DNA of 64,000 nucleotides, taken from Dactylellina haptotyla (taxonomy: Eukaryota; Ascomycota; Orbiliomycetes; Orbiliales; Orbiliaceae). The stretch spans positions 496,001-560,000 of the forward strand of contig CM062387.1 in assembly GCA_031310005.1 (NCBI GenBank), given 5' to 3'. This document shows positions 1 to 64,000 of the stretch, one piece after another. The translations under genes and the position numbers were made by a program. Numbering within the stretch: position 1 is the stretch's first letter; every line of letters begins with the position of its first letter. A model generated the notes under the pieces. That model was given only the letters and a program-made list of their open reading frames with translations. It was not told the DNA's origin and ran no database searches.

Positions 1-1151
1 TGCGCAATTGATGCATGGGATATTCGATCAACAGGAATTACCGAATTTGAGCACGTTTTCAAGCATCTCTTTTTAGCGCATGTGGTCTATCTTGGACGTC
101 TTTCCATCTCCAAACGATAGTGCGTTTCTCTTCGCTACAGCGACTCTAGTTATGCACACTGGAGTTCAACTATTGTGAAGGTTGATCTAAGCGATCCTAC
201 GGTCACACATACAGCTGTGATGCGTCATCTAATTTTGCTCTGGATATGGTTTTCGGCTTTGACCTACGGCATTACGACGAAGTTACGGATATTAAAGGTC
301 AATAATTTAGCAAATCTCTTATTCGATCTTTATGAGCTCCGCGATGATATTCAGGTACAGACTGTACGTCCTGACCTGACCGACGCGTACGTGCAAGAGC
401 TCATCAGAGACACAGACAGCGCGATAATTGCTGCTGGTGGTGATTTCCACGCTGCACCACCCTTCGGACTGATCGCAAAAGTGCGGGAATATTTTGATTT
501 CGTGAAATCCGTTACCGCAGATTTCCCTCCTGGTCGGTTTCTCTTTGAGTCTGATATAAATTTTTGAAAATTTGGCTGACGGTTCGGAATCACTATATAG
601 TCATGAGTCCGGACGCGGTTGCGTCTTCGAACCAAGCATTCTACGTGGACGACGGAGGGGATGAATACGCGAGCGACACAGATCTACTCCCCGAAGACGA
701 GGACGCATACGCTGCAGGAGCCTACCTCAATCCGTTCACGGAAACAATCATAAACGATGAAAACCTCTTTATGGATACAGATCTATCTCAGATTTCACCG
801 ACAAAGGACAGCAGTTCCCTCAGTATTGTCTCGGATCCCGATATTAACTGGTCACCTGCTCGCCGGAACAGTGTTGTCCGGAGCGGAAACTATCAGGGCT
901 CTCCAATAATTAGGTACAATGATCCAATACTTAGGCACAATGGCGTGGATGACTTTGAAGAAGAAAAAGCCCAAGGACCAGTAGGAGGGACTCGGAGAAA
1001 TCTCAGGACACAATTTGATGAAGAGGAGATTGATCAGGATTCCGGAGACCCGTTGGACAGCCCATTGTGGTATCCGGGTGTCCTCGAACCCGAGCCTGAC
1101 CAGGAAGGTGACGACTCTTTTGATATGGCTGCATACGAGGCCGGTGTATAG
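1..1151 (+). CDS. hypothetical acidic protein, 5'-truncated by the window edge
   Basis: I do not recognise this gene. Frame 1 is open from base 1 to a TAG at 118-120 and again from 121 to 567. A second frame is open from 564 to 1151 and encodes a very acidic, Ser-rich, low-complexity C-terminus (runs such as LLPEDEDAYAAG and EPEPDQEGDDSFD). The simplest reading is one gene with introns that begins left of the window. A phase-consistent intron at about 533-600 (gtcggt...ctatag, with a gctgac branch-like site) would join the two reading frames. I could not find a convincing intron removing the TAG at 118. The 175-567 part has a hydrophobic stretch near residues 20-35 and no motif I know. If only the downstream part is real, it could start at ATG 603. 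The exon structure is weak. Confidence 0.35.
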
Positions 1152-1950
1152 GCTGTATATTCCGATTTTTTCAATAAACGCTTGCTCGTAGTTTAGCAAC
1201 CACGTCACCCTCGTCGTTTTTCAAAATGCCTCTATTGTTCTTATTTTCGCGTAAAACTCCGTGCCTGATTCGGCTGTCGTTATCATTTGTTGCATTTTTG
1301 CGCAGCTATATTGTTACCTCGGCTAGCCCTAGGTATCGAGAGGTACTTGATAACGATATAATTAGCAGTCCCAGTAAAAAAAAATTGGTGACATTTTATC
1401 GTGTGTAGGAAACACGGCAAGATTTACTACTGATTCGCCCATGTGAGTGTAGTGATTTGTACAGATACTTGCCAATTCTGTCTCGTGGTAGATGATCATG
1501 GGCGGAAGCGCAATCCTCCAGGCCTTTGAATATACATTTACTCAGTAAATACCATCTTGCCGAATCGAAATGCTCTATAAATGCCGTACATTTCATTGCA
1601 TTGCATAGCCATTGGTTAGGAATTGTATTGCACTGTACGAATCCTTTTTTCAACGTCAAATCCCCATAGTAAAGTTCTAGCGCATGGAACAGAATCTGGA
1701 ATGAGCCAATAGAATATAGTCTGACTTTGGTACTTCTCCTGGAGCTAGAGCATCCTTCGGCCTTCTGCTTAGTCAATCGACCTCCTCCCAACACAGCGCG
1801 TTGATGTGTTGGAGTTCCCCTCTCTGTCCAGAAGCGCACGAGCAGTGACTCGACTGGGACGACATGCATGAAGGCTGTGCGCGGCGCCGTTGATGTTAAA
1901 ACACCAGCCGTAGCCTGGAAATTGAATCCCCAGAGCTTCTATCAATTACA
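1152..1950. other. intergenic, no supported gene
   Basis: Eight hundred bases between the acidic hypothetical gene and F-box gene 1. A 157-codon open frame on the minus strand (1396-1869) has no recognisable domain and unbiased composition. I treat the stretch as the downstream region of the first gene and the promoter of the second. Confidence 0.5.
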
Positions 1951-3294
1951 ATGACCATAGCGACCATTTTGACCATAGGCAGGGCGCTGCCGGGTGAAGA
2001 ACCGGAGCCGTCGCCTCGCGAAGACGTCGGATCCGTGCCGGACATCTTCCGAATACCAGAGATCCTGACGCTCATCCTCTCCCACCTCCCACCCGTATAC
2101 CTGGTCACTTCCGCGCGTCTCGTCTGCAAGGCGTGGAAACATGAGATCGAGACCGATCCGATCCTCCGCTGGCGGTGCTGGGTGCCCAATCGCGACCGAT
2201 ATCTACCCGAGAAGAAGGCGGCGGCAGAAGGCGGCAGGAGTAACGTCTTGGATGGCATATCCCTTCCTCCGCCCAGTATACGGGACGAATATTCAAATAT
2301 ACACTGCAAATGCAGCCCGTCGAGGTCGCCGTCGTCAAACTGGGTTTGCAACACACACATCTACACGGATTTGTTCGAGGTGCATCCGGTAGCCCTGCAT
2401 TTTCTACAAATATACTGGCGAAGGTTTATGCGGGTACCGCTGGCGAAAGCGGAGGAAATTGCGGCCGCCAATTCTCGCGATGCTCTGATGGACGAGCTGG
2501 TGGCTCTCATTAAGCCGAAGCTGAAGGAGTTCGAGACCGCCGTGCTGGTGGATACCCCGGATGGAATCCGCCTCAACACATCCAATCGGCTGATACGGCC
2601 GGAGACCATGTCTGCCAAGGTGTACCTTTACTGTGGAATCCAGCACGAAAGCCTGATCGAGACGATCTTGTATGACAATGGGACAAGAGCTGTTCCCTTA
2701 TGTCAGAGCTCACGGACGAGTCGGCGAAAGATGCTTGCCGTGAAGGATCTGGTGTATAATGTTATGCACCGCTCGTCGTATGGCGACACTGATATCAACC
2801 AAGTTCGAAAGAAGCAAGAGGAAGAAATCAATAACGATACAAAAAATATGGATTCAGCAGAATACAAATTGGATATTCCCGATACAGAGAATGTCGAAAA
2901 GGTCGAACCCTCAGACGGCAGCGACGAGGTTCCGAAATATTACACTGTGTTGATACACGTCGAAGGCAAGAATGACACATCAATGCCCAACCAACGCCGC
3001 GGTGCAATAGAAGATACTGAAGTAGAAATCACATTAGCACTATTCGAACCGTATGATATAGTCAGTGTTAGAAGCCGCCGGTTAGCTCATAGCATACAAT
3101 CTGTCCGCGCGAGGTGTTTGGCCCGCTATTCTCCTTTCTTGGAACCAAGGAATTGGAATAAAGACTTTGTTCCCAAGAAATCACCTTGGAGAAGATGGGC
3201 AAGAGATAAGAAACCCAAGATCGGTGACCTGATGCCTGAATACGCTGAAGTGTACGAGTACTACCGCTCTCAGGGTGGTATTACGGACGAATGA
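1951..3294 (+). CDS. F-box protein 1 (447 aa)
   Basis: Intronless gene for an F-box protein, expected to bind Skp1 and present a substrate to an SCF ubiquitin ligase. The F-box lies at about residues 32-72 (IPEILTLILSHLPP, then TSARLVCKAWKHEIETDP and a terminal WRCW), the usual Pro-Glu-hydrophobic start and conserved Trp of the family. The middle (residues 100-260) has no recognised repeat, and the region at 290-320 is Glu/Asp/Asn-rich and probably disordered. Near residue 360 it has VEITLALFEPYDI, a motif also present in F-box proteins 2 and 4 of this window. The C-terminus is basic. The ATG at 1951 is the first in a frame preceded by stops. The F-box call is secure; the substrate is unknown. 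Confidence 0.88.
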   Translation: MTIATILTIGRALPGEEPEPSPREDVGSVPDIFRIPEILTLILSHLPPVYLVTSARLVCKAWKHEIETDPILRWRCWVPNRDRYLPEKKAAAEGGRSNVLDGISLPPPSIRDEYSNIHCKCSPSRSPSSNWVCNTHIYTDLFEVHPVALHFLQIYWRRFMRVPLAKAEEIAAANSRDALMDELVALIKPKLKEFETAVLVDTPDGIRLNTSNRLIRPETMSAKVYLYCGIQHESLIETILYDNGTRAVPLCQSSRTSRRKMLAVKDLVYNVMHRSSYGDTDINQVRKKQEEEINNDTKNMDSAEYKLDIPDTENVEKVEPSDGSDEVPKYYTVLIHVEGKNDTSMPNQRRGAIEDTEVEITLALFEPYDIVSVRSRRLAHSIQSVRARCLARYSPFLEPRNWNKDFVPKKSPWRRWARDKKPKIGDLMPEYAEVYEYYRSQGGITDE

Positions 3295-3841
3295 AGGAAC
3301 AATCCCTTTGTCAAGTGCCGAATTCGAAAATGCGGATCTCTCTTTTAAACGAGATTGAATATGTATATACTTATTCCAGAAAAAATTGTCTTAGGGATCA
3401 TACAATCCTCATTTGCGAGAAGTGGAAAGGACGAGGATGTTGTGAGGGCACGCATTCCCAAATGTGTAGTAGTGCACTTTGTTGTAGAAGGTGTTGACAC
3501 AACCCGCCTTTAGTGCCAGGGATCCAAGTCACCGCGACGCCGCTATTCCTATTACCATTAGCTCTAAAACGGTAATCCCGTACCATAAAGTTTCCGCGAC
3601 CATTTGATGATGCTTAATTATTCTGAAAGGTCTCTTAAATGGGACTTCTGCGGTTCTCATCTGATCCCCTGGTGTTGCATCGCAGATTCGTTTAATTCCA
3701 ACAACCTACTTCGCGATAGCGTGGGGAGGCCAAATTCTCGCCGGAAATTCATAAATACTGATGATGGCATATTCTAATTACATTTTTTTCTAGAGCGGCG
3801 TCGAAATAGCATAATTCTCAATTACCTATTCCACGAACATA
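3295..3841. other. intergenic between F-box 1 and the feruloyl esterase
   Basis: Short overlapping open frames (such as 3291-3497) overlap the F-box stop and have no coding character. The stretch probably holds the 3' UTR of F-box 1 and the promoter of the esterase. I see no clear TATA box and no RNA gene. Confidence 0.5.
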
Positions 3842-5559
3842 ATGAAGTTCACCGATATTTTCGCAGCTTATACACTGCTTTCAGTGTCATACGCAACAAG
3901 TATCCCAACAGGCTTTCAGCAGCGCTGCTCCGAGCTAGCGAAGAGCTTCCGCCCAGATGATCGAACTACAGTTCTTCTCTCCGAGTTCGTTTCCGCCGGC
4001 TCCAATGTTACCAACCTGGATAACCACCCAACGTGTCAGAAGAAACCGTTCGTAACAACGCTGGCGGATATGTGCCGTCTGCGTTTGAATGTAGAGACGA
4101 GCAGTAGCTCTGGTATCATTATGGAAGCTTGGATGCCTGCAAATTGGAATGATAAGAGCAAGAGGTTTCTGGTCATTGGCAATGGCGGACTGGGTGGATG
4201 CACGTATCAATATCCAAATGTCAAAAAGTGGCGAGCATTTACTAATTTTATGTGCAGGTGTAAGCTATGGTGATTTGGCGTTTACAGCATACCTCGGATT
4301 CGCAGCGATTGCCCATAATAATGGCCATACCGGAGATACCGGAATATACTTTCTCAATCAACCTGAGGTGCTAAAGGACTTTGTCTACCGGGCGTATGTA
4401 TACTTCAATCCTAAGTAACTTCATCTATGACTAACAAATCGTCACCCACAGTGTCGAAACTACTACAAAGGTTGGAAAGAAGGCGGTGACCCATTTTTAC
4501 AAAAACTCTCTCAATAAATCTTACTACTTGGGCTGCTCGACTGGTGGCCGTCAGGGACTTAAAGCCGCCCAAGAGTTCCCCGAAGAATTCGACGGCATCG
4601 TAGCCGGTGCCCCTGCGAACGATAACACTAATCTCGACTCCATGGCTGGTTACTACTACAAAGCTCTCGGAAATCCCGGAGACCCCACCTTCGTGACTGC
4701 AGAGCAATGGGCCGCTATTAATGAAATGGTTCTCGACCAATGCGATAGCATCGACGGCGTCCGCGACCGAGTCATCGAAGACCCAATGATGTGTAACCCA
4801 CGTCCCGAAGCCATGCTCTGCGCCCCAGGACAAACCTGGACAAGCAATCGTTGCCTAACTTCTGCCCAAGTCGGCGCGGTTCGGAAAGTCTACCAGGCGT
4901 TCTACGGAAAGGACGGTAACATGGTTTATCCACGGTTAAACCCCGGTGCAGAAATCATGGCGGCGGCCTATATGCTCCTCCAACCGGCCCGTTACCTCAT
5001 CGAATGGTTCAAATACGCAATTTTCAACAACGAGAAATGGTCCGTCGATCGCGACTTTAACCTCGACGCGGTCGCATACGCCAGCAAGCTCGACCCCTAT
5101 GGAATCTCCACCTGGAAAGATCTAAGCAAGCTTAAAGCCACCGGTCACAAACTTCTCGTCTACCACGGCCTCATGGACGGGATTATCAGCTCCGAAAACT
5201 CGTATAGATACTACGAACACGTTTCTAGGAGTATGGGGCTTCCGTCCGACAAGTTGGACGAGTTTTATAGATTCTTCCCGATCCCAGGACACGGGCATTG
5301 TTTGGGCGGTAACGGAGCATGGTTTATCGGGGCCGCGGTGCAATTTCTTACAAAGGGAGTGACCGAGATCCCTACTGAGGGAGGTGTGTTGATGAGTATG
5401 GTTAAATGGGTGGAAGAGGGAGTTGCGCCGGAGAGGATTGTGGGTAGGAATATCACCTCTGATGGAGAATTTGGGGTCAAGGAGCACTGTAAATGGCCAA
5501 AGAAGAATGTGTATCTTGGAGGAGATGCCAGTCAGAAGGAGAGCTGGGGTTGTCAATAA
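3842..5559 (+). CDS. secreted tannase/feruloyl esterase family protein (532 aa)
   Basis: Predicted secreted serine esterase of the tannase/feruloyl esterase family, which releases ferulic or gallic acid from plant wall esters or tannins. Proposed exons: 3842-4203, 4265-4393, 4452-5559, with phase kept and CTAAC-type branch sites in both introns. The N-terminus MKFTDIFAAYTLLSVSYATS is a signal peptide. The family's CS-D-HC arrangement is complete: GCSTGG gives Cys192-Ser193 (nucleophile), YHGLMDG gives Asp406, and GHGHC gives His446-Cys447, the two Cys forming the disulfide that holds Ser and His together. DQCDSIDGVRD near residue 259 matches the family's calcium loop in the lid. Length is normal for fungal family members. 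The first intron must end at taag (4264) to keep frame, because the better-looking tgtgcag seven bases upstream leads to a stop; this junction is the least certain. Whether the substrate is a tannin or a feruloyl ester cannot be read from the sequence. Confidence 0.9.
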
Positions 5560-6687
5560 AGTCGTTTGAGGTTCTGGTGTTGGCGGTAATTGTATATTGT
5601 GAGACAGAGTCTTGTCTCGTGACAGAGTCGGTGTCTGGCATGCGAAGCTAGGGTATCAGTTTCTCTGAAGGGCAGTTTCTTTGTATAATATTATTTTGGG
5701 TTTATTTTTGTGGGGCTATCGAGCTCAAGTAGCTTAGCTGTAGGTCCTCTTACTGGCTAATGTTACTGACTCAGTACATGCTATAATATGCCTTTTATTA
5801 AATGGCTGCGGATAGTATTTATATTTGTATCAAGAGAATTTAGCTCAGCGGGCGCTCCAATAGCCTTCCCGACACGTGTTTTATAATGGCCGTGCGCAGT
5901 AATACTATCCGAGTCTGCACGGAAATCGTATTCGCATCCAAGGATTGCCATCCGCACCCCTGTTACAGCTAGCTGCCCTGCAAGCAAAGCAATTGCCAAG
6001 CAATGCGATCGAGACTTTCGAGGCTCTGGAATTTCGAATTCAGAGCTTGTATTGTTTTTAGAGGGCTCGAGTTTTCGGCATTGCAATGTCCTAAACTAGG
6101 CGATCCTTTCCTCGGTTCACCGCATGTACTGTTAACCTGACAGATATTCCGGAATGGGAAAGGTACTTTTCCGTTCGTGCAGCTCCCAGCTCTATAGTCA
6201 GATTTATTCACAAGAGCTGTTTTGGCGATATCAATGTTCAGTTATCCAGGAATGGGCTCAGTATTAAGAAATGGGAACCCCAAGAGAATGGCAATTCCTC
6301 TGCACGTTTCACCCCTTGCGTACTAATAACCTGTCGAGCACACCAGATAATTTCCCAGGAGTTTGCTATAGCCCACTACCGCTTGACCAAATTGTCCGGA
6401 AAAAGCGGTCTTGCATATTAGCCTGGTTTGAAGGTGCACCCATTTGTCTGTCACGCCTTCAGCTGAAACAGAGCTGCATCTAACATACAGCAGATATCAC
6501 AGCCTTTATATACGTAGACCACTCTCTGTAATCGACTCTCTCCTTTCGAAGCTCTTTCTTAGTTATAAGGATGGTCAATGCCGTGGTTTATACGTGATTT
6601 TCTAGTAGTCTTTCACAATCACAACCGTCCGAATAATTACCCAATCAAATTTATCGAAGCTACTCGGGCCTTATCAGCTCAATCAAC
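5560..6687. other. intergenic, no supported gene
   Basis: About 1.1 kb between the esterase and F-box gene 2. Only short overlapping open frames on both strands, none with a recognisable motif. It probably holds the esterase 3' UTR and the promoter of F-box gene 2. Confidence 0.5.
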
Positions 6688-7692
6688 ATGCCTGGAACCA
6701 AACTTGACGCCAGCCCGATATTCACCATTCCAGAAATACTCTTCCTTATCCTTGACGATTTAAGTGCGATCGAACTCTTAACCACCGCGCGACTTGTTTG
6801 TAGACAATGGAAGTCGACAATCGAAACTTCTAAACTGCTGAGGTGGAAGACATGGAATAGAGATATACTCTCACCGCCGCCCAGCCTTCGAAACCAATAT
6901 ACGAGCGACTGCGATCATACGTGTTCCTCACCCTGTGTGGACCATTCTTATTCAAACAGCTTCGAAGTGAGCCCGTTGGCACTGCATCTGGTTGAGCGGG
7001 TGTGGCAGAGATGCATGCGAGCGCAACACGCAGAACAACACAATAGCGAGGCTGTCGATAGCGCAGTCAAGAATCTAAGCTCGGAACTGTTCACTTTTGT
7101 TGGTTCAAAGCTTCGAAAGTTGCAAAACGCTGGCAGTGCGACGAGTCCGATGCAAAGTTCCTCACATCCATCGGCGAACTTACTCCGGCCTAGGTTTTGT
7201 GCTAGAAACATATGGATTTATGCCGGTTCATACCGAACCCAGGAGGGAATGGATACCAGTACCTACCATTACAATTCGAAGGTTCAAACCGGCAGCGGAG
7301 CCCGAGAGACTGTTCAAATCAACACTCTCGCCAATACCCTGATTGAAGGACTGGAACGGAAGGCGATGGATATCGAAAACCCATACTACTCGCCCGCAGC
7401 GAGTGCAATGCAGGATACTGAAAAGTACTACTCTCTCGTCATTAACGCATTTGGAATTCGCGACCCAAAGGATTCCGACATCAAAGAAGTAGGGGATACG
7501 GAAATTATTATCAAATTGCAAATGTTTGAGCCTTATGGCATCGAAAGCGTAGAAACTAGCAACAACGGAGTGGATCAATGGGTTAAAGCATCACCGCCTC
7601 GCCCAACACACATCGCGACTGATTGGAAGGCCGCTCTGAGACAGGCAACGCACTCTTTGAATTCAGACTCATATATCCAGGCGGGGAATTAG
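6688..7692 (+). CDS. F-box protein 2 (334 aa)
   Basis: Intronless F-box gene. The F-box is at about residues 10-52 (FTIPEILFLILDDLSAIELLTT, ARLVCRQWKSTIE, then LLRWKTW). A short Cys/His-containing linker follows (residues 75-90). The rest has no known repeat until EIIIKLQMFEPYGIESVE near residue 280, which aligns with the C-terminal motif of F-box protein 1. F-box 1 and F-box 2 also share TTARLVC/TSARLVC and the spacing of F-box to C-terminal motif, so they are diverged paralogs 3.4 kb apart on the same strand with the esterase between them. The start is the ATG at 6688; an upstream frame (6578) overlaps it out of frame. The expected role is Skp1-binding substrate adaptor; the substrate is unknown. 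Confidence 0.86.
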   Translation: MPGTKLDASPIFTIPEILFLILDDLSAIELLTTARLVCRQWKSTIETSKLLRWKTWNRDILSPPPSLRNQYTSDCDHTCSSPCVDHSYSNSFEVSPLALHLVERVWQRCMRAQHAEQHNSEAVDSAVKNLSSELFTFVGSKLRKLQNAGSATSPMQSSSHPSANLLRPRFCARNIWIYAGSYRTQEGMDTSTYHYNSKVQTGSGARETVQINTLANTLIEGLERKAMDIENPYYSPAASAMQDTEKYYSLVINAFGIRDPKDSDIKEVGDTEIIIKLQMFEPYGIESVETSNNGVDQWVKASPPRPTHIATDWKAALRQATHSLNSDSYIQAGN

Positions 7693-7863
7693 AGCATTTC
7701 TTGTGAACTTTCGGCGTGTGTATTGTTTCATTTTCATTTTTCTTCTGCCGTTATATAATCATAATCATAGATTTATTATTACATTCTATTAATTAATATA
7801 CAAAGTCGTCTCGACCGTACAAGCGGCATATATATACGCATTATCCATTCCCATAGTATACTC

Positions 7864-8418
7864 TTACATGTTAACGGGTTGTGGCTTGTTGCCAGGCTTT
7901 CCCTTGTTCCACCCGCTTGGGCATGGTGGTGGAACGAAAGTTGGCTGAGGAGACCACGGGCAGGCTTCGAAGCAGCCGCCATACATCATCCCGCACTCAT
8001 TGATGTTGTCCACGCACAACTGTTGGTCGCACTTCTTAGGTGTAGGGCAGGGGGGAGGTGTGAAGGTTGGAGTTGGTAGGCCGGGGCAGGCTGGGAAGCA
8101 GCCGCCGTACATCATACCACACTCGTTTACGCCATCAGCGCAGAGGGTGAGGGTGCATGAGGTTGTGGTGGCACGTGTAGTAGTGCGGGTAGTCTTGCTA
8201 GGACGGGTAGTCTACACATTTAAATCAATTATTAGCTATTTCTTATAAACTTGTGAGGAGAGATATATGATTAACTAAGGGGTGCGTACGATCTTAACAC
8301 TGGTAGTGGGTCTGAGAGCCTCTCTTCTAGTAGAAGCACTATCGGAGATAGTGACGCGCTGAGGAACAGCGGCAGCCAAAGCTGCGAAAAGAGCAGCAGA
8401 AATATAGGCGACCTTCAT
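7864..8418 (-). CDS. small secreted cysteine-rich tandem-repeat protein (158 aa)
   Basis: Two exons, 8290-8418 and 7864-8211 (minus strand), joined in phase across a 78-bp intron (GTACGC..TAG). Residues 1-18 (MKVAYISAALFAALAAAV) form a signal peptide. A dibasic STRREA at residues 29-34 looks like a Kex2 site followed by Glu-Ala. After a Thr/Arg-rich linker come two 42-residue units (62-103 and 104-145), each with six cysteines spaced C-x4-C-x6-C-x6-C-x3-C-x12-C and the shared core NECGMMYGGCF. Each unit ends in a Pro-rich tail, and the last tail is Gly/Lys-rich. I have seen similar Cys cores in fungal secreted proteins but know no assigned function. Size, Cys content and processing site fit an effector or adhesive surface protein, which is inference. 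Confidence 0.8.
7906..8157 (-). repeat. two tandem 126-bp coding repeats (Cys-rich units)
   Basis: The two protein repeats are visible at DNA level with an exact 126-base period. The 30-mer at 7971-8000 and that at 8097-8126 differ at only a few positions. They encode the NECGMMYGGCF core on the minus strand. The units lie wholly in exon 2 and are in frame, so unit gain or loss would preserve the frame. Confidence 0.8.
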
Positions 8419-8546
8419 AATGATAGATTATTTTGTTAAACTGAATATAGATTCTAAAGATGAACGAGTGTATAAAATCTAAGTATGGTTGATATAGATG
8501 ATTTCCAGGTAACTTTATCTCTCCCGAGATGGGAAGTGATCGCCCA

Positions 8547-8553
8547 TTTTATA
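8547..8553 (-). promoter_or_regulatory. TATA-box candidate of the Cys-rich repeat gene
   Basis: TATAAAA read on the minus strand about 130 bases upstream of the ATG at 8418. Distance and sequence are acceptable for a fungal TATA box but this is motif reading only. Confidence 0.35.
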
Positions 8554-10870
8554 CAACATTGAGAAGAAAGCTTCAGCTGTTCTTGTTCCTGAGTCTTCAG
8601 CTGAGAGCTAAACCCTGTATCGCGAAGTTGGTTGGCGCGTCGATATATGGAAGGTGTCTCGGCTCCGTCTGCGAAGGAAGGAGAATTATAATGTTTTTTC
8701 TCGGCACGCTTGGATGTCATGCGCTTTGGGCCTTCCGATCCAAAATCTAGATTTCCTCAGCTCAGAGGCCCTATATGCATATAATCCGATAATGGAACCG
8801 TTCTAGAAATCCAAGCCAACATCTTGGGAGCGTTTCAGCGGATAACATATAACTTCCGCTAATGCCATATATAAAATAAGATCACGCGTCAGTTGGTTCA
8901 CGAGAAATTCCAAGTTCCTGAAGAATCCCGTATCTAGTCTCATGAAAGCTCAGTGTGCGAAGCAATGGCCTTACTCTAGGGCTATATTTACGTGGATCAG
9001 TCACGGTCGGTATGATCTCTATCCAAAATATACAAGACCTGCCGTATTCTTCAAATGATCGTATGCCTAAACCCCACTCGAAAATTTTGTTATCCTCGGT
9101 CCCAACCTTTGCCATCCCCTGCCACGCTCAAATTTCTTCAGCTGTATGCCAAATATTCAGCAAGTCAAGGTTACACATAAGGAAATCTCCCAGGATATCT
9201 CAGAAACACTGTTTCTTTTCTTTTCGCTCCTCCTCTTTCGAATCTAGGTTCGAGAAGGGCTTACGGTCTTGGTATTCCGGTATGGTAACCCGAATCTCCA
9301 ATCGGAAAGTGCAGGCGAAACCGGGTTGTTGGTTATCCTAGGCCGCCAGCCTCTACTAGCGTGCTGATGAATTTTGAGCAATCCTGTTACACGAGCAAGA
9401 AAAGTTGTTTCGCTGATATCTAGATATCGCGATGCTGCTCGGAAGCTTGGAATTAGTAAATTTATTTGAGTTAGTGTTGTCTTACCATACAATTGTTTGG
9501 AAATTCTTGATGATAACCAAATCATGACCCTTTGCAAATTCGGTGTTTCCGAAACTCTGGGATATGCTAGCAAGGATTTACCACTTTTTCTTTAGTTTCC
9601 TGAGATTATACAGTATTGAGCCTACTTCAATTTATCTTACAATTGTATTCGCGAATTCGTTTTACATCTCTTCCCAATAAACAAACACTGTATCAAGAGC
9701 AGCATTGCAATATTGCAAGAAAATCTAAGTCTGAATTATTGGCACCACTCGAGCAATCAGTGCAATCTCTTAGTTCCCATTGGCAGAACACTAGGAACGA
9801 GAATCATCATACTCGATAGAGCTTCCCTTATTTAGGGCTTTCGCTTCTTAAAATACTACTGCTGTACTACTAAACACCACCTACGGTAATTCTAAGAATG
9901 ACGTGCCACAGTTATATAGCGTGTTTCGTGTGCGATATTTGATAAGTACACGTTAATAGAGGCTCCGTGGTTTGCTTCTCTCGATATACTAGAGTCATCC
10001 AGTTGGTTTAGCTGATATATGTCCGAAATTATGAAGTCCCACGATGAGATCCAAGATGGAATATGCGCTCTAGAGATGAAAGTGTTAATTCTGCATTTAT
10101 GTATTCTGAAGCTCTATCATAATGCATAATTCATTAAACAATACTATATTGTGGTAGATAAAAAAGGTACCGTAACAGCCGCTACATCCATGCAAGGTAT
10201 ACTCAATCGCAATTGTGGTCTAAAGTAGCTCTATATCATCAGATATTTCAACCAGATATCTCGATCAAAACTTCCACGGATTAACTTCCGAAATATTAGC
10301 CAAAATGCGAGAAGATTGGGTTCAATGAATATCAATAAAATATTCATCCAGATCAAGTACTCAAAGCCCCTCAAAGAAGCTAGACAGATCCACGTAGTGG
10401 CGCTTGGAAAAGCTTAGAGGCTGGTGACAGGTCGCACTTAACTTTTTGAGGTCAAACAATGAAATTCTCCTGCCGAGAAGACGATCGCATCCTTGTATAG
10501 TTCAGCCACCCCAACAATGTTTACGGCCCGTTCGTCTGTGAGCCGTTTTTTAGATAATAGCTACCTAAACTGGGCATCCAAATGCGGAATACCCCATACT
10601 CTCCGAATCGCGGCCGCTATATGCAACTCGTATATCCGTGGGATATCCTCACCCTTCGATTGGTCATTACGACGAATCTCGTTCCCTCTTTCAAATCTGT
10701 CAAAGTTTCGCCTATCTCTATTGTCTCATACGCAATGGGGTATGCCGCCTTCCCAAAGGGGCAACACAGCGGCGTCGGCGTGGAGGTACAGGACGATACA
10801 ACGTTGTCAGTTGAGGGACATTGTCAACCTTACTCGTAAGGCATTGTAACATGCGGAGTTATCGCAGTGG

Positions 10871-10879
10871 TATATAAAG
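10871..10879 (+). promoter_or_regulatory. TATA box candidate of the nuclease-like gene
   Basis: TATATAAAG lies 74-82 bases upstream of the ATG at 10953, a good sequence and distance for a fungal core promoter. It suggests a strongly or conditionally expressed gene, as is common for secreted enzymes. Confidence 0.55.
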
Positions 10880-10952
10880 AGGAGATGTCGCAGATTGGAA
10901 TTCGAGGTATTTTCTGTATTGCAGCAGTGTTCTACTGAAGACTCAAACCAAC

Positions 10953-12470
10953 ATGCTGTTTTCTTCAATTATCTCCGCGGCTCTGTCCGCTCTTCTTTTG
11001 GCACCAATGGGCCTCGTCCAAGCCGCACCAACAATAGAGGGGACATTGGCCGTCGTTGACGGTGACCTTCTCACATTAGCTTATACGACTACGGATCCGT
11101 ATAAGACCAATTGGATTGGTCTGTATCCTGCATCTGGCGGTGCCCCCGTTAACGAACAGCCCGTTTCCGGGTCTCTCGTTTGGAAGTACGCACCCGATGC
11201 TAAGGGAACGATTCAGTTGGACGTCATGAGCCTCGCTGCAGGTGAATATGTCGCTTGCTTCCTTGCCCGAGACGGATACAAGTACCTCGCTAGCCAGGTT
11301 AAAGTCACCATCAAAGGCGACACTGCACCTCCAGGATTTGGTTTCATCGTTCCAAGTATTACCCTCCGCAATGCTCGTCAAGGAGATCCGTACGAATACG
11401 ATATCAGCGGACTGCTCATCGGTGGCACCCTCGTTACATTTCAAAAATGGGATGGCGATGACTGGGTTGACGTTAGTTCGAAGGGTGTCATCTCTGGCAC
11501 CCCAGGGAAGACCGACAAGGACTCCACCGTTATCGTCCGCGCTACATCTTCCGATAGAGCCACCAGCGACTTGAAGGTCACTATTCCTGTCCGCAAGGCA
11601 GGTACAACGCTCGTAGCTCAAATGAAGATTATGACATTTAACCTATGGGTTGGAGGTACGCATGTGAATGACTACCACAAGAAGCAAATCCGCTTCATCG
11701 TCGACACCAATGCCGACATCGTCGGCCTCCAGGAGGCCACGGGTGGACACCCTAAGAGATTGGCTACCGCTCTCGGATGGTACTATTGGCAACCCAGCAG
11801 TGGAGACCTGGGTGTTATCAGCAGATACCCAATTGTCCAGGACTACGGCACCGTTAACGCCTCCGGTGGTATCCGAATTGCTCTCGACGGTGAAGCTCAA
11901 CAGATCAACTTCTGGGATATCCATCTCGGATATACCCCATACGGTCCATACGATTTCTGCTTCGACAAAATGACCGTTGACAAGGTTCTCCAACGCGAGG
12001 CTCAATCCGGCCGTACTCCACAGATCACAGACACCCTCAAAGCTATGGCTCCTCAGCTAGTACCAGCGGCATCCAACAAGATCCCAGTGATCATGGTTGG
12101 TGATACCAATGCTCCCTCTCACTTGGACTGGGTCGAGAAGCTCCGCGCGAAGAATTGTGGTTACGCCGGGGTTCCGTGGCCCACATCCGTGCAACCAGCG
12201 CAAGCTGGTATGATTGATTCTTACAGAGTCGCTCACCCCGATCCGGTTGCTTTCCCAGGAACAACTTGGTCCCCTCTCTATCCTTTCAACCAAGGTGCTA
12301 CCGGAAAGCCTGAGCCTCAGGATCGTATCGATTTCATTTATCACAAGGGTAGACTTACGGTTGTCGACTCGACAGTTCTTGTTGTTGGATCCCCAAAGCC
12401 ATCTGGAAGCCACCAGAACAACGACTGGACATCCGACCATGCCGCTGTCCTCACCACCTACAGGTTCTAA
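10953..12470 (+). CDS. secreted endonuclease/exonuclease/phosphatase-fold protein with two N-terminal beta domains (505 aa)
   Basis: Intronless gene. Residues 1-25 form a signal peptide. Residues 26-122 look like a small beta-sandwich (NWIGLYPASGG, GEYVACFLARDGY). Residues 128-213 resemble a bacterial-style putative Ig domain (ISGTP near 180). From residue 226 there is an endonuclease/exonuclease/phosphatase (DNase I-like) domain with its catalytic set in order: MTFNLW (Asn230), GLQEATGG (Glu261), WDIHLGY (His324), VGDTNAP (Asp384, Asn386), DRIDFIYHKG and TSDHAAV (Asp495-His496). It is expected to be an active metal-dependent phosphodiesterase or phosphatase outside the cell; candidate substrates are DNA, sphingomyelin or inositol phosphates. 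The domain order and lack of introns recall bacterial secreted proteins, but codon use gives no clear sign of transfer. The fold is secure; the substrate is open. Confidence 0.85.
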   Translation: MLFSSIISAALSALLLAPMGLVQAAPTIEGTLAVVDGDLLTLAYTTTDPYKTNWIGLYPASGGAPVNEQPVSGSLVWKYAPDAKGTIQLDVMSLAAGEYVACFLARDGYKYLASQVKVTIKGDTAPPGFGFIVPSITLRNARQGDPYEYDISGLLIGGTLVTFQKWDGDDWVDVSSKGVISGTPGKTDKDSTVIVRATSSDRATSDLKVTIPVRKAGTTLVAQMKIMTFNLWVGGTHVNDYHKKQIRFIVDTNADIVGLQEATGGHPKRLATALGWYYWQPSSGDLGVISRYPIVQDYGTVNASGGIRIALDGEAQQINFWDIHLGYTPYGPYDFCFDKMTVDKVLQREAQSGRTPQITDTLKAMAPQLVPAASNKIPVIMVGDTNAPSHLDWVEKLRAKNCGYAGVPWPTSVQPAQAGMIDSYRVAHPDPVAFPGTTWSPLYPFNQGATGKPEPQDRIDFIYHKGRLTVVDSTVLVVGSPKPSGSHQNNDWTSDHAAVLTTYRF

Positions 12471-12639
12471 ATGGGAACAACAGTGTAGGGAGTTCAGCAT
12501 GACTAGTATATAAAGCATACCTGTATATAAGATTCTATTTTCTATAAAATAATATCATTCTATCAACAATCAGTCCGTTTGAGACCCGGCTAAAAACTAA
12601 ACGATTATTCACACCACAATCAATAGATAATATACATAT

Positions 12640-13455
12640 TTATATCTCCTCTTCTCTCTTGCGTGCACCTCGCTCCACGAGCTGGACAAACCACGGCTCC
12701 ACACACAGAAAATCGAAGCGTTCTGTGATTTCCAGCTCTCTCCTCATCGGCTTGTCATCCTCATCCTTAGGCTCGAAATATGCGTCAAATAGAAAAACGC
12801 AGTATCGAATTTCCGCTTGAAATGAGTTCTTCTTTCCTGGTATGTATACCTTCTCGTTATACAGAGAGATTATTTCTTCCAGCATGCTCTCGAGAATACT
12901 GAGATCCGTGACCCATCCGATTCCGTAATCGGTTGCTACAGTGCGGTAGTGGCGGTGCAGCATATGTTTTGAAGCGTACTTTTGCGTCGAGAGTTTGATA
13001 TTGACTTCTATAGGGTCTGAATTGGCGAATATCAGGCTCTCGCAGATTTTCCGAAACGGCGCGATCAGCGTCTCGGTATCCAGAGGCGGAGGCAGTTCAT
13101 TTTTCCTTAACGGCGGCTTTTTCTTTGGTGTCTTCTTTCTGTCTTTGTTGTTGTCGCCCGTTGTTTCTTCCTGCGGCGGGTCACTGTAGGCTTGGTTTAC
13201 CCGCTGCCAGAACTTTGACAGAATATGAGGAATCACCGGGTTTCTCTGGAAATTTAATTGGTTGATCTTGGGCCGCAGACGCCCTGGTATCGACGATGAC
13301 CGCCAAGTATAGTACTCCACAACCGGCGAGGAATCAATCACGTCTCGCCAGAGTCTACAGACAGCACGGCAAGAAGTCAGGAGATCGAACGCGGGCAGAG
13401 AAACGAACACTAGCTCCGCGAGTTCTGGGATCAATAGCGGGGACCTGTGGAGCAT
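12640..13455 (-). CDS. F-box protein 3 (271 aa)
   Basis: Intronless minus-strand gene. An F-box begins almost at the N-terminus, residues 4-48 (LLIPELAELVFVSLPAFDLL, CRAVCRLWRDVID, EYYTWRS). A Lys-rich patch near residues 105-118 (DRKKTPKKKPP) may be a nuclear signal. The C-terminal part has alternating hydrophobic segments and RRELEITERFDFLCVEPWF near residue 240, a diverged form of the ELxL..EPY motif of proteins 1, 2 and 4. Its 3' end faces the nuclease-like gene only 169 bases away (convergent). The frame upstream (13431-13655) overlaps the start out of phase and is probably 5' UTR. Function as an SCF adaptor is inferred from the F-box. Confidence 0.84.
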   Translation of the reverse strand: MLHRSPLLIPELAELVFVSLPAFDLLTSCRAVCRLWRDVIDSSPVVEYYTWRSSSIPGRLRPKINQLNFQRNPVIPHILSKFWQRVNQAYSDPPQEETTGDNNKDRKKTPKKKPPLRKNELPPPLDTETLIAPFRKICESLIFANSDPIEVNIKLSTQKYASKHMLHRHYRTVATDYGIGWVTDLSILESMLEEIISLYNEKVYIPGKKNSFQAEIRYCVFLFDAYFEPKDEDDKPMRRELEITERFDFLCVEPWFVQLVERGARKREEEI

Positions 13456-14727
13456 CGTACGGGTGAGGCATTGGGGAAAGGCTCCGAACAGCGAATATGC
13501 CAGGATCGAATATGCACGTCTTCATCTGAGGTTGGCTTCACCGCTCCGCTTACAAATCGGGCGCGAACCACCGACAACACAAAGGGATCTATTTTGGCGT
13601 AAACCTCAGGAACCAAAATGAATACAGTTTGGGCGCGAGGGACGTGTATATTCATTACTTTTAAGCAGTTCCTCCTCGCGACAGCTGTAGTAAGTAATAA
13701 ACTTCGGCACTGAATCTACAAAAAGAAGAAGCGAATTTAAATGCCGTTCGGTCAGTCAAGTTTAGAATCGAAAGACGTGACAACAGTACAACGTGTTTGC
13801 CACAACTGTATTTTGTGTGTTGGGCTAGCCCGGAGGCATTGGACAGGTTTTACCCAAGGTTGTATCAATTTTCTTCTATGCCATATTATTCGCGAGAATT
13901 CGCAGCTCGATCCGAAATAGCAGGTAGGAATATGGCAGCTCTCACAAACCCTATCTCAGAATGCATATATGCATAGCTCTGCAGCTGGAGAGTGCAGAAA
14001 TCGATATGGCGCCTGTGGCGACGACGCAATAAAGCATCAGAGAGTTCGCAAATATATGCCTGCCCCTATCACGGTGCAGTAGGTATTGCATAAATGGCCT
14101 ACGCTTGTTCCTACAAGTGTAGTGAGAGTTAAAGTCAGCCATATGTAGCCTCCTATTGAGGAGCGGAGCTCGCGCAACGCCAGATATACTGTTTTTGACG
14201 GCAGGAGTCGCACTCGGTGCCGCTGTTTTCGACAAACTCGGCTGTACCCGGTCGGAGATCTGGGAGGCACGTAACAAGCGGTTCCATCTGATACGGTGTT
14301 CAGGCGAGTAACTTTATGCACCCGATTTATTTTGAGAATTGGTCTCCACAACACTAGCGACGCGTCACGGATTAAAAGGGCAAAAAGAAGAAAACTATGG
14401 CGGAATTTCCCGGCTGTAAACGAAAATAAGGAAAGATAAAATGACGCCTTGCGGAACCGGAAACATATCTGACCCTATCATTTAGTTCGAAATCTCTATC
14501 TTCCTTTGGATCATAAACTTGTTATCGAAGCGAATAAATTGGTATTATTATTTTCACTATTCATACAAAGTGATTGCCACCAGCTTGCCCTGGGCTCTAT
14601 ATAGGTCATTAATCATAAAACATTACTGCGTTAAAAAAGAAATAACGGTATTTTCGACATTGGGCTCTTAATGCTCCAAAACGCGTGTATCGTGTGCCGA
14701 AATGAAAGCAAAAAAGCCAAAAAACTG
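13456..14727. other. intergenic between F-box 3 and F-box 4
   Basis: About 1.3 kb upstream of F-box 3 and downstream of F-box 4, both on the minus strand. Overlapping open frames of about 105 codons (13951-14354) have no motif and are not joined to other exons. No RNA gene or repeat recognised. Confidence 0.45.
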
Positions 14728-15918
14728 CTAGTATAACGGGACAATGTTCACGTCATACGGCTCCATACACTCCAAGTGCAACTCGGCCAGCCCTCTCTCA
14801 CATCCCGTCACTCTGTCTCTCGCTCTAACGGTGACTGTCATCGTTCGTGTATATTTCAGCCCGTTCATTTTTAGAAACTTCTCATCTCGGCTTCTCCGTA
14901 GTGTTTCTGATAACGGGATCCACATCATTCTGAGTAATTTTTCGATTGTAACGCCCATATCCATCTGCCGCATCATCAACTCTTCCGGGCAGTTTTGTCG
15001 GCAACAGGTAGGAATATCGTCGTCGTCCTCGCCATTCGATGCGTCGGGGTTTCTGTCGTGGTTGTGTTGATCTCTATCCTCCAGGGTGATGTTATGCGTG
15101 CACCCATAACTTAAAAATGCGTATGTGCTAGTAAACGATAATATCAAATCATCGACGTGGATAGCGGGTCTGGTGAAGTTGATGCTTTTGAGGAGGTCGG
15201 GTGGGAAGAATCGGTTGTATACGCAAGAGTCGACTTGGAAGAACCGGTAATTCGCAGTATTCCGGGCGATTGTTTTCCACCACTTGGACAATATCGGCAG
15301 GAGTATCTCGCAGACTTCGAGGTCTACGGGTTTTTTACTATCCACACTATTGCGCTTCAAGCTTGGTTGTAGTGTTGTTGATTTCTCAACTGAGTTGTTG
15401 ATGGTATATAGTCCAGCCGCGAGGTTAGACGACCCCTCTCTCGACGATTTCCGCGGCGGGGTCATCGCCTTGGAAGTCCATGTCTGCCACGCTAATTCGG
15501 GAGATGTGAGGACGAGATCCTTGAAGAATGGGTGAACCTGGCGGATTGTGGTGAGAACTTGCAGGGATGGGACGTATGTAAGGATTAATTCTAAAAGTTC
15601 TGGGATAAACAGAACACGGTGGGCAGCGCTGCCATTGGGCGTCGAGCTCCCGCTACTATTTGATTTCGACCGTCTGTTGACCAGGGATCTGATACTGGGG
15701 CTCTTGAGCATCGGATATCTCAGACTCCTCTCTCTTGTGAACACTGAAAACTGCGTTGACCGCGTGGTCTTTTCCTGTGTTGTCTTGGCGGGGGTGTTTG
15801 TGATGCGGATTCTCTTGATTCTCCGAACAGCGTTGGTAGCTTTCTCCTCCAGTCTCTCCAGCTTGGACGGCCTTTCCGCCTTCTTCGGGACGAACGGCTC
15901 CATAGTGTACCGTGCCAT
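14728..15918 (-). CDS. F-box protein 4 (396 aa)
   Basis: Intronless. The first about 90 residues are basic and Ser/Thr-rich (KKAERPSKLERLEEK, RRIKRIRI, SLVNRRSKSNSSGSS), probably disordered and possibly phosphorylated or nuclear. The F-box follows at about residues 104-150 (FIPELLELILTYVPSLQVLTT, RQVHPFFKDLV, LAWQTWTS). A Cys/His-containing stretch (CGCTHN, CCRQNC) sits near residues 275-310. The C-terminal LAELHLECMEPYDVNIVPLY matches the motif in F-box proteins 1 and 2. With F-box 3 it forms a same-strand pair separated by 1.3 kb. It is expected to be an SCF adaptor; the target is unknown. Confidence 0.86.
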   Translation of the reverse strand: MARYTMEPFVPKKAERPSKLERLEEKATNAVRRIKRIRITNTPAKTTQEKTTRSTQFSVFTRERSLRYPMLKSPSIRSLVNRRSKSNSSGSSTPNGSAAHRVLFIPELLELILTYVPSLQVLTTIRQVHPFFKDLVLTSPELAWQTWTSKAMTPPRKSSREGSSNLAAGLYTINNSVEKSTTLQPSLKRNSVDSKKPVDLEVCEILLPILSKWWKTIARNTANYRFFQVDSCVYNRFFPPDLLKSINFTRPAIHVDDLILSFTSTYAFLSYGCTHNITLEDRDQHNHDRNPDASNGEDDDDIPTCCRQNCPEELMMRQMDMGVTIEKLLRMMWIPLSETLRRSRDEKFLKMNGLKYTRTMTVTVRARDRVTGCERGLAELHLECMEPYDVNIVPLY

Positions 15919-18723
15919 TGTTTGGGGATTATCGGCGGAGGGTCAGTGCAGAGGAGGGTTCCGAAAGAAGGAGAAGGTTAGAGCTACGGGGAAACGAGTG
16001 TAAAGATGGCCAGTACTTTTGTACTCAAAGCATGAAGCTAAATAAGCACGAGCACATGCAACCAAGTTAGCAGTAAGCAGCAGTAGCCTTGCCAGCAAAG
16101 CAAGATGCGGAGGAGTCGAGGAGAAGGAGGAGGAAGTAGAAGAGGTGGTGGAGGTGGTGGTCCAACTTTTTTTGTTTTGCCTCCGTCGTCCAGGTCATGT
16201 TATCATATTATATCTCTCCTGCCGCTGCAATGCCAGGTCATCCTCCTTGTCCGTCTCCTCTTTGACAGAATTCCTAACTTTAGTTCGAGAAATTAAAAGG
16301 TATGGTGTAAATGTCCGATAGCAAACTGATATACATGTCGATAATTGGCAAGCACAAGCAGCTAAACGTCCTGCGAGAGGAGGAGAGCCTAGATGGAGGA
16401 GCCCATGTTTCAAAAGGCTAGCTCGCTCCAACCTCATGATCCACATCCTTAAATGTTTTTTTTCTTTCTTGTGAGAGATGTATTTCATGCATGTGTCCGT
16501 TGCCTGGTTCCGGGCCTGGCAGCTCGACCCGAGTGGTACCGAACGACATATAGTTTTTTCTCGCTTGTTCCCCCTTGGCCGCTTTGAGCTCGCCTATCCG
16601 ATAGACGAGGAATTGCAGTATGCAGTTTGCATTCCCTTGTTCCTTTGTGGGTTCTGGCATTGGACGAAAAATATGGATCGGAGCATCCCATCTTGCTGAC
16701 TTTAGAGAGAGTGAGCGAGAAAAAAAGAGCGTCGCTACCTGTGAAAGATGAGCCCCCTGCAGGAGCAGATTGCATGCCTTTCGGTCGGTCGGCTCGCGGT
16801 GATTGGTGGACCTCATTCATGCCTGCAGGGTTGAAATTTCAAAATTCATGCCCGGACGTCCGAATGTTTGATCAGTTGACCAAGTTGGCCGTGATCTCTA
16901 CAGCCGGAGTTCGCCCTCCACCAAAGTACGGCACACGACGCCAAACATCGCCAAACATTGCCAGGGCAGCCCAGGCTCGGTATCTCGACGCTGCCCGTTA
17001 TCGATTAGCCAGTCTCGACTTGACTGTTCACCTCATCACAATAGGCGATGAGGTAAAAATCTAGACTATATATATCTGATTGATGTGCCGTGCCGTCCCA
17101 TCTATCGAGAGTCTGGACCCTGGTGGATGAAAAGGTGGCATCTCGACGAACGAACCCGATCCAACAGCGGCTAATCTAAGGATAATATGATGCGGGACAT
17201 ACCAAGGTTTACCTGCCCTCTGGGGAATTTCGCATTGCTAGCACGCAACTGTCCGGGGCGGTTAATTCACTTGACTTTGAACTCTCAAGCAACTTGAACC
17301 CCACAACCAAGCCGAATCCAGCAAAATCTCCTAAATCAACATCTCCACTGACCTGGTAATTTTTCTTGAGGATATTACCTGTTGCTGTTGCTGCATGTTG
17401 TCCTGTGTTCCGCCATCTGGTTGGTAGAAATTCAGCGACAACACAAATGTTAGAGGCTAGCCCCACCGACCTCGAGCATAGCTTAGCCATCTCATTCCCT
17501 CATCACCATGATGCATGATACTTTGCCAAATTGACAAAATCTGCTGGATTCTCCCAGCAACTCACCAACTAGACTGACTCTTTAGATTGTTTAAGACTCA
17601 AATCGATTTCGAGATTACAATTGTGTCCTTGTTGCTGGGATTACGGTAAAGGCGGTGACATGTCGACAGTTTTCAAGAGCAACCAACTACTTAGTTCAAG
17701 ATTATTTAATTTCCACTCGTGACAGGCGCTAGGCGCGGGTATTCATTAATCCGCCGATTCTCTGCTCACTATCATGTTGTATCCCGTCTCCCCGAGAATA
17801 ATCGCGATCTTACAGACAGATAAACCAGATCCGGTCACCGCCTCAGGAACTCAATATATTTGAAGATCTGTTTGTGTCCAGCCTCATAAATAGCCTCCTC
17901 AAAATAACCACTCTATAAAACTACACAAGTCTCCAGCGGAAACCGCTGAGAAATATAGTCTCTAAAATAGAAGCGATATCTACACATTTGATCCTATAGT
18001 CCTATGCCATTATCTTACACGATATTATTATTCAAGCCCTCGAGTTTACGGCCGACTTGTTGCCGGGCCCGGGTTAACGCTGAAGTAGTTGAAAAGATTC
18101 CTGGTAGCCCCTGTAATATTATGACCATAGGTATATAATAAGCGCAACCATTTCCAGGTAACGGTTTAAACTTCAGGGAATTTACCCGGGAATTTAGGTA
18201 AGACCCGTATACATATATGCATAGCCGACCATGAGGACGAAGACAAAAAATCATGAGCGAAGGCAACACATATTCGTATGGACCAACGGCGAACACACAT
18301 ATTAACGTTGCAGAGCGTTGGTTTACGAGACAACATATTAAGACGACAAGGCTTGTAAGAAGAACAAAACCGGTAAGAAAGTAAACAACACTGCCTCGGC
18401 ATGATTTACGGATAGCAGGATAATATGCAGACACATACCGACCTAAATCAAGTTTCTTTACAAGCTATTTATGTGCTTTCGAGATATTGGCCCTTATTAT
18501 TTCACAACAGATTTCGAAATTGCTAAAGAATATGATTTCAAGTTTTAAAAAAACTAAGAAATGACTCGTATAAGCTTTCGTGTGTAGACTGAATGACGGA
18601 TCTCTAAATAATTCTATTTCCAAATGGAAATGGTAGTCTGTAGATCTATATACATAGAAAGTCAAATGGAAGATGTAAACACAGGACTAAAACTCTACTC
18701 CGCAACTCCCTAGTACCACTACT
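15919..18723. other. 2.8-kb intergenic region, no supported gene
   Basis: Upstream region of F-box 4 and downstream region of the Egh16-like gene. A purine-rich tract (GGAGGAGGAAG repeats, about 16106-16165) lies 190 bases upstream of F-box 4. Open frames of 93-145 codons at 16418-17064, 17209-17490 and 18015-18434 show no domain, no signal peptide and no partner exon. No RNA gene recognised. Confidence 0.45.
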
Positions 18724-19668
18724 CTAATAGGCGTACTCATTCTCGATAGGATCTTGCTCATCGTCGGGAACTGGGGTATAATCTGCTGGTGTGTCATCCT
18801 TTTCGGGTACTGGCGCTGGCGTCGGGGTCGGTTGAGAGACCGGTGGTCGATATTGCTGGAATGGAATGCATCCACCGAATGGCCCGTTACGTGCGCTATT
18901 CTCGCACCGGATCATGCAAAGATCGCCTTTTCCGGAATTTGTGCCGCTGCAGTTCAAGTTTGGTGGGAGCTTGACGGTCATAGTCCACCGTTTCAATTTG
19001 TATTTGTTCAAAGAATATTTATTTCCAGGAACATTGTTCATGACTGTAAGCCATTCCCAGCTTGAGCCGCCCATGCCCGTACGATCGAGCTTACATTTGA
19101 ACGGACCCGCGCCGTCATCGTTGACCTGGTGAATGGTGAGCGTGAGGTACCCTCCGGCCGACGCCGTTGGGAGTTTGTTATCCCTGATGTTGCGACCGGT
19201 CTCGTATTGGATATCGATCCAGCCTTTGGGGGGGACTGGGCGCTGAAACCACAATACATTCCTCTTCGCAGCTGGGTTGGCGTTCCACGCTTGATTCATA
19301 CGAGTGGATGCATCATTGGCGATATACAGAAGATTGGTTCCGCAGCCTCCTGGTTGATATGTGCGTGGAACAGGGTCGTAGTATTCCTTCCGGTAGCAAG
19401 CGTATTTATTGCTGCTCTTGCAGCACTGTCCGTCCCAGCAGTTTGGTTTAGTCCAGGGAACTGCTGGGGAAGCAAAAACCGCAGTGTCTCGCTGGTAGGG
19501 CCACTGAGCTACACCATCACGAGGAACTGCATCACTAGTTCCGAGCGATCTGCCGCTTTGAGAGCCGGGTCGGTCTCCCACGGCGCCGATGAAAATGCAA
19601 TGTCCCGTAATGTGTGGGACAAAGCTTAGGATAGCAAGGGCAACGGCACTACTGGTGATTTGCATCAT
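18724..19668 (-). CDS. Egh16/Gas1-like (DUF3129) secreted protein (314 aa)
   Basis: Secreted protein of the Egh16-like virulence-factor family, known from appressoria and infection stages of plant-, insect- and nematode-attacking fungi; its biochemical role is unresolved. Start chosen at ATG 19668, because MMQITSSAVALAILSFVPHI is a signal peptide, while the longer frame (to 19782) would bury it behind a basic leader. Family marks: GAVGDRPGSQSG after the signal, PRDGVAQWPYQRDT, CGTNLL, TLTIHQVNDDGAGPF, then the C-terminal CMIRCENSARNGPFGGC. About ten cysteines suggest disulfides. A Pro/Asp/Glu-rich tail of about 45 residues (PTPTPAPVPEKDDTP) follows the conserved part. Cleavage after ITG would leave His23 as the new N-terminus. 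The family call is strong; the role is inferred. Confidence 0.85.
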   Translation of the reverse strand: MMQITSSAVALAILSFVPHITGHCIFIGAVGDRPGSQSGRSLGTSDAVPRDGVAQWPYQRDTAVFASPAVPWTKPNCWDGQCCKSSNKYACYRKEYYDPVPRTYQPGGCGTNLLYIANDASTRMNQAWNANPAAKRNVLWFQRPVPPKGWIDIQYETGRNIRDNKLPTASAGGYLTLTIHQVNDDGAGPFKCKLDRTGMGGSSWEWLTVMNNVPGNKYSLNKYKLKRWTMTVKLPPNLNCSGTNSGKGDLCMIRCENSARNGPFGGCIPFQQYRPPVSQPTPTPAPVPEKDDTPADYTPVPDDEQDPIENEYAY

Positions 19669-20640
19669 TGCGCCTAATATAGAACGAAAGAAATATGCAA
19701 TAAAACTATATTGTTTTCGTAGAGTTCTGTATAAAATAAAAGAGTGTGGAGGTGCGCACGAGGAAATCCGTGATGCAAGCAATTGGACAAAAGGAATGAC
19801 AAATGCTTAGTTGAGCGGATGGCTGAAGAACGGATCAGATAATGCATAACGGGAATCACCAATATTTATATCTAACACGAGCCACCGAATTATGCACGAG
19901 TCATTCAATCGTCGATGCCGAAGACCGAGTTTACGAGCTCCACGTGGGGCGCCTAGAGCCGCCCAGAGCCTCTCGGCTGTATCGCCTTTCGGATTCATTC
20001 GATTTAGGGGGTTGTATTACAGAATTAGTTGAGTTCATTCTCTACTAGAGATTGGAGCCGATATTGAACCTTGGTAGGGAGGCGCATACGACACTTGTCG
20101 TCATATTTCTCGCTTCGAGTTGTCGTTTTGTAGCCGACCTATTTGAACTGCAGCTGGTATCCGCACAACTATCCTTGAAATACCTTCACTATGTGCCCTA
20201 TTGGTTAATTTTTAAATCAGAGAAACAAAATAAACAAGAAAGAGCTAGGTCAAGAACAATAAATTGAATAGGGAAGTATACGGTAGGTGAGACACCGGTC
20301 TATTGACTATAAGTACTCCGGCTCCGTCTGTCGACCTCGTAAATCTCCACATCCTTGATCACAACACATAAATACAAAGGTGTTACTCTTGGCTTGCTCC
20401 ACTACTCAAGAGCGCCGGTAGCAGTATGGTGAAAGTATTCTAGACTTATTGTGGTCCTTTCGGTGGATTGAAGTGGAGTATGACAGCTTAATTAGTCTAC
20501 AGATTTAACGGTCGCTGTTACGAGGACCTTCTTTGTAGAATTTCATAGTTATCAGATAGGTGGCACACCTCAGATAACCAATCCCGACGCCACGAAAAAG
20601 TTGAAATTACTCGCGAACAGTACAGAAGAATACCATGGCT
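19669..20640. other. intergenic between Egh16-like gene and O-methyltransferase
   Basis: About 970 bases: promoter of the Egh16-like gene plus the 3' region of the O-methyltransferase, both minus strand. Only short shadow open frames are present. Confidence 0.45.
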
Positions 20641-22004
20641 TTATGGTAACTCGACCTCGATAAGCTTCTCGGAAGCAGACCCACATGTCCAGATTTTAAC
20701 AACACTGAGTCCGGCGCTCTCAATCAAAGCCCTCCATTGTTTCTCTCTTCTCTCAGCCGAGGAATGAACAACCATCATCAAGATGTCAACACTAGTCGAG
20801 AACCAGTCCGCATCTGTTTCCGGAATGACAATTTCATTGATCAGGATCTTGCTATAACCCGGCTTCATCGCGGGTTTGAGATTCTTTAAAATTTCAACGC
20901 CTTGCGAGTCCGGCCAGTCGTGTAGGACCATCTTGAGATAGTAAGCTTTCGCATACTGCAATGGCTGCGGAGTGAAGAAATTGTGGCCCATAGGTTCTAT
21001 CGGTTTCATCTCTTCCGCGTTCAAAGTTTGGATTGTTTCCGGCAGGTCTTGCAGGACGAGGCGTCCTGGAATACCGGGGTTATGCTTGTGGAATCCGATG
21101 AGATCATGACCACTACCTCCACCTACATCAACGAGCAGGACCTCCTTCTGATCCGTGCCCTTACCGAGGATCTCTTCAAGCGGTACAGTCTGATACCATT
21201 TTTCGCCGAGAGTCTTGAACTTCATATGATTATGGAACGCTTCTAGCTGAAATTTGTTCTCGGGACGGGTAACCCAATCGAAGTAGTGGAGGTCGGTTTT
21301 GAAACCTAGTTTGAACGCACTGACGTCTTTATCGGTCGGGTTCTTCCAATTTGTGGAGTCGAGAAATTCGCCCAGATTGAAGTACCCGAGGGTAAGGGTA
21401 TCGTAGCTGAGAATGTTTTAGGATACGACTAATTATGTGGGCTCGGTTGGAAAATTACCAGTTAATAAATGCTCCGGATGGTTCTGGTCTTGCGAGAGCG
21501 TCGGAAAATGGGTTCGGTGCGTACTCGTCGGCGCCCGTTTCTGTGATTAAACCATCCGTGGCAAGAAACTTTAAGAATCGTGCTATTGTACAGTTAGTGT
21601 TCAAGTTCCGTTTCTAGGATATTTGTTGAGTGTTTCCAAACCCATCAATTTGGGGTCTATATTGGTCATTTCGGAAAGCCTTTGAGCTGTTTTAGGCTTT
21701 CTGCTATCCTCTGCTAATTTGATGAAGATTTCTTTTTGAATAGCGACTCGAACTATCGCCGCCTTCGCCGGCTAGCAAAAAGAAATCAAGCTTCAGTTCA
21801 GTTAGGTATTTAATAAGGTTTAGGGTCACTATATCTACTCACCTCATACCAACTCATGCGACCAATTCGCTCTTCTGGTGTTTCGAGTTGTGATACGAGA
21901 GCCCGCGCTGCGGACAGCAGGTCTTTTCGGCCCTTTTCATCGTTCGCTTGTGTCGTTAATTCTTGCAAATGTCTAACCATAGGGAATACGTTGGTGTTTG
22001 CCAT
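20641..22004 (-). CDS. SAM-dependent O-methyltransferase (393 aa)
   Basis: Four exons on the minus strand: 21843-22004, 21642-21771, 21459-21582, 20641-21406, all joined in phase. The product is a class I, COMT-like O-methyltransferase that moves a methyl group from S-adenosylmethionine to a hydroxyl of a small molecule. The N-terminal winged-helix dimerisation domain is spread over exons 1-3 (PAKAAIVRVAIQKEIF, RFLKFLATDGLITETG). The SAM site VDVGGGSGHDL is at about 231-241 and the catalytic His is His301 in VLHDWPD. Length fits fungal secondary-metabolite OMTs. No polyketide synthase, NRPS, terpene synthase, P450 or transporter lies nearby, so it stands alone in this window. The 5' splice site of intron 2 (GTTTGG) is weak but the branch site CACTAAC and conserved protein context support it. 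Confidence 0.88.
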
Positions 22005-22830
22005 CTCGCCGTTAAAGTATTAACACAATAGGTGCACTAGGGATTCTGAAGAATACAGGAAGATCAAAGTAGAGGACTTGGCAAGAGCCATTGGCATTGG
22101 CACAATTTATAGAAAGCCAGTTTCTTACAGATCGGCACTTCGAACGATCTTGCTTATGACGCCGAGACATTCTCAAATCAGGCGTTCTTACGGTGTTGTT
22201 GGAACTAGCACTCTTCGCGGCAGTTGTTGAGGCCGAATGAACATGTCGACCTGCATGCAGCTCTGCAGATGTACAGCTTTGAGACATTTCAACTGATTGC
22301 GTTGGGCTTTGGCAGACTTGTTAGCAAGCAAATTAGAACCGTGATGCTGGATCAAATAGGGTTTTAGAGAATCATAAGACTTTCAATGTAAGATCGGCGT
22401 CATCTTTATTATAAGGTGCATAAGTCTCCTTTTCCCGGAGGATTCTCGATCGAAGCAGCAAATTCGGGATCATATCTATCCATGGTGTGGCCTTCGAGCA
22501 TGATCTGCCAAAGAAGGTATCCAGGTGTCGCGGCTAACCTTTTTGGGACTAGCAGAGAGCATGTCGGGCTTGGGGAAATCGAAGTCAACTAGTGTTAACG
22601 CATGTTGTCAAAATTCAAGATCAGTATTAATAATGAAAAAGGATATGACGAATAGAAAAAAAATTCTATTATATGATTTGTATATACAACTATATTTACG
22701 AAATTGAAATTAAATGGGACCAGCCTACAGGTCGGTAAATGAACTGTTGATCCTACCCTACCAGCGGGAGGATGCGTGCCAGACGGCCGTTTTTAGTTCA
22801 TTATCGGACAGTCTACGATATTCGCACAGC
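22005..22830. other. intergenic, no supported gene
   Basis: Upstream of the O-methyltransferase and downstream of the next minus-strand gene. Small open frames (22012-22287, 22525-22707) have no recognisable features. Confidence 0.45.
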
Positions 22831-23476
22831 TCATTTTGGAACCCATTCGCCCTTCTGCCATTTGCCCTCTGTAGCTGAAACCCTATTCTTTGGAAGATTG
22901 CTCAAGAGGTCCTTATCGTCTTTCTGTTTCGCCTTATATTTATCACCCGACTTGATTACGTGCCAGGTCCCTGTGCTGAACGGCCGCTTGTCATCGGTAA
23001 CGATCCATTGTCTGAAGGTAGCATGATATTTAGCATCACTTTTACTCGTGTGGAATCCTTCTTTATCCAAATTGAAAAACTTGACGCCCCGCAATGAGTT
23101 AGTAAGCCAAAACCTATTTTAACGCGAAGAGGAATTGACTTACGTATTTTTTAGTTTTTAACGTTCCAGCGTCGTATAGTTTGTTGTTTTTGGCATTGTC
23201 ATCTATAATCGTCTTGAAGGCTGGGATCTGAAGGGCGACATTCTCCATCTCGGTTTTGACTGCCTGGTCTGCGTATTTGCGAAACCAAAGTCCGCCCCTA
23301 TCTTCGATGGTGCCTAATCCATAGGCGCCAGGGAAAGTTTGATCCGTCGAGGGAGTGTAGCCGCCGATTCCAGATCTGATTTCTAAGGTCCCGGTATTGT
23401 TTTTCCCGGGGTTACTGAGAGGGCTTGCGAGAGCCGAAGATGCGAGAACACCGAAAAGAAGGCCGGAGTATTTCAT
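22831..23476 (-). CDS. secreted protein of unknown function (193 aa)
   Basis: Two exons, 23144-23476 and 22831-23079, with a 64-bp intron (GTAAGT, TACTAAC branch, AAG end) and phase 0 junction. MKYSGLLFGVLASSALAS is a clear signal peptide. The mature part has one Asn glycosylation site early, no cysteines that I can see, and a Lys-rich, Trp-containing C-terminal half (FRQWIVTDDKRPF, GTWHVIKSGDKY, GKWQKGEW). I do not recognise the fold. The mix of aromatic beta-like segments and basic charge resembles small extracellular enzymes or nucleic-acid-binding secreted proteins, but no catalytic motif can be named. It lies next to the O-methyltransferase without evident link. Confidence 0.72.
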
Positions 23477-24321
23477 TTTGGGATGATGTTAGGTATTTCC
23501 TATTTGTATAAAGTTTATGGTTTCTGATGCGATGGATGATATCAAGCTGATTAGCAGGTGGAAATGTCATGTTTAAATAGAGATCGATATGGAGCTATAG
23601 AATATCTAGTTAAGACCACCCATTCTATGTTTTCGTTATCATCGGGAAGTTTGAGGGGATAAATCCCTACTCCGATGTCAGACTATCCCGAAGGGAATTT
23701 CCTTCTAGAAGCTCTCGAATATTCAGATTATTGAAATATGAAACGGGCTAATCTGGCCGACTCTGTACCTAACATCAGCCATTCTAGAAAAATATGAACG
23801 AAACGAGCTGATATAAATCTCGTAGAATAGTGCTACGAGAGTAACTGCCTCTTTTGAATCTGTAAAACGGTGACAACGTGATCCCTCGATACTGGCTCCC
23901 GCTATCCGCGACGTCGCATCATACTTCCAGAACATTACTTTGCATTACTATTCTTCCTTTGGCAACAGTCTAGCCAAATATGGTAATAGAGTGTTTCAAA
24001 ATTTCCCCTTTGAACCATCTGAGCGGGCTTTCGCCGCAACACTTCGTGGTAGTTTGAGATGCAACACCTGTACCCGCGTGCAGTAACTAGAGGCTAAAGA
24101 TGGGGTGAATACACAACCTTTATTTTAGTTGCTATATAGTTCCCGTGATATAAGCGCTCGCAGACACCAAGATGGTATTAATCTATTACATTATTGCATC
24201 GTAAAATGAAACCTGAGACTTAATAACCTAGTTCTAGTGATGTGACAGAATGCGACCGGTTACTACACTCGAACAATCAACGAAGACATTCCAGCTCCAT
24301 TGTAGTAAAAATTAAAATATA
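23477..24321. other. intergenic, AT-rich
   Basis: Promoter side of the 193-residue secreted protein and 3' side of the first pepsin-like gene. No open frame with a motif; no RNA gene recognised. Confidence 0.45.
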
Positions 24322-26033
24322 CTATCGAAATTTAAATTTCTGTACAAGAGAAGTGAATATTCTAACCCTCTTCAGTAACGATAGTTTCGGCGCCTTTGCC
24401 TCGTTAAACACAAAGTCGCCCTGCATTTCGAATATCTCCCCACCGCCCATCTCATGAATACCCCTAGTATTCGGCGGCGATGGTGCAACAAGGAGTGGTC
24501 CCTTTCTTCGTCTGTAACAGAAGAACACTCCACCAGCAAGTAATGCTATACCTACTAGTACGCCTACCACGATTCCCGCGATAGCTCCCGGCCCTATTTT
24601 CCGCTCGGATACTACAGTTGGGTCTGCAGTCAGGATACTAGAATTAGAGGGAATAGTAGCAGGAACACACTCGCTCGGCACAATAGGCACTATGTTCCTC
24701 TTCGAGATATCTAACTTTTCCACTTGCGCAGGGGCAAGGCTAAACGTATAATCATCATGATTAACCATCAGGTACGCTGCAGCCAAGAACGGCAATCCCA
24801 AAATCCCATACGAAGAAGTGTAAAGGTCCGTTGGCCCTGTTCTCAAAACGGTCGTGTTCACCGAGTTATCAGCGAACTTATATCCTTGACTCGTCGCATT
24901 CTTCTGGAAGGTCCACAATTGGTGGCCCGGAATCGAGATATTGACACCGTCAAAATGAAAAGTAAGCTGCATGGAATCTAAGTATCGCTGGAGCTGTTTA
25001 TCGCTTCTGTCAAGATATATGCGGCCGTCAAGGAGGGGGTCGAAGCGAGTGTCGTCGGTGAATGCGGGCGGGTCGTAGACGTCCAGTGCTTGGAGCATTT
25101 GAATTTTCGCCTCCCATTGGATGTCTACGCCGCGCTGACGCGGGTTAATGCACATGGGGAACCCGACAGAGTCTTCATAGAGTTCGAAGTCGCCGCCGAC
25201 GTGGGACATCGAGATGCCCTTTACAATGATGCGGAGGAGACAGGTGCCTTCGTCTATGTCGAGACGGTAATCGCTTTGCGGGAAGGTAACAAAGTCGGAT
25301 GTGAGGATAGATTTGTCGTAGCCGCCGAGGACGAGGAGGCCGTCCTGGGATGTCTCCTCAGTGACGCCATCCCAGCCGCCGAAGAAGCTGTATGATTTTG
25401 TCGCGATAAGTTCGCGGTTTTTGAGGTAATTCAGGATAGTGGATGAATTGGATAGCCCAACGTAGTTGTATAGATCCGGGCCATCAAATTCGCTGGCTAC
25501 CTCCCAGTAATTCTGGTGATCTGTTTTGAAGCTGGAGTTTCCCAAATTGAGAGCTTCGCCGTTATCACCTAATCGAAGGAGATCATAAGCTATCTGGGGT
25601 GTCACGTCATCCAATTTCCAGTAGTCTGCGCCATGGTACGTTTTTGATATATTGCCATCGAAGAACCCTCCGACCTCGATTTCACGATGTCGTACGTCTG
25701 GGCAATCTTCTGGTATATTTTCCACGCCTGTGCAGTTCTTCGGTATGCTTTTCGCATAAACCGATGCATTCTGGTGACTAAATCGTCCTACGTTAGCTTT
25801 GTATCCCGATTATGGGGAATTCTAAAGTGGTTTGATACTTACTTGACCGACGCAGCGAAATACTGTCCTCCTAGGATAAATGGCACCCCTACTGCAACCG
25901 GGCGGCCTGGCGAACCTAGTGTAACATTGCCGTAGCGAAGGGCTATGGGCACAGCCGAGCAGTTTAGGGCGCCGGCATTCTGGAGACGATTAAAAATCAG
26001 AAACAATGAAAAAAGAGTAATTCTCCAGGTCAT
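24322..26033 (-). CDS. membrane-anchored pepsin-like protein A, probably inactive (548 aa)
   Basis: Two exons, 25843-26033 and 24322-25777, joined in phase across a 65-bp intron (GTAAGT..TTTAG). A signal peptide (MTWRITLFSLFLIF...) is followed by an A1 aspartic-protease-like two-lobe region: VTLGSPGRPV, LLVLGGYDKSILTSDF, FHFDGVNISIPGHQLW and YGILGLPFLAAAYLMVNHDDYTFSLAPA are typical of fungal yapsin-like proteins. Residues 461-484 (AIAGIVVGVLVGIALLAGGV) form a transmembrane helix followed by the stop-transfer RRRK and a cytosolic tail of about 60 residues. The catalytic DTG motifs are missing: the first position reads around SVNHQNASV, the second CINPRQRG. Many N-x-S/T sites support a surface location. 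It is head-to-head with its paralog. I infer a binding or sensing role rather than proteolysis. Confidence 0.78.
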
Positions 26034-26999
26034 GATGAATCTCTCCTCTCACGAAGTAAAATGAGCCCAACCGGCAGCGGTCAAATTAGGGGGCCGAGCG
26101 TGGCTAATACGATCGAAGTTCATGGGTCAATCTTGTAAATATATAACCACCCAGCCTAAGTTCTTGGACCACGGAGCAATGTGCGAGCCGATGGTATCTT
26201 TATGGACCACACCAACTGCAAGCCAAAACTCCTGCGTCTAAGAATACGATCACAATTCCAAGAAAACCGGTTAACCGGATATTGTCCAAAACAGACCCCA
26301 AGAACCCACGCAAGGTACCACGGAAAACATCCCAGCGGTTAACGTTATCTTTGGTATCACCAACAACACAAAGATGCATCTGACAGAGCCCGCCAATCAG
26401 ACCCTCTAAGCTGGCGCTCTCGTCAGGGGATCCCGCAGGGATTTGCGGCCCGTCAGGCACTCAAATAGCACAGCCCGCAGAGAGACTTATCCTATTCCGT
26501 GCTAGCCTGTTGGTCTTCTCGGGCGCCAGCGCGGCACAGTAAACGATCAGACACTGATAGTGGCAAGGCGTAGGCCGTATTGTTCAATCTTTCCTTTTGT
26601 TATTATCCAGGTCGCATATCCTATTGGACTGCGGCCGGGTCGGGAGTCATCAGCACACTGGATTTTGTAGATTCCGGTTGGCCGGTTTGTAACAAGCCCA
26701 TTTTACCGTGCCGCCGGTGAGATGCAGATGTGCATGTGTATACGAGGTTTTGACATTTTCGAAACATTGCATTGGGATTGTTCGTGTAAGACGACAATGA
26801 GATTATATTTTAGCGTACCCGTCCTGCGTGGCTTTTTCGTTTGACTAGTGCTGCATCTATTGTTCTTCTATTCATCTCCTCAATTCGGCGTTGTGAAGCT
26901 TCTAGTCTTCTCAGCAGTTCTGAGGTCTAGTGGCGAGACTGCTTGGAGTGCAAAAAAGCATGCCATAACTTCGAAAACCGTCAAGTTGTGCTAGACAGC
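26034..26999. promoter_or_regulatory. shared upstream region of the two divergent pepsin-like genes
   Basis: 966 bases between the start codons of the two paralogs, which point away from each other. The layout allows shared control, but I can name no operator. A small minus-strand open frame (26200-26460) has no recognisable motif. Confidence 0.4.
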
Positions 27000-28986
27000 A
27001 TGGCCACCAGTAGGGTTATTTTATCATGGTTCTCGGTCTTCCTCGTTGTATTATTGTCTACCGCGGGCGCGATGAAATGCGGCGAGGGAGTCTACCCGAT
27101 ACCGATATACAACACCTCGCTGCGAAGCGAAGTTGGCGATCGCTTGAACATCTATGGCCTCGACATGACCCTCGGCGAGCAGCAATTCGTCCCGTTTGTG
27201 AAGTAAGTTCTTAAAATCTTTAGGCAAAAAAAATTTACGTTAGTCATCATACTAAACATTCCATTTTCCCTTTAAACAGACTGAATGCGGCAGACATCCA
27301 CGTCAAAAGCGCCGACAAATCCTGCGTCGGTCTCACAGCGCAAGACATACCATCCCGCTGCATCCCTAACGTGAATTCCGGGATTTCAGGTATCTTGCGT
27401 AAAGAATACCTCCTTCGCGGTTTATACGACGGCAAGATATGGGCCGGTTACTCGGGTCCAAATCCCTGGGACAACCAAGACACCGGCGCCAGCTTCTCAG
27501 GAAACGATGATATAGAATTCAGCATTACAGGTGCACCGGGATCTGTGACTTTACGTAATCTGACGTTCAGATCGGAGTATAACACTTTCGGCGGCAGCAC
27601 GCCCGCGAATTTAGACGCTTACACAGATAGAGACTGGATGCCCGCTTACATTGGCTTAAATAAAGAATCGCTGATGTTGAAAGAACTAAGCGCGAATCAT
27701 AGCCTGTCCAGTCTGACATGGGGTTTTAGTAATGGCTGGCGGCCGGAACCGGCGGGAACACAGTTTGGATCGCTGGTGCTGGGCGGGTACGATCAGAATA
27801 TGGTCGGTGGCAATTTTGTAAACTACCCCATGTCGACGACGAACACGCTGGATAGGTGCCAGTACCAAGTTCTCGCGACAAATATGTATATCAAGGCACA
27901 GAATAATGCGACAACGGTGGAAGTTTCCACGCAGCTGTCGGATTTGAATACGGGTGGATTCCTGGTATGCGTGGACCCGTCATACGAGGCCATCCAGATA
28001 CCGCAGATCGTTAGAAAGCGGTTACTTCTGCAATTACAGCAAACTGGGCAGTTGAAGAATAAATTGCAGAGTATAGAAAGTGGCAAGGGGGTTGGTATCA
28101 GAAATACGGATATGGAAAAGTACGAAAATTACCCAATGTTACCTATAATATATCCTCGATCTAACTGACGAGTATTAGACTCGGTAACGTCGATATAACG
28201 TTCACTTTCGGCACTTACAACATCACCATACCACACCAACATCTCATGCATCCAGCTAGGAACATCACCGAAGACGGGCTGGAGCTCGACCCGAGCCTGC
28301 TAGACTGGCAAGTTATGGATGTTTACGACGCATCTTACCAGGAGAAAATTTACGTCAACGAAAACCCGGTCATCTTTGGCTACCCGTTCCTATCGTCGGC
28401 ATATCTTTTTGTAAGCCACGAGAACGACACGTTTAGCATCGCACCTGCAGCAAAAACTCATCAAGAAGTGTATAGTCCTTCTCTGGTGCCCGTTTACGCT
28501 GAGCCTTGCGCACCGGATGATACCACAATACTGAAATTACAGGGAGATAATAAATTGAAACCCGCTGCAATCGGCGGAATCAGTGCCGGCGTTGTCGTCG
28601 TGATTATTGGCTGCTGGATGCTGGGATGTATAATCTGGGCGAAGAGGCAGCATAAAAAGAAAACATTCCCATCGCCGCCATCATTTGAACAACTGGAGGC
28701 GGATAGTAGAGAAGTGAAAGTCGAGAGGTATGAAGCGGATAGTAAGCCTGTCATACCTGTATTTGAGGCGGATATAGTAGAGGAAGCGATACCTTGGGAG
28801 TTACAGGGGAGTGACCCGCCGGCAGAACTGCCTGGTGATTTTGGCGGGGAGGAGTTGGAGGGTTGTACGGTTATATTGGAGACTACTGAGAGCACTGCAG
28901 ATAGCACTGAGACGGCGGAGAGGACGCGAGTATCATTTGTTTACAATAGTGGTGTTTTGGGAGTTTTGACGGATCGTCTTCGATAA
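27000..28986 (+). CDS. membrane-anchored pepsin-like protein B, probably inactive (616 aa)
   Basis: Three exons: 27000-27202, 27280-28119, 28179-28986, phase kept throughout. I chose ATG 27000 since MATSRVILSWFSVFLVVLLS is a signal peptide. The pepsin-like landmarks are TLGEQQFVPFV, FGSLVLGGYDQNMVGGNF, ITFTFGTYNITIPHQHL and VIFGYPFLSSAYLFVSHENDTFSIAPA. The first catalytic DTGSS position reads KLNAAD and the second CVDPSYEA, so the first Asp is lost and the second motif is altered. A TM helix lies at about 477-501 (AAIGGISAGVVVVIIGCWML), then WAKRQHKKK and a 110-residue acidic tail. Paralog of the divergent gene at 24322-26033: same signal, lobes, TM and lost active site, but a longer tail. 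Confidence 0.78.
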
Positions 28987-29196
28987 GAGGAAAGTGCACA
29001 CAAGTTAACAATATACCCGCTCTTTGTATAACGTGCCCTTATGTTTCGTGAACATCCAACTTTTGTTCCCTTAAACGAAATCGATAAGAACGAATAAGTC
29101 AAATCCCTCTTTATCAGTATACCTTGAGAATAAGGCCGGGCATCTAACCATTATAGTGTTGTACGTATCTTCCAAAGAGTGGAGAGAAGGTATATA

Positions 29197-30219
29197 TCAA
29201 AAAACACGAATATAACCAACTTCTTGCTGCTGGTAGCATCTTTGTCGGGTTCGTTCCGAGCTCATAGACCACTCTAGAGGGAGGTAAATGTGACAGTCAT
29301 TCCACCAACTTATAAAAGCCTTGACGTTCAACCCAATACCAAACTTCATTTTGATCACTGGCCTCCATATGGAACAGTTCTCGCGTGCATCATCCACTTC
29401 AAATGCATTCCAGATGCTCTGCCGGCGGGCGTAAATGGGGAATGTATTGAAGAGACGAGTATAAATGTCCGCAGTGTATCTCTTAGGGGCCCGCTCACGC
29501 TCCGCTTTCATGACCGCCCTGGCAGCTTCTTCTGTCTCGAAGGTTTCTAGTAGGCGAAGACAGATCTCTGGGATGGCGGCGTGATATCCGTTCAGAGGGA
29601 GATCTCTTTTTGGGGTACGTAGGAGTTCGCGATAGCGGTAGAGGACTATTTTTGAGATTTGAGTGAGGAAGTGGTTCATTGTGATGCCTGCGCTGCCTTC
29701 AGCGGCATCGATGATAGTTTGGTCGCAATAGAAGCTGTTGATGCCGACACCCAGTTGGCTGATTGGTGGGCGCGTGATATAAGTGTCATCTGGGAAGATC
29801 GGGGCACATGTGGCATCGTATGGATTTCCCCTTGTGGAGCGGCGGTCGATGTGTAGTGTTTCTATCCACATTTTGTGCACGGCCCGTTCGAGAAACGGGT
29901 GGAGCACGAGGATATTCGAATTAGAGTGATTAGGGAGGTGATGTTGGATTCGTGGGTCTTCAAGGCTCTGGGGAGTAACGGAGCTCGAGTGACGAAAAGT
30001 GACCCACTTGAGGATTGGAGAGTTCCTGATGATCTCGTCGAAGTCTCTACTAACTTGACGGAGAGGCATGATGTCTCGGAAACGGAGATTCAGGAGGATG
30101 TTCTCTAGTATCTCGGCAATCTCGAAGACTTTCGCACTTGCGGACGAGACTCGAGCTGGCATGTGGGGAAGAGCATTGGAAGATGCAGGTTGATGGGAGA
30201 CATAGCCTGAAGAAGCCAT
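29197..30219 (-). CDS. F-box protein 5 (340 aa)
   Basis: Intronless, convergent with pepsin-like gene B (210 bases between stops). The F-box is at about residues 29-76 (VFEIAEILENILLNLRFRDIMPL, RQVSRDFDEIIRNSPILKW). The rest is mostly helical-looking with Arg-rich segments and lacks the EPYD motif of proteins 1, 2 and 4. Near residue 300 it has MKFGIGLNVKAFISWWND. ATG 30219 is the first in frame after a stop. SCF adaptor role from the F-box only. Confidence 0.82.
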   Translation of the reverse strand: MASSGYVSHQPASSNALPHMPARVSSASAKVFEIAEILENILLNLRFRDIMPLRQVSRDFDEIIRNSPILKWVTFRHSSSVTPQSLEDPRIQHHLPNHSNSNILVLHPFLERAVHKMWIETLHIDRRSTRGNPYDATCAPIFPDDTYITRPPISQLGVGINSFYCDQTIIDAAEGSAGITMNHFLTQISKIVLYRYRELLRTPKRDLPLNGYHAAIPEICLRLLETFETEEAARAVMKAERERAPKRYTADIYTRLFNTFPIYARRQSIWNAFEVDDARENCSIWRPVIKMKFGIGLNVKAFISWWNDCHIYLPLEWSMSSERTRQRCYQQQEVGYIRVF

Positions 30220-30390
30220 CGTGGGTAATGCTGTGTAGATGACCGAGAGTATCTAGCAGGTCGAAGCAGATGAAGAGGTGAAGTTCAAGCTTTAATGATG
30301 AAGATGTCAAGATGAGTTTGGTAGTCACAATAAACGACGAAATAAAAGCAATTGCACAGAATTATAAATGACGATATAAAATTGCCCTCT

Positions 30391-32523
30391 TCACCAGTCA
30401 CCAGCCATACCCTGCTGCACCTTCACCCCCACATCTTCCTCCTCCCCCTCCTTCGAACTCCACACTCTCCTACCGCCAATCCAAGTCTCCAGAACATCTA
30501 CCCTCCTCAAATCGACACTCTCATCATACAAATCCTTATCAAGAACAACCCAATCCGCCCACCCACCGCTCTGTATCTTCCCCACCCCATACTTCTCCAA
30601 CCATCCTCCATGCCCAGCATTCCTCCCAAACCCTCTCACAGCATCTATCCTCTCCACCTTCTCCTCCTCCCAGAGCATATCCCGTTCACAAGTATCTTTA
30701 TTAGGATTACACCTCGTCGTGGCAGCATACATCCCATGTAACGGTGCCGCCGGCTCAACAGGAAAGTCGGATCCGAAAACAGGAAGTAACCTCTCCGGAT
30801 GCTCGCGTGTCGGGAAGAGAGATTTCATACGGTAAGCCGAATGGCGCGTTCTATCGTCTCCGAGGCGGGTGATGGCGTATGCCATATCGCTTGTTGCGTG
30901 AGTAGGTTGGATTGATGCGATGACTTTGAGGGACTGTAGGCGAGGTTGGTCTTCCGGGTTCTATACGTATACCGTCGTTAGAGAATACGGAATGGATGGT
31001 GAGTTGGGGGGAGAAAAATACTATTATCTGAGCATGTTCGAGTCGTAATCTACGGTCTTCTGCCATATCAGGGTGTAACAGCATTGCTGTTTCGAAAGCG
31101 TTCAGGGCAGCGCGGTTTGCAGCGTCCCCGATGGCGTGGATGTTAACTTGCCAGTCGTTGCTGAACCACTATATTCACACGTATTAATATATAGAGTAAC
31201 AGGGGTTTTAAAGAGCCGTACTTGGGTAGCGACTTTCGCTAGTTCCGTACTATTGATAAGCATAGTTCCTCTTGTCGGCTTATCCTCATAAGGCTCAATC
31301 AGAGCCGCGCCCCAAGATCCCAATGCACCGTCTACACCTCGTTAGTCTGTAACCTATATCTTTGCATGCGAAGCTCATACCTGCAAACAGCTTGACCGCC
31401 CTTAAAATGAACGTATCTTCCTTCTTCACTACGTTGATTTTCTCCACTTCACAAAACGTATTCCGCTTTGCGCACTCAACCATCCCGTAAACCCTCATAC
31501 CTAACTTCCCCGTCTCCGCGAGTCTCTTATAAACGGGAACTTCATTTATCGCGGTGGCAGCATCCATAACCCCGACAAGGCCGACTTTATGTAACGACGG
31601 CACGGCTGTCTTGATGTACGTTTCTATATCCTTTTCAGTGGTAGGCGGCATCAAAGGTAAGATTAAATCCATAGCGTTGTCGCAGAAGACGCCCTCGGTG
31701 GGGATTTCACCGCCGGGAGGGGCTGCTGGTAGTGGGGAAGGGAGCAGTCGAAGTACAGCGTTTGACACCCAGACGCAATGCACATCCACCCTAGTGACGT
31801 AAATGTATAGGTCCAATAGCATTGGGTGGGCCAATTGCTCCTATGTATATCATCAATCGGAGTTTAAATCGGAAAGGGTCATCCGGAGAACGCACAGCTG
31901 TGGGCATCTTGCCACCGAAATACGCTTGATCCCAACCGGTACCTTGGATCCATTGGTCGCGGCTGCCGTATGTAGGGTGTGCCTTGGCGTATGCCAGGAT
32001 CGAATTGATCACTTCTGGCATATTTTGATTATATAGCTGCTTCTCATCAGTCATTGGTTTTATAGTTAAAGGGGAGGCTACATACTATAACACCTTCTTC
32101 CATCTTTCCATAATCCACAATGTGCCCTATATATACCCTTTATCAATTCTAGTCCTCCTGATTTATCGAATGGGGCTTACCGTGTCCATCCCAAAACCCA
32201 GGCATAACCCACCCGTCAACATCCACTATCTTCCCCCGCCGTGCTTCCGGAACATCGCTTCTCTCTTTCCAGACTGACCCGAACACGCCATCTACGGAAA
32301 CTTCAAAGCAGGTCGCCATATCAGGCACCCTGGAGAACTCATCTTCCGTGGAAGTATACACTCTTCCGGGCGCATTCGTGCAATAGAGACTGCTTTTATC
32401 CAATGCAGCAACATATACCGGCAACCAGGACACCCAGCCATTCCCCGTAAGGTACGCTTTATACGACGCGTACGTCAACGCCGCGATAACAGCCGCGAAT
32501 AAGTTCCTGTTCACTTCCACCAT
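30391..32523 (-). CDS. amidohydrolase family 3 (YtcJ-like) protein with N-terminal membrane anchor (603 aa)
   Basis: Seven exons on the minus strand: 32181-32523, 32086-32126, 31896-32036, 31381-31840, 31222-31331, 31022-31168, 30391-30960. All junctions are in phase and rebuild unbroken family motifs. Start ATG 32523; residues 6-25 are a hydrophobic anchor or signal (LFAAVIAALTYASYKAYLTG). Metal-dependent hydrolase of the urease/amidohydrolase superfamily. HxH is complete in GFWDGHGHIVDYG (His114, His116), formed across intron 1. KLFADGALGSWG carries the Lys, NIHAIGDAAN and RLEHAQI carry the two later His, and FGSDFPVEP carries the catalytic Asp. Substrate unknown; family members act on amides, carbamates or N-formyl groups. 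The third exon start (CAG|CTA, 49-bp intron) is the least certain junction. Divergent from the GNAT gene. Confidence 0.9.
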
Positions 32524-33013
32524 GGTGTGCACAGCAATAATATACCACACAGCCTTGCGTTGTTAGTCGCGAAAAGGAAAGCACCCGGAAACGGAAGTCT
32601 TCTGGAACCCGCACCAGCAAAAGACGGCTTAATTGTCGAGTGGAATCTCTTAGTCAGCGTAGTGGATAAGTTCTGCGTCGAAACCACCGAAAATAAGCGT
32701 AAGGTTGGCTACGGTGGGTTTCGTTTGGTTTCAGGTCGGCCTTCTGCGAGGTAGCATCCAGCGTGGGTTTCTGGTTAGATTCTGAAAATCTTTCCTGGCC
32801 CGATTGCAGTTTACCGCCCTTCTGCTCGACCGGGATTGTATGTCACCCAGCGGACATTTTTTGGTGACTCAATCCCATTGGACATTCGAGCAGGGCTGGC
32901 AAAGTTCGCTCCTGAAGACGATATAAAGCCGTCCTCGCTGGGATAAAGTACATCTGCCCGGATAACCAATCAATACCGTCTACCAAGAGATTTCGAGAGG
33001 CCGTCTGCACGGA
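32524..33013. promoter_or_regulatory. shared upstream region of amidohydrolase and GNAT genes
   Basis: 490 bases between two divergent start codons (32523 minus, 33014 plus). Sharing of control elements is possible; I recognise no specific site or TATA box. Confidence 0.35.
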
Positions 33014-34098
33014 ATGGCATCTCCTGCCGTGTCTGCCGCTCCCGTCGGCCAAAGCCAGATCACTCTGAAAATTACCACACAACACAACGCACATCCCGGT
33101 CTCACGGATCGGTTGATGGATATCGTGACCGCGGCGTTCGCTGAGGACCAGAGTTTCTGTTGGCGGTATCCTGAGAGGAAGAAGTATCCTGCCCACGATA
33201 GGCATTTATACTGGCGGTATCTCGGGGCTGAGTTGCTGGATCCGAGTGTTTATGTCGTTGTTGCTTATCTGAAGGATAATGGGAAGGAGGTGCCCGTTGG
33301 GTATTCTACCTGGGAGAGGAGGGGCGACGGAAAGGAAACAGAGGCGAAGGCGAGGGATACTTGGTTACAGCGTAAGTTATACCACCTTTCTTTTATTTAT
33401 TTTCGAGACAAAAATACTGGTGGATGGAGATGGTTGATGGGGGAATACGGTATATCCTTTTCATACCGTCAAGATGTATTTTTTGTGATATACAGATATA
33501 TTTCTTTCAAATTTCTCGACCAAACGCCAGCACCTAAAAAGAAGAAGGAGATGGGAAACAAAAGAAACAACAATGGGGTTAAAAAGGAAAGTAATGAAAA
33601 TGTAAAAAGGAAGCCGTGCTAACAAACACCCGCGCCGGTATGTACACAAAAACAACAGGCTCCGAACGCTATCTATTCGCCCTCCAAGAACGCGTCTACT
33701 CCACCCTCTTCCCCAACCCGGCCGCCTACCAGCCCGCCATCGACCTCATGCGCCAGTCCTTCGCCAGCACGGACGAAGAACTCGCCGCCCTCCCCGGATT
33801 CGAAAAGTACTTACACCTAAACATCTTAGTCGTCGACCCATCGTACCAGCGGCGAGGGATTGGCGAGGCCCTGGTGAAATGGGGGGTTGAGAAAGTCAAA
33901 CGAGAAAACATGCCCGCCGCGCTAGAGGCCAGCCGGGCAGGGAAGAGGGTATATTCGAAATGCGGGTTCCAAGAACTGAAAATAATTGACGCCTTCCACC
34001 CTTCTGAAGATAGACCGTGGGTGGAAGGAATGCACTGCCACGAACAAGGGTGCGCGTTTGCCATGGGTACTGTAATGACGTTCCAACCTTCCAGCTAG
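33014..34098 (+). CDS. GNAT-family N-acetyltransferase (265 aa)
   Basis: Two exons, 33014-33371 and 33659-34098. The 287-bp intron (GTAAGT..acaacag, GCTAAC branch at 33618) is far longer than others here. The product transfers acetyl from acetyl-CoA to an amine. Exon 1 holds the first strands and helices (LTDRLMDIVTAAFAED, PVGYSTWERRG). Exon 2 holds the acetyl-CoA site: LNILVVDPSYQRRGIGEALV (Q/R-x-x-G-x-G at about residues 183-188), then the terminal SKCGFQELK beta-bulge region. It resembles fungal stand-alone GNATs near secondary-metabolism or detoxification genes. Unspliced, exon 1 reads into 84 extra Lys/Asn-rich residues from the intron, which I reject. Substrate unknown. Confidence 0.85.
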
Positions 34099-34150
34099 CC
34101 CGTCTTTCTTTTCTATCCCCTTTTCATATCCGCCTTCTTCATCGTGTAAT

Positions 34151-35137
34151 CTAGACAGTCATCTGCTTACTCTGAAACTCACCTCCGCGTCCCCACGTCT
34201 TCCCGCCACCCTCGGCGTAAAGACTCAAACTGAGTATATTAAACGTACCCCTCGCTTCCTCTCCCACCTGTCTCCCACCGACGTAATCATACCACACCCG
34301 TCCTTCACCGATCTCGTCGACAACCCCGTTGACTTCCATCGCAACCGCGCAATGCGTACTATTATGATTCCACAGACACTGGCTGCAAGCACCGTGATCC
34401 CAATCGAACAGTCCGTGAACAAGCATAGTCACGAAATCCTTCATCCGCAACCCCTCCGGCGGACTAGCAAAGGAAACAGTATAAGAACATGTCCGCGAGC
34501 AGCATCTGAAACACCTCATGGTGATATTCACGGGCTCGACGAGCGCGGGCCGGGCGACCTGCATATTTGAAATCGTGTGCGGCATGTCCGCTAGTAATTG
34601 CTTCTCAAGGTACCAGTCGATATCGTGGGGCGGGTCGCCGACTAAATCGTCTAGACCGGAGTAATTCCCGTTATCGAGGAGCGGGGTGTAGTCTTTTTCT
34701 TTGCCCGGTTTGAACCCCAACTCGTCGTGGGCACGCTTGACGTCGTCGCAGATGCGCAGCCAGAGCTTGTTGATGACGGGGAGGAGCAGGGCGGAGATTT
34801 CCCGCGAGGGGCGGGGAGGGTCGTATGCGTACTCGTAGCCTAGGTCTGGGGTGTACGCGTTTCTGATGCTGATTGTTGGTGGGATGGTGGGGTGTGCCCA
34901 GGCCCATGTTTTCCACTGCACGCCGACATGATTCGAGGTCGTGGCGATGTCGTAGAAGACCGGGTGGACGAGTTTTATCTTGCCCAGGAGCTGTTTCTCG
35001 GGGAGGTGGGAGAGGATGCCCGCGATGATTTCGGGGTGGTCGAGGAGTTTTTCGCCGCCGACGGGGGGCTTGCGGAAGAGGAAGCTGAAGCAGTCGAAGA
35101 GGCCCCAGCAGCAGCCCTTCTGTCTGCGACGGCCCAT
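34151..35137 (-). CDS. F-box-like protein 6 with Cys-rich N-terminus (328 aa)
   Basis: Intronless, convergent with the GNAT gene (52 bases apart). The N-terminus MGRRRQKGCCWGLFDCFSFL is basic, Cys-rich and hydrophobic, followed by a diverged F-box at about residues 30-75 (LLDHPEIIAGILSHLPEKQLLG, KLVHPVFYDIA, WKTWAWAH). A Cys/His cluster lies at residues 205-265 (CFRCCSRTC, CSQCLWNHNSTHC), perhaps a metal site. Shares general layout with F-box 4 (RQVHPFF versus KLVHPVF) but lacks the EPYD motif. SCF adaptor role is inferred; membrane tethering through N-terminal acylation is possible. Confidence 0.75.
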   Translation of the reverse strand: MGRRRQKGCCWGLFDCFSFLFRKPPVGGEKLLDHPEIIAGILSHLPEKQLLGKIKLVHPVFYDIATTSNHVGVQWKTWAWAHPTIPPTISIRNAYTPDLGYEYAYDPPRPSREISALLLPVINKLWLRICDDVKRAHDELGFKPGKEKDYTPLLDNGNYSGLDDLVGDPPHDIDWYLEKQLLADMPHTISNMQVARPALVEPVNITMRCFRCCSRTCSYTVSFASPPEGLRMKDFVTMLVHGLFDWDHGACSQCLWNHNSTHCAVAMEVNGVVDEIGEGRVWYDYVGGRQVGEEARGTFNILSLSLYAEGGGKTWGRGGEFQSKQMTV

Positions 35138-37683
35138 GGTTGTTTTACTCGAGGCCGTTCTCTCTTAGGTATGCATCGATGTCGAGTAGCCGTTGATATA
35201 TATTATATATAGAGTGTGTATCTCTTTTATCGTAGTCGTAGTAAAAAACGAGCGACTGCCTGTAAGAAACGAAACCAAAAGACGAAAACCGAAAATGATC
35301 CCTCCTTGCTACCCTTTTTTGTTAGGCTGTCACTGTAGTCTCTCTCCCTCGCACCAGAGTGACGGATAGCAATTAGAGAGGAAAGAGTGGGAATTCCCAC
35401 TGGGAATGCGTGGACCGTAGTCACTTTTTATTGCTAGCACTCGATAATACGGCCGCTATAGCATGAAAATCGAGTAGACTAACTCCGTCCGCTACCGGCT
35501 ATTTCGGGTGTGATAGCTTCGTGATACACATTCTCTAGGGAGCGTAGGGTGCGGATGCCGGTTTCTACCAAGAGATTAACGTTTCAAGCGCCGGCCCTGC
35601 AAATGAGCTACCAGATAGCCTTGATTTATGGCATGAGGCTTGGGGCTTATTGGTTGAAACGAGGTTCGTTCGACAGATTCGGTTGCCGTCCCAATCTGGC
35701 AGTCACCTCTCAGTACGATGAACGATGCCTCAAGGTGTAGAAACGGTCTAGTCCACGCCGAAAATGAGATCATTTTACTCTATTCTGTTTCACTGAGTAA
35801 TTTCGTATATTTTTCTCGCCCAGCTCGATCGAGTTCCAATTCCAATCGTCCAAGCTATGCGAATAATGCCACCCAGGCACTTTCACCGCTGGCGGAGGGC
35901 TGTTGTGTTGCCGAACGGGGTGCGGTTAACCGTCCGCCTGCGCGTATACATTCTGCTTATCTGCTATCTGCCCTCCAAAACTAAATATAAATGCCAAATA
36001 ATAGGATACTAACGGCACTACGGTTCTCCCGCCGGCAGCGAGTCTTGGCTTTTTCTCCTCTTCGCTCTTATCGATTCTACCAAGTTCACTTCGGTCCCTT
36101 CGTGGCTTCGGCGCCCTTTTGTTGGGTCGGGTTTGGAGGATGTGCATATGTGGACGCCCAGAGCAAATTCCCAAACTCTTGACGTCTTCATTTCGGGTAG
36201 CCGTGCTTCTATCGGTTCGGCATTCAATCGCACCTCTGGTGATCCTGCTCCCCTCATCTCCCCTGCAATTTAACAGACATGAATATCATGCAGGTGTTTA
36301 AGAACCCCTCTCATTATTCATGCCGACTAGTTATTCAAACTCCCTGTGCAGCTCTGTGCATCACAAAGGTTCCAAACCAATATATATTCCCCAACCTCCT
36401 CGAATATAAAATCCTTCCCAGATTTCCAGGAAACCATAACAGCACCGCTAGCTACTCCCCAATGGCGTCCCCGCCAAGCCACATTTTTTTCTTGACAACA
36501 TGGCATCTTCGCTATCAGATATGAGAAGGGGCAACGATAACCTCCAGCCTACCACCCATAGTTCACCGTTTCCTTATCCGCAGGAACCATTAAAGTAAAC
36601 TGGCTCGCGCAGCCGCAAAGTCGGACTAAGGTAGCCGAATCGGGCAATTTGACTCCATTTGGGGTGGGGAGAAGCTCAAGCGAGACACAGGACAGACATG
36701 GGGTGCGTTGTGTTGTCCGCGTGAACTTGCCTGCGCTCTGGGGGTTTCTTATCCTACAGGTTCGATTCCAGATTGTGGTATCCTTATCGCGTAGAGGAGG
36801 TGAGCGTGTAGTATATGCAGGCGGTCAGTCGGATATATATAGCCCGTGGGACTGTGCACGATTGCGGCAGCGTTTTTCCTTGAATTGTAATTTGTTGAGG
36901 GGATTGTTGTTGTTGTTAGTATACTGTGGGACGAGGCTGTACAAACCTCCACGGTTGAGGATGCTCGCGATCGGTGATAGCAAGGCTTAGAGCTCGTCTG
37001 GGAGATTAGCCCAAATACATAGATTACTTTTCTTTCCAAATCTTGAGTTCGATTGAAGATAAATCTCGATCTTAGATCTTCCAAGCGAGTTGGAGATCCT
37101 GTACAATTCGTATTTATCAACCGATTCCGATTGTGCGATTTGGCCTGATAAATAGACTCGGTGGGATCTTGCATGAATTTTACAGCTAGGGTTCTCCGGG
37201 AATATGTTTCCGGTTGTAGTTTAAAAATTTGATACTAGGGTAGTTTCTATCTGGCGAGGAGCTGGCTATACCATGGAATAATAGTTGACAGCCTCGTCTG
37301 GAACTAGTTGAGAAATACCCCATGGTATGGTTGTATCACCAGCGCGGTGTATTGACGAGACGATATCAAGTGATTTTCATCGTATCAAGTTGGAGAAGCC
37401 ACATTTTCTCATCGAAAATTTATTCATGATAAGTCTGTGGTGAATGATATTGGTATTTTTTAAAAACCCTTTTTTTGATTTTTCAGCTGGTAATGATACC
37501 CTGATAATGATAATCGTAAACCAGTAATAAATAATATAGTAATCACGGCCGAGAATTTCAGTCCCATTTATTTAGAGGATTCCAACAATCCATAGCCGTG
37601 ATTCTGAGCGCCAGATGGGATTTCGAATCTTCAGAGACTAATATAACAACACCATGTTGAAATAAGAAGTAAAGTAGCATTGG
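35138..37683. other. 2.5-kb intergenic region, no supported gene
   Basis: Upstream of F-box 6 and downstream of the DUF6604 gene. Several overlapping frames of 60-141 codons, none with motif or partner exon. One GGTTCGATTCC (about 36757-36768) resembles a tRNA T-loop but no acceptor or D-arm pairs with it. Near 37440-37530 the sequence becomes AT-rich with short GATAATGATAAT repeats. Confidence 0.45.
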
Positions 37684-40545
37684 CTACATCATGACGCAAG
37701 CATTCGTAGGGTCCTCGTCGTCATCTTCCTTCACCATAGTTTTAATACTTTCCAAGTCATCCCAGTAAATGCTATCCATAAAACCAGACCGGGGGTTCTG
37801 GAATTCTGCAGCAACAATCTTCATCAGCTCCGTATCATCCCCAGTCATAATAGCAGTCGTTAATGCCGCCCTTTTTTCTCGCGTGGCATTTCCCGCATAA
37901 AGGCGTTTCCACTCAGGGTGGTTGATCTTCTCGAGCGATTCTTCGAGCCTCATAAAGAACATGATAGCCTTAGAGAATACCCAGATATAATTCAAACTCG
38001 ACAGAGGCCGAAGCTCGCCGCAGATATCACCGATAAAGTCTACTTTAATAAGACCTAGGACCTTAAGATCCGTGAGTTCGGAGCCTGGTTTCTTCATTTG
38101 AGCCATCTTGTATCCTTCGTATTCTTTCGCTAGCTCGGGGTATGAGTCTAGCGATATTGGTTGGTTGTATAGTGATTCCTGGGCTTCGGATATCTCGGAC
38201 AAAGATTCATCCGTCATTCCATTTGCTTTTGCGCGTCGCACTAGATCCGTTTCTTCGAGTATTCGACGGCCAGTCTTGGGGTCCTTCAGATATTTAGTTC
38301 TTCCAATCATGTTCATGGCGTACACCGAGCCTAATGGGATGTCATTGTCGGATATACGAGCTGGTAACCACCCAGCATCACTGAACAAGTTGATCAAGGA
38401 TTTCTGCTTGAAAAGGTGATTCAAGTCCGGATCGAAGATTTTTGTAAGGTCTTTTTTCCCACTGAGAGACGCCAGGCGAGCGGCCCTTCGACGGGTGAAC
38501 TCTGCTCGCGATGGACCCCTTCCAGATACATTTAAAAATGCAGTATAGAAGCCCGAGGTTGGTGGTTTTTTCCCAAAGAAGGATGCTTCGAACAGTGTTT
38601 CCAATGTGGACCAAAGGCCCACGGGCTGAGCTATTAATCCCTTCTGAACCAACATATTGTGCATATGGATAGTGCACATCATTTCTGGAACGGCGTCCCA
38701 AAGATGAAGACCCACGCGGTAAGCGATATCCAACGCCTCCAGTAGGCCTACGCCGCAAAGATAGGGCGAGTACTCCCACAACCCGTTAGAATTCGTGTTC
38801 GTGAATCGAGATGGCGGAATGGTATCAAGCCCGCTCATGTACTTGCATTCGCCGAGCCAGTTGACAAATTCGTATAGTACTTCGTCCAAGAGTGCAATTA
38901 TTAAGTCGTGACGCTTGGGATCGTTGTTCATAACGGCGGATTTCCGAAGGAACTGTTTCACAACTGTAATTCCAGAGCAGTACCCTCGTCCAAAGTGCTG
39001 ATCGTCTCTGTCCAAGAATAAATCGATATCTCGGCGAGGGCGGAAATTACGAGCGGGAGCAGACAGTTTGTCTACATTCGCTCCGCTAGTTGTCCAGCCT
39101 CTGGATGCCGTAAAGGCATCAACGATGCACGCGATCTCGAAGACGTGGTGCGGTAGAATCTTCGATCGAACGTCGTCTAAAGACCTCTGGTAAACCCAGG
39201 AAGCAACACTACCCGCAAATTCGTTGAGTCCGAAAAGACGGCGGTGTTCGTCCCAGGGGCCATTCTTTGACCAATCTACTGTAGCGAGATCCCACTTTTC
39301 ACCTTTCAAAGTGTTCCGTTGGACGACAATAGATGAAAACACGTTCACGAGATCGTATAGCCAATTGATAGTATACCCCCGCCGCCATCTTAGTCTCTCT
39401 TCCGAGCTAGCTTTTTTAAGGTCCATATTGACATCCCAATCGCGAAGCTCGGCTTGCATTCGTTTTGTCGGCCTTCCGGTACGATTTGCCTGGAAGTCCT
39501 TGATAAAGTCGAGTAGGTCGTTGTAAGTGTGAAACATAAACCGCTCCTTGACGTCCACGTCCCTCTGCATAACCTTTTCAAGCTGTTTCGTGACGGGGTC
39601 GTACTTGTGGAGGATTGTATGGAACATTCCTTGGGCCTTTTGAATGTCTCCTCGAGTAATCGTATTCATGATGATCTCGAAGGACTCATGGCCGGGGAAT
39701 TCAACAAAGATCATATTTTCCGTTTGCTTCATCATCGCGACTGCCATATTTGAAAGAGCACCGGCAACGGCACTATTGAGACCCTTATATGCAACTTCTC
39801 TCCAAAGCTTTTGGATATACTGGCGTAATGTCGTCCATTGAGTTATGATGGAGTATACGGCCATCAGATATTCTGTGACTTCACCACTAGTATCTTCGAT
39901 AATTCGGTAGCTCTCCAGAGGGATATCGTCAAGGCTGGCCCCCTTCTCTGCAGGCTTCGGTTTTCCACGTCCCTTGCCTTTTCCTTTCTTTCCTTTCTTC
40001 CCCTTGGCAGGTCTTCTATTCTCTTTCTTCACAGTTAATGTATCTTCTTCATCGTCGTCTTCTTCCGCTTCTTCTTGTCCTTGCATGGACAGGAATGAGA
40101 ACTTGTTGGCAAATATAACATCCTCCAGCTTCTCTGTTTCTTCATTCTTCTCGGAATCGTTCCCTTCAGCTAATGGTTTACCCCTCAAAGCCTCAAACGC
40201 TTCAGTTAAGGTGTCAATGAAGTTCCTATGCGAATCATTGCTCTTTTTGATCTCTGGATCTTGAGTCTCAGAAAAAATCTGCTGAAAGACGACATTGGCC
40301 TGAGTGCGTGCATCGATAACAGACTCAAACAACCGGAAGATAAGGTTGGGTATCGGTTTGATATTCTCCGCAACAAGCTTCGCTAGTGGCACAATAGAAG
40401 AAATAGCAACTGTACCAGTGGTGTTGGCGCGGATTGAGGTAGAACTGGGATTTGAGGCAACGATAGTATTTGCGGCGTGCAGCATCCAGTATAGCAGATA
40501 GCGGGTGTCCCGCTTATACGCCAGGTACGAGTTCCGATCTGCCAT
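37684..40545 (-). CDS. DUF6604-domain protein (953 aa)
   Basis: The largest single open frame here, intronless. The N-terminus NSYLAYKRDTRYLLYWMLHA is the hallmark of the fungal DUF6604 domain (about residues 1-280), of unknown function. It includes an acidic stretch (EAEEDDDEEDT) and a Lys/Gly-rich stretch (KGKKGKKGKGKGRGK) near residues 160-200, probably a disordered nuclear or nucleic-acid-binding linker. The rest is helical-looking without known repeats. The protein ends in Asp/Glu-rich sequence and VMM. I cannot give a function; members occur in many copies in Pezizomycotina. It stands alone, with over 900 free bases on either side. Confidence 0.82.
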   Translation of the reverse strand: MADRNSYLAYKRDTRYLLYWMLHAANTIVASNPSSTSIRANTTGTVAISSIVPLAKLVAENIKPIPNLIFRLFESVIDARTQANVVFQQIFSETQDPEIKKSNDSHRNFIDTLTEAFEALRGKPLAEGNDSEKNEETEKLEDVIFANKFSFLSMQGQEEAEEDDDEEDTLTVKKENRRPAKGKKGKKGKGKGRGKPKPAEKGASLDDIPLESYRIIEDTSGEVTEYLMAVYSIITQWTTLRQYIQKLWREVAYKGLNSAVAGALSNMAVAMMKQTENMIFVEFPGHESFEIIMNTITRGDIQKAQGMFHTILHKYDPVTKQLEKVMQRDVDVKERFMFHTYNDLLDFIKDFQANRTGRPTKRMQAELRDWDVNMDLKKASSEERLRWRRGYTINWLYDLVNVFSSIVVQRNTLKGEKWDLATVDWSKNGPWDEHRRLFGLNEFAGSVASWVYQRSLDDVRSKILPHHVFEIACIVDAFTASRGWTTSGANVDKLSAPARNFRPRRDIDLFLDRDDQHFGRGYCSGITVVKQFLRKSAVMNNDPKRHDLIIALLDEVLYEFVNWLGECKYMSGLDTIPPSRFTNTNSNGLWEYSPYLCGVGLLEALDIAYRVGLHLWDAVPEMMCTIHMHNMLVQKGLIAQPVGLWSTLETLFEASFFGKKPPTSGFYTAFLNVSGRGPSRAEFTRRRAARLASLSGKKDLTKIFDPDLNHLFKQKSLINLFSDAGWLPARISDNDIPLGSVYAMNMIGRTKYLKDPKTGRRILEETDLVRRAKANGMTDESLSEISEAQESLYNQPISLDSYPELAKEYEGYKMAQMKKPGSELTDLKVLGLIKVDFIGDICGELRPLSSLNYIWVFSKAIMFFMRLEESLEKINHPEWKRLYAGNATREKRAALTTAIMTGDDTELMKIVAAEFQNPRSGFMDSIYWDDLESIKTMVKEDDDEDPTNACVMM

Positions 40546-41490
40546 TGCGACGGTATGTAGGCACCGAAGTCGTCTTCACGGGTGATTTGAAAGTTTCCGA
40601 AGAATCATGAACGCGTTTCATTGCAATCGTGGGAAGACCAGATTGGTTGGTGCCATCTAAACCTCCTCACAACACAACCTCCCACTTGCCCTTTCGGGCA
40701 CGCGTTTTCGTCCGTGCTTCCATATAAAGTCAAACATGATGTTCGACCGAATATTTCTCTGAAATTTCTAGAAGAAGAATAAACGGTTTGTTGTATTCTA
40801 TTTTGACCGCTTGAGCCTGATCCTGGTTCGCTGACCCCAAATCGGAGTTTCTTGCGAGTTGCAATTAACCTAACCTATCTCCGAGAAATCGTCGCCAAGT
40901 AATATAATGTTGTGCCGATAACCAACTGAAAATATTGAAGATTTCGTTCCAGCTTAAAGTGAACACGCGTACACGGTCCAATTTGACCAATATATATTGA
41001 TATTGATCCGCGGGCAAGAGAAAGGGATACATTTCCCAGGTATTTCTTTGGTGCCGCCACTGCAGGCGGCTGACCTCGGCATAAATACAGGATCAGGGCA
41101 TGCATACCTCAGAGCAAAATTGGCGGACTTTCAACGGCGAACGGCGTAACCTTTCGAGCTCATTCCCTTTCTGGATCCCTAGCTGCGCAGTCGCGAATAT
41201 CGCAGGATTCTTATTTCAGCCTTACCTGGTTCGTTAGTGGATTCGCAACCGGCCCCGGCACAATGATTCAGCCGACGAGCCTCGACAACACACGAACGCC
41301 CGAAAATATAACACCAGCTCGGAATCCCCAGGTTTTTCTGACTGCTAAGTCATCCAAGTACCAGTATTACCTAAAGTCGGCCCTCGATTGCGCAAAATTC
41401 GCCCAATAGCCTACGATTACTATTTTCCGCCATTTTTCTAAGACAGAACAAGTTTACTTCTATAACAAAAAGGACCCTTAAAGAAGCAAT
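40546..41490. promoter_or_regulatory. divergent upstream region of DUF6604 and MAPEG genes
   Basis: 945 bases between start codons of two divergent genes. A GCGTT/CTTTCGGGCACGCG-type GC-rich patch lies near 40690-40710. No open frame with a motif and no definite TATA box. Confidence 0.4.
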
Positions 41491-42099
41491 ATGGCGTACA
41501 ACTACTCCATTCTGTCCATACTTGCCACCTGGAGCATAGCCTTGTCGGGGCAAATCGTTGCCGTCGCCACAATAAATACTGCAGGGAACAATGCGAAATT
41601 CGACAATGCTAACCCCAGAAACCAATGGGATAAGCTTAAAGCCAAACTGCCCAATGATGTTTACACCCGCGCACAGAGAGCACATGCAGCTGCTGCAAAC
41701 GGGTTAGAAGCGTTGCCTTATTGGGGTCTTGCTGTGGTACGCATAAATAACACCATACCCTGCTATTAATCTTCAGATTTCCCCCATAGGCTTCTAGTTA
41801 TACTAATTCCGTAAATAAATACAGCTTGCCGGAAATCTAGCTCGCCTACCAGTAGAAGTTTTGAATACACATTCCCTAGTATTTATCGCAGCCAGGTATG
41901 CACTTCCGTATAAAATATTACGAATTCAGTCACAGAATGACTAATAGAACTTGTATCGGCTGCTAGAATTCTTTACATGATTCTATATATTAATATCTCG
42001 ACCTTTAAAGCGTCATATCTACGGACAGTCACATGGGCTTTCGGTGTCGGAACTGCGGTAAACCTCTTTTGGAAAGCCAGCCAAGCTCTCAACGCTTGA
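41491..42099 (+). CDS. MAPEG-family membrane protein (149 aa)
   Basis: Three exons: 41491-41736, 41825-41895, 41967-42099, all in phase and rebuilding a complete small protein. Membrane-associated proteins in eicosanoid and glutathione metabolism (MAPEG) are four-helix trimeric membrane enzymes; fungal members often have glutathione transferase or peroxidase activity in the ER or are uncharacterised. Helix 1 is SILSILATWSIALSGQIVAV. The conserved polar block RAQRAHAAAANGLEALP carries the Arg, Asn and Glu that bind glutathione in the family. LAGNLARLPVE follows after intron 1. Helices 3-4 are at ILYMILYINIS and TVTWAFGVGTAVNLF. Length is typical. No frame longer than 92 codons is visible without splicing. 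Confidence 0.88.
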
Positions 42100-42524
42100 A
42101 GCAACGTCCTAATTAATATCCTGTAATTTGATTATCTTTACTCGAGTTTTGCTGTCGTCTGGTCACTTATAACACCAAGATAGATGACAAGTTTTCTCAT
42201 TTTCCAGCAACTGCGATGTCGACGAAGATTCTGTACATAAATCATACTCGGAACCATTAATAGCTATTTTGTTTCTAAAATTTGCGTCAAAAAAAAGGGA
42301 TTAATATTGATATATCTGTATTAAAACGTAATCTAAGTTTATTAAAGATTAAAGATACGAAGACTCAAACAGTCTTGGTGCCATTGATGTATTTGACCGT
42401 TCTTGACACAAAATGAAAGATGAGATAGATTGATAACAAGCGTTCCAAGACCCAAATAAAAATGTTAATACAAAAAACGCATGTGCAGTATATTCTTGAA
42501 AGAAGTAGCTGATTCTTGAGATGG
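42100..42524. other. convergent intergenic stretch, AT-rich
   Basis: Between the MAPEG gene (plus) and F-box 7 (minus). Probably two 3' UTRs. Nothing else recognised. Confidence 0.5.
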
Positions 42525-43631
42525 CTAAACGGGATAAGATGGAACACAATGATGGTCAAACGTCGCTTTGCTAAATTCCCATTTATTAATTGCAGAAGCA
42601 GATTTGTTGAGAAGCCTTTGCGCTCTCGTATACTCTGATTCCCGGCCCCTAAGTCTGTCACTATGAAACGAAAAGAACCCTGAATCGACGAAGACCGACC
42701 ACTCGTCGAATAAATCGGCAGTGTCCACTCTTGGCGAGTGTATCTTCTTTGTAAGGCCGATCTGGCAGCTTATGACTGAGTCTACAATGCGAGACTCGCT
42801 TCCAAGATCCATGAAAGCGCTAATGTGCTTACAGATGTCGTTTGTGCTGATGCCCTTCTTGTTTCTGATTTCCATCAAATAGAAAAACTGGTCTCCACAT
42901 ATACTGGCAGTTATGAGTGGTGGTGGAATGTACCCGCAAAAGATCAATGTAGACTCGGTTCCACGGGCTTGCCGAAGCCCAGGATAGAAATTCTTTCGCA
43001 CGCTGAATCGGATCGTTGCTATTGTCACGGGCGGTGTGGTGAACCAGCAATCTGGGAAGGTGGAATTTTCAAAGACGTTTCTATAGGAAACGCTTCTGAG
43101 GTTCGAACGGTGATTAGGATCAAACGCCAGAGAAAAGCGAGAACAAAGCCACGATATGAACGAATGGTTTAGCTCAGGCTTGTTGGGATTGAGGTAAATA
43201 GTGTTCGTCAACTGAAGAGTCGGGACATAGCATGCAATCTCGCAATATTTCTCGGGCTTTGCAACAGGATCTCGCCAGATCTGTGAGCTTATTTTCCGAG
43301 AGTCGTTGACAACGGCATGCCAGAATCGTGAAACGCTCCCACAATTCACGAGTATCATCATCAGAGAATCAACATAATTGGTCAAATGGTTTTCATTTCT
43401 TCGTGCGCGGAATTCCTCGTTGTAGGAAATTGCAACCTGATTCAAGATCATCTCTAACAGCTCGGGGATCCCAAGTACTTGCTGTGCAGCTGTTTGAAAA
43501 AGCGGTTGAACCTCTTGATCTGATATTTCTGCTCCAGAATTCGATATGGCTGGTTCGAGTTGTTCGGTCATGATGCCCTCGCCATCCATGTCCATTTCGT
43601 CTTCGGCACTCGTGATGATCGCAAAATCCAT
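42525..43631 (-). CDS. F-box-like protein 7 (368 aa)
   Basis: Intronless. An acidic N-terminus (AEDEMDMDGEG) leads into an F-box-like region at about residues 52-115. It starts as usual (VLGIPELLEMILNQV) but is interrupted by about 20 polar residues (YNEEFRARRNENHLTN) before the second half (LVNCGSVSRFWHAVVNDSRKISSQIWRD). The insertion makes it the most diverged F-box of the window, and Skp1 binding is uncertain. No known C-terminal repeat. Confidence 0.7.
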   Translation of the reverse strand: MDFAIITSAEDEMDMDGEGIMTEQLEPAISNSGAEISDQEVQPLFQTAAQQVLGIPELLEMILNQVAISYNEEFRARRNENHLTNYVDSLMMILVNCGSVSRFWHAVVNDSRKISSQIWRDPVAKPEKYCEIACYVPTLQLTNTIYLNPNKPELNHSFISWLCSRFSLAFDPNHRSNLRSVSYRNVFENSTFPDCWFTTPPVTIATIRFSVRKNFYPGLRQARGTESTLIFCGYIPPPLITASICGDQFFYLMEIRNKKGISTNDICKHISAFMDLGSESRIVDSVISCQIGLTKKIHSPRVDTADLFDEWSVFVDSGFFSFHSDRLRGRESEYTRAQRLLNKSASAINKWEFSKATFDHHCVPSYPV

Positions 43632-44803
43632 GGCAGGTGATAGAGCTACTATGTCGCCTATTCAGATATAATATTGTAGAATGATTAGCTACGATCTCTC
43701 TGACCAGCTTAATTTTGTATGCTTACTTACCTTATTAGAAACGCCTAATGAACCGTGCAGTGCTACCGTGAAATCTGTATTGTTGTCGCAATGAGCTCCG
43801 TGAGGCTTCTATTGTCGGCAAATTGCTTTCTAGAGAGTGGAATAGGGTCGGATGTATATTCGAAACTTGGAAGTATGGTCTGATCGCGCAATTGCCTTAA
43901 TGATCGTTGCAGTATTTGTTGCTAGAAAATTGTCTGGTGAGAGGGATGAAATTAAATCTGAGAACAAAGAGTGGAATATCCAAGTATTAAGATGCTCAAA
44001 ATTTCTAAAGGAGATAAATATACCAATCCAGTCGATTCAAAATATTTAAATATGAGTTTGGAACTTTTGGAGTGATGTTTTAGGGCTTTGATTCATATCA
44101 GACATAGGTAGCAGAATTTGGAAATTCAAAGTCTAGTAGACTTTTCTTTTCTGAGGAGCCACCGGGGAGGGAATATATTCTATTTCATTTCTACTTGTGG
44201 CGTGTGTATAGAAAGTAGATTAGAGCCTCACCACTGCTGTAGACACGCTCATTGTTGACGCCACTAATCACTCGGTCAAGTAATTTAGCCACAGGCTCCA
44301 CAGCCATACCGTCAAACCAACTACCAACACCAACTACCAACTTCCAACACCCGGTTCTGATACGAGCTTCCATTACTTTTTATCATAACTACTTCCACGG
44401 TTACTGAAAAATCAGATGATAAATCGTTGGACTATAAAGTTTTCCTGTTCGTTTCTGGCCCCATGAAACAGAAGAGCTCCTTGTATCTACACTTCATTCG
44501 ACTTTTTTTTAATTTGTGATAATGGCTTTCAAATTTAATGCGCGTATTTAAGTTAGGAATTTATTGCACTAGTATTATGGAAATTTGGTCTTACTGTGGA
44601 CTTATATTACATTCTAGATTCCAAGTGCTGTTCTGTAACGAAAATAATCTATGTTTATTCCTGAAGTAGTTTTCTATATATATATATATATTTACAAAAA
44701 AGGAGCGTTTCAAACGACACCTCGTAGTTATTCTAAGCGACTCGAACTTACCGGGTCTAAAACATTCCACCAGGAAGCGAGTACATGCCGCTCGAATGCA
44801 AAA
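43632..44803. other. intergenic, AT-rich, with a short TA microsatellite
   Basis: Upstream of F-box 7 and downstream of the 134-residue secreted protein. Contains (TA)n at about 44675-44691. Small open frames show no coding character. Confidence 0.45.
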
Positions 44804-45208
44804 CTAAGCCTTGCACTCTGGGAAGTCTTTCATGGCCTCCTCTTCAGTGGTTGGTAGATTATTGAAGTCTGGAACTTTGCATCCTCCAATCCAGAACCAA
44901 GCGGCAAGACCTTGTGTGACAATCTTTGTGTCAGGGCTGGACTTGGCCAATTCGGTGGCAACCTTGTTCTCAACGACCGCAAGTTGATCCCAGACGTTGG
45001 CAGGGAGGCTTTCAGCGAATGTGGTAAGGACTTTTTGTTCTTCAGGGGTGTCCTCGTCGATGGTAGCGATGAAGATCTGCTTGATCTGTGGTCCGGTGAC
45101 TTCCTTTGGGAAGATAGGGAGGGAACCAGCCTGAGGAGCTGGTGTTGGAACAGCAACAGCTGCGACTGTGAAGAAAGCGACAGTAGAGAAGATCTTGGAG
45201 AACAACAT
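44804..45208 (-). CDS. small secreted protein of unknown function (134 aa)
   Basis: Intronless. MLFSKIFSTVAFFTVAAVAV is a signal peptide, followed by a short Pro/Ala linker. The mature part (about 112 residues) is acidic, with predicted helices (QIKQIFIATIDEDTPEEQKVL, DQLAVVENKVATELAKS), one hydrophobic patch (GLAAWFWIGGC) and only two cysteines. I recognise no family. A TATA box lies 132-138 bases upstream. Size and acidity fit an abundant secreted protein or effector, which is inference. Confidence 0.72.
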   Translation of the reverse strand: MLFSKIFSTVAFFTVAAVAVPTPAPQAGSLPIFPKEVTGPQIKQIFIATIDEDTPEEQKVLTTFAESLPANVWDQLAVVENKVATELAKSSPDTKIVTQGLAAWFWIGGCKVPDFNNLPTTEEEAMKDFPECKA

Positions 45209-47293
45209 TTTGATTAATTTTCAAACTTTTACAAAAATGAAAGCGATAAGTTTGAATTTGAACGGATTAAATGAGTGTAAGTGAAGGACTTGGCGGATGA
45301 TGATAAAATACATTAGTTCGAGCCAGCGAAGTGTTATGCCTTTATAGTTGGATTTCTCATATTACATCATGGATCGAATTTGTATGGGAATCTAAAAATT
45401 TCCAGTAAATACCCGTCGAGGTGAGCTCCAAGTCGCAAATTCTGCCCGCGAGCTAGCTATAATAGGGAACAACATGTATATTTTGGATCGCACCTTCCGA
45501 AAGAGGCAATTTATCTACCCAATGAGGATAACGAAGCGGTATCATTTTTGACGCAGAAAATCTCAGGTGCAGGGCGCAGAACGTTGAGAAGAAGGCTAAA
45601 ATTTTCGGTTTTTGCATCTGATGCCAATTTATTTTGTATTCTATCGATTCGCACCCGGTGCTTGTCTTCACCTGCAGCTTACCATCCGCGGTTCGTATTA
45701 TTTTGCGAATCTCGGGGCGGAAGAATCCGCGAAATGAATCGAAAAAGGAAATTGCCTTAGTTTACCTTCAAAGCTAAAGACCAAGAGCTCTTATGCATTG
45801 TCAAAGCTAGCTAGAAACTGGAATCTCTGTCAAAGAGGCCTCGGCATACAAATCTCGGGGTGCACCTATTGGCTCGGCCGGGAATCTTCGGCCCGTAAAA
45901 TACCTTTGGGCTCTGCAAGTTCCGATATTCGGTAAACGGCACATGATGAATAATTTAATCTTACCGCCGAAGCAAAGTTACACATGATCCCAACCAACGT
46001 TTGAATATTTGACGCAGTTTAAATTTGCGTAGTGACTGTGTTGGCTGTTGTATTTTGCTTGTGGTAACACTCCGCGGCGAGACCTGCTTGCTATTAGACT
46101 GGGCATAGATTTGCACTACCCACCATTCCGTCAATATACCCGCGCTGCTTTAAACTAACGCGTTTAATATACGCGTCAGCTTATATAAGTTATTTAATGC
46201 CTTTGAAGGTGAGGCTTTCAATCAAATATCACTTTACAATTGTATTAAACCTTTAAGTAGGTACCTGGCCGCTGATAATCAATTACCCTCGCCTTAGCCT
46301 TGCAACCCTCATACGCTCCTCGAGACGACTTGCGAAGAATGTTATAACACCTTTCTAATCCTTGCAGACTAAGCTGCAATAATATGCATAAATCCTGGTA
46401 TCAGTTTCACCGACATATGCTTCGGCTTACTTCATCCGATAAAGGGTCCACATGGTCAAGGGTGGGTTCCAACAATTTGGTAACGTCGAAAACTCTATAG
46501 CCGCAGCCAACCAAGAAACCTCTGCCGTACATGCCTATTTCGGTTTGATTTCTCAGTCACATGGGACAGCTTATCATGGAAAGTCCCGGAGTTCGAAGTG
46601 AAATTACTCGTTGTACTGAAATGCAAGTAGGGGAAACACGCGAGTGAGCACAGATGTGTGACGTTGAACAACGCATGATCAAACTAAACCAAGCTATCGG
46701 CGTGCATTTGTCCCGGGTATCCCCCCTGCTGGTTACCGTAAAATTGATACCGAAAGCCAGCCCACGATGAAATAAAAAGCATACCTTTGTCGAAATTTTC
46801 TTCCAACTGGCCGAAAGCGGCCGTTAGTGGTTTATCTAGATTAATCCCTTTGGTTTGTGAAGCCAGCCGGCTAATTTAGCTATCCAGCGCGAGATAGCGC
46901 GAGACAACCAGAGCGCCTGCGCTTTTGGCGAAAACGCGAAAAGTAGCCCATTCGAGGAAGTTGTATGCTGATCGTTGGTTAAGTTTCCTCTGATTGCCAC
47001 TGGAAAACATGCGGACCCTGCGGAAACGTGAGCTCTGGGGCTGAAGCGGCTGGTGAATTAGGACCGGTGGCGTATGATAGAATTAGGACCGCCCGGCTCG
47101 ATATTAAAAGCAGCAAGGTTTTTGCGATGTCACAATTTCCACCTCCGACATTTTGCATGACAGTATCCAATCATCCTCCATGGTTCAGTCCTCTTCGACA
47201 TTGGCGATTGCGCAATTGTTGGCACTTTGCATTGCATTGTGTATCAAAAGAGAAAGAGCCACGATAGATCATTTCGTAATATAGTAATCGAAG
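45209..47293. other. 2.1-kb intergenic region, no supported gene
   Basis: Divergent upstream regions of the 134-residue secreted protein gene (minus) and the TM-C2H2 gene A (plus). No open frame above 80 codons and no motif. Confidence 0.5.
45340..45346 (-). promoter_or_regulatory. TATA-box candidate of the 134-aa secreted protein gene
   Basis: TATAAAG on the minus strand, 132 bases before the start codon at 45208. Motif and distance only. Confidence 0.4.
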
Positions 47294-49850
47294 ATGGTGT
47301 GTATAAAATCCTTCTCGCCCCCTCTTAAAACCCTTGGATTCGAAGGCTATCAACGGGTGTCCGGGGTAAGGCTGTGTTGTCGCCAAATTTTCGCGGCTGT
47401 GGGGCCAGCCAGTGGGGTGGCGGATAGCTATCGATAGGGAGACAAATGGCATTTTGACTCAGCTAAGCAGGCTAACACTCGTGCTCCACAGTGGCAGACG
47501 CGCAAACTTGACGAAAACAATGAAGGGTCGCCGAAAAATGTGGGGAACGGGGGCGTGGACGACTTCCGTGATAGTGGAATAGATGAAGAGTCCACAAAGG
47601 GGGACCCCTTTGAGCTGATAGAAGATGACGAGGATGGCGATTATTATTTTGTACAGCCGCCAAAGGCCGACACTTCACAGTGTGAGTTCACCCAAATCCA
47701 GAATTTCATTGGACGCTGCAGGATTTTCTGGCTGTAAAACCGGACTACTGTTGACAACATCTGCCTAGGTGGACAAATTTTGAAGCAGCAAGACCAAAGC
47801 CCTGGCGAGGAGGCTGGTAAGAACGATGAAAGAAAGTCGGTTGATACCTCAGCGAATCGTCTTGATAGCTTTGGCAATCTTAGATTATCCATGCATGGGT
47901 CCTTCCATATAGGAGAATCCCGGCATTCATGTGAATGCCTCGAACCTGATTGCCCGCACCGTATCAACAAAACCCCCTACCTAAGCTTCTCTACGTTCAA
48001 GGGGTCTTCTTTATTAGATTCTGTAGATGAAACATACTTCGAAAGACCCCTCGTCACCGATACCCCTGCGACTTCGTTCTCTGGCCCAGAGGACCATATA
48101 ACTCCAGAGCCTACTTCAATTGTCCCAGCGGTAATTAATTCACCGATCGAAAAATCTACTCCTTTGGACGTCCCGGTCGAAAAGGTTCTCGAAAACATAC
48201 CCATAGAGTTCGAAACCTCGAAGTCTAACCGAAGGAAAGTGGCTACGGTCTTTAAAGCTGCTTCTGCTGCATACCGGAAACTCAAGAGAAACTCACGTCG
48301 TTCCTCTCCAGGGCTAAAGGAGTTCGTTAGCAGCCTTAAAGACGTCAAACATATTCTCAGAGTTGGGTATGCTTCTTTGACGAAAGTGGTAACAAAGCCA
48401 GACTCCAACACGCCGTTATCGAACTTAGAGGAAATCTACTGTTATCTTCACACCGCCTATGCATTCTATCAAGCTGATAGGCCCGGCGAGGATGATAAAA
48501 TACTTGGTGCAAGCTTTAGGGGCGAGTTGAAGATATTCCGTGAATGTCTACCTCCAACCGAAAAGCAAGGTCCAAGTACACCGCCGGGACAACGCGATAT
48601 ATTTGACGAAATAGTCAAAATCATGTGGGAAGAGTTCGACGATGCATTGAAATGGATTCACGTCCATCGGCCACACTCTCCATTTGCACAGATTACGCGC
48701 GGCGATAATTCTCCAAAAGATCTGCCCGATGTTCTGAGGAAAGCGCTTGGCGACGACTCTCCGCGTAATATTCCCCCAGACCCCGGTACTGTTCAACAGA
48801 ATTTTGTCGATTTCTCCCGATTTAAAACCGTACACGCAGTCGCCGTCTCCAAGAGGATCGCCGATGCAGGAACTGTGCATTTTGTATCTCGGGTATCAAG
48901 CCAACAAAAGCACGAAGATAAGACGCGGCCAGCAGCACCAAGCAAGCTTCTCTGGTCTCAAATAACTCAGGACTTTTTGCGCTTCTTGATGGGTAAGAGT
49001 TTGGTTCCTAGTTCTATATATTTACAAAGCACTGATCAGAAAACTATTAGACTTGTCAACTGGCGAAATGCTCATTCTCTTCCTAGGCCCTCTCGTTCCA
49101 TGTTTACTTGCTTGGACCAACACGGACCCAAAGGACGCTGATGTGGAGAACGGCTGCGATCGCTGTGGTAATCCATGTGCATTCTTCAATGCTAGCTGTT
49201 TCACCTGTGATACTGGGAGGAAAGAAGCAAAGCAGAACGACGTCAAGAAGTTTGAAGCATTCTATGCTCTCGTTCATTCCTGCCGAAAATTCCTTCGCCC
49301 AGTTGCAGCGTCTCTCTACTCTATACAACTCAAGTCTCAGCTCCCAATACGCTCAACAGAATCGGAACTCGAGGAAATAGAGGTGCCCTTGAAATCGGTC
49401 TCCCTATCATTTTCCACTTTGGTTCATAACAAGCGGAAGGTGACTGAAACTGAGGTCGGCACCATCCCCAGCGTCGCAACCTCCGCATCCTCGAGTCCGC
49501 TATCTTCCCAAGACAGTACTCGAAATTATCCTGCAAACCGAAAGCGACCGCAGACTAGCCGCCCCAGTGCTCAGTATACATGTGGGATCGATGGATGCCC
49601 CAAGCAATATACGAATCGCGAAAACCTCAAGAAGCACAAAAATGAGAAACACCTTTCCGACCAGGTATTCAGAGTGCGTTGCTTGGCCCCTGATTGTAAA
49701 AGCAATATGTGCGCGGGAACAAACTTACGTGCCCGGGACAACATGAACACACATCAGAGGTTGAAGCATGCTGCTTGGGTGAAAGGTAAACCTGAAGCTC
49801 AGAGGTATAAAACTGAGATTGTTCCCAAGACTATCATTTCTACTGCATAA
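47294..49850 (+). CDS. TM-zinc ribbon-C2H2 protein A (761 aa)
   Basis: Proposed exons 47294-47365, 47492-47681, 47769-48992, 49051-49850. The last three are well supported by phase and by alignment with paralog B; the short first exon is tentative. Order: acidic disordered N-terminus (1-150); helical region shared with B (about 245-420; HILRVGYASL, EEIYCYLHTAYAFYQ, RDIFDEIVKIMWEEFDDALKW); hydrophobic segment at about 501-517 (EMLILFLGPLVPCLLAW); Cys pair cluster right after it (CDRC..CFTC, 531-548); Ser-rich linker with NRKRPQ; and two C2H2 fingers, YTCGIDGCPKQY..H..H (672-696) and CLAPDC..H..H (705-735). C2H2 fingers suggest DNA or RNA binding, and the TM segment suggests membrane tethering. 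The target is unknown. Confidence 0.75.
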
Positions 49851-50090
49851 CCTAGCTGCGAGAATCCCCTCAAGCCGATGTTTTTTCTTACTATTTTCCT
49901 CTTGTCTTCGAAAGTTTTTAGTATTATCAAAAGTTGCGCATAGTTGCTGGTCGGGTTAATCGGGATGAAAGAAAAGCTATTTTGTATTTGGTCATCTTTG
50001 TTTTTATTGTTGGTAGGCTGTTTTTTTTTTACACCAAGGTTTTTCTTTTGAAACACTTCGCATCCCTGATCATCAAAATCTAGGGCTCTT

Positions 50091-51360
50091 TCACTGTTTT
50101 CTGCTACGTTGCATTGTTTGTGATACAATATCTGCGATCAGCTCATCATACGTCAGTCCCTCTTGTTCCGCTAGAATTGGCACATGCGAATTGTCGGGAC
50201 GCAGTCCAGTAATTGCGTTAATCTGTACGAGTTTGTTAATTACCGCCTGTTCATTTATACTATTTTAAAATAAATGCGATCACTTACCTCCAGAACTTGC
50301 GGCTGGGCTTTATCGCCTCGCCCGATGGACCGAATATCTATACGCCCTAAGTCCCGTCCGCCGAGTGCTTGAAATGTTGCCAACCCAATGCGAGCAACTT
50401 CTCTCACTTCGTGACTATCCTCATGCGTCACGTTGACAATCTCGAAAAATTCCGCAGTAGCAACGCTCTTAACTTTGTAGGTGGCAAAGTCAACGTCGTC
50501 TTCTGGCGAGGTGGAAGCCCCCGAGTCAAGCCCAGGGTTTGCGTCGCTGGCAGGTGTTGGCCGTATGCGTAGGAATTCAAGAACGCCTAGAACTCTAGCT
50601 TTGCTCCCCGTACCGATTATTGCAGCAGTAAATTCGCGGCCGTCTGCAAATTTTTCGACCAGAAGATCTTGATTTGGGAAACGGGTGTGCATATATGCAA
50701 CTTTATCGAGTAAACCTTGGAAAGACGTGAGTTTATTTTTATGATCGATTCCGTTTGAGCCTCCTTCCAGACTAGGCTTTATGAACAAAGGGTTGGCTTC
50801 CGATAGCTCCAAGCCAGACTTCTGCAGTATATCCTTGAGGATTCCAGCCAATCGTGTCGGCTCATTGGCAGTATTGACGAGTTCAAGGTACGGGACCACA
50901 AAGAAAGGAGATGTTGCAATATTATGGTATTGTAGGATCATCTTAAGCCGTATTTTAGTATGATATTGTGTAGTGTATAATCAATATTAATTAGATATCT
51001 TACTTTCGTCTTTGCCTTATCGGCGGCCAGCGCGAGACAAGCTGCATCTGAGAACGTGTATGGGATTTGGTACGCCTCCAGGAGGGCAGGTACCTGGACC
51101 TCTTTCGCGTTGCCGAATACGCCTTCACTCAGATTGAAAACCATGTCCCAGTCCTCGCCTTCGCCTGCGACAAGTCGTTTCGCTAGATTCCGGACATGGC
51201 TAACATCGATTACTTCATGTCCTAATCTCCTTAGGCTTTGGGTTACGCTATCGATAAGAACGGTAGAGGCATAAGCTGATGCTTCTTCATTTGTGCATCC
51301 TCGAGCGATTTGGTCGGCTTTCGAGTCATATGTGAGGGCGACCCTAAGACTTTTCGGCAT
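50091..51360 (-). CDS. D-alanine-D-alanine ligase-like ATP-grasp protein (380 aa)
   Basis: Three exons, 51004-51360, 50288-50941, 50091-50222, joined in phase. The N-terminal domain has MVFNLSEGVFGNAKEVQVPA, matching the D-Ala ligase substrate region, and LALAADKAKTK at the ATP-grasp entry. The central domain has PLFIKPSLEGGSNGI (ATP-binding Lys and Gly-rich loop), LLVEKFADGREFTAAIIG and GGRDLGRIDIR. The end carries VLEINAITGLRPD, the metal-binding Glu and Asn, where bacterial ligases have NPGLT. Such enzymes join two D-amino acids using ATP. Fungi have no peptidoglycan, so its product is more likely a dipeptide or a ligated metabolite. Sits between the two TM-C2H2 paralogs, convergent with A and divergent from B. 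Confidence 0.86.
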
Positions 51361-53662
51361 GACGACATAGATTAGTCTATGCAGCAGAATCCGTATAATG
51401 TTAATTGTAGTAGGCAGTTGAAAATAGCGATATTGCGGTGAGCTTGAGCTTGATCCTAACCCTCGTCAACAAGCGTACGGGCGAAAGCTCCTGAGGTCGC
51501 GGGGTTATCTGAGGCCCACATCGCGAGGCCCAAAGTGGATTAGCAAGCTGGTATGCGAGTCTCTCGTGCCCGCTACTCCAATAAGGGTGCTCAAAACGAG
51601 TTTTTAGCTAAGCCTAACTAGGTGCAATCCGCAAAGCTCAGACGATATTTTCTCCACCAAACAAGCTATTGCTATAATAATCGATGGCGGTGAGGAGAGA
51701 ATACCTGATACTTGACGCGGAACGGACTCGGATCAGCTCACCATTGAGTAAGCGAACACCATGACCTGCCCTCTGCATACGACAAACCAAATAAGATCCA
51801 GCCAAAGGCGCAGCCCGTCCGTCTTCCACGACATGTGCTTGGTGGTCGGGGCCCCGATGCCCTGTCGCCTACCGATCCGATCAACCCAGCCATTGCCAGG
51901 ACGGAATGCAATGACCCGGTTGCCTCCTGCTTTTGTGTTGGTCTAGGAGGCCAGTTGCCTCCCTAATTGGCTAAGGTTTGCAGTCCTCCCCCCTGCAGCC
52001 GTGAAATTCCAATCTGAGGCAATGCACCACGCTGCGACCAACGTCGTGTGTTTTGTATAGGCGATGGCTCAAGCGTATCATGAGGCTGGTCTAGACATCG
52101 GTGTTTTTCTGGTGCGGGTTAACTTTCTGCCATGAAAGCGTCCGGCCAGAGCAGCCGTTCAACTGATACAATTGATATGCTTAATACGCTTGAAAAGGGG
52201 ATAACTCGGGCTTTTGTGGCTTCCTTGGCTTTTTTTTGAAGGCCGACTGGCGAGCAGATTTATTTTCTATCCTTTTATTATTGTGGAGGTTCGCTTCTTG
52301 TCCAGAATCCGCTGTCATGTCAAATCGGGTGTGGAAATTATGCAAATATCTTTAGGACCTATTTGCTCTGTTCCGCAGGGCTTGGCACATGTAGCTTGGC
52401 GAAAAGAAAAAGAAAAAGGTACAAGCTGAAGGGGAAAACAAGGAAGTCAGTCAGTCAAGCAGGGAGTGTGCATCAGTGGGAGGTGGTCCACTGTGGCTTG
52501 TTTTTCCATCTTGATGAGATGCATACTCCGATTTTTGTTGTGTGGTCCAACCAGCGAGACGGGGCAACCAGATATTTCGGGGTCAACGTCTGTCACCGCC
52601 TTTTCCAATCTGGATTGACACCCTCGTCTTATCCTGCATGCCTCTTCGCACACAGGGCAGGGATCTTTCAGAATCCCGGATCCCTGGTGTTGAAACCAGC
52701 GCGTCCGATGAAAGGTTATAGAACTTTGCAAAGGCATGCTGAGGACTGAGCTGACGTGCAACGCACCGTGTTGGTGAGTGCGGGACCCACTCCGACTGAG
52801 GCAAGCTGTTGATCCATCTCGAGGCCAATTCAAGTCGAGTAACATGCTTCAAGGTGCGCTGCCATTGTCGCGGACAACGAGACGTAAGGCACACAATGTT
52901 CGAGGGAATTAAGGCCACAATTAAAACATAGTTAGTAGGAATTTTTGCGGGTAACTACCATATTTATATTTTAGAGCTTCGATGCTTCTTTGAACTGAGC
53001 AAATATATACGCAGAATTCAGAGGGTGCAGGAGCTTCTTTTTTGTTGACAGAGCCTCAGATTTTTCGAAAACGGTCCTGGAGGTCATAGTGCTCATAGAG
53101 CCAATGATATGTTGACATTGGGGGACAGGGGTACGAGTTACCCTTGCATAGAAGGTCCTAAATGTGGCAGACCCGGTGAGAGCTGGTGAGTGTGGCAGCT
53201 GGGACGCGCTGCTGAGTCCAGGTAGCTTTCGTTTTCGAATTTTTCTTGGACCTCTTTTCGTGAGGAAAAGAACCTGTACTGGCGGAGGTCCTAACTAATA
53301 GCGAAGTTGTACGTTCTGATATCCAGATATTTTCTATAAATAACGAGAAATGTACGAAGTTTTTTATATTTTGATGTCCTAAACATTCCAAAAGACGCCA
53401 AAAAATTGCTCTTTGGCGTATACTATCGATAACCATCTTCTCGCCTACTTTTGTTTCTGTAACCAGCAGCGGACAAGCACGGCCCTCTTCTCTTGCCCCG
53501 CCTCTTTCTGTATTCTCCTACCCGAAATCTCTCAGCCCTTGGACATATTCCAGTCTGTGTGGAACAATCCCAGATCTCGAGTCCCCAAGACGGGATATTC
53601 GCTACACCCTTCCCCTGCCGGCCCTAGCCATTTTAATCGAATCCGCGCTGTTGCATACCAAA
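51361..53662. other. 2.3-kb divergent intergenic region, no supported gene
   Basis: Between the start of the ATP-grasp gene and the start of TM-C2H2 gene B. Overlapping shadow frames of 60-132 codons at 52214-52918 on both strands have no motif. No RNA gene or mobile-element remnant recognised. Confidence 0.45.
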
Positions 53663-56600
53663 ATGAATTCGCTTCCAGAACGGGGCTCCGGCAATTTGGT
53701 TGATGAATCTCTTCAGCCGGATCGTTTCCCCAATTCTTCCTTTCGATCTCTCGGTTCTTTGGTCCACTGCCCTCGTTGCTGGTCTAGCCAATCCCCATAT
53801 CTCGGGACAGAATTCTGCCTTAATTGCCAGAAGTATATTCCACAGGAAACCTACCACCCATATTTCCTTCCTCCCCTTCGTGCGGATATCGACTCTCCAT
53901 ACCACCAAGTCTCCGGCAGCAAAAGTGACATTAGCCTTAGCCCACTCGATGAAATTTCCTCGAGCTCTCCTTCTCCCGACGTTACAGACAAGATACTAAG
54001 CTACAATGTTCCCTCAACAAGCCGCAATCCACAGGCGAGCGGCTACGAAAGTAGCTCACCCCTACTCACCTCCTTCAGATGCTCTCAAGTAGGATGTCGG
54101 GATATATGTAACACGGAAACGGAAATGAAAAGACATGAGATCACTCGCCACTTCGGGGGTGATACCAGGCCAACAATTGCAGTATGCGAAGCACCAACGT
54201 GCCGTCAAGGATTCTTCGGACCTTTTGCGAATATTAAACTTGCAAGGCACAGGACAAAGTCACACCCCAGTTCGCAAAATGCATCGTATGATCACGAGAG
54301 TTCATTTTCCGCAGAAGGAAGTGGCGCTGATCGCGAATCTCCATATCGCCGTCCGGTGAGTCGATTAACCTCTTGTGTTAATTAATGCCTGTCGAGTATG
54401 CATTTACTTGCCTTCGTGCTGTTAGAAGATATGTTGACAATCATATTTAATTGGCGCAGAACAGTTTGGTTTCGAACGTTTCTGATCGCGGGTCTGATCA
54501 CGGCTCTCAGAGGATGTTCACAAACCCAGATACTCAAAACCCAATCCAAACATCCCATTATACACCCATCGAGAGCGAATTTTCGACCGCCATTGGTGCA
54601 TGGACCCTTGACTACACCGATGATATGGATCGCGGTATAAACTCTCTCACGCTTGAAATCCACGAGTGTCTTAAAACACACAGAAGGGAGAGCAAACTTC
54701 GGAAAAGATACTTGACGAGTTGGCCTCATGATAGCCGTTTGATGGATTCGACGCTCTTACGAAAGAGTCCATACAAGCCACAACCACCTAGCAATACACA
54801 GGATGAACAGTTTCCTAGAACTAAGCAAAAGAAGGCAAAAAACAAATCTGCAAAACCAGTAGATCCGACCTTTGACCCAAAGAATCCACTTAGCCCTTTT
54901 TATCAATCTTGGCTTCACCACCAAGAAGATTTTGGAGCCCCACCTTCGACAACGGGTAGCAGCCCACATGAAGACATCGAAGTTCTTACTTTGGAGCCAG
55001 ATAGTTCCACTTTAAGTAGCTTGGACTTTGAGCGACCGAACGTCAAAGGTCTCGAAGACCTCGACTTAAGCTACAAGCCATCAAGCCTAAGGGATCTCCC
55101 AAATCAATGGATTCAGAATGAAAAGAATACGAGTCTCTTCTCAAGTGATAATACGAAAATATTGGTCACCGAGGAAAACGTAGAAGGCTTGGTAGACTCG
55201 ACACAAAGGCCATCAAGGTCAGCGAGGGATCAAGCTGTGCAGTCTACTTTCGCCAAATCTAAAGTTGAGGAACTGTTCATGTTTACTTCGGATGCTTATT
55301 ATAAACTCTGCCGTGAATCAGCAAAGGGTTCGATTGAGCTACAGCAGTTCGTGAAAAGCCTAGGGGGTATTGACGAAATTCTTAGGGTAGGATGTTTGGC
55401 CGTGCAGAAGATTCTCACTGGTCATGTCCTATCTAAGCTCGTGGAGGTTTATTGTTACCTCCATGTGGCATATGCCATGTATCAACTAGAGATATCCCGA
55501 TCGGACGAGGAGCTTCCTCACACAGCTTTCAGGGAAGAATTGAACGTCTTCAGGGAGCTACTACCAGAGCTTGAGGGCCTCGAACACCAGACCAAGGAGA
55601 GGGACATTTTCGACGAGATTGTGGAAATCATGTGGGTGGAGCTGGAAGACGCCATAAAATGGAATAACCGGCACACTAGCAATACACAATTTGGTTCTGG
55701 TATCGATGCCATCGATACCCTTCCGTCCGCTTTGCGAGAATATATTTACCAGACATATCCAGATAGGGCCTGCTTATGCATGTCCAAGTCCAGAAACACT
55801 GCCAATGTTTCTCAAGATAAATTAGATCTCGACGACTCTATCAGCGGGTCTCCAACACCATTGGAATCGCCAGAACCTGACTGGAACGCCATGCCCGTCC
55901 GTCTTCTATTTTCTAAAATCACCCAAACTGTTCTCATCTTCCTAAGCAGTACGTCTTTCTTTTATGAATTTAGGTATATTACCTTTTACATTGCTAATCA
56001 TCTCGCGTCTAGAGCTATCTCGTCTCGAAATTTTGATACTATATGTCAGCAGTGCAATTTCAACTCTTGTGCTCTGGGCACACCATGACCAATCCCTTAG
56101 ACATTCCGAGGTAGTATGCAGACTATGTGAGCATCCTGCTACGGTTCCGAAATGTGACGCCTGTGGTGCAATCTTGGCAAATCCCAACGGGCAACCCACG
56201 CTGCTAGATTTGTTTGGTCATTTCTACCAGATTGTGATAGGTTACACCAGCCAGATTACAGAAATCGCAATCGACCGCCTTTTTAGTTTCCCTATAATGC
56301 ACACCGACGAATCTCCACTTGATACTAGCCCTGATACCCTCTACGACCTTGCTCTTGACGCCGATGGTTCCAACGATTCAACACCAGCAACGGTCCTTAG
56401 CAGCATTGTGCCTCCAATAGGGGACGGATACGTTGAGCCTCAATCACTGAGAAGAGTCTCTCAGGGAAATTTTGACGGAAGCCTAGAACAAATTTCCTCT
56501 GAATGGCCGCGCGATATCTCTGAATCACCGGGATCACTTGAAAGTAATTATCCTAGTAAAAGAACTTTCTACGAGATAGCTGGATCGGAAGAAGCCGGAT

Positions 56601-56992
56601 TACATGCGGCCGCTGATACCACCCCGTCAGAGGCATCGGCTGTCCCCTCACCAGAGAATCAGCTTCGTCCACAAAAAAGACGCCGAAAGTCAAGCCGCCC
56701 CGAGGGCTCCAGTCCTAGCTTTCGCTGCCGCCAGGAAGGTTGTGATATGTATTTTACAGACGAGGCCAATCGGAATCGGCACTTTAGGGCCCAGCATACT
56801 TCTACGGGCAAATTTACGGCGAGGTGTCTGTTCCCAGGTTGTAGCTGTATACGAAAGTCTGGGATAAAAGAAACAGCCAGCAGCAATATTGATACGCACC
56901 AGAGGGTTGCAATTGATCATAGGGAGTGGTATGATAATACTGCCGTGGGGGATCGTAGGGTCATTGAGTTTGAATTGTCCAGAACGAATTAA
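53663..56992 (+). CDS. TM-zinc ribbon-C2H2 protein B with duplicated finger module (1,053 aa)
   Basis: Exons 53663-54355, 54460-55948, 56013-56992, phase kept. The first exon holds a zinc ribbon (CPRC..CLNC, about 38-58), a Ser/Pro linker and two C2H2-type fingers (FRCSQVGC..H..H; VCEAPTC..H..H, 140-205). The second holds a disordered basic stretch (KQKKAKNKSAKP) and the helical region shared with gene A (EILRVGCLAVQKIL, VYCYLHVAYAMYQ, RDIFDEIVEIMWVELEDAIKW). The third starts inside a hydrophobic helix (LEILILYVSSAISTLVLW), then CRLC..CDAC, NLS-like QKRRRKSSR and two fingers (FRCRQEGC; CLFPGC..H..H). The TM junction (K|LSRLEILIL) falls at exactly the same place as the exon junction of gene A. 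The N-terminal module repeats the C-terminal one. Confidence 0.76.
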
Positions 56993-57408
56993 CAAATTTG
57001 ATATTTACCATATTGTCTTTTTTATCTCTTCATTGCGTGTACGATTTTCTAGGGGGAATAAATGCCGAAGTAATATTATAATGATGATAATTGGGATAAG
57101 AATCGGAATGATCATAGTTCTAACTTGAGCGAAGCCACTTTTTGCCAAAATACTTTGTAGTCTTTAAGAGAGGAGATACTATTGTATCAAATACAATATT
57201 ACAGAGTGTCTCGGCGAGAATGATATCTATTTTTAACCACCAAGATAGATTGCACGAGATAATTAAGGCGCCTTTGACAAAAAAAACCTTGAAACTTTTG
57301 AATTCCGCTTGACTCTAAATAACAAAAATCAAAAACGATAATACTCTCCTAAGATCGAGCTTCGAATATGCGACAGATCGAAAATAGAATGAGGATTACT
57401 TTATAGAT
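56993..57408. other. convergent intergenic stretch, AT-rich
   Basis: Between TM-C2H2 gene B (plus) and the subtilisin gene (minus). Probably two 3' UTRs; nothing else recognised. Confidence 0.5.
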
Positions 57409-58785
57409 TTATCCAAGATATCCGTTATAAGCGATTTTATTCGGTGTTCCAACGGATACCGGCCCATCTGTGAGTTGGGTGATGATACCAATAAGTGGCA
57501 CCGACAAAGCATACTCCTGGGCTACAAGTTGTCCGGTTATCGCGCCATTGGTGATATTCATAGTAACAGCACTAGGTGTGAGAGATCCGCCTGGCGCGCT
57601 GCTGATAACATAGGCCGAGAGTCCGGCAACGTGAGGCGTGGCCATAGAGGTACCGGAAATAACATTTGTTGAGCCACCGATCCATGAACTCTTCACGTCC
57701 ACACCAGGAGCGAATACGTCGACGGTAGGGCCATAGTTCGAGAAATATGCGATTTTGTTCTGAATATTCATAGCACCGACGGTAATAGCGTTGGGGGCGG
57801 AGGCAGGTGAATAGAGTACAGCAAGTTGTGCGTCGTTGCCGGCTGCCACGACGATAGTTATTCCAGCGGTGTATATAGCACTGACAGCATCATTGGTGGC
57901 TTGCGAGAAGAGACCTCCGAGGGACATACTGGCGACAGATTTGTTTGGTACCGCGTTATCTGCTACCCATTGCATACCAGCAATGACACCAGAATTGCTA
58001 CCGGAACCACTGGCGTCCAGAACTCTAACAGCAACCAACTTGGCCTTCTTAGCGACGCCGTATGTCTTCCCACCAATGGTTCCTGCACAGTGAGTTCCGT
58101 GGCCGTTTCCATCTACACCAATTTGGGTATTGGTGATGAAGTCGTATCCCCAGCTTGCTCTTCCTTCGAACTCCTAAAGGCATGGAATAAATTAGTACGG
58201 TGATTTATAGAAAGCTGTCACCTGGTATAAATTGGCTTATATATTGAGCCTTCAACTTACGCTGTGTTCGACTTCGATACCAGTATCGATAACATAGACA
58301 CTAACACCGGCACCAGCGGTAGCCCCATCGTAAGAATATTTGAAGGAGCCATCATTGGTAAACGCTTTGTTGGAGACGCGTTCAAGGCCCCATTCGGCAT
58401 TATTTTGAACGGTATTGGATTTTACAACGCCGTCCTGCTCAACATAGCTAATATCAGGGGATAGAAGGATCTGTTTGAGAGTATCTGGGTCAAAACCCCC
58501 ACTATATCCCCGGAAACCGGAAGCGAAATTGAATTCCCTCTCAATACCGAGAGCTTTGGCCCCAGTAAGCTTGAGACGCTTAATGACACCTGTGTGTAGG
58601 CTGCCGATAAGGGACTTGTGACTCGTAATAGCAGCGTCAGAAGTTGTGTCTTTGAAAACGATAATATATTTGTCGAGGATGGCATTCGCAGCGCCCAGGT
58701 TGAGAACTTTGAGGAGGGGCGCTGCCAAGGCTTGAGTACCAAGGCCGGTGACCACGAGGAGAGATAAAAGCCTGTTCATCAACAT
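57409..58785 (-). CDS. secreted proteinase K-type subtilisin (429 aa)
   Basis: Two exons, 58261-58785 and 57409-58173 (87-bp intron, GTAAGT..TTTAG). Secreted serine endopeptidase. Signal peptide 1-22 (MLMNRLLSLLVVTGLGTQAL). Inhibitor-like propeptide about 23-120 (KYIIVFKDTTSD, GFDPDTLKQILLSPDISYVEQD). The catalytic triad is complete: Asp167 in VYVIDTGIEVEH, His200 in GNGHGTHCAG and Ser351 in ISGTSMATPHVAG, with the oxyanion Asn288 in VVAAGNDA. The prepropeptide style recalls the extracellular cuticle-degrading proteases of nematode-trapping fungi, from memory only. Such enzymes digest host cuticle proteins. A TATA box lies about 80 bases upstream. The C-terminus (after residue 380) has a short non-conserved extension. 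Confidence 0.92.
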
Positions 58786-60983
58786 TTTGTAGATCGTTTA
58801 TCTTGGCCTGAGGAAGAAGGGATATGGATGAAATGTAGATACAAAGGGTATCAGGTGTCGCCCTTTATAGATCTAAAATGATCGGCTTCTTAATCAAGAG
58901 AATTGCCATCCTTTTATAGATTCTGTATCAAAAGGGATAATTTCGTGGGTGGTATATTTCAGCTTTGTTAGAAGAAGAAATTCCAATTGCTTCCAAGTCA
59001 CAGCCAACGAAGTATCCATGTTTTGCTGCAACGCTTATCACGGTTAGTAGACAAATTTGTTTAGTTCGGCGAAACCCTGAGGCTTAAACTCAAAATGGAC
59101 CATGCATCAGACCCCAAGGACCGATTAAATCTCAAATTGATTCGCTAATCAAGGCAAGAAACACAAGATCCAAGATTTCTCGCCCGCGACAGGGAGGGAC
59201 CCCGGAACCCCTCACCAATCATGCGGTGTTGAACAGCTGAAACTCTTGACAAGTAAAATTTGCGGTGTGACAAACCATCACTGCCCCAACTATCCTGATA
59301 TTGCATAATTTCTTCTCGGCTTCCTTGAGGGGCTGTAGCCGCACCAACACACTCGAAGGGAAGGAGTGGAAAATAACCTTAATGTTGTGTAACTTGCCTC
59401 TCAGCGAACGCTTTCGGTCCGGATGGCTCGAGAGGCGATTGAGGGAAGATGTCGTAGGCAGCCAAAACACAAAGCTTAGAAAAGTCTTTAAAGTTGTAGA
59501 ATTGAAGCACAGCTGATAGCTTGCAGGTGCTGAATCAGGGGCCGGGCCAACAGAGCTCTATACCTCTCCTTTCGATCCCCTTTCGCGCTGGAGCATCTAA
59601 CAAGCTGCATGGGTAGTTTCGTCGATCGATCCTCATCCCATTAGTGGTGCAGGGTTAGGTCATAGCAGGAGGCGGGAACCGATCTAAAAGGCTTGGGTTC
59701 ACTCAACGCCAACCGAGAAGGGATCGCCCGCGCGGGATCAAAGCGCAAATTCAAAAACACCAAGCCGAAACCAATGGCATCATGTCGGTGATTTTTTCGA
59801 ACAATGCAGCCCGCTAGGCTATTGTGGCCCGCAGCAACGAACTGGGGTCCCGAACTGGATTCAAATTGGGGGGTTTGTCCAAAATTCGATCACGATTTGC
59901 TTCGAACAACAGCGCCTCGATGCATGTCTTGTTTTCGGACCCCGCGCACAACCTGATCTAGATCTTGACATGTTGGGCAGTTCGCAGCGGGGCGGCGCGG
60001 TATTTCCAAATGCCCGCTAAGTGAGATGTCACCGAAAATTTCTGACGAAAACTTAGTTGTCCTTTGGTGACCGTCCTCGACGGCGAAAGATCACGGCGCC
60101 CAAGAAGATACGGTATCAAGTCACTAATACCACTATCTGTCACACAGGTGCCTAAATGTCATCTTCCACCAGCGCGTGTCCGGAAATATGCTTGATATAT
60201 GGTCATGGCAGGGTGTCTTCACGACAAACACCAATGCAACCAGCTGGATGGCACCATACCCTTCATTCGTTTCTTTATTTATTTATTAAGTTTGGGGTGA
60301 AAGAATCCTAATCGATTCGTGTATCAAATAGCTTGTTCTACAGTATTTGGTTGTTATTTGGACTTCTAGGATACTGGTAAATTCTGACAACGCATGTTCT
60401 AACAAGCCAACCAGCGAGCGTTCTGGGGTCTAAAGCTCCAATTAACCCAATTCACTGGTGTGTGGAGTCCCTTGTCCAATTTCGAAGCATTTTAAACTTC
60501 GAAGGGCATATGTGTACAGCACTTCGGGTAAGAAGAAGATTTTTTTGCCGACCAGTTCTGGTGCAGAGCTTTTTCGAGACATATTGTCTTCTTTGATCAA
60601 CCAAAATTTACCTAGCTGAGAAACATTTGCTTTGCCTTTTTGCTTGCCTTTGGCCGCCCCAGGTAAACTCGTTTCCTGCTTAGCTTTAGATCCTCTGAAC
60701 CCGTTGAAAATAATAATAATAATACGCATATGGCCAAAAGCTTCAAGTTTATGGTACTTCGTTCCCATCATTAGAGCTTTACATTGAAGACAAGAGTATA
60801 GCTAACTTGTTCGCATTGGGTCGGTATCATCTGCAAGCCTGGAAACGATTACAACAACCACTCAATTTTACCTTCGACCGTCACTTAAACCTATGCGTAA
60901 CAGAGCATCATAATAAGATAAAAAGCCATTGAATTACATATATAACGAAGTTCTATAAAAGCGACTTCCTTGGTTTGGCGCCG
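58786..60983. other. 2.2-kb intergenic region, no supported gene
   Basis: Upstream of the subtilisin (minus) and downstream of the F-box-WD40 gene (minus). A 109-codon minus-strand frame at 60442-60771 is Lys-rich without motif. A short (AAT)n run lies at about 60709-60722. Confidence 0.45.
58862..58869 (-). promoter_or_regulatory. TATA box candidate of the subtilisin gene
   Basis: TATAAAGG on the minus strand, 77-84 bases upstream of the start codon at 58785, a good sequence and distance for a fungal core promoter. Confidence 0.5.
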
Positions 60984-63597
60984 CTAGGCTGCGGAAGATG
61001 TCGCAAGACCGAGACTCCTTGTAGTTTCGTTATCCTCGATCGTAGGCACAATCTCTATGAATGTTACTTCTTTATCGCTAATCCCAAACACAAGAAGATT
61101 TCCAAATATTGCGATGCTCGCTCTTGAAGATTCGTATTGGTATGGGATCCAGAGGCGGCGACGATTGTTAACGTATATCCATTGTCCTTCCACTACAATG
61201 GACGGCATGTATTTCTCATCACTTTGTGATGATTCCTCCGGCTTTAATAAGCTCAGCCTGCCGATATCTGTTTCAAGGGATCGGCTATCTGCGGCGAAAC
61301 GAAGTTTCTGGACCCAATAAAACCCTTGCTGAAGTTCTTTTTGAGACGCGATATCCCATAATACAACGGTATAGTCCGTCGAGGATGACGCTAAGCGCAC
61401 GCCATCCGGTGAAAATGCAGCATCGAGTATAGCATCTGTATGACCTCGGAATACCAAGATAGGGGTCCCAGACCGGGCATCCCAGATCACCACTTCGTTA
61501 TCCTTGGAGCCTGATACCAGCTGCTCCCCGTTCGGCGAGAATTGGACAGACCTACAACACTCTGTATCGATTTTTAGGAGAAACTGACGGCACGAGATAT
61601 CCCAAATCGATATAGTTTTGTCATAGCTAACGGCTAGCTGTTGACCGTCCGGTGAAAATGCTGGCTTTACAATCACCATCCCCGGAAACTTCATAGGGAT
61701 CCCAGATGACTCGACCATGGAAGAGGAGGTAATCTCCATAACTACCGTCATGGAAGCTATATCCCACACAATCAGGTCATTATTGTTGTAGGAGGCGGCT
61801 ATTTGTCTACCATTAGGGGAGAAAACTAGAAACATTATCTCAAGGTCGATAAGACCGTATTCGTCATCTACTCGCAGCTTCTTGTCGAGCTGACAGGAAA
61901 TGGGGTCCCAAAATCGAATTGTCCCATAGGTGGATCCCGTGGCTAACTGTTTACCATCCGATGAAAACGCTATCGCCAGAACACGCTTGTTATAGGAGCC
62001 TTTGGACAGTGGAAACTCTTCATCGTATGCTAGCCGGTATCTTCTCACACAGTTAGACTGGGCGACGTGAGAATAGAGCTCACGAATTAAACTGTCTTCG
62101 GGTTCAAATATAAGGCTAGAATATATTTGCAGTGGAGCTCGATCAAGTGGTAAACGGCGTGAGGTCATGAACTTTTCGCTTGCGGAGACTAGTTGTGAAA
62201 GAGCGGCATTTTCACTTCCCTAGCAGTACCCAAGTGCCGTAGATCAGTAAGTCGTTCCGAATATTAGTTTCGTAGATTATCTATTAAATACCTTCACCCA
62301 GGAGCTCAAGGTTCGTATGCCATCGAATGAATACCTGTAGCCATCCAAAATGCCCATGACTTCGAGCCAGTGCAATAGGTGCCGTGAAAGAAAGCCATAA
62401 AGCCTCTGCTCATCCTCTTCTCTACACCTACGCCGAGTGCCTTCGAGATGAGATGTCCAGTACAAACTGGCATACCTCAAATCAGGCGATATTCGATCTT
62501 CTCTAACATTTGCGAGTATTTCGGCATTCGTAACCGTGCGGCCAGCTAGATCGCAGATGTTTTCTCTCAGATTCTGCTCTAAGAAATTAAGGCAGTGCAA
62601 AAACATATGTCTATGAGCTAGATCTGGGTCATCCCAGAAACCCAAAAGCTCCATCCAATCCTTATTTCCCGGGAGGGTGAAACTCAATACGACTCTCAAA
62701 CGAGACCCATCAATGACTTCATAGGACTCTATTGAGCCGAAAAAAGGAGTGGGCCTTACCCGATGAAAAGACGATTTTTTCCCGGTTGCTAGAAGATAGA
62801 ATCAGTATATCACCCCCAATAACTAGTTCCGTTGTTGTTGTGTGTGTGCTGTTTCTCGTCATGAAAATAAACCCACCTTGCCTCAATAAATCCATCCAGG
62901 CTGTTATCAAGTCGCCAACTGTTACCGAATTCGATCCTGTTGAACCCGTGCAATAATTGACGCTTTCTTTATAGTTGCCGCCGTCCTGCTCTCCTTCTTC
63001 TCGCTTTCTTTTCTGTCTTTTTATATCCTCATCTCTTTTATTGATAATGATGGATGAGTTGAGAAGCGGCGAGCGGACGGTCAACGAACTGACAGGAGGG
63101 CTAGTCGCATTGTCGGTGCTGGACCCAAGGTCGAAACGAGCGCAATAAAATTCCCAATTTTCAAGTGCGAGATCTCGATCCTCGAGGGCTGATGACATGA
63201 CACCACTTGGATTTCCATGACATCCCAAGCGCTGAACGATCGGATGGATTGATGTTTTTTCAGATATGAGCCTATCAGTGGTATATCGCTCAATATCTCC
63301 ATTAGGGAGTATTTCTCGGAAAAGCTGCCTAAGGATATGCCGCGATTTCGTATTGCGGATTATCAAATTGAATGTTTGACAAGTCCGAATGACACGAATT
63401 AGGAGATCGCGGTAATCCAGATGTTCGAAAACTTTCTCCCAAAGCGCCGGGGTGAGGCCGTTGAACAAGTTACCGAACAGAAGGTATGTGTGCTTATTCA
63501 GAGGTCTTATGGACCTTTGGATCGTTATGAAATCGCCTTTCGTAATCTTGTCCCACAGCTCCCTGGGGAGTTCTGATCTAGCTGGAATAGCTTCCAT
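60984..63597 (-). CDS. F-box / NLR-sensor / WD40 chimeric protein (824 aa as modelled)
   Basis: Model: exons 62760-63597, 62292-62692 and 60984-62219, in phase. The N-terminus has an F-box at about 48-92 (LTPALWEKVFEHLDYRDLL, TCQTFNLIIRN), preceded by a second F-box-like start (ELPRELWDKITK), then a polar linker with KRQKRKREEGE. The second exon has the helical region that in fungal NLRs follows the NACHT domain (RENICDLAG, DLRYASLYWTSHLEG, LLHWLEVMGIL). The third starts GSENAALSQLVSASEKF and has APLQIYSSLIFEPEDSLIREL, then at least five WD40 repeats (VLAIAFSSDGKQLATGS, AFSPDGQQLAVSYD, QFSPNGEQLVSGSKD, AFSPDGVRLASSSTD). No NACHT P-loop is present. The second junction is strong. The first (GTAAGG..TTTGAGAG, 67 bp) is weak: it could instead be a frameshift near a T6 run or two separate genes. 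Confidence 0.6.
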
Positions 63598-64000
63598 GAG
63601 GCTAGCACCGGTGTTGGCCTGGACGCGAGCACCGTATTCGGGGCGTGATTATCCCACGCGCAACGTTCTCAAGCGTGGGATAATAACGTCTCGAAGTGCT
63701 AGCATGAAGCTTTTATCTCCGTGCGCGCGGATAGCGGTAAATTTGTCTCTGAACTATACCGAGGTTTGTAGATTCTCCGGGAGTTGGCCGACAGCTTGGA
63801 TCCTTTCTTTAGGTTGCATATGGTAACAATATCTTCCGTAACAGGCTATTACTCCACCACACGTTGGCACATCATAGAACAACACAATATTTAAACACGT
63901 AGACGGTGATATTGATCGGTGTTCCAACGGCACTAGCTGCTGAGTTTGATCCCAGGAGGCAATGGTTATTGGAAGTAGAGATCGATCACTCTGTTAAGAG
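63598..64000. other. upstream region of the F-box/WD40 gene, truncated by the window edge
   Basis: About 400 bases with no gene I can support; a 124-codon plus frame (63452-63826) mostly shadows the F-box exon. It holds the inverted repeat listed separately. Confidence 0.45.
63648..63684. repeat. perfect 12-bp inverted repeat (hairpin)
   Basis: ATTATCCCACGC at 63648-63659 is exactly complementary to GCGTGGGATAAT at 63673-63684, separated by 13 bases. With one mismatch the arms extend to about 16 bases. It lies 51 bases upstream of the ATG of the F-box/WD40 gene, so it may sit in its promoter or 5' UTR. Confidence 0.7.

What the first reader, a model, noticed from the sequence alone, without database searches (positions are those of the whole stretch)
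60984..63597. F-box domain joined to the sensor half of a fungal NLR (no NACHT)
Seen: an F-box exon is followed on the same strand by the post-NACHT helical region and WD40 repeats, all in phase under a plausible splice model, with no nucleotide-binding P-loop. Known: fungal NWD proteins use WD40 repeats to sense non-self, and F-box-WD40 proteins (as in Cdc4) are SCF substrate receptors. Inference: an NLR sensor may have been captured by the ubiquitin system, turning recognition directly into degradation. The alternative is a broken NLR lying next to an F-box gene.
Basis: partly seen in the sequence, partly recalled or inferred. Interest (0 to 1): 0.75.

Follow-up and report, generated by a model that had tools for sequence, protein, structure and literature searches.

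The report
F-box joined to NLR sensor half
A nematode-trapping fungus carries what looks like one intact gene that joins a ubiquitin-ligase adaptor domain to the sensing half of a fungal immune receptor whose usual switch domain is missing, and a second strain carries the same joined gene.

Summary
A predicted protein of D. haptotyla CBS 200.50 (H072_6691, 818 aa) aligns end to end with a three-exon model: 665 of 817 residues identical, one 1-residue gap, corresponding start and end. Intron 1 is 62876-62789, so the TGA at 62719 is out of frame. The NLR half has no stop, where unconstrained drift to that divergence predicts five to six. No NACHT match lies within 115 kb. Four own-genome F-box paralogs stand alone, and 19 of 21 other post-NACHT places have NACHT. 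Most likely product: an SCF-type substrate receptor whose recognition part comes from an NLR sensor; Skp1 binding and any ligand are inferred. Weak points: no transcript evidence; the CBS 200.50 model is ab initio; codon usage at the junction is inconclusive. F-box plus WD40 is an old design; an NLR half without NACHT in that design was not found in the papers searched. New variant of a known kind.

The parts
62877..63597 (-). Exon 1: start ATG, two F-box-like motifs, conserved NATSPPV and VTVGD blocks
   Evidence: Translation aligns from residue 1 with P0001; family alignment A1 with four stand-alone paralogs
63343..63456 (-). F-box (PF00646), residues 48-85
   Evidence: 24.3 bits on residues 1-133, cut-off 20.5; paralogs 33-41 bits
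63463..63573 (-). Second, N-terminal F-box-like motif (ELPRELW...), residues 9-45
   Evidence: Aligned block in A1; in paralogs L056 and L057 Pfam finds two F-box stretches. In the window itself only the other motif passes Pfam
62789..62876 (-). Intron 1, 88 nt (GTGGGT, CTGAT branch site, TTCTAG)
   Evidence: Only pair of 81 examined with all three consensus signals, and in phase; gives the junction seen in P0001. No transcript evidence
62292..62788 (-). Exon 2: about 48 residues without known homology, then the post-NACHT helical region from about 62645
   Evidence: NLR similarity starts at 62645; junction residues 241-290 are 43 of 50 identical to P0001; no similarity of this stretch to the NLR winged-helix part
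62719..62721 (-). TGA that ends the F-box reading frame if intron 1 is retained; out of frame in the spliced model
   Evidence: ORF list, phase
62220..62291 (-). Intron 2, 72 nt
   Evidence: In-phase pair; gives the junction seen in P0001. Its donor GTATTT is not GTRNGT
60984..62219 (-). Exon 3: end of the helical region, WD40 propeller, C-terminal tail, stop
   Evidence: PF00400 124.3 bits; end of protein aligns with end of P0001
61044..62051 (-). WD40 beta-propeller (window residues about 463-798)

Best explanation
This is one protein-coding gene of three exons (817 aa). It arose when the 3' half of a fungal NACHT-WD40 receptor (post-NACHT helices plus WD40 propeller) came to lie behind an F-box gene, and an 88-nt intron now joins the two frames. 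The N-terminal F-box would bind Skp1 and so recruit Cul1 and an E2; the propeller, on its helical stalk, would bind a partner protein and present it for ubiquitination. With no NACHT there is no ATP-driven oligomerisation, so recognition would lead to ubiquitination (or to guarding or blocking of the bound protein) instead of assembly of a death-inducing complex. Shown: domain order, open frames in the window, no NACHT match, the same predicted protein in a second strain, retention of frame. Inferred: splicing, Skp1 binding, that the propeller binds a protein, degradation as the outcome.
For: Homologue P0001 aligns end to end, 665 of 817 identical, one 1-residue gap, corresponding start and end. 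Of the 120 listed proteins (of 488 found) only P0001 matches the F-box family profile, and a search with the F-box half alone, limited to proteins of about 450-1430 aa, finds only P0001. NLR part: 5.3-6.4 stops expected under unconstrained drift over five transition/transversion ratios, none in the window; at most 6 of 1000 simulations per ratio give none. P0001 is a predicted protein and so cannot show stops, but its gap-free alignment in this part means that none was spliced around. The F-box part is the best conserved segment, 113 of 120 (94%) against 221 of 280 (79%) in the WD40 part, Fisher p 1e-4, as expected if it still binds a fixed partner. The propeller is predicted complete. Intron 1 has donor, branch and acceptor consensus. 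Only about 75 nt lie between the F-box-frame stop (62719) and the start of NLR similarity (62645), little room for a separate promoter (inference).
Against: No transcripts. P0001 belongs to an annotation made ab initio with GeneMark-ES (PMC3828140, passages), so the join in CBS 200.50 rests on the same kind of signal. Codon usage at the junction is undecided and leans slightly the other way: fusion frame -0.04, unspliced F-box tail +0.02, true coding 0.055 +/- 0.058, off-frame -0.074 +/- 0.061. The F-box scores only just above its cut-off and its fold could not be predicted (pLDDT 40), so Skp1 binding is a guess. Both copies come from one nominal species. Exon 1 alone does not pass the stop-codon test (about 2 expected, 126-160 of 1000 simulations with none).
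Confidence: 0.55

Rival explanations
1. A broken NLR lies behind an unrelated, complete F-box gene; the NLR piece is a decaying pseudogene and both gene models that join them are artefacts.
For: The four own-genome F-box paralogs found stand alone; 19 of 21 paralogous post-NACHT places have NACHT 5' of them; in-phase splices are easy to find by chance (26 of 81 pairs).
Against: No stop in the window's NLR half and no gap there against P0001, although about 20% of NLR-half residues differ; 5-6 stops expected. Second intron and C-terminal end intact. The joined protein is predicted in both strains.
Confidence: 0.07
2. Two functional neighbouring genes: an F-box protein of 292 residues ending at 62719, and a separate NACHT-less helix-WD40 protein that starts at the Met near 62654.
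For: The F-box frame stays open to 62719 and its tail has slightly better codon usage than the fusion frame; the paralogs end soon after VTVGD or carry unrelated tails; the Met is present in both strains.
Against: Only about 65 nt from the F-box stop to that Met; residues 241-290 are 43 of 50 identical in the fusion frame, more than the least conserved coding segments would give (binomial P 0.01-0.03, post hoc; for 265-288 alone P 0.05-0.10; the direct Fisher test of 241-290 against 121-240 gives p 0.11).
Confidence: 0.13
3. A real fusion protein that is not an SCF receptor: the F-box part no longer binds Skp1 or acts only as a decoy, and the protein serves as a soluble sensor or a dominant-negative partner of intact NLRs.
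For: F-box score is marginal; two other places with the same helical region in this genome have no NACHT match and no recognised F-box (L047, L049).
Against: The F-box part is the most conserved stretch between the strains, 94%.
Confidence: 0.25

Closest known systems
F-box/WD40 substrate receptors (Cdc4, Met30, beta-TrCP type; recalled, no such protein was compared here)
   Same: N-terminal F-box, C-terminal WD40 propeller in one chain
   Different: The propeller and the helices before it are related to fungal NLRs; the NATSPPV/VTVGD blocks (DUF6699-like in two paralogs, below that family's cut-off) lie between. Own-genome ORFs with both F-box and WD40 matches (C1:1328961, C1:2819721) are separate genes
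Fungal NACHT-WD40 NLRs (HET-E, HET-D, NWD2 type)
   Same: Post-NACHT helical region, WD40 propeller, C-terminal tail
   Different: No NACHT match; F-box N-terminus in place of a HET, HeLo-like, PNP_UDP or similar domain (names as in passages of PMC4986451); repeats not near-identical
Stand-alone double F-box proteins of the same genome (L054-L057)
   Same: 28-32% identical to the F-box half, same conserved blocks
   Different: No WD40 or post-NACHT match next to them
Dactylellina haptotyla CBS 200.50 H072_6691
   Same: Same gene end to end
   Different: 18.6% of residues differ although the species name is the same; named only as hypothetical protein

Membership tests
F-box/WD40 SCF receptor | F-box domain | tested here: met
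   PF00646 above its cut-off in the window and in P0001 residues 1-291, but only by 0.5-4 bits
F-box/WD40 SCF receptor | C-terminal WD40 propeller in the same chain | tested here: met
   PF00400; whole propeller in the P0001 model; same chain by homologue and splice signals, not by transcript
F-box/WD40 SCF receptor | Binding to Skp1 and Cul1 | not testable with these tools
   Structure of the F-box part not predictable here
Fungal NLR | NACHT or NB-ARC nucleotide-binding domain | tested here: not met
   No Pfam NACHT match in the two N-terminal ORFs (for the WD40 ORF 25 of 53 families were shown), no tblastn hit in the window and 20 kb upstream, nearest NACHT match 115 kb away. NB-ARC was not searched genome-wide
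Fungal NLR | Post-NACHT helical region followed by superstructure-forming repeats | tested here: met
   103.7 bits to a profile of own-genome places; WD40
Highly internally conserved WD40 allorecognition NLR (HET-E/HET-D type) | Near-identical WD40 repeats | tested here: not met
   Mean pairwise repeat identity 0.23, highest 0.37, over 5 repeats, ungapped

The most novel reading that the evidence does not exclude
An allorecognition or immune factor that works by ubiquitination: an NLR sensor rewired to the SCF ligase and kept highly polymorphic within one species (18.6% of residues differ between two strains, least in the F-box), with intron-1 retention giving a second, F-box-only product from the same gene.
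Probability: 0.12. Interest if true: 0.85.

Novelty: new variant of a known kind. Interest (0 to 1): 0.6.

Why it matters
If it is expressed as one protein, it shows that the recognition half of an immune receptor can leave the NLR switch and be plugged into the ubiquitin system, and it would give a defined bait with which to find what a fungal NLR sensor binds, which to my knowledge is open for most fungal NLRs. Surveys that start from the nucleotide-binding domain cannot see such genes; one that I saw in passages selected genes by their NB annotation (PMC12258605).

Tried and rejected
Early view that the F-box ORF to 62719 is a complete stand-alone gene (note): it rested on a loose resemblance of its tail to L055 and was given up after P0001. 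NLR winged-helix similarity in residues 241-290: looked plausible by eye, not found by profile; neither real segment was reported, while 971 and 1017 of 2000 shuffles were. Search for a split NLR with NACHT on the far side of the F-box: nothing in 20 kb. F-box 4.5 kb 5' of the C3 NLR: separate gene with other ORFs in between.

Limits of the genome-wide counts. The F-box scans scored 150 of 299 and 150 of 329 candidates and did not list the window's own F-box, so they are incomplete and cannot show that no other NLR has an F-box beside it.

Codon usage: inconclusive. Folding of the F-box part: pLDDT under 50, no use. PDB profile search with the F-box family: best F-box protein UCC1, E 0.046, not significant. 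First homologue search with the F-box ORF alone found nothing; its length limits exclude an 818-aa protein.

Literature. Term searches in main texts find no 'F-box' in five works on fungal NLRs, fungal immunity or fungal cell death (PMC4986451, PMC12258605, PMC9815663, PMC10197012, PMC12881547); supplements could not be read. Library searches for the combination: 0 papers; 3 papers; 62 papers, 15 listed; for the locus name: (0). From these listings I opened passages of PMC11412873, PMC7089950 and PMC3192844: F-box and NACHT are named there as separate families or genes. The other listed papers, and the 47 not listed, were not opened for this question except the NLR works above.

Full report
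Where it is. The window is G000:C9:496001-560000, a genome of 11 contigs. Contig C5 is 3,741,584 bases and C1 is 7,783,607. A published assembly of the nematode-trapping fungus Dactylellina haptotyla YMF1.03409 has 11 contigs, N50 3,741,584 and a longest sequence of 7,783,607 (PMC10580851, passages and section 12). I take the window to be that strain; total lengths differ slightly (39.81 Mb here, 39.56 Mb printed).

What is there. On the minus strand lie an ORF with an F-box (63648-62719), an ORF with the post-NACHT helical region (62801-62277) and an ORF with WD40 repeats (62219-60984). A profile from 21 own-genome places finds the helical region at 103.7 bits, starting at 62645. tblastn with the parts 5' of the helical region from those places (NACHT halves) finds nothing in the window or in 20 kb upstream at E<=0.01, while 20 of their 21 post-NACHT halves hit the window. 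Of the 21 paralogous places, 19 have a NACHT match 5' on the same strand within 1.2 kb (typed); the window has none within 115 kb.

Is it one gene? My first view was no. The F-box ORF has four own-genome paralogs (28-32% identical) that stand alone, and intact NLRs abound. That view changed. A search with the fused model, scored on residues 280-560, has as best hit P0001, H072_6691 of D. haptotyla CBS 200.50, 527 bits, the next being 196 bits (120 of 488 hits listed). P0001 is 818 residues long. It aligns from the first to the last residue with a model of exons 63597-62877, 62788-62292 and 62219-60984: 665 of 817 identical and one 1-residue gap. Its sequence at the junction points to intron 1 at 62876-62789. 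That pair is also the only one of the 81 GT-AG pairs examined that has GTRNGT, CTRAY and YAG, and it is in phase; 78 of 5000 Markov-simulated regions contain such an in-phase pair.

Is the NLR half alive? If it had drifted without constraint to the observed 79.7% identity (420 of 527), 5.3-6.4 stop codons are expected over a range of transition/transversion ratios, and at most 6 of 1000 simulations per ratio have none; the window has none. P0001, being a predicted protein, cannot show stops, but it aligns here without gaps, so none was spliced around. For exon 1 the same test is weak (about 2 expected, 126-160 of 1000 with none). Segment identities are 113/120 for the F-box region, 89/120 for residues 121-240, 43/50 for the junction, 105/125 for the helical region, 46/65 for 416-480, 221/280 for WD40 and 48/57 for the tail. 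The F-box region is more conserved than the WD40 part (p 1e-4). The junction is somewhat more conserved than the least conserved coding segments (binomial P 0.01-0.03, post hoc; the direct Fisher test against 121-240 gives p 0.11).

What speaks against. The CBS 200.50 gene models were made ab initio with GeneMark-ES (PMC3828140, passages). A codon-usage test at the junction does not separate the fusion frame from the unspliced F-box tail and leans slightly to the latter. There is no transcript evidence here. The 48 or so residues after the junction match neither the NLR winged-helix part nor a Pfam family above its cut-off. I put the single-gene reading at about 0.8 and the whole SCF-receptor mechanism at 0.55.

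How widespread. Of the 120 listed relatives only P0001 has the F-box family half, and a search with that half alone finds only P0001 at E<=0.1 among 1316 candidates, within the tool's length limits. The gene therefore appears restricted to this species in the data held. Both halves are far from their best-scoring own-genome matches (WD40 31%, helical region 35%, F-box 33% identical), so no recent donor copies are seen.

Strain divergence. Two strains of one nominal species differ at 18.6% of residues in this protein. I have no other CBS 200.50 protein to compare, so I cannot tell a deep split of the strains from an unusually polymorphic gene. This is the most interesting loose end.

Novelty. 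None of five works on fungal NLRs, immunity or cell death has 'F-box' in its main text (term searches); one of them selected genes by their NB annotation. Library searches for the combination gave few or unspecific papers, of which I opened three in passages without finding such a fusion; most of the listing was not opened. F-box with WD40 is an old design and NLR domain shuffling is well known; the new element is an NLR sensor half without NACHT in the F-box/WD40 layout.

Noticed in passing
L049:1-3326 and L047:185-3281 (G000 C2 near 658 kb and C1 near 6.49 Mb): Two related genes carry the post-NACHT helical region and an NLR-like C-terminal tail but have no NACHT match nearby and no Pfam family above its cut-off in the ORFs scanned; their N-terminus is Ser-rich followed by a region that looks TPR-like by eye. 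Perhaps a second NACHT-less family in the same genome.
   Followed up: partly
window 60984-63597 versus P0001: 18.6% of residues differ between two strains that bear one species name; cryptic species or a very polymorphic gene.
   Followed up: partly
G000 C9:322-353 kb (L054, L055, L056) and C10:2.476 Mb (L057): Family of proteins with two F-box-like motifs and a VTVGD block (DUF6699-like in L056 and L057, below that family's cut-off); three of the four paralogs found lie on the same contig as the window.
   Followed up: partly
window 1900-3294 (+) and 6637-7692 (+): Two further F-box ORFs (PF00646 23.7 and 24.2 bits) on either side of a tannase/feruloyl esterase ORF (4435-5559).
   Followed up: no
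window 57409-58797 (-): Subtilisin-like protease (PF00082, 140 bits on the ORF 57409-58173) just 3' of the fusion gene; such proteases are linked to nematode infection in these fungi (recalled).
   Followed up: no
window 62719-62876 (-): Retention of intron 1 would give an F-box-only protein of 292 residues from the same gene.
   Followed up: no
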